Part shown: piece after piece, positions 1-34,978 of the stretch
How the letters are laid out: each line of letters begins with the position of its first letter
Numbering within the stretch: the first letter of the stretch is position 1
Assembly (NCBI GenBank): GCA_947629685.1
Contig: CANREP010000019.1
Location: forward strand, 1 to 34,978
Direction of reading: 5' to 3'
Origin: an uncultured Phascolarctobacterium sp.
GTDB lineage: Bacteria; Bacillota; Negativicutes; Acidaminococcales; Acidaminococcaceae
DNA length: 34,978 bases
Translations under genes and position numbers: made by a program
The notes under the pieces: model-generated
Databases searched by the model: none
Told to the model about the DNA's origin: nothing
The model's input: only the letters and a program-made list of their open reading frames with translations

Positions 1-63
1 TACTTTTCCTAAATCGAAATAATAAGACCACGTTGAACCACGTTTTCTTGTGCCGCCTGTCAT
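1..63 (-). CDS. Tyrosine-type site-specific integrase, N-terminal 21 codons (runs off left edge)
   Basis: Reading leftward from an ATG at 63-61, the first codons give MTGGTRKRGSTWSYYFDLGK followed by V, with no stop before the window edge. The pattern T-x-K-R-G-x-T-W-S-Y-Y-x-D-x-G-K is typical of the arm-type DNA-binding N-terminus of phage and ICE tyrosine recombinases in Firmicutes. A purine-rich AAAGGATG lies about 10 bases before the ATG. The catalytic domain would be outside the window, so activity cannot be judged. The gene reads away from the trp operon. Gene remnants lie directly upstream of it (228-589), where an excisionase or other element gene would normally be, which suggests the body of the element has been lost. 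The family call rests on only 21 residues. Confidence 0.7.
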   Translation of the reverse strand, partial: MTGGTRKRGSTWSYYFDLGKV

Positions 64-161
64 TACACTTCATCCTTTCTTGATTTTTGAACCACGGAAT
101 GGTATAATGCAGACAGACCATTTCATGATTCTTTGCAGGTTTCTTGAATTGGTTGCTTTCG

Positions 162-200
162 GAATCCCTGTCTATTGCAGTAGGCGGGGATTCTTTTTTT
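162..200 (+). terminator. Strong orphan intrinsic terminator
   Basis: A 13-bp stem (162-174 with 181-193, including three G-U pairs), loop TTGCAG, is followed directly by seven T residues. On the minus strand there is no U-tract, so it works for plus-strand transcripts. No plus-strand gene is visible to its left. It lies upstream of the leftward integrase and opposite to it. Confidence 0.75.
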
Positions 201-227
201 GCCGTTTTCCGTTGCAGCGGGAAACGG

Positions 228-393
228 TTATTTTTTTCCTTGTCTTTTTTGCTTCTTCCATACTTGATAATCAACGGTATTTTCTATTTCCAGTTGGAAA
301 TCTTCAAATTCCTTCAAATCAAATTCCGTTGATTTACCGCCCTTTGTCAATTCAATAATCGTACTTTCGCCGTCCGGCGAACTATAAGACTGA
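228..393 (-). pseudogene. C-terminal fragment of an unrecognised protein
   Basis: On the minus strand an open frame ends at a TAA at 230-228 and encodes a charged tail beginning near SYSSPDGESTIIELTKGGKS and ending KKQKRQGKK. Reading back to the upstream in-frame stop at 434-432 there is no ATG or GTG, only an internal TTG, so this is a 3' fragment rather than a whole gene. It meets the fragment on the opposite strand near 385-395, which looks like a recombination joint. I do not recognise the family. Its position directly upstream of the integrase suggests it belonged to the same element. Coding status is inferred from the acidic/lysine-rich, coding-like composition. Confidence 0.4.
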
Positions 394-589
394 ACAGCAT
401 ATGAGCAATATAGAAAATGGCAATACAGGAATCAGTTTGTTGACGGCTATTAAAATAAGTAAGCAATTAGGGTGTAGTATAGATAATTTAGTTAATAGAG
501 AAAATGAGGTTGACAAGCAGGAAACTGAACAGATTGATGTTGATGCTTTTATAGAAACGTTAAAAATTTTGCTGAAAAAAATAAAATGA
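359..589 (+). pseudogene. XRE-family HTH regulator, truncated (second half of HTH plus tail)
   Basis: The frame opens after a TAA at 356-358. It encodes TEQHMSNIENGNTGISLLTA, then IKISKQLGCSIDNLV and a charged tail (DKQETEQ...LLKKIK). This matches the recognition helix and following helices of XRE/Cro-type HTH domains, in which S-x-I-E-N-G follows the recognition helix. The first two helices are missing and are replaced by unrelated sequence that belongs to the fragment on the other strand. An ATG at 401 exists, but no ribosome binding site precedes it. Probably a remnant of a phage or ICE repressor. No promoter is evident. Function as a DNA-binding protein is unlikely. Confidence 0.5.
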
Positions 590-717
590 TTTTTGCGTCC
601 GTAGTTGCTGTAAATATTTTTATGTGCTTTTATAAATAAGATAAAATAATTAACTTGTTAAAAAATATACAAAGTTAGCAGAAAATATGTAAAACAATAA
701 AAAAATGTAATTTTTTG

Positions 718-746
718 TTGACGGCTCTTTGAGTAAGTGTTAAAAT
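718..746 (+). promoter_or_regulatory. Sigma-A promoter of the trp operon
   Basis: TTGACG (718-723), a 17-base spacer and TAAAAT (741-746). Just upstream is an A/T inverted repeat, AAAAAAT-GTA-ATTTTTT (700-716), within an A-rich tract that could act as an UP element. Transcription would begin near 753, just ahead of the T-box. The stretch from 590 to 717 is AT-rich and otherwise shows nothing. Confidence 0.75.
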
Positions 747-767
747 TTGTTCAATTTAAAAAAGCAA

Positions 768-1037
768 ACCGTTGAAGCGGAGATAACGGCTAATATGCCT
801 TTACAGAGAGCCTGCGTTGCTGAGAGTCAGGTAAGAAACAGTTTGTCAAATGGACCGCTGAGGGTGCAGTCAAATGCGCGTGAGCGCAGAGTATTCTGCA
901 ACGTGTGGGCATACGTTAGTTGCCGGGGATATGTTGGTATCCTGACAAGTGTACGGCGTCGTGGCCGTGAATCAAGGTGGCACCGCGGATAGAGATTATT
1001 CGTCCTTGACAGAAGATTTTCTGTCAGGGATTTTTTT
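768..1037 (+). promoter_or_regulatory. Tryptophan T-box leader (tRNA-Trp-sensing riboswitch)
   Basis: Stem I is closed by AGCGG (776-780) with CCGCT (855-859). An AGAGAG element is at 805-810, and a UGG specifier codon at 851-853, followed by A, lies just 5' of the closing strand. The conserved T-box sequence AAGGTGGCACCGCGG is at 974-988. An antiterminator can form by TCAAGG (972-977) pairing with CCTTGA (1004-1009). This is mutually exclusive with the terminator stem that also uses 1004-1014. Uncharged tRNA-Trp should therefore permit read-through into trpE. The UGG specifier and the downstream operon agree. Confidence 0.93.
1004..1037 (+). terminator. Regulated terminator of the trp T-box
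   Basis: Stem CCTTGACAGAA (1004-1014) pairs with TTCTGTCAGGG, with loop GAT, followed by A and seven T residues. The 5' arm overlaps the strand needed for the antiterminator, so this is the off state of the T-box. Confidence 0.9.
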
Positions 1038-1088
1038 ATACTCCTTTGGCAGAAGTCAGAGGAGTATTTTTGTTTAGGAGGTAAAACA

Positions 1089-2552
1089 ATGAAATTTTAT
1101 CCGTCGTTTGAAGATGTCAGAAAGATTGCAGCCGAGGGCAAATATAAAGTATTGCCAGTAAGCTGCGAAGTGATGGCTGACATCCGCACACCTATCGAAG
1201 TTTTGAAAGCGTTGAAAAATGTTTCGTCGCACTGCTATATGTTGGAATCGGTTACAGACAATGAGAAATGGGGACGGTATACTTTCCTGGGTTTTGAGCC
1301 TAAATTTGAGGTAACCTGCCTTGACGGCAAAATGAAGATAGGCAGTGTAAGGATGGATACGGATAAACCAGTCAAAGTACTGCGGCAGCTGCTTGATGAT
1401 TATAAAAGTCCGCGGTTTGATTATTTGCCCAGCTTCACCGGCGGGCTGGTAGGCTATTTTGCCTACGATTTTATCAGGTACAGTGAGCCGAAAGCGTATG
1501 TGGAGGTTCAGGACAGTGAAGCATTCAAGGATTTCGATTTGATGTTGTTTGATAAAGTTATTGCCTTTGATAATTACAGGCAGAAAATCATCCTCATTTC
1601 TAATATGTCTTTAGAGAATCCGGAAACGGAATATAATAAAGCGGTTATGGAACTGCGGCAAATGTACGAACTGCTGAAAGAAGGCAGCGCCACAGCGGAT
1701 ACCGGCGGTAAACTTTTAAGCAGGATGGAGCCTTTATTTGCCAAAGAAGAATTTTGCAGCATGGTAGAGCGGGCTAAGCATTATATCAAAGAGGGCGATA
1801 TTTTCCAGATAGTGCTGTCCAATCGTTTGAGCGCCGCCTTTGCCGGCAGTTTGCTGAATACTTATCGTATTTTAAGGACGCTTAATCCGTCGCCGTATAT
1901 GTTTTATTTTTCCGGCACAGATGTAGAAGTAGCGGGAGCGTCGCCGGAGACATTAGTTAAACTGGAAAACGGCGTGCTGCATACTTTCCCGCTGGCAGGA
2001 ACAAGGCCGCGCGGCAAAACGGAAGCAGAGGACTTGGCTTTAGAGCAGGAGCTGCTGCAGGATGAAAAAGAACTGGCTGAGCATAATATGCTGGTGGACT
2101 TAGGCCGTAATGATTTGGGCAGAATAAGTAAATTCGGTAGCGTACAGGTTGAAAAGCTGCATTCTGTTGAGAAGTATTCTCATGTTATGCATATCGGCTC
2201 GACGGTACGAGGCGAGCTGCGCGAAGATTTGGATGCGCTGGATGCCATAGCGGCGGTATTGCCGGCGGGTACTTTATCAGGAGCACCTAAAATCAGAGCC
2301 TGCCAGCTGATTGGCGAATTGGAAAATAATAAGCGCGGCATTTATGGCGGCGCTGTCGGATATATTGATTTTACGGGCAATATGGATACATGCATAGCAA
2401 TCAGGATTGCCTATAAAAAGAATGGCAAAGTATTTGTGCGCAGCGGCGCAGGTATCGTTGCCGATTCGGTGCCTGAAAAAGAGTATCAGGAGTGTTTGAA
2501 TAAGGCGCAGGCCGTACTTAAGGCGCTGCAGCTGGCGGAGGAAGACATATGA
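1089..2552 (+). CDS. trpE: Anthranilate synthase component I
   Basis: Converts chorismate to anthranilate with ammonia delivered by TrpG, the first committed step of tryptophan synthesis. The 487-residue length is normal. An N-terminal regulatory domain contains LESV (52-55), matching the LLES tryptophan-binding element, and NPSPYMFYF (266-274). The chorismate-binding domain has AGTRPRG (303-309), EHNMLVDLGRND (331-342), AGTLSGAPK (393-401) and GAGIVADS (453-460). Feedback inhibition by tryptophan is therefore likely. AGGAGGT at 1076-1082 sits 6 bases before the ATG. First gene of the operon, behind the T-box. Its TGA overlaps the trpG ATG (ATGA). The close relative aminodeoxychorismate synthase PabB is excluded by the operon and by the N-terminal tryptophan-site residues. 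Confidence 0.96.
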   Translation: MKFYPSFEDVRKIAAEGKYKVLPVSCEVMADIRTPIEVLKALKNVSSHCYMLESVTDNEKWGRYTFLGFEPKFEVTCLDGKMKIGSVRMDTDKPVKVLRQLLDDYKSPRFDYLPSFTGGLVGYFAYDFIRYSEPKAYVEVQDSEAFKDFDLMLFDKVIAFDNYRQKIILISNMSLENPETEYNKAVMELRQMYELLKEGSATADTGGKLLSRMEPLFAKEEFCSMVERAKHYIKEGDIFQIVLSNRLSAAFAGSLLNTYRILRTLNPSPYMFYFSGTDVEVAGASPETLVKLENGVLHTFPLAGTRPRGKTEAEDLALEQELLQDEKELAEHNMLVDLGRNDLGRISKFGSVQVEKLHSVEKYSHVMHIGSTVRGELREDLDALDAIAAVLPAGTLSGAPKIRACQLIGELENNKRGIYGGAVGYIDFTGNMDTCIAIRIAYKKNGKVFVRSGAGIVADSVPEKEYQECLNKAQAVLKALQLAEEDI

Positions 2553-3118
2553 TATTACTGATAGATAATTATGACAGTTTCTCCTATAATCTGTATCAGA
2601 TGGTGGGAGAGCTGGCTGAAAACATTAAAGTGATCCGTAATGATGAGCTTAGCGTCGAACAGATAGCAAGTTTACAGCCGGAGAAAATCATTCTTTCACC
2701 CGGGCCGGGCAGACCAGAAAATGCCGGCGTCATTATGGAGTGCATTAAAAGTTTAGGCAACAAGATACCTGTTTTGGGAGTGTGCCTTGGGCATCAGGCT
2801 ATTTGCGCAGCATTTGGAGGTAAGATCGTGTATGCGCCGGAACTTATGCATGGTAAGCAGTCTATGGTAAATTTCCGGCTCAGTTGTCCGCTGTTTGCGG
2901 GTTGTGCGGCAAAATCGCCTGTGGCGCGGTACCATTCGCTGCTGGCTGACAGGGAGACGCTGCCGGAATGCCTGACGATTATTGCCGATACCGATGACGG
3001 CCTGGTGATGGGTGTGCAGCATAGAGAAATGCCGATATTTGGGGTGCAGTTTCATCCTGAGTCTATTATGACGCCGCAAGGCAAAATGATATTGAAAAAT
3101 TTTATTGCGTTGAAATGA
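2549..3118 (+). CDS. trpG: Anthranilate synthase component II (glutamine amidotransferase)
   Basis: Class I glutamine amidotransferase that supplies ammonia to TrpE. Residues: [10 protein letters not shown] (6-15), SPGPGRP (50-56), nucleophile Cys79 in GVCLGHQ, and His169/Glu171 in FHPES, so the catalytic triad is complete. It is 189 residues long with no fused phosphoribosyltransferase domain; trpD is separate. The start overlaps the trpE stop by 4 bases, indicating translational coupling and equal stoichiometry with TrpE. Such subunits can also serve PabB in folate synthesis; no pabB is seen here, so shared use cannot be judged. Confidence 0.95.
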
Positions 3119-3128
3119 GGGGATTTGC

Positions 3129-4160
3129 ATGATTAAAGAAGCGATTGTAAAAATAGTAAACAAAGAGGATTTAAGTTTTGACGAAGCGTATACGGTAATG
3201 AATGAGATTATGAGCGGACAGACTACGCCGACACAGAATTCGGCGTTTTTGGCAGCATTATCTACCAAAAGTACCAGGGCGGAGACCACCAGCGAGATTG
3301 CCGGCTGTGCTGCGGCAATGCGCGACCATGCTACTAAACTGGTAACGGATATGGATTTGTTTGAAATAGTGGGCACAGGCGGGGATAATTCCCAGAGCTT
3401 TAATATTTCCACTACGTCGGCGCTGGTTGCGGCAGCAGGCGGTATGAAAGTGGCCAAGCACGGCAACAGGGCGGCTTCTTCCAAATGCGGGACGGCAGAT
3501 TGTCTGGAAGCTTTAGGAGTAAATATTGAGCAAAGCCCGCAAAGATGCCTGGAGCTGCTGCAGGAAGTAGGGATGTGCTTTTTCTTCGCTCAGAAATATC
3601 ATACGTCAATGAAATATGTAGGGGCAATCCGCAAAGAACTGGGTTTTCGTACCGTGTTCAATATACTGGGGCCGCTGACTAATCCAGGCAGTCCAAGAAT
3701 GCAGCTTTTGGGCGTCTACGACGAATACCTGGTAGAGCCGTTGGCACAGGTACTTATCGACCTTGGCGTACGGCGCGGCATGGTAGTATACGGACAGGAC
3801 AAGCTGGATGAGATTTCCATGAGCGCGCCGACTACGGTCTGTGAATTTAAAGACGGCTGGTTTAAATCTTATACAATCCAGCCGGAAGACTTTGGTTTTG
3901 CACGCTGCACAAAAGAAGAACTTGTTGGCGGGACACCGCAGGAAAACGCAGCTATTACCCTTGCTATTTTGCAAGGAAAGGAACATGGGCCGAAAAGGAA
4001 TACCGTACTGATGAATGCCGGGGCTTCGCTTTATATCGGCGGCAAGGCAGAAAGCTTCGCGAAAGGAGTAGAACTGGCTGCACAGCTGATTGATTCAGGC
4101 AGTGCGCTGGCAACGTTGCATAAATTTATCGAGGTCAGCAACAGGACGGAGGTATGCTGA
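3129..4160 (+). CDS. trpD: Anthranilate phosphoribosyltransferase
   Basis: Transfers the phosphoribosyl group of PRPP to anthranilate. The 343-residue protein has the family signatures GTGGD (82-86, PRPP pyrophosphate loop), NIST (92-95), [12 protein letters not shown] (110-121), [16 protein letters not shown] (163-178) and GPLTNPG (181-187). It starts 10 bases after trpG, with GAGGGG at the trpG stop acting as the ribosome binding site. Its TGA overlaps the preferred trpC ATG. No anomalies seen. Confidence 0.96.
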
Positions 4161-4939
4161 TGAATATTTTAAAAGAAATTGCCGTTCACGCTGCTCTGCG
4201 GGTGCGGCAGGCGGAAAGCAATTTGCCGATAGAAGTGTTAAGGGAGCAGGCTTTAGCGTTACCGGGCAAAGAGTTTGCTTTTGAGAAAGCTTTGCGTAAG
4301 CCGGAACTGGCTTTTATCTGCGAATGCAAAAAGGCGTCGCCGTCTAAAGGGATTATTGCTGAAGATTTTCCATATCTGCAGATTGCTTTAGAATATGAAC
4401 GGGCCGGCGGCGAATGTATCTCGGTATTGACGGAGCCTAAGTGGTTTCTGGGCAGCGGCCGCTATTTGCAAGAGATTGCAGCTGCGGTGTCCATACCATG
4501 TCTGCGCAAGGATTTTGTTGTATCTCCGTATATGGTTTATGAAGCCAGAATTTTTGGAGCAGCCGCTGTGCTGCTGATTTGCTCGCTTTTGACAGAGCAG
4601 GAGCTGGCAGCCTATATAAAAATCTGTGACAGTATGGGGATGTCGGCACTGGTAGAAGCGCATGATGAAGCTGAGGTACAGATGGCTGTACGGGCTGGCG
4701 CAAGGCTTATCGGGGTTAATAACAGAAACCTTCAAGATTTTTCCGTAGATATGGAAAACAGCCGCAGGCTCAGAGAGCTGGTGCCTCCCGAGACGTTATT
4801 TGTCGCTGAAAGCGGGGTAAAAAGCGCCGCTGATGTGCAAAAGCTGCGGGAAATAGGCGTTGATGCCGTACTGGTAGGCGAGGCGCTGATGCGTGCTGCT
4901 GATCGTAGCGCCATGTTGAGAGAGTTACGGGGATTGTGA
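4160..4939 (+). CDS. trpC: Indole-3-glycerol phosphate synthase
   Basis: Closes the indole ring from carboxyphenylaminodeoxyribulose phosphate. A TIM-barrel protein of 259 residues. Motifs (numbered from the chosen start) are ECKKASPSKG (55-64), RKDF (116-119), LVEAH with Glu166, GVNNRNL (185-191), and ESGVKS (217-222), so the catalytic Lys and Glu positions are present. Two ATGs compete, 4154 and 4160. GGAGG at 4148-4152 is only 1 base from the first but 7 from the second, so 4160 is chosen, giving a TGATG-type overlap with trpD. A separate trpF follows, so this is not the fused TrpCF form. Confidence 0.95.
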   Translation: MNILKEIAVHAALRVRQAESNLPIEVLREQALALPGKEFAFEKALRKPELAFICECKKASPSKGIIAEDFPYLQIALEYERAGGECISVLTEPKWFLGSGRYLQEIAAAVSIPCLRKDFVVSPYMVYEARIFGAAAVLLICSLLTEQELAAYIKICDSMGMSALVEAHDEAEVQMAVRAGARLIGVNNRNLQDFSVDMENSRRLRELVPPETLFVAESGVKSAADVQKLREIGVDAVLVGEALMRAADRSAMLRELRGL

Positions 4940-5544
4940 TGACGAAGATAAAATTATGCGGATTGAAAACATCTGCTGATATAACTGCCGCTAATGCGGT
5001 GCAGCCGGAGTATATCGGGTTTGTCTTTGCTGACCAAAGCAGGCGTTATATTACGCCGCAGGCAGCGGCAGCGCTGCGCAGGCAGCTGGACAGCGGGATA
5101 AGCGCCGTAGGCGTTTTTGTAAATGCGCCAGTTGAATTTGTGGCGTCGCTGCTTGAGCAGGGCACAATCGATATGGCGCAGCTGCATGGAGCAGAAGATG
5201 AAGAGTATATCGCTGCGCTCCGGCAGCGGACAAACAAAAAGCTTATCAAGGCTTTCAGAGTGGGGCGGGCAGACGATTTGCAGGCTGCTGCCAGCTGCAG
5301 CGCTGATTATATATTGCTGGATTCAGGCAGCGGCGGCACGGGGCAATGCTTTGACTGGGAGTTGCTGCAGGCTTTTGTCAGACCGTATTTTCTGGCCGGC
5401 GGCCTGGACAGCGCTAATGTAGGAGCGGCCGTGCGCAAGCTGCGGCCCTATGCTGTAGACGTCAGCTCGGGCATTGAAACCGGCGGCAGGAAAGATCATG
5501 CAAAAATGGCTGCATTTATCAATGCAGTACGCAATAAATTGTGA
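4939..5544 (+). CDS. trpF: Phosphoribosylanthranilate isomerase
   Basis: Catalyses the Amadori rearrangement of phosphoribosylanthranilate. The 201-residue TIM barrel has the general base Cys7 in KLCGLK and the acid Asp128 in LLDSGSGGTG, with the phosphate-binding FLAGGL and VDVSSGIE near the C-terminus. Start choice: the ATG at 4939 overlaps the trpC TGA and follows a GGGG. A GTG at 4936 is also in frame but less likely. Unfused and of normal length. Confidence 0.94.
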   Translation: MTKIKLCGLKTSADITAANAVQPEYIGFVFADQSRRYITPQAAAALRRQLDSGISAVGVFVNAPVEFVASLLEQGTIDMAQLHGAEDEEYIAALRQRTNKKLIKAFRVGRADDLQAAASCSADYILLDSGSGGTGQCFDWELLQAFVRPYFLAGGLDSANVGAAVRKLRPYAVDVSSGIETGGRKDHAKMAAFINAVRNKL

Positions 5545-5559
5545 AGGGATGTAGGAACA

Positions 5560-6750
5560 ATGACGAATCAGAAGGGCAGATTTGGTATCCATGGCGGACA
5601 GTATATACCTGAAACGCTGATGAATGCCGTAACAGAGCTGGAAAAGGCGTATGAATATTATAAAAATGATCCTGCTTTCAAACAGGAACTGGCAGAGCTG
5701 TTCAATGAATATGCTGGCAGGCCTTCAAGACTGTATTATGCAGAGAAGATGACGAAGGATCTTGGCGGCGCTAAAATCTATCTGAAACGCGAAGACCTTA
5801 ACCATACTGGGGCTCATAAAATCAATAACGTCCTGGGGCAGGCGCTGCTGGCCAAAAAAATGGGCAAGACCAGGCTGATTGCCGAGACTGGCGCTGGTCA
5901 GCACGGCGTAGCTACGGCAACGGCGGCCGCGCTGATGGATATGGAATGCGTAGTGTTTATGGGGCAAGAAGATACTATCAGGCAGGCGCTGAATGTGTAC
6001 AGGATGAAGCTACTGGGCGCGACGGTAGTGCCTGTCAGCAGCGGCACCGGCACTTTGAAGGATGCTGTTTCTGAAGCGCTGCGTGAGTGGACGACAAGGA
6101 TAGATGACACGCATTACTGTTTGGGGTCTGTGATGGGACCGCATCCTTTTCCGACTATCGTGCGTGATTTTCAGGCAGTAATCTCGCAGGAAATCAAAGA
6201 ACAGCTGCTGGCTAAGGAGCACAAACTGCCAGATGTAGTTGTTGCCTGCGTCGGCGGCGGTTCCAATGCTATCGGCAGTTTCTATAATTTTATTAACGAT
6301 AAAGAAGTAAGACTGATTGGCTGCGAAGCTGCCGGCAGAGGCATCGATACCTACGAAACTGCCGCTACGGTCAATACTGGCAGAGTAGGCATCTTCCACG
6401 GTATGAAATCTTATTTCTGTCAGGACCAGTACGGTCAGATTGCACCGGTATATTCTATTTCTGCCGGTCTTGATTATCCTGGCATAGGGCCGGAGCACGC
6501 TTATCTGCACGATATCGGCAGGGCGGAATATGTGCCGGTAACAGATGAAGAGGCCGTCTGCGCTTTTGAATATCTGGCGCGTATGGAAGGCATTATTCCG
6601 GCTATCGAATCGGCTCACGCCGTAGCTTACGCCATGAAACTTGCTCCGCAGCTGCGGCCGGATCAGATCATGGTCATTACATTATCCGGCAGAGGCGACA
6701 AAGACTGTGCCGCTATTGCCAGATACAGAGGAGAGAATATCAATGAGTAA
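5560..6750 (+). CDS. trpB: Tryptophan synthase beta chain
   Basis: PLP enzyme condensing indole with serine. The 396-residue length fits the TrpB1 type. PLP lysine Lys87 is in HTGAHKINN, Glu109 in AETGAGQHG, and the phosphate loop GGGSN spans 232-236. GIGPEHAYL and LSGRGDKD occur in the C-terminal part. The beta-chain elements contacting the alpha subunit appear intact. It begins 15 bases after trpF with a TAGGA ribosome binding site. Its stop codon overlaps the trpA start by 8 bases, coupling the two subunits of the alpha2-beta2 complex. Confidence 0.96.
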
Positions 6751-7513
6751 AATACAATCTGCATTTGCAAACGGAAAAGCTTTTATCGCCTTCATTACCT
6801 GTGGCGACCCTGACCTGGAAACAACGGAAGCTGCTGTGTGTGCAGCAGCGGCTAACGGCGCCGACCTTATCGAGCTTGGCATCCCTTTTTCTGACCCGAC
6901 CGCGGAAGGACCGGTAATCCAAGGCGCAAATCTCAGGGCTTTAAAAGGCGGCGTGACTACGGATAAAATTTTTGCCATGGTAGAAAACTTGCGTAAAAAA
7001 GTCAGCATACCAATGGTTTTTATGACTTATGCTAACGTAGTATTTTCCTACGGGGCAGAAAGATTTATTTCTCGATGCGCAGCAATAGGCATTGACGGGC
7101 TTATCCTGCCGGATATTCCCTTCGAAGAGAAAGAGGAATTCCTGCCTATCTGTAAAATGCATGGAATAGACCTTATTTCGATGATTGCGCCTACTTCTGC
7201 CGACAGGATTGCTATGATTGCCAAAGAGGCGGAAGGCTTTCTCTATATCGTTTCCAGCCTTGGGGTTACGGGTACCAGGACGGAGATTACTACAGACCTT
7301 GCTTCCATGGTAAAGATTGTGCGGCAGAATACTTCTGTGCCCTGCGCTATCGGTTTTGGTATTGCCGAGCCTGAGCAGGCGCGGCATATGGCAGTCTTTG
7401 CCGACGGGGTAATCGTAGGTTCCGCCATTATCAAGCTGCTGGCAAAATATGGCAGGCAGGCCCCGCCCTATGTGGGTGATTATATCAAGAAAATGAAAGA
7501 TGCCATCCGCTGA
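6743..7513 (+). CDS. trpA: Tryptophan synthase alpha chain
   Basis: Cleaves indole-3-glycerol phosphate to indole, which is channelled to TrpB. 256 residues from the ATG at 6743, chosen because AGAGGAGAG precedes it and MSKIQSAF is a normal TrpA N-terminus; longer in-frame starts lie inside trpB. The catalytic Glu44 is in [10 protein letters not shown]. The position of the second catalytic acid (Asp60 of the Salmonella enzyme, ADGP) is Glu55 here, in AEGP, a conservative variant. [28 protein letters not shown] and GVIVGSAI complete the barrel. Last gene of the operon. No clear terminator follows it. Confidence 0.95.
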
Positions 7514-7521
7514 GAGAATTT

Positions 7522-7550
7522 TTGGCAGCCGGCAGTTATTATGTTATAAT
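7522..7550 (+). promoter_or_regulatory. Promoter of the deformylase gene
   Basis: TTGGCA (7522-7527), 17-base spacer, TATAAT (7545-7550), ending 36 bases before the deformylase ATG. It follows the trpA stop closely, so the gene may be transcribed both from here and by read-through from trp. Confidence 0.65.
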
Positions 7551-7586
7551 CAGAAGCATACACGATTAAGATAAGGACGTAATGAG

Positions 7587-7997
7587 ATGGTCAGAGACAT
7601 TGTAAAAGATATGTTTTTCCTGGCACAGAAGTCAGAACCTGCTACGGCTAAAGACAAAAAAATAATTGTTGATTTGCTTGATACCCTGCAAGCTAACAGC
7701 GAGCGCTGCGTGGGTATGGCCGCCAATATGATTGGCGAGCGCAAACGTATTATTGCGATTGCCTTAGGTAAAGGCTATTTAGTGATGCTGAATCCGGTTA
7801 TCCTTAAACAGGAAGCTCCCTATGAAACAGAAGAAGGCTGCCTGTCTTTGGCGGGAACACGTCCTGCAACACGCTATGCAAGGATAGAGGTAGAGTTTCA
7901 GGACAGCAAGCTGCGTAAACGCCGGGAAACTTTTGATGGATTTACAGCCCAGATTATTCAGCATGAATGCGACCATCTGGAAGGCATCTTGATTTAA
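7587..7997 (+). CDS. def: Peptide deformylase family protein with variant motif I
   Basis: Peptide deformylases remove the formyl group from nascent N-terminal methionine. The metal site is present: Cys85 in EGCLSL and His126/His130 in QHECDH, with catalytic Glu127. Motif I, normally G-x-G-x-A-A-x-Q, reads VGMAANMIG here, so the usual oxyanion-stabilising Gln is Met48. At 136 residues it is at the short end of the family. From memory, short gut-Firmicute deformylases share the CVGMAANMIG form, so this looks like a subfamily rather than a mutation. It may be an auxiliary deformylase or have a related hydrolase role. Its own promoter lies upstream and a bidirectional terminator downstream. Confidence 0.8.
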   Translation: MVRDIVKDMFFLAQKSEPATAKDKKIIVDLLDTLQANSERCVGMAANMIGERKRIIAIALGKGYLVMLNPVILKQEAPYETEEGCLSLAGTRPATRYARIEVEFQDSKLRKRRETFDGFTAQIIQHECDHLEGILI

Positions 7998-7998
7998 C

Positions 7999-8042
7999 AA
8001 AAAATCCCTGTACGCTCTTAAGAAGCATACAGGGATTTTTTT
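7999..8042 (+). terminator. Bidirectional terminator between def and ilvA
   Basis: AATCCCTGTA (8003-8012) pairs with TACAGGGATT (8028-8037), flanked by A5-6 on the left and T7 on the right. The symmetry lets it end def on the plus strand and the convergent ilvA on the minus strand. Confidence 0.88.
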
Positions 8043-8048
8043 GTTATT

Positions 8049-9254
8049 TTAACCTTTTTCATTAACCAGGGTAAAACCTGCTTCGGCGAGTTTTTGCCGG
8101 ATTTGTTGGATTTGCAGGGCGTCGCGGGTTTCCAAACTAAGTTTGAGAAAACAGCTGGTGATAGGCATATTAGCGTCGGCCCGGTCGTGATGGACGCTGA
8201 TGACGTTAGCGCCGCAGCTGCTGATGATATCGCTGACGCAGAGCAGCTGGCCGGGTTTGTCTTCCAGCGCGATCATCAAATTGGTCTTGCGGCCGCTGAT
8301 GACCTGCCCACGGGTGATGACGCGGGAGAGGATGTTGACGTCGATGTTGCCGCCGGAAATCAGGCAGACAGTCTTTTTGCCTGCGATAGGCAGTTTGTCG
8401 AACAATGCGGCAGCAACGGGAGTAGCGCCTGCACCTTCGGCGATGAGCTTCTGCTTTTCAATCAGGGTTAAAATAGCAGCGGCTATTTCATCTTCGCTGA
8501 CGGTGATGATATCGTCAACATAATTGCGGATGATTTCAAAGGTGGTTTCTCCCGGAGTTTTGACGGCAATACCGTCGGCAAAGGTTTGGACGCTGTTTAA
8601 AGTCTGGTAGCTGCTGCTTTTATAGGCGTTGTACATGCTGGCTGCGCCTGCTGCCTGCACACCGTAAATCTTAATGTCGGGGCGCAGGCTTTTCATTGCC
8701 AAAGCTACGCCGGAAATCAGGCCGCCGCCGCCGATGGGAACTATTACAGCTTCTACGTCCGGGAGCTGTTCAAGAATTTCCAGGCCGATACTGCCTTGAC
8801 CGGCGATTACCAGTTCGTCGTCATAGGGATGGATGAAAGTCATGCCTGTTTCCTGCTGCAGCTCTACAGCGCGGTCGTGGGCGTCGTCATAGGTACCGGG
8901 AACGAGTTCGACCTGCGCGCCCAGCTTTTTGGTGTTTTCTACTTTCATAATCGGCGCGCCGTCCGGCATACAGATGATGCTTTTGATTCCCATACGGGTA
9001 GCTGCCAGCGCTACGCCTTGAGCATGGTTGCCGGCGCTGCAGGCGATAACGCCGCGGGCGCGTTCTTCTGCAGTCAGCTGGCTGATTTTATAATAAGCGC
9101 CTCTGACTTTAAAACTGCCTGTTACCTGTAGGTTTTCTGTCTTTAAATACAGGCTGTTGCCTTCGCAGAGCAGCGGCGCGGCAATCAGGTCAGTTTTGCG
9201 TGCGATATTTTTCAGCACGAAAGCCGCATGGTAAATCTTATCTAAAGTAAGCAT
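8049..9254 (-). CDS. ilvA: Threonine ammonia-lyase with C-terminal ACT domain
   Basis: PLP enzyme deaminating threonine to 2-oxobutanoate. 401 residues: PLP lysine Lys49 in GSFKVRGAY, SAGNHAQG (73-80), and glycine loop GGGG (175-178). An ACT domain lies at about 325-400 (LMIALEDKPGQL onward). The single short ACT domain matches the TdcB-like form often annotated ilvA (TIGR01127) rather than the long biosynthetic IlvA. It could therefore serve isoleucine synthesis or threonine catabolism; no other ilv genes are near. AAGGGG precedes the ATG. It is transcribed alone from its own promoter, with a hairpin in the leader that may attenuate it. Confidence 0.92.
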   Translation of the reverse strand: MLTLDKIYHAAFVLKNIARKTDLIAAPLLCEGNSLYLKTENLQVTGSFKVRGAYYKISQLTAEERARGVIACSAGNHAQGVALAATRMGIKSIICMPDGAPIMKVENTKKLGAQVELVPGTYDDAHDRAVELQQETGMTFIHPYDDELVIAGQGSIGLEILEQLPDVEAVIVPIGGGGLISGVALAMKSLRPDIKIYGVQAAGAASMYNAYKSSSYQTLNSVQTFADGIAVKTPGETTFEIIRNYVDDIITVSEDEIAAAILTLIEKQKLIAEGAGATPVAAALFDKLPIAGKKTVCLISGGNIDVNILSRVITRGQVISGRKTNLMIALEDKPGQLLCVSDIISSCGANVISVHHDRADANMPITSCFLKLSLETRDALQIQQIRQKLAEAGFTLVNEKG

Positions 9255-9270
9255 AATCTGTCACCCCTTC

Positions 9271-9308
9271 ATAAAAAATAAAAAAATAACTCCGCTGACA
9301 GCAGAGCT
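9271..9308 (-). promoter_or_regulatory. Terminator-like hairpin in the ilvA leader (possible attenuator)
   Basis: On the minus strand CTCTGC (9306-9301) pairs with GCGGAG (9295-9290) around a 5-base loop, and is followed by a long U-rich run (9288-9271). It lies between the promoter and the ilvA start. The stem is only 6 bp with flanking A-U pairs, so termination would be partial. No T-box or leader peptide is seen. Confidence 0.4.
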
Positions 9309-9331
9309 TGGATTTATTGTCTATAAAAACG

Positions 9332-9360
9332 ATTATAAGTGAAATTTCAGTGTACGTCAA
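9332..9360 (-). promoter_or_regulatory. Promoter of ilvA
   Basis: On the minus strand TTGACG (9360-9355), a 17-base spacer and TATAAT (9337-9332). The expected transcript starts near 9325 and has a leader of about 70 bases. Confidence 0.78.
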
Positions 9361-9369
9361 TAAATTGTT

Positions 9370-9399
9370 TTGGTGAAAGGGGCTCATCTGTGCTATACT
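9370..9399 (+). promoter_or_regulatory. Possible promoter of the prmA operon
   Basis: TTGGTG (9370-9375), an 18-base spacer and TATACT (9394-9399). It is the best match upstream of prmA and is divergent from the ilvA promoter. The 9255-9474 gap otherwise shows no gene. Confidence 0.5.
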
Positions 9400-9474
9400 T
9401 TAAAGTACGGTCAGAGAACGGCTGACATTTATTCCTGGTGAAATAAATTATAGCAAAGAAATGAGGATGCAATA

Positions 9475-10410
9475 ATGCAGTGGATAGAAGTAAACATACA
9501 GGTTACCCACGAGGCGGTGGAAGCAGTTGCAGATATCCTGACTGCCGCTGGTACCAGCGGCGTAGCCATTGAAGACCCGCGGCTGATCAATAATCTGCGC
9601 AGCAGCGGCACCTGGGAACTGTGCGATATACCTGAACAGGAAAATACGGAGATAGTTACGATAAGCGCCTATTATGCCGATGACGAAAAACTGCAGGGCA
9701 GGCTGCAGCAGATTGAAGCGGAACTGGCAGCTGTCGAAGAGCGTATCGGCAGTTTCCGTTTTGGTAATATCAGGTTCCGCAGTCTGTCGGAAAAAGACTG
9801 GGCCAATGAGTGGAAACAGTATTTCCATGTTACTCATGTGGGCGAAAGTCTTGTAATTAAACCAAGTTGGGAAGAATATACGCCGAAAATGGGCGAACAT
9901 GTAATTAAGATTGATCCAGGCATGGCTTTCGGTACTGGTACGCATCATACTACCAATATGTGCATGGCGCGGCTGGAAAAGGTGCTGCCGGCAGATGCCG
10001 AGGTATTCGACGTGGGCACCGGCAGCGGTATCTTAGCTATTGCAGCTGCTCTTTTAGGCGCTAAAGCTGTCAAAGCTGTTGACATTGACCCCGTGGCAGT
10101 ACGGGTGGCACGCGAAAATATTGCAGATAACGGCCTGGAAGACAAAATTGAAGTCAAAGAAGGCGACCTGCTGCACGGCACGAAGGGTCAGGCTGATGTC
10201 ATTATTGCCAATATCATTGCCGATATTATTATCATGCTGCTGAAAGATATACCTGGCAAGCTGAAGGATAACGGTATTTTCCTGGCCAGCGGCATTATCA
10301 GCGACCGTCGCGACGATGTTGAGTCTGCTGCAATCCAAGTGGGTATGCATGTTGATCATGTGGATGAAAAAGGCGGATGGGTAGTAATGCAGATGAGCAA
10401 GGTGAAATAA
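9475..10410 (+). CDS. prmA: Ribosomal protein L11 methyltransferase
   Basis: SAM-dependent trimethylation of lysines and the N-terminus of ribosomal protein L11. 311 residues. An N-terminal substrate-recognition domain (about 1-100) is followed by KIDPGMAFGTGTH (145-157) and the Rossmann SAM motif DVGTGSGIL (179-187). VDIDPVAV and a catalytic-region segment IIANIIADI come later. GAGGATG precedes the ATG. The rsmE ATG follows the prmA stop without a gap, so this is the first gene of an RNA/ribosome modification operon (prmA, rsmE, mtaB, HIT). Confidence 0.95.
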   Translation: MQWIEVNIQVTHEAVEAVADILTAAGTSGVAIEDPRLINNLRSSGTWELCDIPEQENTEIVTISAYYADDEKLQGRLQQIEAELAAVEERIGSFRFGNIRFRSLSEKDWANEWKQYFHVTHVGESLVIKPSWEEYTPKMGEHVIKIDPGMAFGTGTHHTTNMCMARLEKVLPADAEVFDVGTGSGILAIAAALLGAKAVKAVDIDPVAVRVARENIADNGLEDKIEVKEGDLLHGTKGQADVIIANIIADIIIMLLKDIPGKLKDNGIFLASGIISDRRDDVESAAIQVGMHVDHVDEKGGWVVMQMSKVK

Positions 10411-11145
10411 ATGCACAGATTTTTTATTCCGCAGCCGTATGCCGCAGAAATGGTTATCCGAGATGTAGACGCCAAGCACATCAGCAAAGTGCTGCGTATG
10501 CAGCCCGGCGATAAAATACAGATTGTCAGCGACGACGGCGTTACTGCGATAGCAGAAATTACTTCCCTGCAGGCTGACGGCGTCAGGATTCAGTGTCTGG
10601 AAAAGTTGGCTGAAAGTCATGAGCCTTCAGTAAAAATTACTTTGGCTCAAGGGCTGGCTAAAGGTGAGAAAATGGATTTTATTATCCAGAAAGCCGTGGA
10701 AATGGGCGTAAGCAGTATTGTGCCAGTAGCTATGGAACATTCTGTCGTCCGTCTGGAAGGTGTGAAGGCGGAGAAAAAGGTGGAGCGCTGGCAGAAGATT
10801 GCCGAAGCGGCAGCGAAGCAGAGTAAGCGTGATATCATTCCACAGGTGCAGCCGGTGCAGACAGTAAAAGAAATGTTGGCAAGCAATGATTTGCGGCATA
10901 AGATAATCGCCTATGAATGCGAGGACAGACTGGGACTTAAAACTGCTTTGCGCGGCTGTGGTACGCTTCAGGAACTGCTGCTGATTATCGGGCCGGAAGG
11001 CGGCATCAGCGAGGCAGAGCTGCAGCAGGCCCGTGCAAACGGCGCTGTGCCGGTAAGCCTGGGCAGGCGGATCCTGCGGGCAGAAACAGCAGGGGTAGTG
11101 GCTCTTGCGGCTATCTTATACGAAACAGGAGATTTAGGAGAATAA
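10411..11145 (+). CDS. rsmE: 16S rRNA (uracil1498-N3)-methyltransferase
   Basis: SPOUT-class methyltransferase acting on U1498 of 16S rRNA in the 30S subunit. 244 residues. An N-terminal PUA-like domain (HRFFIPQPYA...HISKVLRMQPGD) is followed by the SPOUT knot with LIIGPEGGISEAE and the C-terminal LGRRILRAETA signature. The ATG directly abuts the prmA TAA, so translation is coupled. The prmA-rsmE-mtaB order is common in Firmicutes. Confidence 0.95.
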   Translation: MHRFFIPQPYAAEMVIRDVDAKHISKVLRMQPGDKIQIVSDDGVTAIAEITSLQADGVRIQCLEKLAESHEPSVKITLAQGLAKGEKMDFIIQKAVEMGVSSIVPVAMEHSVVRLEGVKAEKKVERWQKIAEAAAKQSKRDIIPQVQPVQTVKEMLASNDLRHKIIAYECEDRLGLKTALRGCGTLQELLLIIGPEGGISEAELQQARANGAVPVSLGRRILRAETAGVVALAAILYETGDLGE

Positions 11146-11152
11146 ACGATTC

Positions 11153-12466
11153 ATGAAGAGAATTGCCTTTTATACATTGGGATGCAAGGTTAACCAGGCT
11201 GATACTGCCAGCATGGAAGCAATGTTCCGCAGCGCAGGTTATCAGGTAGTGGGCTTTAATGAACAGGCTGATGTTTACCTTATTAACACCTGCGTTGTTA
11301 CCAATATGGGCCAGCGTAAATCCCGGCAGATTATCAACAGGGCGGTGCGCAGCAATCCGTTGGCGCTGACCGTAGTTACAGGATGTTATCCGCAAACGGC
11401 GCCGGACGAGGTAAAACGCATTGCCGGTGTCGATGTAATTATAGGTAACCAGGAACGCGCCCGCATCGTGGAACTGACGGAACAGGCCTTGGCAGCCAAA
11501 CAGGATGAAGTACTGGACAATGTGCACAAAATGACAGTTGATACCCAGTTTGAAGAGTTGGCTGCGGGTACGGAAACAGATAAGACACGCGCTTTCCTGA
11601 AGATACAGGAAGGCTGCAATCAGTATTGTACTTACTGTATCATCCCTTTTGCACGCGGGCCGCTGCGCAGCCGCAGTCTGGCAGGCATCCGTGCCGAGGT
11701 CAGCAAACTGGTAGCTGCCGGGTACAAAGAAGTCGTGCTTATCGGTATCCATTTGGGATGCTATGGTAAAGAACATGGAGGCAATCTGACCCTTTATGAT
11801 GCGGTTAAGGCAGCGCTAAGTGTGGACGGTTTGAAAAGGCTGCGGCTTGGTTCGCTGGAATCGGTGGAAGTGGAGCCGCGTTTGTTAGAACTGATGCGTG
11901 AGGACAAGAGACTTTGCAGGCATCTGCATCTGCCGCTGCAGTCTGGCTGTGATAAGATTCTGCACGCTATGCATAGACCTTATGACACGGCTCGCTTTAA
12001 AGAGCTGCTGACAGAAATCCGAAATACTTTGCCGGATATTATGATTACTACGGATATCATCGTGGGTTTTCCCGGTGAAACGGATGAAGATTTCCGCCAG
12101 ACGGTAGATTTTGCTGCCAGCTGCGGTTTTGCTAAGATGCATGTTTTCCCTTATTCTAAAAGGAAAGGGACACCGGCAGAGAAAATGCCGCAGCAGGTAG
12201 ATGATGCTGTTAAACAGCAGCGTGCGGCGATTTTGGCAGAACTGGACAATAAAATGCAGCGGCAGGCCATGGAAGCTGTTGTCGGCAGCACTGTTGAGGT
12301 ATTATTTGAACAGCCTGTGGATGATAAGCATATCGAAGGCCTGGCAGGAGATTATCTGCGGGTGCTGGTTGCTGCTGATGCTAAATTATGCGGAGAGATT
12401 GCCAGTGTTAAGATTACTGGCTGCCAGGATGATTTTCTGACAGGTGAAATTATAAATGTTTTGTAA
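11153..12466 (+). CDS. mtaB: tRNA t6A37 methylthiotransferase MtaB
   Basis: Radical SAM methylthiotransferase converting t6A37 to ms2t6A37 in ANN-decoding tRNAs. 437 residues. The N-terminal UPF0004 domain has Cys11 (TLGCKVNQ), Cys47 (NTCVVT) and Cys78 (GCYPQ) for the auxiliary [4Fe-4S] cluster. The radical SAM domain has Cys155/159/162 in EGCNQYCTYC, and a TRAM-like C-terminal domain (about 375-437) follows. The TLGCKVNQ start and RGPLRSR are typical of MtaB rather than MiaB or RimO. Starts 7 bases after rsmE with AGGAG inside the rsmE end. Confidence 0.94.
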   Translation: MKRIAFYTLGCKVNQADTASMEAMFRSAGYQVVGFNEQADVYLINTCVVTNMGQRKSRQIINRAVRSNPLALTVVTGCYPQTAPDEVKRIAGVDVIIGNQERARIVELTEQALAAKQDEVLDNVHKMTVDTQFEELAAGTETDKTRAFLKIQEGCNQYCTYCIIPFARGPLRSRSLAGIRAEVSKLVAAGYKEVVLIGIHLGCYGKEHGGNLTLYDAVKAALSVDGLKRLRLGSLESVEVEPRLLELMREDKRLCRHLHLPLQSGCDKILHAMHRPYDTARFKELLTEIRNTLPDIMITTDIIVGFPGETDEDFRQTVDFAASCGFAKMHVFPYSKRKGTPAEKMPQQVDDAVKQQRAAILAELDNKMQRQAMEAVVGSTVEVLFEQPVDDKHIEGLAGDYLRVLVAADAKLCGEIASVKITGCQDDFLTGEIINVL

Positions 12467-12528
12467 AGCGGCAGGATTTTTTCCCTCAACCGAGAATATT
12501 TTAAAGATAATGAGAGGAGGTTGCGACA

Positions 12529-12867
12529 ATGGCTGAAGATTGTATTTTCTGTAGAATCATCAAAGGAGAAATTCCTTCCAATAAAGTTTATGAAGATGAA
12601 AAAATGGTGGCTATCTATGATGTTGCTCCTGCTGCGCCTGTACATGTGCTGCTGCTGCCCAAAGAGCATACGGAAAATGTTACTACTGCCGCTCCCGAAC
12701 TGTTGGCATATATGCTGGGCAAGGTAAAGATTATTGCCGAACAGACAGGCATCGCTGAAAAGGGTTTCCGCGTGGTTATCAACACCGGCGAAGAAGGCGG
12801 TCAGACAGTTAACCATCTGCACATCCATGTAATCGGCGGAAAAGCTTTAGGTTGGCCTCCCTGCTGA
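12529..12867 (+). CDS. HIT (histidine triad) family protein
   Basis: Small HINT-type nucleotide-binding hydrolase, 112 residues. It opens with CIFCRIIKGEIPS (5-17, Cys5 and Cys8) and carries the triad His96-x-His98-x-His100 in NHLHIHVIGG, with the usual LGWPPC end. Relatives cleave purine nucleoside phosphoramidates or adenylated species. The physiological substrate is not known from the sequence. GAGAGGAGG precedes the ATG. It follows mtaB by 62 bases and probably ends that operon. Confidence 0.9.
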   Translation: MAEDCIFCRIIKGEIPSNKVYEDEKMVAIYDVAPAAPVHVLLLPKEHTENVTTAAPELLAYMLGKVKIIAEQTGIAEKGFRVVINTGEEGGQTVNHLHIHVIGGKALGWPPC

Positions 12868-12869
12868 CC

Positions 12870-12898
12870 TTGACAGAAAGCTTGCTTTCTTATATAAT
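12870..12898 (+). promoter_or_regulatory. Perfect-consensus promoter of rpsU-yqeY with palindromic spacer
   Basis: TTGACA (12870-12875), 17-base spacer, TATAAT (12893-12898). The spacer is filled by an inverted repeat, AGAAAGC-TT-GCTTTCT (12875-12890), which could be an operator or a weak hairpin ending the HIT transcript. Expected strong transcription of rpsU. Confidence 0.85.
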
Positions 12899-12913
12899 AG
12901 GTTAGTAAGTGTT

Positions 12914-12980
12914 TCTGGATGTCAATGACATCTGGTAACTATAAATTGCAGATACACTTCCCTAAGTGTGTGGAGGGAGG
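12914..12980 (+). promoter_or_regulatory. Structured 5' leader of rpsU
   Basis: Two perfect hairpins can form in the leader: GATGTC-AAT-GACATC (near 12918-12932) and ACACTT-CCCT-AAGTGT (near 12954-12969). The second ends just before the GGAGGGAGG ribosome binding site (12972-12980). Its position suggests control of translation initiation, perhaps by S21 itself. That role is inference. Confidence 0.45.
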
Positions 12981-12988
12981 GAGAACAG

Positions 12989-13165
12989 ATGGCAGAAATC
13001 AAAGTTGGCAAAAACGAAACTTTAGACAGCGCTTTGCGCAGATTTAAAAGAGCAACCCAAAAAGCAGGTATTCTTTCTGAGGTTAGAAAACGCGAACATT
13101 ATGAAAAACCGAGCGTTGCCCGTAAGAAAAAATCCGAAGCAGCCAGAAAACGTAAAACCAGATAA
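12989..13165 (+). CDS. rpsU: 30S ribosomal protein S21
   Basis: 58-residue basic protein of the small subunit platform. [20 protein letters not shown] matches S21 N-termini, followed by a lysine/arginine-rich tail ([13 protein letters not shown]). The start at 12989 lies 8 bases after GGAGGGAGG; an upstream in-frame start at 12968 would place the ribosome binding site inside the gene. Pairing with yqeY immediately downstream is a standard Firmicute arrangement. Normal length. Confidence 0.97.
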
Positions 13166-13180
13166 TTGGAGGCGGGCTGT

Positions 13181-13630
13181 ATGTCTATAAAAGACCAATT
13201 GACTGAGGATATGAAGCAGGCCATGAAAGACAGAGAAAACGGAAAACTTCGTTTGTCTGTTATCCGTATGGTGCGTGCTAATATCAAAAATGTAGAAATC
13301 AATGACAAGAAAGAACTTTCTGATGATGAAGTTCTGGCAGTCTTGATGAAAGAGGTCAAAATGCGTCAGGATTCTCTGGAAGAATTTCAGAAAGCTGGTC
13401 GCAGTGAATTGGTTGCCCAGGCTGAGGAAGAAATTAAGATTTTGAAAAAATATCTCCCGGAAGCCCTGAGTGATGAAGAATTAAAGGGTATTGTTGCCGA
13501 AGTTGTTGCTGAAGTTGGCGCTACTACCATGAAAGACATGGGTAAAGTTATGCCGGCTGTAATGGCCAAAACCAAGGGACGTGCCGATGGCAAACGTATC
13601 AATGCCATGGTTCGTGAATTACTTAAATAA
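13181..13630 (+). CDS. yqeY: GatB/YqeY domain protein
   Basis: 149-residue protein of the YqeY family, related to the C-terminal tRNA-binding domain of GatB. All-helical; landmarks are LRLSVIRMVRANIKN, RQDSLEEFQKAGR and the C-terminal GKVMPAVMAKTKGRADG. The biochemical role is not settled in the family; a tRNA-linked function is usually assumed. The start at 13181 follows TTGGAGGCGG at the rpsU end (13167-13176). Co-transcribed with rpsU and followed by a strong terminator. Confidence 0.93.
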   Translation: MSIKDQLTEDMKQAMKDRENGKLRLSVIRMVRANIKNVEINDKKELSDDEVLAVLMKEVKMRQDSLEEFQKAGRSELVAQAEEEIKILKKYLPEALSDEELKGIVAEVVAEVGATTMKDMGKVMPAVMAKTKGRADGKRINAMVRELLK

Positions 13631-13637
13631 CAAAATG

Positions 13638-13671
13638 ATAACCGTGCTGGAAAACAGCACGGTTATTTTTT
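13638..13671 (+). terminator. Terminator after yqeY
   Basis: ATAACCGTGCTG (13638-13649), loop GAAAA, CAGCACGGTTAT (13655-13666), then T5 and more T. A 12-bp perfect stem. Confidence 0.92.
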
Positions 13672-13708
13672 GTTTCCGGCAAGTTTTATTCCGGCTGGTA
13701 AGTTTTCT

Positions 13709-13737
13709 TTGTTTCATCAATTAAAGTTTGGTATACT
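13709..13737 (+). promoter_or_regulatory. Likely promoter of the nfeD-floA group
   Basis: TTGTTT (13709-13714), 17-base spacer, TATACT (13732-13737), ending 33 bases before the nfeD start and just after the yqeY terminator. No other promoter is obvious until 19822, so this may drive six genes. Confidence 0.55.
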
Positions 13738-13770
13738 TATAATGAAATAGAATTTTACGGAGGTAACGCT

Positions 13771-14238
13771 ATGCCGATGGAATATAATTTACTGATTGCA
13801 GGTGTTGTAATGCTGTTTATCGAGATGCTGATACCTGGTTTTGGTATCTTCGGAGTGCTGGGGCTGTGTTCTCTGTCCGTAGGAAGTTTTTTTGTTATGG
13901 GCGGGGGCATGGAGGCTTTTCTGGTACTGTTAGGTATATATGTCCTGCTGGCTGCCATTGTGTTCTTCGCTTTCCTGTATAAGCCGAAAAACAGCCGGTG
14001 GAATCCTTTCATTCTTTGGGATAAGCAAAAGAATGTCGACGGTTATACTGGCAGCGGAGATTTCAGTAAACTGCTTGATCGTACTGCTGTTACGATTACG
14101 CCGCTGCGTCCGGCCGGAACAGTGCTTCTGGATGAAGAAAGAATTGATGTCAGCAGTTTTGGCGATTATATAGAAAAAGATGTGGTTGTCCGTATCGTCA
14201 AGGTTGAGGGCAGTAAGATTTTTGTAAGAAAAGTGTAA
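13771..14238 (+). CDS. NfeD-family membrane protein (FloA partner)
   Basis: 155-residue membrane protein. Hydrophobic segments lie at about 6-24, 27-45 and 47-72 ([36 protein letters not shown]). A soluble C-terminal OB-fold domain spans about 95-155 ([20 protein letters not shown]...[16 protein letters not shown]). It lacks the N-terminal protease of long NfeD proteins. Short NfeD proteins are encoded next to flotillins and help organise membrane microdomains; floA follows by 13 bases. ACGGAGGT precedes the ATG. Confidence 0.88.
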
Positions 14239-14251
14239 AGGAGTTGATTTT

Positions 14252-15259
14252 ATGTTTGATGTGCTGGATATGATTTTTAACAGCGGCTTTATTTTTATCA
14301 TTGTTATTGCCGCTATTGCTGTTTTTCTGAATTTTGTACCGTTGGGCTTATGGATTTCTGCTATTGCTGCGGGAGTCAACGTCGGTATTTTTAATCTTAT
14401 CGGTATGCGTTTAAGGCGCGTGCCGGCTTCTAAAATAGTTTTGCCACTTATCAAGGCCAATAAAGCCGGCATAGATGTAAATGTCAACCAGCTGGAAGCT
14501 CACTATCTGGCAGGCGGTAATGTCGACAGAGTTATTGATGCGCTGATTGCCGCGCATAGGGCACAGATACCTTTGAGTTTTGAGCGCAGCTGCGCTATTG
14601 ACCTGGCCGGACGTAATGTTTTGGAAGCAGTGCAGATGAGCGTTAACCCGGAAGTTATCGAAACGCCGGTGGTTTCTGCCGTCGCTAAAGACGGTATCGA
14701 GCTGAAAGTTAAAGCGCGTGTTACCGTGCGCGCCAATATCGACAGACTGGTCGGCGGCGCCGGCGAGGCTACTATTATTGCCCGTGTCGGCGAGGGTATC
14801 GTTACCAACGTCGGCTCGTCTTTAGACCATAGCAAAGTATTGGAAAATCCAGATTATATTTCTAAAACAGTTTTGGAAAAAGGGCTGGATGCCGGTACTG
14901 CATTTGAAATCCTTTCCATTGATATTGCTGATGTGGATGTAGGACGTAATATCGGTGCAGCCCTGATGACTGACCAGGCTGAAGCAGACAAGCGTATCGC
15001 TCAGGCCAGAGCGGAGGAACGCAGAGCCATGGCCGTTGCTAAGGAACAGGAAATGAAAGCTTATACTCAGGAAATGCAAGCCAAGGTAGTCGAAGAACAG
15101 GCAAAAGTTCCGGCAGCGCTGGCTGATGCGTTAGCTAACGGCAGGCTGGGGGTTATGGACTATTATAGGATGAACAATATCAATGCGGATACGGAAATGC
15201 GCAAGACCATTGCCGAGGTAAGTCCGCAGGCGCAGGAAAAACCTCATAACGGTAAATAA
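14252..15259 (+). CDS. floA: Flotillin-like protein FloA
   Basis: Membrane scaffold of functional membrane microdomains, 335 residues. A hydrophobic N-terminal anchor (about 9-52, two close segments) is followed by PLGLWI and the SPFH/band-7 region, which includes [21 protein letters not shown] and [20 protein letters not shown]. The C-terminal half has the Ala/Glu-rich coiled-coil repeats [20 protein letters not shown] typical of FloA. AAGGAG precedes the ATG. Sits between the NfeD partner and an unrecognised membrane-anchored protein. Confidence 0.95.
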
Positions 15260-15273
15260 GGAGGCTGCTTGCA

Positions 15274-15705
15274 GTGTATGTAGTAATCAGTATTGTAAGT
15301 GCTGTGCTGCCGCTGCTGATTGTCGTGCTGTTGTGGCGTCTGCTGTATAAGGTGCTGAGGTCCGTACTGGAAAAAGGCGGCAAGTATCCTGCTCAGATAG
15401 GCCTGCCGGAAGAGCAGCCGCAGGAGACGCGGGATCTGGCAGCTGAAATAGAACGTAAACTGAGGCAGAAAAGGCAGAATGCGTCGGAGGCTGCTGCAAA
15501 AAGCGGTTTCGACGTTTATAAAGAGCCTGCGCCGGCAGCCGCAGCCATACAGGAAAACTGGCGTCCGGCTTCGGCAGTTGCGCCGGTACAGGAAAAAACG
15601 CGGACGAAGGTAAGGTTTACCCATGAAACACTTGTTAACGGTTTTATTATCGGAGAGATATTGGGCAAACCTCGCAGTATAAATCCTTACGACGGTAAAT
15701 TTTAG
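15274..15705 (+). CDS. Unrecognised membrane-anchored protein encoded next to FloA
   Basis: 143 residues from a GTG start at 15274, chosen because TAAGGAGG lies 9-10 bases upstream; no in-frame ATG exists near the N-terminus. A single N-terminal hydrophobic segment (about 2-23, ISIVSAVLPLLIVVLLW) is followed by a basic stretch, a charged helix (ETRDLAAEIERKLRQKRQN, about 52-70) and an Ala/Pro-rich linker (about 83-104). The C-terminal motif (about 113-143) contains HETLVNGFIIGEILGKPRSI and ends NPYDGKF. It probably faces the cytoplasm. The family is unknown to me. Gene order and spacing suggest a link to FloA/NfeD, or to the following polyphosphate enzyme. Confidence 0.8.
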   Translation: MYVVISIVSAVLPLLIVVLLWRLLYKVLRSVLEKGGKYPAQIGLPEEQPQETRDLAAEIERKLRQKRQNASEAAAKSGFDVYKEPAPAAAAIQENWRPASAVAPVQEKTRTKVRFTHETLVNGFIIGEILGKPRSINPYDGKF

Positions 15706-15743
15706 CGTCGGCAGAAAAAGATTGTAAGAAAAAGGTGCAAAGA

Positions 15744-17219
15744 ATGCTGGAAAAACTTGATCTGACTAAAAAACTTGCTAAAGATGAATATAATAAAGCC
15801 ATGGATGTGCTGGGTGAAAAACTTGGCGAGGTACAGCGAAAGGCGCGCGAAGCAAAACGACCTGTCATTATTGTCTTTGAGGGTTGGCGGGGGGCACGCC
15901 GCAGTACCATTATCAATAAGATAATGCAGCAGATGGATGCGCGCGGCTTCAATGTTTTTTCTTCTGTCAAACTTAGCGATGAAGAACGCTCCATGCCGTT
16001 TTTTACTTATTTCTGGCAGCATCTGCCGCCTCAGGGCCATATCGTGGTTTATCATCGCAGCTGGTACTATCTGAAAAATGAATGTGATATTGAGTTTAGA
16101 AAAGAAAAGGATAAATGGCTGAATACTTCTTTTGACCACATCAATAATTTTGAGAAAGAGCTGACTGACGATAATTATATCTTGCTGAAATTCTTTCTGC
16201 ATATTTCGGAAAAACAACAGGCAGAAAATCTGGCTAAAAATTATAAGACGCTGGGCAAGGCCTGGAAAGAAATTTCTCCGGCTTATGATGAAAGCGGCGA
16301 GTATAAGATCTATCTGGAGCGTTACGAAAAAATGCTGGAAGCTACAGATACGACTAATGCTCCCTGGCATATCATTGCTGCTGACGATTCACGCAGTGCC
16401 CAGGTTGATGTTTTCAAAGCTGTCATCGATACGGTGGAACATGCCTTGGATGTGCAGTGCCAAAGCTGCAGCAGCGTGCCTCGTATAGCTAATTACTATA
16501 ATGTGCTTGGGCAGGTTGACCTGGATAAATCTATCAGCAAAAGCGAATATAAGGATAAACTGGATAAGTATCAGGAAAAACTGCGTATGCTGCAGATAGA
16601 AATGTTTAAGGCAGGTATTCCTGCAGTTATCGGTTTTGAAGGCTGGGACGCTGCAGGCAAGGGCGGAGCAATCAGACGTCTGACGGCGGCGCTGGATCCG
16701 CTTGGATATTCCGTTAATCCTGTAGCGGCGCCAAATATAGTGGAAAAGCAGTTTCATTATCTGTGGCGTTTCTGGATACGTTTGCCCAGGCCCGGCAGCA
16801 TTGCCATTTTTGACCGTACCTGGTATGGACGTGTCATGGTAGAAAGGATAGAAGGATTTGCTGCTCCTCAGGAATGGCAGCGTGCCTATGAAGAAATTAA
16901 AGATATGGAAGAGCAGTGGTCCGAATATGGCATCGCTATTGCCAAATTCTGGCTGCAGATAGATAAGGATGAGCAGTACCGGCGTTTTAAGGAACGTGAA
17001 GGCAATCCGCAGAAAATTTGGAAGATTACTGATGAAGACTGGCGCAACCGTGAAAAATGGGACGCTTATGAGGAGGCCGTCAATGAAATGCTGATACGTA
17101 CCGACACTTCCTATGCGCCCTGGACGATAGTAGAGGGCAATAATAAATATTATGCCCGTCTCAAAGTGTTGCAGACGGTGATAGAACTTTTTGAAAAGAA
17201 ATTAAACAAAAACAGTTGA
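15744..17219 (+). CDS. Two-domain PPK2 polyphosphate:AMP phosphotransferase (class II)
   Basis: 491 residues with two tandem PPK2 P-loop domains. The C-terminal domain has an intact Walker A, FEGWDAAGKGGAI (298-310), and Asp-Arg-Thr-Trp-Tyr-Gly (357-362), so it should be active. The N-terminal domain is degenerate: Walker A reads FEGWRGARRST (45-55) and the second motif YHRSWYY (103-109), with His in place of Asp. Fused class II enzymes phosphorylate AMP to ADP with polyphosphate as donor, the N-domain being structural; that role is inferred from the architecture. The ATG at 15744 lies 8 bases after AAAAAGG; a GTG at 15735 overlaps that site. No ppk1 is in the window. Confidence 0.9.
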   Translation: MLEKLDLTKKLAKDEYNKAMDVLGEKLGEVQRKAREAKRPVIIVFEGWRGARRSTIINKIMQQMDARGFNVFSSVKLSDEERSMPFFTYFWQHLPPQGHIVVYHRSWYYLKNECDIEFRKEKDKWLNTSFDHINNFEKELTDDNYILLKFFLHISEKQQAENLAKNYKTLGKAWKEISPAYDESGEYKIYLERYEKMLEATDTTNAPWHIIAADDSRSAQVDVFKAVIDTVEHALDVQCQSCSSVPRIANYYNVLGQVDLDKSISKSEYKDKLDKYQEKLRMLQIEMFKAGIPAVIGFEGWDAAGKGGAIRRLTAALDPLGYSVNPVAAPNIVEKQFHYLWRFWIRLPRPGSIAIFDRTWYGRVMVERIEGFAAPQEWQRAYEEIKDMEEQWSEYGIAIAKFWLQIDKDEQYRRFKEREGNPQKIWKITDEDWRNREKWDAYEEAVNEMLIRTDTSYAPWTIVEGNNKYYARLKVLQTVIELFEKKLNKNS

Positions 17220-17232
17220 GTGAGGTAATATT

Positions 17233-18957
17233 TTGTCCTGGAAAATAAAAAATAAACTGAAGGAATTGCTGGCCAGCGAGTATGGAACGCAGATTTTTCC
17301 GCCGGGACTGCGGCATCCGGTAGCTTTCATTTATCCTAACGTCTATCACTTAGGAATGTCCAATTTAGGAATGCATATTCTGTATCAGATAATCAATGGA
17401 CGGGGCGACAGTGCCTGCGAGCGTTTCTTTCTGCCGGAGCCTGCGCTGATTAAAGAGCATGAAAAAACCAAGACGCCGCTTTTGAGTATGGAAACGCAGC
17501 GGCCGCTGGCAGATTTTGCTGTTCTTTTTGTCATGCTGTCTTTTGAGATGGACTATGATAACCTGCTGACGGTATTGGAACTGGGAAATATAAAACTGCG
17601 AGCTGAGCAGCGTAATGACAAGGAACCGCTGCTGATTATCGGCGGGCCATGCGCAACCTTTAATCCTGAGCCGCTGGCAGCTGTAGCTGACGCTTTTGTT
17701 ATCGGCGAAGGCGAGGAGACGGTACAGCGGATACTTGATGTTGTCTATAGCGAGGGAGAGAAAACGGAAAAACTGGTGCGTCTGGCTGCTGTTCCGGGCG
17801 TTTATGTGCCGCGTTTTTACGATCCGCAGTATGACGAGCAGGGCGTGTTCTGTAAGATGGAGCACGATGCGCGGGTTCCGGCAGTTATCACCAGGCAGTG
17901 GGTGCAGGATATTGACGCTTACCCGCATAATTCAGCCATAGTTACGGATAAGACTGAATTTGAAAATATGTACATTGTCGAGGTAGCCCGCGGTTGCGGC
18001 CGGCATTGCCGGTTTTGCATGGCCGGGTATTGCTTCCGTAAGCCGAGGCCTCGGGCGCTTGCTAATATCCTGAAAGATATTGCGGAGCGGCCGGAGCGGA
18101 CCAGGAAAATCGGGCTCATGGGCGCGGCAGTATCTGACCATCCGCAGATTAGGGAGTTGACGACGGAGCTGGCAGAAAAGAAGATTTCTTTTTCGGTAGC
18201 GTCTTTGCGTGCAGATACTTTGGATGAAGTTATGACCAACGCTTTGGCGGCCAGCGGGCAGCAGACCATGACCGTGGCGCCGGAAGCAGGCAGCAGCAGG
18301 ATGCGTGACAGTATCAATAAAGGTATAACAGAAGAACATGTTTATCATGCGATAGAACTGGCAGCAGCTGCCGGAATGAAAAATATTAAGCTGTATTATA
18401 TGATTGGCTTGCCGGGAGAAGCAGACAGCGACATCAACGAAATGATTGCGATGATTCAGCGGGTCAGGGAAAAGATGGATATGGCAGGCAATAAAGGCGA
18501 ACTGGTTATTTCGGTGAATGCGTTTGTGCCTAAGCCGTTTACGCCCTATCAGTGGGAACCGCTGTGCAATTTGCAGGAACTGAAAAAACGCTTTAGAATG
18601 CTGCAGGATGCTTTTAAAAAGAATAGACGCATCAAATTGATTACAGAATCTTTGAAAGAAACTGTAGTACAGGCTGTGCTGGCAAGAGGAGACAGAAAAG
18701 TAGGAGAATTGCTGCTGGAGGCGCATATTTCAGGCAAGCCTATGAAACAGGTCTTTAAACAACATGACAGAGATTTGGAAGCATTTGCCTGCAAGAAGCT
18801 GCGCGTAGGACAAAAACTGCCCTGGCAGCATCTTGATATGGGCTTTACTGAGGCCTATCTGGCAGCTGAGCTGCAGCGCAGCAGTGAAGGACGCTTTACT
18901 CCTATGTGTTTTGATGGTTGCCAGCGCTGCGGCGTATGTGGAGATAAAAATGAATGA
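17233..18957 (+). CDS. Radical SAM protein with B12-binding-like N-terminal domain (TIGR03960-like)
   Basis: 574 residues starting from TTG at 17233, preceded by GAGGT with a 6-base gap. The N-terminal part (about 30-240) resembles a cobalamin-binding fold (LLIIGGPCATFNPEPLA, FVIGEGEE). Cys255/259/262 in RGCGRHCRFCMAG form the radical SAM cluster. GLPGEADSDI and FVPKPFTPYQWEP are in the body. The C-terminus carries Cys559/563/566/569, probably another metal or cluster site. It matches my memory of TIGR03960, often fused or adjacent to a DUF2344 (TIGR03936) partner; no such partner follows. Substrate unknown. The stop overlaps the pgeF start by 8 bases, so the two are co-translated. Confidence 0.85.
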   Translation: MSWKIKNKLKELLASEYGTQIFPPGLRHPVAFIYPNVYHLGMSNLGMHILYQIINGRGDSACERFFLPEPALIKEHEKTKTPLLSMETQRPLADFAVLFVMLSFEMDYDNLLTVLELGNIKLRAEQRNDKEPLLIIGGPCATFNPEPLAAVADAFVIGEGEETVQRILDVVYSEGEKTEKLVRLAAVPGVYVPRFYDPQYDEQGVFCKMEHDARVPAVITRQWVQDIDAYPHNSAIVTDKTEFENMYIVEVARGCGRHCRFCMAGYCFRKPRPRALANILKDIAERPERTRKIGLMGAAVSDHPQIRELTTELAEKKISFSVASLRADTLDEVMTNALAASGQQTMTVAPEAGSSRMRDSINKGITEEHVYHAIELAAAAGMKNIKLYYMIGLPGEADSDINEMIAMIQRVREKMDMAGNKGELVISVNAFVPKPFTPYQWEPLCNLQELKKRFRMLQDAFKKNRRIKLITESLKETVVQAVLARGDRKVGELLLEAHISGKPMKQVFKQHDRDLEAFACKKLRVGQKLPWQHLDMGFTEAYLAAELQRSSEGRFTPMCFDGCQRCGVCGDKNE

Positions 18958-19762
18958 TTTTATTATTAGGCAGAAAAATAATATCTGGTACGGAAGCTTT
19001 CCTGAACTTGAAGCGGCTGGCTTTATCAATGCCTGCAGCTGCAGGCTGCATGGAGAAAGCAGTTTGGTGGACGGCACGTTGAATCTGGCCTTACATGTTG
19101 GTGATGATCAAGCTAAAGTAATAGCTAACAGGAGGGCTTTTGCGGCTGTCGTTGGGGTGAGAGCGGAAAGTTTTACTACCTGCGGGCAGGTGCATGGCAG
19201 TAAGATTACGAATGTTACCGAAGCTTTAGTTGGCAGTGGGGCAGTTGATTTTAACAGCACCATTGCTGATACGGACGCATTGGTTACTAATCTGCCGGAT
19301 GTGCCGTTGCTGCTGTTTTATGCCGATTGTGTGCCTGTTTTATTAGCTGACAAGATAACTGGCGCTATTGGGCTGGCTCATGCAGGCTGGCGTGGAACAG
19401 TGGCCGGAATTGCCGGTAAGACGGTAGAGGCTATGCATGAATACTTTGGTACCCAGCCGGAGAATATACTGGCCGCTATCGGGCCGTCGATCGGCGCCTG
19501 CTGTTATGAAGTAGACGACTTCGTCCTCGGTAAGGCGCCGGGTTATAAAGCATATTTTACGCCTAACGGCAATAACAGGTATCAGATGGATTTATGGGGC
19601 ATCAATACACAGCAGCTGTTGGAGCGAGGTTTGCGGCAGCAAAATATTACTGTTGCCGGTGTTTGTACAGCGCATAATGCTGAACTGTTCTGCTCTTACA
19701 GAGCTGAACAGGGAAAGACGGGACGAATGGGCGTCTGCCTGTGCCGGCCTGCCGTAAGATAG
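18950..19762 (+). CDS. pgeF: Purine nucleoside phosphorylase / laccase-domain protein (YlmD, YfiH family)
   Basis: 270 residues from the ATG at 18950, chosen because TGGAGAT precedes it and the extra upstream frame lies inside the previous gene. Metal-site residues are His82 (CGQVHGSK), Cys127 (YADCVPVLL) and His144 (LAHAGWRGT), followed by IGPSIGACCYEV. The family acts on purine nucleosides (adenosine, inosine) and in E. coli edits peptidoglycan precursors; older annotation calls it a multicopper laccase. In Firmicutes it is ylmD, the first gene of the ylm division cluster, as here. A terminator follows, so it belongs to the upstream transcript rather than that of yggS. Confidence 0.92.
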   Translation: MNDFIIRQKNNIWYGSFPELEAAGFINACSCRLHGESSLVDGTLNLALHVGDDQAKVIANRRAFAAVVGVRAESFTTCGQVHGSKITNVTEALVGSGAVDFNSTIADTDALVTNLPDVPLLLFYADCVPVLLADKITGAIGLAHAGWRGTVAGIAGKTVEAMHEYFGTQPENILAAIGPSIGACCYEVDDFVLGKAPGYKAYFTPNGNNRYQMDLWGINTQQLLERGLRQQNITVAGVCTAHNAELFCSYRAEQGKTGRMGVCLCRPAVR

Positions 19763-19765
19763 ATG

Positions 19766-19794
19766 AAAACACAGGTATTTCTGCCTGTGTTTTT
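19766..19794 (+). terminator. Terminator after pgeF
   Basis: AAAACACAGG (19766-19775) pairs with CCTGTGTTTT (19784-19793) around an 8-base loop, with further T residues to 19794. Confidence 0.88.
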
Positions 19795-19821
19795 ATTTAT
19801 GTACAGTAATTTTTATCCGCG

Positions 19822-19851
19822 TAGACAATACTTAGGAGATTGTGTTAAAAT
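19822..19851 (+). promoter_or_regulatory. Possible promoter of the yggS-divIVA operon
   Basis: TAGACA (19822-19827), 18-base spacer, TAAAAT (19846-19851). The leader to the yggS start then holds an 8-bp inverted repeat, TGCAAAAA (19872-19879) with TTTTTGCA (19895-19902), of unknown role. Confidence 0.5.
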
Positions 19852-19928
19852 TACAGGAAGAAGATGGGTAGTGCAAAAACGCTCTTCTCCTGAATTTTTG
19901 CATAATTATGTTGTTTGGGGGAATTATT

Positions 19929-20627
19929 TTGCTGGCAGATAATCTTAAGTTAGTGCAGGGCAGGATTGAAGAAGCCTTGCAGCATAGAAAAGAAGCTAAA
20001 CTGACGGGAAATACTGTTACGCTGGTTGGCGTTACCAAGAATCATCCGGCGGAAGTGATTTCTGAAGCGTTGGCAGAAGGAATAAAGAATATCGGGGAAA
20101 ACAGGGTACAGGAAGCCAAAGCCAAAAGAGAAGTCCTGGGTGACGGCGGCTATTGGCATCTGATCGGACATTTGCAGACTAATAAGGCGCGGCAGGCGGT
20201 AGCTATGTTTGATCTGATAGAGTCTGTGGACAGCGAGCGGCTTCTGCAGGTGATAGATAAAGAAGCAGCGCGTATTGATAAAATACAGGATGTCTTATTA
20301 CAGCTCAATATTGCGCATGAAGAGCAGAAATCCGGCTTCAGCCGTGAAGAGTATCTGAACGTACTGCCGCTGCTGGATAATTATCGGCATGTGCGTGTCA
20401 GAGGGCTGATGGTTATTGCGCCTAAGGCTGAGGATGCCGAAGCTGTGCGGCAGGTGTTTGCCGCCGGCTACAGGTGTTTTTGCCGGCTGCAGGCGCTGAG
20501 GCCGGAGATAGATTGCCTTTCTATGGGTATGAGCGGCGATTATGCCGTGGCGGTAGAAGAAGGCGCTAATATCGTGCGTGTAGGCACTGCTTTATTCGGA
20601 CAGCGTGATTACAGTTTAAAATTTTAA
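19929..20627 (+). CDS. PLP homeostasis protein (YggS family)
   Basis: PLP-binding protein of the YggS/YlmE/PROSC family, which buffers pyridoxal phosphate and has no known catalytic activity. 232 residues from TTG at 19929; GGGGGA (19917-19922) sits 6 bases upstream, and the N-terminus LADNLKLVQGRI fits the family. An ATG at 19908 is in frame but has no ribosome binding site. PLP lysine Lys37 is in VGVTKNHP; IGENRVQE, HLIGHLQTNK and LSMGMSGDY mark the barrel. First gene of the yggS-sepF-proC-ylmH-divIVA run. Confidence 0.92.
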   Translation: MLADNLKLVQGRIEEALQHRKEAKLTGNTVTLVGVTKNHPAEVISEALAEGIKNIGENRVQEAKAKREVLGDGGYWHLIGHLQTNKARQAVAMFDLIESVDSERLLQVIDKEAARIDKIQDVLLQLNIAHEEQKSGFSREEYLNVLPLLDNYRHVRVRGLMVIAPKAEDAEAVRQVFAAGYRCFCRLQALRPEIDCLSMGMSGDYAVAVEEGANIVRVGTALFGQRDYSLKF

Positions 20628-20654
20628 AATACAGGAAGGTGGCCTGATTATAAG

Positions 20655-21185
20655 ATGAAGATTATAGACCGTATTACCGAAGCTTTGGGACTTTATGACG
20701 AAGAAGAAATTTATGATGAAATCCCTGAAAAGGAGCCAACACCTGCTCCGAGCAGGCAAAGAAACGCTTCTGTGCCGAAAAGCAGCGAATTAAGGGAAGA
20801 AGCGCCAAGAAAACAGCAGAATTATTCTCTGTTCAGGAAAAAACAGCCTGCTGCTGGCGAGGCTATGAGCAGCAAGACTATTGCTTTGCCGCTGGCTGAC
20901 AAGCAGGTGAAAGTAGTAGTACTGGAACCGACAAGCTTTGACGATTCGCAGAAGATTGCTGACTACCTGCGCAATAAGCAGCCTGTCGTGGTAAATTTTG
21001 AGGGAACGGACAGTATTATTACTAAGCGTATGACTGATTTTATCAGCGGCACTATTTACGCTTTAGGCGGCAGCATGAAAAAAATCGGCCGCAGTATCCT
21101 GGTGTGCGCGCCGCAGAATGTAGATATTGACGCAGGCGCAAATATTTATGACGATAAAGGAAGACAACCATGGGAAAAGGATTAA
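20655..21185 (+). CDS. sepF: Cell division protein SepF
   Basis: Membrane-associated FtsZ anchor that tethers Z-ring filaments in Gram-positive-lineage bacteria. 176 residues. An N-terminal amphipathic segment (MKIIDRITEALGLYD), an acidic/proline-rich linker (about 16-75), and a C-terminal polymerising domain (about 80-170) with VVVLEPTSFDDSQKIADYL, VVVNFEGTD and RMTDFISGTIYALGG. The end overlaps the proC start by 16 bases. Its place in the ylm cluster supports the call. Confidence 0.95.
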   Translation: MKIIDRITEALGLYDEEEIYDEIPEKEPTPAPSRQRNASVPKSSELREEAPRKQQNYSLFRKKQPAAGEAMSSKTIALPLADKQVKVVVLEPTSFDDSQKIADYLRNKQPVVVNFEGTDSIITKRMTDFISGTIYALGGSMKKIGRSILVCAPQNVDIDAGANIYDDKGRQPWEKD

Positions 21186-21994
21186 CACTGAAAAAAATCG
21201 CGTTTATCGGCGGCGGAGCTATGGCCGAAGCCATCATTAAGGGAATTGTCGGCAGCGGTTTTATCAGCGGGGCCGATATTGCTGTAGGCGAGCATACGCA
21301 GCAGCGTTGTGATTATCTGCAGGAAGCCTACGGCGTTCAAGCTTATACTGACAATACTAAGGCAGTAGAGGGAGCAGATCTGGTAATATTGGCTGTAAAG
21401 CCTCAGGTTGCGCCTGTTGCTCTTACTCCTGCGCTTACTTCGCATTTTCAGAAGAATGCCTGGGTACTTTCTATCATGGGCAGCGTGAGCATTGATATGC
21501 TGCATGGATATGTTCCTGGTTTTCCTGTTGTGAGGACGATGCCTAATACGCCGTTGGCGGTTGGCGAAGGCATGACGGCGATCTGCTGTGACGAAAAGGC
21601 AACGGCAGAGATGCTGGAAACTGCTTGCGCTATCTTTAGCTGCTGCGGTGAAGTAGAGGTAGTTGCCGAAAGTGCTATAGAAGCGATTACCGCTGTTTCT
21701 GGCTGCGGCCCGGGATATGCGTTTGTCATTATTGACGCTTTGGCAGATGCAGGCGTACGTGCGGGACTGCCGCGTGCGTTGGCTATCAAGCTGGCGGCAC
21801 AAACTTTGGCCGGCAGCGGTAAGATGTGCATCAAGACTGGCCTGCATCCGGCACAGCTGCGTGATCAGGTGACCTCCCCCGGAGGCACTACTATTGCCGG
21901 CATACATGTGCTGGAAAATCATGGCGTGCGCGGTGCTTTTTATGATGCCGTACAGGCGGTATTGCAGCGCAGTAATGAATTGCAGGGTAAATAA
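21170..21994 (+). CDS. proC: Pyrroline-5-carboxylate reductase
   Basis: Last step of proline synthesis, reducing pyrroline-5-carboxylate with NAD(P)H. 274 residues. The N-terminal Rossmann motif is IGGGAMAEAI (13-22), and VRTMPNTPLAVGEGM lies in the middle. The C-terminal domain carries the P5CR signature around DQVTSPGGTTIAGI. The ATG lies inside the sepF end, with AAAGGAAG (21156-21163) 6 bases upstream. It occupies the place where ylmG (YggT) is often found in this cluster. Confidence 0.95.
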   Translation: MGKGLTLKKIAFIGGGAMAEAIIKGIVGSGFISGADIAVGEHTQQRCDYLQEAYGVQAYTDNTKAVEGADLVILAVKPQVAPVALTPALTSHFQKNAWVLSIMGSVSIDMLHGYVPGFPVVRTMPNTPLAVGEGMTAICCDEKATAEMLETACAIFSCCGEVEVVAESAIEAITAVSGCGPGYAFVIIDALADAGVRAGLPRALAIKLAAQTLAGSGKMCIKTGLHPAQLRDQVTSPGGTTIAGIHVLENHGVRGAFYDAVQAVLQRSNELQGK

Positions 21995-21996
21995 TC

Positions 21997-22782
21997 ATGG
22001 CAGACAGAGAGAAAATTTTGCGTTATTTTAAGGCCAGCGGCGATGAGCAGCTGGCTGCTAAATTGATAGATTTGGCTGAAGGAGCAAACAAGAGCAGAAA
22101 ATACCGCGTGAGTGAATTTTTAGACCCGCACGCTTATAATGTAGCGGAAATCGTTGCGGCTAACTTTGAAAATATCAGGCTGGAAGCTAACGGTGGCTTT
22201 GACCATGCGGAACGTGTCAAAGCGGCTTTTGTGGCCGATGATTTTTACGGTACGCCGGATTACGGTATTGCTTGTTTTCTGGTTGCCTGGGATAAGCGTT
22301 ACTATGATTTGTCGCACAGGGATGTTCTGGGAGCTTTTATGGGCAGCGGCTGTAAGCGGGAAGCGATAGGCGATATTGTCTTTGTGCCGGAAGGAGCGCA
22401 GTTTGTTGCAGAAAAGACTTTACAAAACTTTCTCATAGGCAATCTTACTCAGATAGGAGCAGCGCCGGTTGTACTGACGGAGATTTCCGCTGCGGAGCTG
22501 CAGCAGAAAGAGGAAAAGGTCAAGATAATCAATGCAACAGTAGCTGATCTGCGTCTGGATGCGGTAGCAGCCGCCGGTTACGGCGTATCACGCAGCAGGA
22601 TGAGTGATGAGATCAAGGGCTTGAACGTAAAACTAAACTGGAAGGAAGCCAAAAAAGCTGCTCAGGCCGTGAATGAAGGAGATGTAATCTCATTTCGCGG
22701 GCGCGGCAGAGTAGAGGTTACTGAAATACGCGGTACTACTAAGAAGGGACGCATCAGTATTACTTTGAAAAGGTACATATAA
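21997..22782 (+). CDS. ylmH: YlmH-family S4-domain RNA-binding protein
   Basis: 261 residues. The N-terminal region (about 1-170) has FLDPHAYNVAE, FYGTPDYGIACFLVAWD and the family-typical DLSHRDVLGAFMGSGCKRE. The C-terminal S4 RNA-binding domain (about 183-255) includes RLDAVAAAGYGVSRSRM and VISFRGRGRVEV. In B. subtilis YlmH is linked to rescue of stalled ribosomes and to division gene context; that role is from the family, not this sequence. It starts 2 bases after the proC stop and is followed by divIVA. Confidence 0.92.
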   Translation: MADREKILRYFKASGDEQLAAKLIDLAEGANKSRKYRVSEFLDPHAYNVAEIVAANFENIRLEANGGFDHAERVKAAFVADDFYGTPDYGIACFLVAWDKRYYDLSHRDVLGAFMGSGCKREAIGDIVFVPEGAQFVAEKTLQNFLIGNLTQIGAAPVVLTEISAAELQQKEEKVKIINATVADLRLDAVAAAGYGVSRSRMSDEIKGLNVKLNWKEAKKAAQAVNEGDVISFRGRGRVEVTEIRGTTKKGRISITLKRYI

Positions 22783-22796
22783 AAAGGGGAAGAAAG

Positions 22797-23615
22797 ATGC
22801 TTACACCGGCAGATTTGAAGAATAAAACTTTTTCCCGTGGCTTTCGCGGCTATGAGACGGAAGAAGTAGATAAATTTATGGATGAGCTGCGCAAAGAATA
22901 TGAATATCTTTACATGGATAATCTGGAGCTGAAAGAGACTATAGAACGTGTGAGCTCTAAACTGGAATATTATCAGCAGATGGAAGCGACTATGCAGAGT
23001 ACGCTGACGGTAGCGCAGGAAACGGCCGATGAGGTAAAAACCAGCAGTGAGAAAAAAGCTGCTTTACTGGAACATGAAACTAAAGTGAAATGTGAGCAGA
23101 TGCTGGCGGATGCCAGAAATGCGGCGGAGAAGCTGCATAATGATACAATGGCGCAGGCTGAAGATTTGTATAACCAGACCAAGAACAAGACGGAAAATAT
23201 GCGCAACGCTACGGAAGCAGAATGCAGCAGGATGAAGGAAGAAGCAAGAAACTACGCTGCTAAACTGCGTAATGACACTGAAGTGGAAATGGAAAAATTA
23301 CGGGTTGCCAATGAGGACGCCTGCAAGAAAAGAGCTAATTCAGCTGCGGCTGAAGCAAGCAGGCTTTTGGAAACGGCCAGAAGTGAAGCTAATAAGATGT
23401 CGGTAGAGGCAAATAGCAATTATCGCAAGATAGTAGGCGACGCAGAAGAACGCAGCCGGAAAATCATTTTTGAAGCTGAGGCCAGAGCTGCTGTTGCGCA
23501 AAGTGCGTATGATGACCAAGTCAAAAAAGCCATGGTACATCGCAGACACATGCAGCATCTGCTGGAGACCCAGCTGGAGCTGCTGAAAAATTTTGAAGAA
23601 CAAACGTCAAAGTAA
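22797..23615 (+). CDS. divIVA: DivIVA-family cell pole/septum protein
   Basis: 272 residues. The N-terminal membrane-curvature-sensing domain (MLTPADLKNKTFSRGFRGYE) has Phe16 and Arg17 at the positions of the lipid-binding crossed loop. A very long Ala/Glu/Lys-rich coiled coil follows (about 30-265). Several similar segments in the middle (AEKLHNDTMAQAEDLYNQT, AAKLRNDTEVEMEKL) look like internal repeats. Longer than the B. subtilis protein (about 164), as in many Clostridia and Negativicutes. AAAAGGGGAAG precedes the ATG. Last of the cell-division group. Confidence 0.93.
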   Translation: MLTPADLKNKTFSRGFRGYETEEVDKFMDELRKEYEYLYMDNLELKETIERVSSKLEYYQQMEATMQSTLTVAQETADEVKTSSEKKAALLEHETKVKCEQMLADARNAAEKLHNDTMAQAEDLYNQTKNKTENMRNATEAECSRMKEEARNYAAKLRNDTEVEMEKLRVANEDACKKRANSAAAEASRLLETARSEANKMSVEANSNYRKIVGDAEERSRKIIFEAEARAAVAQSAYDDQVKKAMVHRRHMQHLLETQLELLKNFEEQTSK

Positions 23616-23629
23616 GCAGGGGATGAATG

Positions 23630-24301
23630 ATGATTATTTTGGTACGCCACGGCGAAGCTACCCACCATACACATAAACTTACTGGCGGCTGGACCGATTC
23701 GGTACTGACGGAGAAGGGTAAAAGGCAGCTGGCAGCAGCGGCAGAAAAATTAGCCTGTGATTTTTGCGGCAGGTATGTCAAGGTAAGAATCTTGGCCAGC
23801 GACCTCAAACGGGCGGTAGAGTCTGCCGAAATTATTGCCGGCGCTTTGAAAACAAGCAGTCCTGTAGAGAAATATCTTTTTTTGAGAGAAAAAAATAACG
23901 GTACGGCGGCTGGCATGACGGAAGAAGAAGCCAAAAAGATTTACTGCCGTCCTGCAACGGAGCAGGAGCTTGACCACCGTAATTATCCTGGCGGCGAAAC
24001 GCGTAATGAGTTTTATCAAAGAACTATTGCAGGATTATTACAACATACCGATCCTGAAAAGGAAAATCTGATTATTGTAGCGCATAAGGGAACGATTCAG
24101 AATATAATTTTTTATTGGCTGGGGATGGATATGTCACAAGTCGTAGAGAAAAATTTTTCTGTCGATATCCAGCCGGCCAGCATTTCGGTGCTGGGTGTAA
24201 ATAAGTGGCATGAGCATACTGTTTTCAGGTTGAATGATATTTCCCATCTGACCCAGGGAAAAGGTTTCGGCGTATTTGATTTTAAGTATGAAAAAAGATA
24301 A
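23630..24301 (+). CDS. Histidine phosphatase (phosphoglycerate mutase-like) family protein
   Basis: Branch of the RHG histidine phosphatase superfamily, 223 residues. The phosphorylated His7 is in LVRHGEATH (5-13). SDLKRAVESAEIIAG, LREKNNGTAAGMTEEEA, PGGETRNEF and the second catalytic His in IIVAHKGTIQN are present. Substrate cannot be told: relatives include phosphoglycerate mutases, alpha-ribazole phosphatase CobC and general phosphatases. The start at 23630 is 7 bases after AGGGG; the ATG at 23627 is also possible. Last gene before the ileS T-box; no terminator is visible after it. Confidence 0.88.
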   Translation: MIILVRHGEATHHTHKLTGGWTDSVLTEKGKRQLAAAAEKLACDFCGRYVKVRILASDLKRAVESAEIIAGALKTSSPVEKYLFLREKNNGTAAGMTEEEAKKIYCRPATEQELDHRNYPGGETRNEFYQRTIAGLLQHTDPEKENLIIVAHKGTIQNIIFYWLGMDMSQVVEKNFSVDIQPASISVLGVNKWHEHTVFRLNDISHLTQGKGFGVFDFKYEKR

Positions 24302-24315
24302 ATAGGTTTTTTCTG

Positions 24316-24345
24316 TTGACTTGAAATAATCAGATGCGCTATAAT
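24316..24345 (+). promoter_or_regulatory. Promoter of ileS
   Basis: TTGACT (24316-24321), 18-base spacer, TATAAT (24340-24345), immediately ahead of the T-box leader. Confidence 0.75.
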
Positions 24346-24351
24346 AACAGT

Positions 24352-24601
24352 GTTTTCATATTGTTAACGCGATGATAAAGACAGTAGGCCGAGAAAACAG
24401 GTTCAGCGATCCGGGGATGGTGTAAGCCCGGACAAATGTGGAGACGGCTGAAAATCACTTTGGAGCGGATATATCGAAGCGATAGTAGATATATACGGCT
24501 GGCGCCCGATAAAGCGTTGCGAGTGGCAGATGTATTTGGTCTGTCATGAGGGTGGTACCACGGGTATATACAGTCTCGTCCCTTGCGGACGAGGCTTTTT
24601 T
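24352..24601 (+). promoter_or_regulatory. Isoleucine T-box leader
   Basis: The conserved T-box sequence AGGGTGGTACCACGG is at 24549-24563, and an AUC isoleucine specifier (24454-24456) lies in a GAAAATCACTTT context at the 3' side of stem I. AGGG (24549-24552) can pair with CCCT (24580-24583) as antiterminator, excluding the terminator stem. The downstream gene is ileS, agreeing with the specifier. Read-through is expected when tRNA-Ile is uncharged. Confidence 0.92.
24573..24601 (+). terminator. Regulated terminator of the ileS T-box
   Basis: CTCGTCC (24575-24581), loop CTTGC, GGACGAG (24587-24593), then GC and T6. The 5' arm shares bases with the antiterminator. Confidence 0.88.
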
Positions 24602-24630
24602 GTTTGTCAAAATTATTGGAGGTGTCTATT

Positions 24631-27417
24631 TTGGATTACAGCAAAACACTTAATTTGCCGGAAACAGAGTTCCCCATGCGTGCAGGCCTGCCGCAGAGAG
24701 AGCCGGATTTTCTGAAATTCTGGCAGGAAAATGATATTTATGGTAAAAAACAGGCGCTTCATGCAGGTCATACCAAATTCGTACTGCATGACGGACCGCC
24801 GTATGCTAACGGCCGTATTCATATGGGTACAGCGCTGAATAAGATTTTGAAAGATATTATCATCAAATATAAATATTCCCGCGGCTTTGATACTCCTTAT
24901 GTTCCCGGCTGGGATACTCACGGTATGCCAATCGAGCACGCCGCCATCAACGCCCTAGGTTTGAACCGCAATGAGCTTGACCCGCTTACTCTGCGCAGAA
25001 AATGCCATGATTATGCTTTGGAATGGCTGGACGCACAGCGTGAAGATTTCAAACGCCTGGGTGTTTTAGGCGATTGGGATCATCCCTATGTAACATTGCA
25101 TAAGGATTTTGAAGCTGAACAGATCCGTGTATTTGGTGAAATGGCTAAGAAAGGCTATATCTATAAAGGCAAGAAGACCGTTTACTGGTGCCCGCACTGC
25201 GAAACCGCGCTGGCAGAAGCTGAAATCGAATATGGCGAGCAGAAGACTCCTACCATCTTCGTAAAAATGCCTATCATTAAAGATAACGGTATGTTGCCTG
25301 AAGCTGCTAAAGGTAAAAATGCTTATATGGTAATTTGGACCACTACTCCGTGGACTATGCCGGCTAACGTAGCAGTGGCTCTGAATCCTGCCATCGAATA
25401 TGCCTGGGTAGAGTGTGAAGGCGAAGTGCTGTTCCTGGCAAAAGATTTGCTGGAACAAGTAGGTAAGGTTTGCCATAAGGATTTGAGCAACGTACTGGGA
25501 ACTTGCCTTGGCAAAGACATGGAATTTGCGGAATGCAAACATCCGATGCCTGAACTGGACAGGAAGTCTTTGGTCGTACTTGCTGATTATGTAACTTTAG
25601 AAGCAGGTACCGGCTGCGTACATACTGCTCCTGGTCATGGCGATGTCGACTTTGAAACCGGCCTGAAATATAAACTGCCTATCCTGTGCCCTGTTGATGA
25701 ACAAGGCAAGCTGACTGCCGAAGCAGGCGAGCGCTTTGCCGGTATGTTTGTTTTCGATGCTAATATCCCCATCTTGAAATATCTTGCTGAACTCAACATG
25801 CTGCTGGGTAAGGAAAATATCAAGCACCAATACGCACATTGCTGGCGCTGCAAGAATCCTATCATCTTCCGTGCTACCGCACAGTGGTTTGCTTCCGTTG
25901 ACGGCTTCCGCGATGAAGCGCTGAAAGCTATTGCTGAAGATGTAAAATGGATTCCTTCCTGGGGTGAACAGCGTATCCATAACATGGTTGCTGACCGCCA
26001 TGACTGGTGTATCAGCCGTCAGCGTGTATGGGGCGTGCCTATCCCTGTATTCTACTGTGATGAATGTGGTGAACATCTCATCAACGACGCAACTATCAAT
26101 GCTGTAGCCGGCTGGTTTGAAAAAGAAGGCAGCGATGCATGGTGGGCTCATTCTGCAGAAGAGCTGCTGCCGGAAGGCACTGTCTGCCCCAAATGCGGCG
26201 GCAAACATTTCCATAAAGAAACAGATATTATGGACGTATGGTTTGACAGCGGTTCCACCCATATGGCAGTGGCAAGAAAACGCCCGGAACTGTGCTGGCC
26301 TGTCGATATGTATCTGGAAGGCAGCGATCAGCATCGCGGCTGGTTCCAGTCTTCTTTGCTGACATCCGTTGCCGTTACCGGCAAGGCTCCGTATAAATCT
26401 GTACTGACTCACGGTTATGTAGTAGACGGCGAAGGACGCAAGATGTCTAAGTCTGTCGGCAACGTTATCGTACCGCAGGAAGTTATCAATCAATATGGTG
26501 CGGACATCATCCGTCTGTGGGCGGCTTCTTCTGACTATAAAGCGGATATCCGTATTTCTCCGAAAATTTTAAAACAGCTGTCTGAGGTATACCGTAAGAT
26601 CCGTAACACTATCCGTTACATCCTCGGCAACATCAATGATTTTGATTATGCAAAAGATAAAGTTCCGTTTGGAGAAATGCTTGAGCTTGACCGCTGGGCA
26701 CTGATGCATCTGCAGCTGCTGAAAAAAGAAGTTACTGCGGCATACGAAAGCTATGATTTCCATGTACTGTACCATGCTATCCACAATTTCTGTACAGTAG
26801 AAATGTCCAGCTTCTATCTGGATATTCTGAAAGACCGTCTGTATGCGTATAAAGCTGACAGTAAAGAACGCCGCAGCGCTCAGACTGCTATGTATGAAAT
26901 CCTGATGGATCTCTTGGTTATGCTGACCCCGGTATTGAGCTTTACAACCGAAGAAGTATGGCAGTTTATGAAGAAACCTGCTAATGCTCCTGAATCCGTC
27001 CAGATGCTGCCGTGGCCTGAAATCAAGGAAGAATATCTTGACGAAGCTCTGGAAGCTAAATGGGATAATTTCATCGGTATCCGCAGCGAAATCACTAAGG
27101 TACTGGAAGTTGCGCGCCGTGAAAAGACCATCGGACATTCCTTAGATGCTAAAGTCGAACTTCATGCCGAAGGTGAGGCTTTGGCAATCCTGAAGTCTGT
27201 AGAAAAAGACTTAGCTACTCTGCTGATTGTTTCTCAGGCCGTTATAGTTGAGAATGTAGCAGACGGAGCTGTGGCAACAGGCCGTGAAGACCTTAAAGTA
27301 ACCGTTAAGGCTGCTGAAGGTGAAAAATGTGAACGTTGCTGGATTTACAGCGATGAAGTGGGCAAGGATGCGGAACATCCGACTTTGTGCGCCCGTTGTG
27401 CTGCTGCAGTAAAATAA
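24631..27417 (+). CDS. ileS: Isoleucyl-tRNA synthetase
   Basis: Class Ia synthetase charging tRNA-Ile. 928 residues from TTG at 24631, chosen because GGAGGTG (24618-24624) is 6-7 bases upstream; earlier in-frame starts lie inside the terminator. Motifs are HMGT (64-67, HIGH element) in PPYANGRIH, KMSKS at 604-608, and an editing (CP1) domain with WTTTPWTMPANVA. The C-terminal zinc site is Cys900/903/920/923. This is the bacterial zinc-binding type. The editing threonine-rich region is intact. Located downstream of divIVA, a common Firmicute order. Confidence 0.97.
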   Translation: MDYSKTLNLPETEFPMRAGLPQREPDFLKFWQENDIYGKKQALHAGHTKFVLHDGPPYANGRIHMGTALNKILKDIIIKYKYSRGFDTPYVPGWDTHGMPIEHAAINALGLNRNELDPLTLRRKCHDYALEWLDAQREDFKRLGVLGDWDHPYVTLHKDFEAEQIRVFGEMAKKGYIYKGKKTVYWCPHCETALAEAEIEYGEQKTPTIFVKMPIIKDNGMLPEAAKGKNAYMVIWTTTPWTMPANVAVALNPAIEYAWVECEGEVLFLAKDLLEQVGKVCHKDLSNVLGTCLGKDMEFAECKHPMPELDRKSLVVLADYVTLEAGTGCVHTAPGHGDVDFETGLKYKLPILCPVDEQGKLTAEAGERFAGMFVFDANIPILKYLAELNMLLGKENIKHQYAHCWRCKNPIIFRATAQWFASVDGFRDEALKAIAEDVKWIPSWGEQRIHNMVADRHDWCISRQRVWGVPIPVFYCDECGEHLINDATINAVAGWFEKEGSDAWWAHSAEELLPEGTVCPKCGGKHFHKETDIMDVWFDSGSTHMAVARKRPELCWPVDMYLEGSDQHRGWFQSSLLTSVAVTGKAPYKSVLTHGYVVDGEGRKMSKSVGNVIVPQEVINQYGADIIRLWAASSDYKADIRISPKILKQLSEVYRKIRNTIRYILGNINDFDYAKDKVPFGEMLELDRWALMHLQLLKKEVTAAYESYDFHVLYHAIHNFCTVEMSSFYLDILKDRLYAYKADSKERRSAQTAMYEILMDLLVMLTPVLSFTTEEVWQFMKKPANAPESVQMLPWPEIKEEYLDEALEAKWDNFIGIRSEITKVLEVARREKTIGHSLDAKVELHAEGEALAILKSVEKDLATLLIVSQAVIVENVADGAVATGREDLKVTVKAAEGEKCERCWIYSDEVGKDAEHPTLCARCAAAVK

Positions 27418-27434
27418 TTAGTTGAACCATAAAT

Positions 27435-27488
27435 AAAAACGGACAGTTTGTACAGAAAATAAAATCTTACAGACTGTCCGTTTTTTTT
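27435..27488 (+). terminator. Terminator after ileS
   Basis: AAAACGGACAGT (27436-27447) pairs with ACTGTCCGTTTT (starting 27473), with a long partly paired loop, then T8. The following stretch to 27667 is AT-rich, with no gene or clear promoter. Confidence 0.82.
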
Positions 27489-27667
27489 ACCAAATTTAAG
27501 AAAGGTAAAAAGAGCCAAAAAATTGAAGCTTTAGGCGATGTTAATGCTAAAAAGGATTTTTTTGCCGTAAATTCGTACAGAAAAAAGCAAAAATATTCAT
27601 TTTGTACCTAAATAATATTTTACTAATAAATAAAGAATATGCTAAAATTAAAAATATATTTTATATT

Positions 27668-29062
27668 ATGGAGGTGAATCTGCTTTTTGCAGGAAAGCAG
27701 ACTTATTTGGATTATTTTGTGATTGTTTTTAATATTTTTGCTATTTTATTTCTTGTCGCCCTAAATGGTTTCTTCGTGGCTTCGGAGTTTTCTATAGTCA
27801 AAATACGTCCTTCAAGGCTTGATACTTTGTTAAAAGAAGGCAATTCCAGAGCAGTTTATGCCAAACAGGTAACAGAGCATTTGGACGCTTATTTGTCGGT
27901 AACGCAGCTTGGTATTACCCTGGCTTCTTTGGGCCTTGGCTGGATTGGCGAGCCGTCAGTAGCAAAAATGCTGGAGCCTGTTTTCGGACTGTTTAATCTG
28001 CCGGAGAATCTGCAGCACAGCATTGCCTTTATCGTAGGGTTTTCTGTTATTACAGCGCTGCATATCGTTCTTGGCGAGCTGGTACCGAAATCCCTGTCTA
28101 TCCAGAAAACTGAGCAGATCGTGCTGTGGGTTTCCTGGCCACTTTTAATGTTCAACAAGCTTATGTATCCTGCTGTATGGTTTTTAAACCATGTAGCCAA
28201 CTGGATTTTGAAGCTTATGGGTATCCAGGCTGCCAGTGAAGCTGATGAAGCGCATAACGAAGAAGAAATACGTATCTTGATGGAAGAAAGTCATAAGCAT
28301 GGGTATATTGATAAGACAGAGTTAACATACTTGGACAATGTTTTTGATTTTTCTGAGCGTCATGCCAGCGAAATCATGGTACCAAGGACGGATATGATTT
28401 GTCTGTATGTAGAGGATTCTTTTGAAAGCAATATCAAAACTGCTTTAAGTGAAAGAATGACGCGTTATCCTATTTGTGAGGAAGATAAAGACCATATTAT
28501 CGGCTTTTTGCATATTAAAGATTTATTGCGCGCTTTGAATGATGGACGCAAGCCGGATTTGAGGACGCTGGCCAGAGAAGTGTTGGTCGTACCGGAATCT
28601 CTGCCAATCAGTAGATTGCTGCGTATGCTGCAGAAGCACCGTAGCCAGCTGGCAATTCTGATTGATGAATACGGCGGCACAGCCGGTATGGTGACAGTAG
28701 AGGATATCCTGGAAGAGATTGTCGGTGAGATTCAGGATGAGTTTGATGAGGAACGCCCGGAAATAGAAGAGCGAGGCAATAAAACGTATTCCGTCGACGG
28801 CAAAATGCTGCTTACAGATGTCAATAGCTTTTTTGAGCTGGAGCTTGATACTGAAAATTGCGATACTATCGGCGGCTGGGTGTATTCCAAGCTTGACGGG
28901 CCGCTGGCAGTAGGGCAGCATATCCAGGTAGAAGGCGCAGAGTTTGTGATTGAAGAGCTGCAAAAAACACGTATTACAAGGCTGACTGTGCATCTGACCA
29001 AAGAGCCTGAAAATCTGCATGAAGAATTGCAGGAAGAATATCTTGAAGATGTAAAATTATAA
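27668..29062 (+). CDS. CNNM/CorC-type hemolysin-family membrane protein
   Basis: 464 residues from the ATG at 27668. An N-terminal DUF21 (CNNM) transmembrane domain (about 15-190; LNGFFVASEFSIVKIRPSR, QLGITLASLGLGWIGEP, VLGELVPKSLSIQ) is followed by a CBS pair (about 210-340; IMVPRTDMICL, YGGTAGMVTVEDILEEIVGE) and a C-terminal CorC/HlyC domain. Family members are linked to Mg2+ or Co2+ export; "hemolysin" is historical. Start is uncertain: GGAGGTGA overlaps the ATG itself, and a TTG at 27707 would give MDYFVIVFNIF, a family-like N-terminus (451 residues). It is transcribed alone and ends at a strong terminator. Confidence 0.9.
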   Translation: MEVNLLFAGKQTYLDYFVIVFNIFAILFLVALNGFFVASEFSIVKIRPSRLDTLLKEGNSRAVYAKQVTEHLDAYLSVTQLGITLASLGLGWIGEPSVAKMLEPVFGLFNLPENLQHSIAFIVGFSVITALHIVLGELVPKSLSIQKTEQIVLWVSWPLLMFNKLMYPAVWFLNHVANWILKLMGIQAASEADEAHNEEEIRILMEESHKHGYIDKTELTYLDNVFDFSERHASEIMVPRTDMICLYVEDSFESNIKTALSERMTRYPICEEDKDHIIGFLHIKDLLRALNDGRKPDLRTLAREVLVVPESLPISRLLRMLQKHRSQLAILIDEYGGTAGMVTVEDILEEIVGEIQDEFDEERPEIEERGNKTYSVDGKMLLTDVNSFFELELDTENCDTIGGWVYSKLDGPLAVGQHIQVEGAEFVIEELQKTRITRLTVHLTKEPENLHEELQEEYLEDVKL

Positions 29063-29097
29063 AACAAAAAGGACATCGTTAGATGTCCTTTTTGTTT
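29062..29097 (+). terminator. Bidirectional terminator between the CNNM gene and the carboxyltransferase gene
   Basis: AAACAAAAAGGACATC pairs with GATGTCCTTTTTGTTT around GTTA: a 16-bp perfect stem with A-rich and T-rich arms, serving both convergent genes. Confidence 0.9.
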
Positions 29098-29104
29098 AGC
29101 CTTT

Positions 29105-30451
29105 TTATCTGTTGTTTTTAAAGAAATTTAACGCTACTTCCGGGAAGAGTGCATAACTTAAAACATCTTCCGTACTTGCATTGGGATAGCCTTCGTTGGC
29201 CAGCTGCTGACGAAGTTTGTCCATCTGTGGTTGGATGTCGTCGGCGGGGCGGTGGTCAATCTGCTTGGCGTCGCCGATTGCAAGACGCTTGATTCCCGGA
29301 TCTACCGGCGCCGGAGTACGGCCGTATTTGCCAAGGATAAGGTCTTTTACTTCACGGGGAATCATTTTATAACGGCCCAGTGCTACATTTAACACGGACA
29401 TGGAGCCGACAATCTGACTGGTAGGGGTTACCAGCGGGGGATAGCCGAGTTCTGCTCTTACACGGGGCATTTCTTCCAAAAGCTGCGGGTATTTGTCGGC
29501 AACACCCATCTCTTTCATCTGGTTTAAAAGATTAGAGAGCATACCGCCGGGAATCTGGAAAGTGAGCACTTTGGGGTCGATAGGAATATTAGTATTCAGG
29601 TTGAAATCCTTAGCCAGGTTAGTTTTAACAGTTTTAAAATAGTCTGCCAAATCATGCAATTTGGTAAGCTGCAGCCCGGTATCGCGTTCGCTGCCTTCCA
29701 GGGTTGCAACGATAGATTCGGTGCAGGGCTGGCTGGTAGAAGCAGCAAAAGGCGAGAGTGCGGTGTCAATTATATCAACTCCGGCTTCGATCGCTTTCAG
29801 GTAAGTCATATCGCCCATACCGCTGGTAAAATGCGTATGCAGGTCAATGGGGATATTGATCTCAGCTTTCAGGCTGCGGATAAGTTTTTCAGCAGCATAA
29901 GGACGCAGAAGCCCTGCCATATCCTTGATACAGATAGAATCAGCACCCATTTGGACGAGTTCCTGTCCAAGCTTTACGAAATCGCTGTCTTTGTGATAAG
30001 GACTGATGGTATAGACGATGCAGCCCTGGACATGCGCGCCTGCTTCTTTGGCTGCCCGCATGGCACATTCCAAGTTGCGGGTGTCGTTTAAGGCGTCGAA
30101 GATACGGATGATGGAAACGCCGTTGTCAACGGAACGGTGAACAAACTCTCTTACCACATCATCAGCATAGTGATTATAACCCAGGACATTTTGACCGCGC
30201 AGCAGCATTTGGATAGGAGTTTTTTGCAAATGCTTTCTTAAGGTACGCAGTCTTTCCCATGGATCTTCATTCAAAAAGCGCAGGCAGGCGTCAAAAGTAG
30301 CGCCGCCCCAGGCTTCCAGAGCATAGTAGCCCATATCGTCTAACTGCTCCAATACAGGCAGCATATCGGTAATACGCATTCTGGTAGCGGTCAGGGATTG
30401 GTGACCGTCACGCAGTACGGTTTCAACAATTTTTACGGGATTATTTGTCAT
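29105..30451 (-). CDS. Carboxyltransferase subunit (oxaloacetate decarboxylase alpha / transcarboxylase 5S type) without biotin domain
   Basis: 448 residues. A TIM barrel of the pyruvate carboxyltransferase family carries RDGHQS (14-19), the likely carboxylated Lys176 in CIKDMAG, and metal ligands His205/His207 in DLHTHF, followed by the PYC/OADA domain to the C-terminus. The biotin carrier domain found at the end of OadA is absent, so a separate carrier protein is needed. Relatives move CO2 between biotin and pyruvate/oxaloacetate, as part of a sodium-pumping decarboxylase, transcarboxylase or split pyruvate carboxylase. The partner is not in this window, so the reaction is unresolved. AAGGAGACT precedes the ATG. 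Single-gene unit. Confidence 0.88.
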   Translation of the reverse strand: MTNNPVKIVETVLRDGHQSLTATRMRITDMLPVLEQLDDMGYYALEAWGGATFDACLRFLNEDPWERLRTLRKHLQKTPIQMLLRGQNVLGYNHYADDVVREFVHRSVDNGVSIIRIFDALNDTRNLECAMRAAKEAGAHVQGCIVYTISPYHKDSDFVKLGQELVQMGADSICIKDMAGLLRPYAAEKLIRSLKAEINIPIDLHTHFTSGMGDMTYLKAIEAGVDIIDTALSPFAASTSQPCTESIVATLEGSERDTGLQLTKLHDLADYFKTVKTNLAKDFNLNTNIPIDPKVLTFQIPGGMLSNLLNQMKEMGVADKYPQLLEEMPRVRAELGYPPLVTPTSQIVGSMSVLNVALGRYKMIPREVKDLILGKYGRTPAPVDPGIKRLAIGDAKQIDHRPADDIQPQMDKLRQQLANEGYPNASTEDVLSYALFPEVALNFFKNNR

Positions 30452-30559
30452 GATAGTCTCCTTTATTACAAATGATAATCAAACTGGTAGTAAAAATTAA
30501 AAGCAAGGTTCTTATTTAATAGTATATCATATTTGGCATTAGTATAAAAGACTTTGGAT

Positions 30560-30571
30560 ACTGTATACAGT
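30560..30571. promoter_or_regulatory. Perfect palindrome upstream of the carboxyltransferase gene
   Basis: ACTGTATACAGT, a 12-bp perfect palindrome. It is about 110 bases upstream of the gene and just beyond a possible TATACT -10 element on the minus strand. Operator for an unidentified regulator is a possibility; a chance palindrome cannot be excluded. Confidence 0.35.
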
Positions 30572-30587
30572 GAAAATAAAGTGAAGA

Positions 30588-30614
30588 AAAAGCCCCGGTA
30601 ATTCCGGGGCTTTT
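30588..30614 (-). terminator. Terminator after the penicillin-binding protein gene
   Basis: AAAAGCCCCGG pairs with CCGGGGCTTTT around TAATT. On the minus strand it is followed by TTTTTCTTC. Confidence 0.9.
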
Positions 30615-30623
30615 GTAATCCAG

Positions 30624-32666
30624 TTATTTTGCCGGTGTCGGTTTGTTGCTTACTACCGGTTCGCCGATTATATCCTGGACGCGTTCTTTCATAGAACGCT
30701 TGACAGGAGTGGTGCTGACGGTTTTTTTGTCGCTGTCAGACTGCTTTTTAGCGTCTGCGCTTTTTTCAGTATTACTGCTATCTTTGGCATTGTTTTTATC
30801 TTTGTCTTTTTTGTCATCCTGTTCTATTTTGGGCTCGCTGGGAATCTTGACGCCAGGATTGACAAAACTGCTCTTAGGAGTAGCGGCAAGCGCTTTAATC
30901 ATAAAATCATGCCAAATAGACAGCGGTGTGCTGCTGCCGTACATATAATTCATGGGTTTATTGCTGTCGTCGCCTACCCAGACAGCGGTACAGAGATCAG
31001 GCGTGAAGCCTACAAACCAAGCGTCAACAAAGGTATCGGTAGTACCTGTCTTACCGGCTGCCGGACGACCGATGCCCATGCCGCCAGCGGTACCGCTGAC
31101 AAGTACGTCTTCCATCATATTGACGGTCATATAGGCTGCAACTTCGTCGATTACTTTTTTGGAAGAAGGCTCAGCTTCATAAAGAACTTTGCCGTCGCGG
31201 TCAACAATTTTCAGTAAAGATACAGGTTTGTGATAAGTACCGTTGTTGGCTAAAACAGCGTAGGCAGAAGCCATTTCAATCGGGCTGACGCCTTTGCTTA
31301 AACCGCCCAGAGCCATAGCCAAGTTGGTGTCGGCATAGGGGCCGGAGTCAACCAGGGTTGTAATTCCCATTTTTTCGGCATTGGCGATAATTTTATCAAC
31401 GCCTACTTCGCGTGCCAGTTTAATAGTAGGGACGTTCAAAGAGCGGGTGAGGGCAGTACGCAGAGAAACTTTACCATGCCATTTCAGGTCGGAGTTTTGC
31501 GGTTTCCAGCCTGGAGAAAATTCTTCTTCTTTATCTTCAATAACGCTGGCAGGCGTAAAGCCGTTCTGCATAGCGGTGAGATATACGAAAGGTTTAAAAG
31601 CGGAACCGGGCTGACGTACGGCCAGGGTTGCGCGGTTAAATTTATCCTGACCGCGGCCGCCGATCATAGCCTTGACATAGCCGGTATGAGGGTCGATGGC
31701 TACAAGGGCGACTTGAGGCTGTGTCAATCCGCTTTCATCGGTGTAATAGTTGGGCATATGGGCCAGAGATTCTTCGGCAGCCTTCTGCATGTCAGAATCC
31801 ATGGTAGTATAAATTTTGAGGCCGCCTTTATAAAGAGCATCGGCGCCCAGTTCTTCAATAACTTTTTGACTGATCATATCAAAGAAGTAAGAACGGGGAT
31901 CATCGTTTTTCTGATGGGAAGTCATCAGTGAAAGTTTTTCTGCTTTGGCTGTTTCTGCCTGGCTTTCGTTAATGAAGCCATATTTCAGCATCTGGTCGAT
32001 AACGAGCTCCTGACGCTTTTTGCTTTCCTGAGGATTTTCAAAAGGATTGAAATAGTTAGGACTTTTGGGTATTGCCGCTAAGGTAGCAGATTCAGCAATA
32101 TCAAGGTCTTGTACGTGTTTGCCGAAATAATACATAGAAGCTGCTTCAATACCATATGCTCCCTGACCAAAATAAATCTGGTTCAGGTACATAGAGAGGA
32201 TTTCTTCTTTAGTATATTTATGTTCTAATTCTTTGGCAATGAAAGCTTCTTTGATTTTACGGGTGATGGTACGTTCCTGAGTAAGGAAGGCATTTTTTGC
32301 CAGCTGCTGGGTGATAGTACTGCCGCCTTGGACTTCGCTGCCGCTGAGAGTGGATAAAAGCGCGCGCAGTGTGCCGCGATAGTCAATACCGCCGTGCTCG
32401 TAGAAACGATTATCTTCGATGGCGATGAAGGCCAGCTGAGTATGCTTAGGGATTTTGTCGATAGTTACGGGGATGCGGCGTTCCTCTGATAAAGTTGTAT
32501 AGATCGGGTTGCCGCTGATATCATAAAACTGTGATGCGGCATCGGGAATCAGGGCTTCGTCCATATTGCTGGGAGCAAAGAAACTTGAAAAACCATACAA
32601 TATCGACAATCCCATGATTGTAAAGGATACTATACAGATCATGATAGTCTTAAAAATTTTTAACAT
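30624..32666 (-). CDS. Class A penicillin-binding protein (PBP1A-type transglycosylase/transpeptidase)
   Basis: Bifunctional peptidoglycan polymerase, 680 residues. One N-terminal membrane anchor (about 7-30). The GT51 transglycosylase has catalytic Glu84 in IEDNRFYEHGG, plus QGGSTITQQLAKN and the ILSMYLNQIYFG motif. The transpeptidase has Ser355-x-x-Lys358 (PGSAFKP), Ser409-Leu-Asn411 and Lys539-Thr-Gly. A Lys/Asp/Ser-rich low-complexity tail (about 618-680) is probably disordered and periplasmic or extracellular. AGGT precedes the ATG. Own promoter and terminator, so a single-gene unit. Confidence 0.94.
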   Translation of the reverse strand: MLKIFKTIMICIVSFTIMGLSILYGFSSFFAPSNMDEALIPDAASQFYDISGNPIYTTLSEERRIPVTIDKIPKHTQLAFIAIEDNRFYEHGGIDYRGTLRALLSTLSGSEVQGGSTITQQLAKNAFLTQERTITRKIKEAFIAKELEHKYTKEEILSMYLNQIYFGQGAYGIEAASMYYFGKHVQDLDIAESATLAAIPKSPNYFNPFENPQESKKRQELVIDQMLKYGFINESQAETAKAEKLSLMTSHQKNDDPRSYFFDMISQKVIEELGADALYKGGLKIYTTMDSDMQKAAEESLAHMPNYYTDESGLTQPQVALVAIDPHTGYVKAMIGGRGQDKFNRATLAVRQPGSAFKPFVYLTAMQNGFTPASVIEDKEEEFSPGWKPQNSDLKWHGKVSLRTALTRSLNVPTIKLAREVGVDKIIANAEKMGITTLVDSGPYADTNLAMALGGLSKGVSPIEMASAYAVLANNGTYHKPVSLLKIVDRDGKVLYEAEPSSKKVIDEVAAYMTVNMMEDVLVSGTAGGMGIGRPAAGKTGTTDTFVDAWFVGFTPDLCTAVWVGDDSNKPMNYMYGSSTPLSIWHDFMIKALAATPKSSFVNPGVKIPSEPKIEQDDKKDKDKNNAKDSSNTEKSADAKKQSDSDKKTVSTTPVKRSMKERVQDIIGEPVVSNKPTPAK

Positions 32667-32706
32667 AATCTACCTCGGTTCATTTCAGTAATAAATACTT
32701 TCTCTG

Positions 32707-32721
32707 CGGCATTAAATGCCG
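32707..32721. promoter_or_regulatory. Inverted repeat at the start of the PBP transcript
   Basis: CGGCATT-A-AATGCCG, 7-bp arms about one base apart, lying 12-26 bases beyond the -10 element on the transcribed side. It could be an operator around +1 or a small 5' hairpin. Role unknown. Confidence 0.35.
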
Positions 32722-32733
32722 TATACCATTGCT

Positions 32734-32762
32734 ATTATAGCATTTTAAGTACCTTTTGTCAT
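32734..32762 (-). promoter_or_regulatory. Promoter of the penicillin-binding protein gene
   Basis: On the minus strand ATGACA (32762-32757), a 17-base spacer and TATAAT (32739-32734). Confidence 0.7.
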
Positions 32763-32770
32763 AAAATTTA

Positions 32771-32810
32771 CTGTGAAAAAATAAAAGGCACGTCCGTAAG
32801 AACATGCCTT
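32771..32810 (-). terminator. Terminator after the TDT transporter gene
   Basis: AAGGCATGT pairs with ACGTGCCTT (one G-U) on the minus strand across 32810-32785, followed by TTATTTTTT. Confidence 0.75.
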
Positions 32811-32814
32811 GGAA

Positions 32815-33741
32815 TTATTTGCTGTTCTGAAACTGCACATAAAAATAACGGCAGTAATGCAGCGTGACATATGCGACAATCAATGTGGCGATACAGGTCT
32901 CAAAATAATAGAGGTACTGGAAAAAGTCGTGCAAAGCAACGCCTATACGTTCATAATAATTTAAGGAAAGCCGCAGTGCCGTAGCCGTGATGACAAAAGG
33001 GAAGGTGAAAGCAGCGTAGCTTGGATAAAAAGGCAATTTAAGCAGCTTAGGCATGAGGCTCAAAATAAAGAAGAAAAGAAACTGGGCGGCAATCTGCATG
33101 AGGGAGATCATCAGAAAATTTTTATCTTGGATAACGGCAAAATAACCGGCAAGACTGAGGCTCATAGGAGCTGTGTAAATGCAGATAAGCGGTTTTACTG
33201 CGGATTCAGCCGGAGGAATCAATACGTAACGATAAGTAATGAGGAAAAGGAGCAGCAGATATGCGATAAACCCGAACCAGAAGATATACACTCCTGCGGC
33301 CGCGAAATTAAATGTAGGGGAGGTGACTGCGGCTACAATAATACCTACATAAGCGATAAAAAAGGTTGGAAAAACATTTTTTAATTCTAGATTGATCATA
33401 AAATTTTTGGTAAACCAAAAAATAAGCAAGATATGTGCGGCAACTGCCAAAAGCCAGATAAAACGGCTCAATGTAGGCAGCATAGCGGAAAAATAAGTAC
33501 AAAGCTGCATGATAGCCATAAAGAAAGTTGCCGCAACGCTGCCAAGCACAGGATTGCCGGTCATGTCAGCATGAATCATTCGGGGATAGCGGATGATTTT
33601 CAGCAGGAGCATAGTGCCGAGTATTATCGATAAAGTACCGCAGATCCATTTACAGGTCAAAGAATAAGGGGCGAGAAGATTACCGAGCGCTGCCAGTCCT
33701 AACATAACGCCAGCTGTGGGAATTGGTACTGATTTAATCAT
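32815..33741 (-). CDS. TDT/TehA (SLAC1)-family membrane transporter
   Basis: 308 residues, almost entirely hydrophobic, with about ten transmembrane segments. Landmarks are the N-terminal IPTAGVMLGLAALGNLL, typical of tellurite-resistance/dicarboxylate transporter proteins, and repeated helices separated by short loops (GNPVLGSVAATFFMAIMQL, YPSYAAFTFPFVITATAL). The family includes TehA, the malate transporter Mae1 and SLAC1 anion channels; substrate here is unknown and could be a C4-dicarboxylate, sulfite or other anion. Divergent from a LysR gene whose product is the obvious candidate regulator. AAAGGATT precedes the ATG. Single-gene unit. Confidence 0.82.
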   Translation of the reverse strand: MIKSVPIPTAGVMLGLAALGNLLAPYSLTCKWICGTLSIILGTMLLLKIIRYPRMIHADMTGNPVLGSVAATFFMAIMQLCTYFSAMLPTLSRFIWLLAVAAHILLIFWFTKNFMINLELKNVFPTFFIAYVGIIVAAVTSPTFNFAAAGVYIFWFGFIAYLLLLFLITYRYVLIPPAESAVKPLICIYTAPMSLSLAGYFAVIQDKNFLMISLMQIAAQFLFFFILSLMPKLLKLPFYPSYAAFTFPFVITATALRLSLNYYERIGVALHDFFQYLYYFETCIATLIVAYVTLHYCRYFYVQFQNSK

Positions 33742-33772
33742 GAATAATCCTTTCTTTGTTGAGAAAAATGTT

Positions 33773-33790
33773 GTAGTAACAGCATACTAC
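33773..33790. promoter_or_regulatory. Inverted repeat in the transporter leader
   Basis: GTAGTA-ACAGCA-TACTAC, 6-bp perfect arms, between a TATAAT on the minus strand (33797-33792) and the transporter start. Candidate operator, possibly for the adjacent LysR protein. Confidence 0.4.
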
Positions 33791-33816
33791 GATTATAATG
33801 ATTAGTAAAATAAATC

Positions 33817-33839
33817 TTTCTGATTATAATAATCAGAAA
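33817..33839. promoter_or_regulatory. LysR-type operator-like palindrome between transporter and regulator
   Basis: TTTCTGATTA (33817-33826), TAA, TAATCAGAAA (33830-33839): a 23-base perfect inverted repeat. It contains a plus-strand TATAAT (33825-33830) that could be the lysR -10. A related GATTATAATGATTAG lies at 33791-33805. LysR proteins usually bind such paired A/T-rich dyads and repress their own gene. Confidence 0.6.
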
Positions 33840-33858
33840 AATAAATAGTGAGGAAAAT

Positions 33859-34746
33859 ATGCTGGAAGAATTACAGACTTTTGTAGCAGTAACGGAATTA
33901 CAAAGTTTTACTAAAGCAGCAGAGCAGTTGAATATTTCTCAGCCTACAGTCAGCTTACATATTAAAAGATTAGAGGAATACTTTGGCGAGATACTTATTT
34001 TCCGCAGCCGCCGGCAGAAAAAACCGGCAATGACTGCCGCTGGGCAAAGATTATACCAACAGGCGAAAAAACTGCTGAATTTATGGAAGACTACATATAG
34101 TTACGTCAAAGATGATTTTGCCGGTGGCGGCAGATTGACTATCGGTGCGACATTTACCATAGGAGAGTATTTTTTGCCGGAGTTTTTAGGAGAATTTAAT
34201 AAAAAGTTTCCTAATATAAAAGTGGAACTGGAGATAGGCAATACGCAGAAAATAGGCGAACTGCTGAGTAACTATAAAATAAACGCAGCCATTGTAGAGG
34301 GAAATCTTATAAATGAAAAGTTTATAAAAAAGCATCTATATACAGACCGGCTGGTAGTTGTTGCGCCATTAGGGAAAGCGAATCAGAAGCTGGACAACGA
34401 ACGCTGGATAATAAGAGAAAAAGGTTCTGGCACAAGGAGTCAATGGGAGAATCTGATAGGCAGCGGTCTTACAGAATTAAAATTTAAACCGCTTGTCATG
34501 AACAGTAATTTCGCCGTTAAAGAAGCAGTGCGCAATAATTTGGGAATAGCGCTGCTGTCGGAGTATATAGCGGCAGATGCAGTCAAAAAAGAAGAAGTGG
34601 CGCTTCACAAAGATGCATTACAGGCGAAACGTTATTTTGATTTAGTGCTTACTAAAGATAATGTACAGGATGGCTTGATAGATATTTTCAGTACAAGTAT
34701 CAGTGATTTCTTTCAAAGAAAGCAAATGGCAATGGATATAATATAA
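33859..34746 (+). CDS. LysR-family transcriptional regulator
   Basis: 295 residues. The N-terminal winged HTH (1-60: LQTFVAVTELQSFTKAAEQL, NISQPTVSLHIKRLEEYFG) is followed by a linker helix and a periplasmic-binding-like effector domain (about 92-290: RLTIGATFTIGEYFLPEFLG, REKGSGTRSQWE, NLGIALLSEYIA). The effector domain resembles the CysL/YwfK/CbbR branch, whose members often respond to anions or metabolites and control adjacent divergent transporters. The target is probably the TDT transporter gene and itself, through the palindrome between them. GAGGAAA precedes the ATG. Effector not identifiable. Confidence 0.93.
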   Translation: MLEELQTFVAVTELQSFTKAAEQLNISQPTVSLHIKRLEEYFGEILIFRSRRQKKPAMTAAGQRLYQQAKKLLNLWKTTYSYVKDDFAGGGRLTIGATFTIGEYFLPEFLGEFNKKFPNIKVELEIGNTQKIGELLSNYKINAAIVEGNLINEKFIKKHLYTDRLVVVAPLGKANQKLDNERWIIREKGSGTRSQWENLIGSGLTELKFKPLVMNSNFAVKEAVRNNLGIALLSEYIAADAVKKEEVALHKDALQAKRYFDLVLTKDNVQDGLIDIFSTSISDFFQRKQMAMDII

Positions 34747-34938
34747 ATTGTAATAATAAGAATAAAGAAAAAACATTTTGTTTTACTGTATAGAGCTGTA
34801 ATTAAAGTAAAAGGGCAAGAATTTTTCAGCAAAAATGTGTCGCTTGTAAAGCAGGATCAAACATAGCTTCTAAAGCAACCAATCCGTGCGTGTCAGAAAG
34901 GAAAACGAAAAAAGTTTAAAAAAGTTGCAAAAAAGGTG
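34747..34938. other. Intergenic stretch with no gene
   Basis: AT-rich, no credible coding frame and no clear terminator for lysR; only a weak AAAAC-ATTTT-GTTTT repeat near 34770-34785. The last 35 bases before 34939 are A-tract-rich (phased A runs) and look like an UP element for the promoter at the right edge. Confidence 0.5.
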
Positions 34939-34967
34939 TTGACAGGAGAAGTGGAGGGTGGTATTAT
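34939..34967 (+). promoter_or_regulatory. Very strong promoter at the right edge, probably for an rRNA or stable-RNA operon
   Basis: Perfect TTGACA (34939-34944), 17-base spacer, TATTAT (34962-34967), preceded by A-tracts at about 34906-34935. The G-rich spacer and A-rich upstream element resemble Firmicute rrn promoters. The transcript would start near 34974, so its product is outside the window. Confidence 0.65.
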
Positions 34968-34978
34968 ATACAAGTCGC

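Follow-up and report, generated by a model that had tools for sequence, protein, structure and literature searches.

The rpsU locus and its promoter

The window, meaning the whole stretch of 34,978 nt analysed here, corresponds to contig 19 in a genome assembly of 44 contigs that totals 1.78 Mb. It contains rpsU between a hinT-like gene upstream and a yqeY-like gene downstream, with floA located further downstream. NCBIfam matches of the hinT-like gene were below cutoff, and the open reading frame at 13181..13630, which we take to be yqeY, gave only sub-cutoff matches to GatE. The features of the locus are as follows:

12870..12898, + strand: promoter TTGACA-17-TATAAT, matching the consensus in 12/12 positions, 2 nt past the stop codon that ends the hinT-like gene
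12875..12890, + strand: palindrome in the promoter spacer, unconserved and probably incidental
12905..12988, + strand: rpsU mRNA leader of 84 nt, from the predicted +1 (the 7th base after the −10 box) to the base before the ATG
12905..12949, + strand: predicted 5′ helix P1 of the window, in which GUAA (12905-12908) pairs with UUGC (12946-12949) around a lineage insert
12915..12935, + strand: insert hairpin, 12915-12923 with 12927-12935, including the perfect repeat at 12918-12932
12954..12969, + strand: alternative hairpin ACACUU-CCCU-AAGUGU, which excludes the tract-SD helix
12957..12963, + strand: anti-Shine-Dalgarno tract CUUCCCU, whose predicted partner is 12974-12980
12972..12982, + strand: tandem Shine-Dalgarno (SD) sequence GGAGGGAGGGA, the sole exact copy in the genome assembly, at rpsU
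12989..13165, + strand: rpsU, ribosomal protein S21 (NCBIfam TIGR00030), with its ATG at 12989
13181..13630, + strand: yqeY-like gene, which probably follows rpsU as the second gene on its transcript
13637-13667: terminator-like hairpin after the yqeY-like gene

The rpsU upstream regions compared were those of relatives and of a diversity-chosen subset from a 200-genome draw of the class Negativicutes, in which an S21 match was present in 196 genomes. With the window counted, 138 of 140 loci from 33 families and 81 genera were kept with a start codon and leader; the two dropped loci (L044 and L201) had no usable S21 start. The leader analyses excluded one locus at a contig edge (L108, promoter 8/12) and covered the 137 with a promoter match of at least 10/12. 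In L028 and L188 the tract or the SD was not parsable, and the remaining 135 yielded 118 unique leaders, 90 with a short 5′ part (up to 26 nt) and 28 with a long one.

The perfect-consensus promoter claimed in the original prediction was found where it had been placed, with TTGACA at 12870-12875, a 17-nt spacer and TATAAT at 12893-12898, so that 12 of 12 bases match. Across the 138 regions the match was 12/12 in 126, 11/12 in nine, 10/12 in two and 8/12 in the one at the contig edge. Among 414 dinucleotide-shuffled controls 11/12 was reached by two and 12/12 by none. The transcription start is itself a prediction, counted as the 7th base after the −10 box, and this base was a G in 72 of 79 genera.

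The inverted repeat AGAAAGC-TT-GCTTTCT predicted between the two boxes is likewise present at 12875-12890, its first A being the last base of the −35 box. Its 7-nt arms were the longest among the spacers of 79 genera, where the next longest were 5 nt, and the sister species (L007) has a weaker spacer palindrome with 6-nt arms. With one spacer per genus, the mean arm length was 2.90 nt as against 2.76 nt in shuffled spacers. The promoter and the leader are strongly conserved among the relatives compared, the spacer palindrome not. A promoter operator was rejected, as the spacers of the 79 genera were no more palindromic than shuffled ones, and the repression at the promoter proposed for the palindrome is unsupported.

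Architecture of the leader in Negativicutes

Two perfect repeats had been described in the leader, and both were recovered: GATGTCA-A-TGACATC (12918-12932) and ACACTT-CCCT-AAGTGT (12954-12969), the second abutting GTGGAGGGAGGG. As isolated repeats they are hardly more than chance would give, and it is the relatives that decide. Perfect repeats with arms of at least 7 nt and loops of at most 4 nt numbered 30 in the window, as against a mean of 10.1 over 10 shuffled windows. The fold of the window leader (−22.1 kcal/mol, z −1.27) was equalled or undercut by 20 of 200 shuffles, and folding energy alone is therefore no proof.

Of the 137 leaders, 108 measured 42-65 nt and 29 were longer, reaching 106 nt. 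The window's family contributed 26 of these 29, and also has 12 short ones. The order common to the leaders is a 5′ hairpin (P1), a pyrimidine tract, 6-17 nt, the SD and the start codon.

P1, which starts at the predicted first nucleotide, covaries. For the 90 unique leaders whose 5′ part is short, the mean helix formed by a leader's own strands was 4.66 pairs, compared with 4.35 (sd 0.07) for swapped strands, and none of 2000 permutations reached the former. With one leader per genus the count was 1 of 2000, and at the family level 19 of 5000; the strand-swap permutation ignores relatedness, and the most trustworthy of these values is the per-family one. Mononucleotide shuffles gave a mean helix of 2.85. 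Helices of at least 4 pairs were found in 76 of the 90 leaders, and in 62 the helix started exactly at the predicted +1 and ended exactly at the tract.

The P1 helix predicted for the window was paired in 97.7% of cells, with hardly any variation. When P1 and the insert hairpin were taken together in 12 near relatives, 15 cells had changed on both sides; the shuffle mean was 6.0 and none of 500 shuffles reached 15. In the same 12, 89.7% of the cells were paired, and at most 42.1% once the helix partners had been slid by 1-3 columns. As judged from these alignments, the first of the two repeats is part of a lineage insert, which shows covariation in near relatives and lies outside the class-wide core.

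The second repeat behaved differently from a conserved core element. All 23 unique long leaders from the window's family had the hairpin CACUU-(3-6 nt)-AAGUG, which the other 95 unique leaders lacked; in five leaders CACUU and AAGUG were separated by a larger loop. Among the 23, covariation was not found, swapped strands being at least as good in 1731 of 2000 permutations because the strands hardly vary. As a conserved core, ACACUU:AAGUGU was rejected in the 90 whose 5′ part is short, where swapped strands were at least equal in 1998 of 2000. A value of 32 of 2000 obtained for the mixed set of 28 long leaders is a mixed-family artefact, as five of these come from other families. The repeat is best described from the comparison as an alternative fold that is nearly invariant within the window's family. 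Another pairing of ACACUU, with a 5′ AAGUGU at 12907-12912, was dropped by eye; in two near relatives, L012 and L018, these positions read AAACAU.

The tract following P1 was complementary to the SD well beyond shuffled expectation. The best SD-complementary 7-mer averaged −9.50 kcal/mol in the 90 short leaders, as against −5.23 in mononucleotide shuffles, and was stronger in 88 of them. In the 28 long leaders, of which the window's family supplied 23, it averaged −10.53 as against −6.33 and was stronger in all 28; when each family was represented by a single leader, the mean was −9.74 as against −5.31, stronger in 31 of 33. The best complement began at most 4 nt from the tract in 117 of the 118 leaders; in the window leader, its value was matched by 6 of 200 shuffles. 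No such excess was seen outside the class, where 48 of the 60 parsed rpsU leaders were analysed (−5.84 as against −6.00 shuffled; 20/48 stronger), nor in the 23 other open reading frames of the window with an SD (−5.14 against −5.08; 12/23 stronger). The complementarity is a conserved, class-specific feature of the leaders compared, and may function as a helix.

RNAalifold predicted the tract-SD helix unprompted from 30 leaders, with a covariation term of +0.13; in the same run P1 was missing, having been misaligned by MAFFT. Two results weigh against a pairing role. The computed occupancy of the SD was 0.63, only slightly above the 0.56 of shuffled leaders, and was higher in 84 of 118. Covariation of tract and SD was not found at any level: swapped pairs equalled or exceeded own pairs in 909 of 1000 permutations for all leaders, 848 of 1000 per genus and 4912 of 5000 per family, where own pairs were, if anything, slightly worse. 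Own pairs do no better than swapped ones because both sides hardly vary; the tract consists of no more than CCC or CCCC in several families. Covariation was found for P1 and the insert hairpin, and failed to appear for the last hairpin and the tract-SD helix.

The Shine-Dalgarno sequence and restriction to rpsU

The SD of rpsU in the 138 class regions was GGAGGGAGGG in 99, GGAGGGGGGG in 25, GGAGGGGAGGG in eight and another variant in three, with none of these in three. The outside-class set comprised 68 rpsU loci of the phylum, of which eight were unparsed. GGAGGGAGGG or a close variant was found at 135 of the 138 class regions and at 55 of the 60 parsed regions outside. The tandem GGAGGGAGGGA extends beyond the class (L202-L275), in leaders that otherwise look different. 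The exact 11-mer stood just 5′ of rpsU in 27 of 59 phylum-draw genomes with a known S21 place, and away from rpsU it occurred at 50 places in 61 genomes (about 0.8 per genome). The 16S 3′ end was not found in the window's assembly, and the anti-SD was taken from a class-level table (PMC10783764). A stronger computed SD duplex than that of rpsU was given by only one of 32 longer open reading frames of the window, in a comparison of segments differing by one base in length.

Outside the class, the motif AUGGUU was seen by eye a few bases 5′ of the tandem SD in eight leaders (L208-L211, L217, L222, L239 and L252), which perhaps represent a second leader type. GGU stood before the SD, at scattered offsets, in 30 of 73 class leaders and in 28 of 50 from elsewhere in the phylum.

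The tandem SD is also contained in an rpsU primer of a Listeria study (PMC4424878). In that study, stress-resistant variants are described with a point mutation and with 4-bp deletions in the rpsU ribosome-binding site, and rpsU expression was reduced in the point mutant tested. These mutations suggest that the ribosome-binding site of rpsU is of physiological importance (PMC4424878).

A scan for the exact tract and SD pattern in the genome contigs of 84,980 species returned 57 matches, of which 54 were at rpsU; this pattern finds only leaders near the window's type and matched 22 of 38 leaders. An S21 signature followed 50 of the matches, and in three others the S21 start was cut by the end of the locus (L047, L067 and L074). 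Among the rest, L049 was cut before the start codon, and L055, L080 and L083 were unrelated. Two rpsU matches labelled as Acholeplasmataceae (L070 and L071) are probably mislabelled assemblies of the window's family. Viral contigs gave two matches, in near-identical contigs and by eye inside a reading frame without S21. A sequence-only model (R1) run on 199 genomes of the phylum found five matches, four in the class with the window counted and one weak match outside it at an rpsU SD, and is insensitive, having missed two listed class members.

No family of Rfam 15 reached its gathering score for the rpsU leader, the sub-threshold matches around rpsU having E values of 4.9 and 8.6. The only Rfam family in the window is an unrelated T-box leader (RF00230, 111.2 bits) at 24363-24586, directly 5′ of a long open reading frame (24583-27417) that by eye resembles isoleucyl-tRNA synthetase.

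Probable control of rpsU translation

The Negativicutes rpsU leader is real, class-wide and apparently undescribed. Its architecture is conserved in the regions compared, and as far as sequence comparison goes the leader likely controls translation: the translational control that had been suggested for the leader is plausible and is supported by the leader's restriction to rpsU, the covarying P1 and the class-specific SD-complementary tract, while the two hairpins named for it lie outside the class-wide core. We favour, with about even confidence, a cis-acting translational control element of rpsU that can close the SD, most likely under feedback by S21; S21 as the signal is our best guess, and the chances for and against it are about equal. 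Transcription would begin at the first base of P1, and the pyrimidine tract just 3′ of it would pair with the SD and close the ribosome-binding site in the cell. Excess S21 would most likely stabilise this closed state, either directly or in concert with partner proteins, and shut off its own synthesis, and when S21 is short the site would open. A leader that accompanies a single gene would fit autogenous control. The weight given to this reading was unchanged by the results for the last hairpin, because it did not rest on that hairpin.

The leader resembles autogenous ribosomal protein leaders, such as the candidates proposed by Eckert and Weinberg 2020 (PMC7247131), in being a short structured leader before one ribosomal protein gene, in its clade-wide conservation, in the covarying 5′ stem P1, and in its predicted access to the SD. 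It differs from them in matching no Rfam family and in its binding protein, here putatively S21. A term search through PMC7247131, PMC6429828 and PMC11109978, covering their main texts, found neither S21 nor rpsU.

For rpsU control itself, the literature searched, with most subscription papers outside its scope, yielded only the mechanism of Flavobacterium (PMC9976891) and reviews, one of which stated in 2024 that the regulation of E. coli rpsU remains unknown (PMC10931766). In the Flavobacterium case autoregulation rests on a strong SD of rpsU, and the rpsU SD described here may be similarly distinctive. The regulator there is the ribosome itself, whereas the leader described here has a conserved 5′ hairpin and an anti-SD tract in cis; the word "hairpin" is absent from the main text of PMC9976891 by term search. 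Ribosomes lacking S21 might similarly prefer the tandem SD in Negativicutes, the tract setting a threshold such that only these ribosomes open the leader. The near-universal GGAGGGAGGG-type SD inside and outside the class and its rank among the window's open reading frames agree with this, but E. coli S21 is reported to provide SD pairing rather than block it (PMC10931766), which would give the opposite sign outside Bacteroidota. By eye, the anti-SD core is also matched over no greater length than by the usual GGAGG, and we consider such a preference unlikely, if worth weighing.

Hairpins that stabilise the 5′ end of an mRNA, as in ompA, sit at or near the transcript start, and P1 at the predicted +1 has this geometry. 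Together with the 12/12 promoters, the G at +1 and the strong SD, it could form a constitutive high-expression device, in which P1 protects the transcript end and the tract merely sets the level of translation. Unlike ompA-type stabilisers, however, the rpsU hairpin is followed by a conserved SD-complementary tract, and a tract able to close the SD would be expected to reduce expression and not to persist throughout the class in such a device, which we regard as improbable.

S21 is positioned on the 30S platform beside the 16S rRNA 3′ tail. The tract after P1, with CAC followed by pyrimidines, may mimic this tail, and S21 would then read the tract-SD helix as if it were the ribosomal SD-anti-SD helix, for which it would serve as a decoy. 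In such a circuit the tandem SD, found phylum-wide, would have come first, and the tract would have been added in Negativicutes. This elaboration is speculative and rather doubtful. Very unlikely is an RNA thermometer or other physical sensor, in which the tract-SD helix melts under some condition: a short helix closing the SD is indeed predicted, but there is no apparent reason for rpsU alone to carry a sensor. A repressor binding the spacer palindrome is hardly credible, since its perfect 7-nt arms recur, weakened, only in the sister species.

A class-wide rpsU leader outside Bacteroidota would offer a compact and testable system for studying how the S21 content of ribosomes is set.
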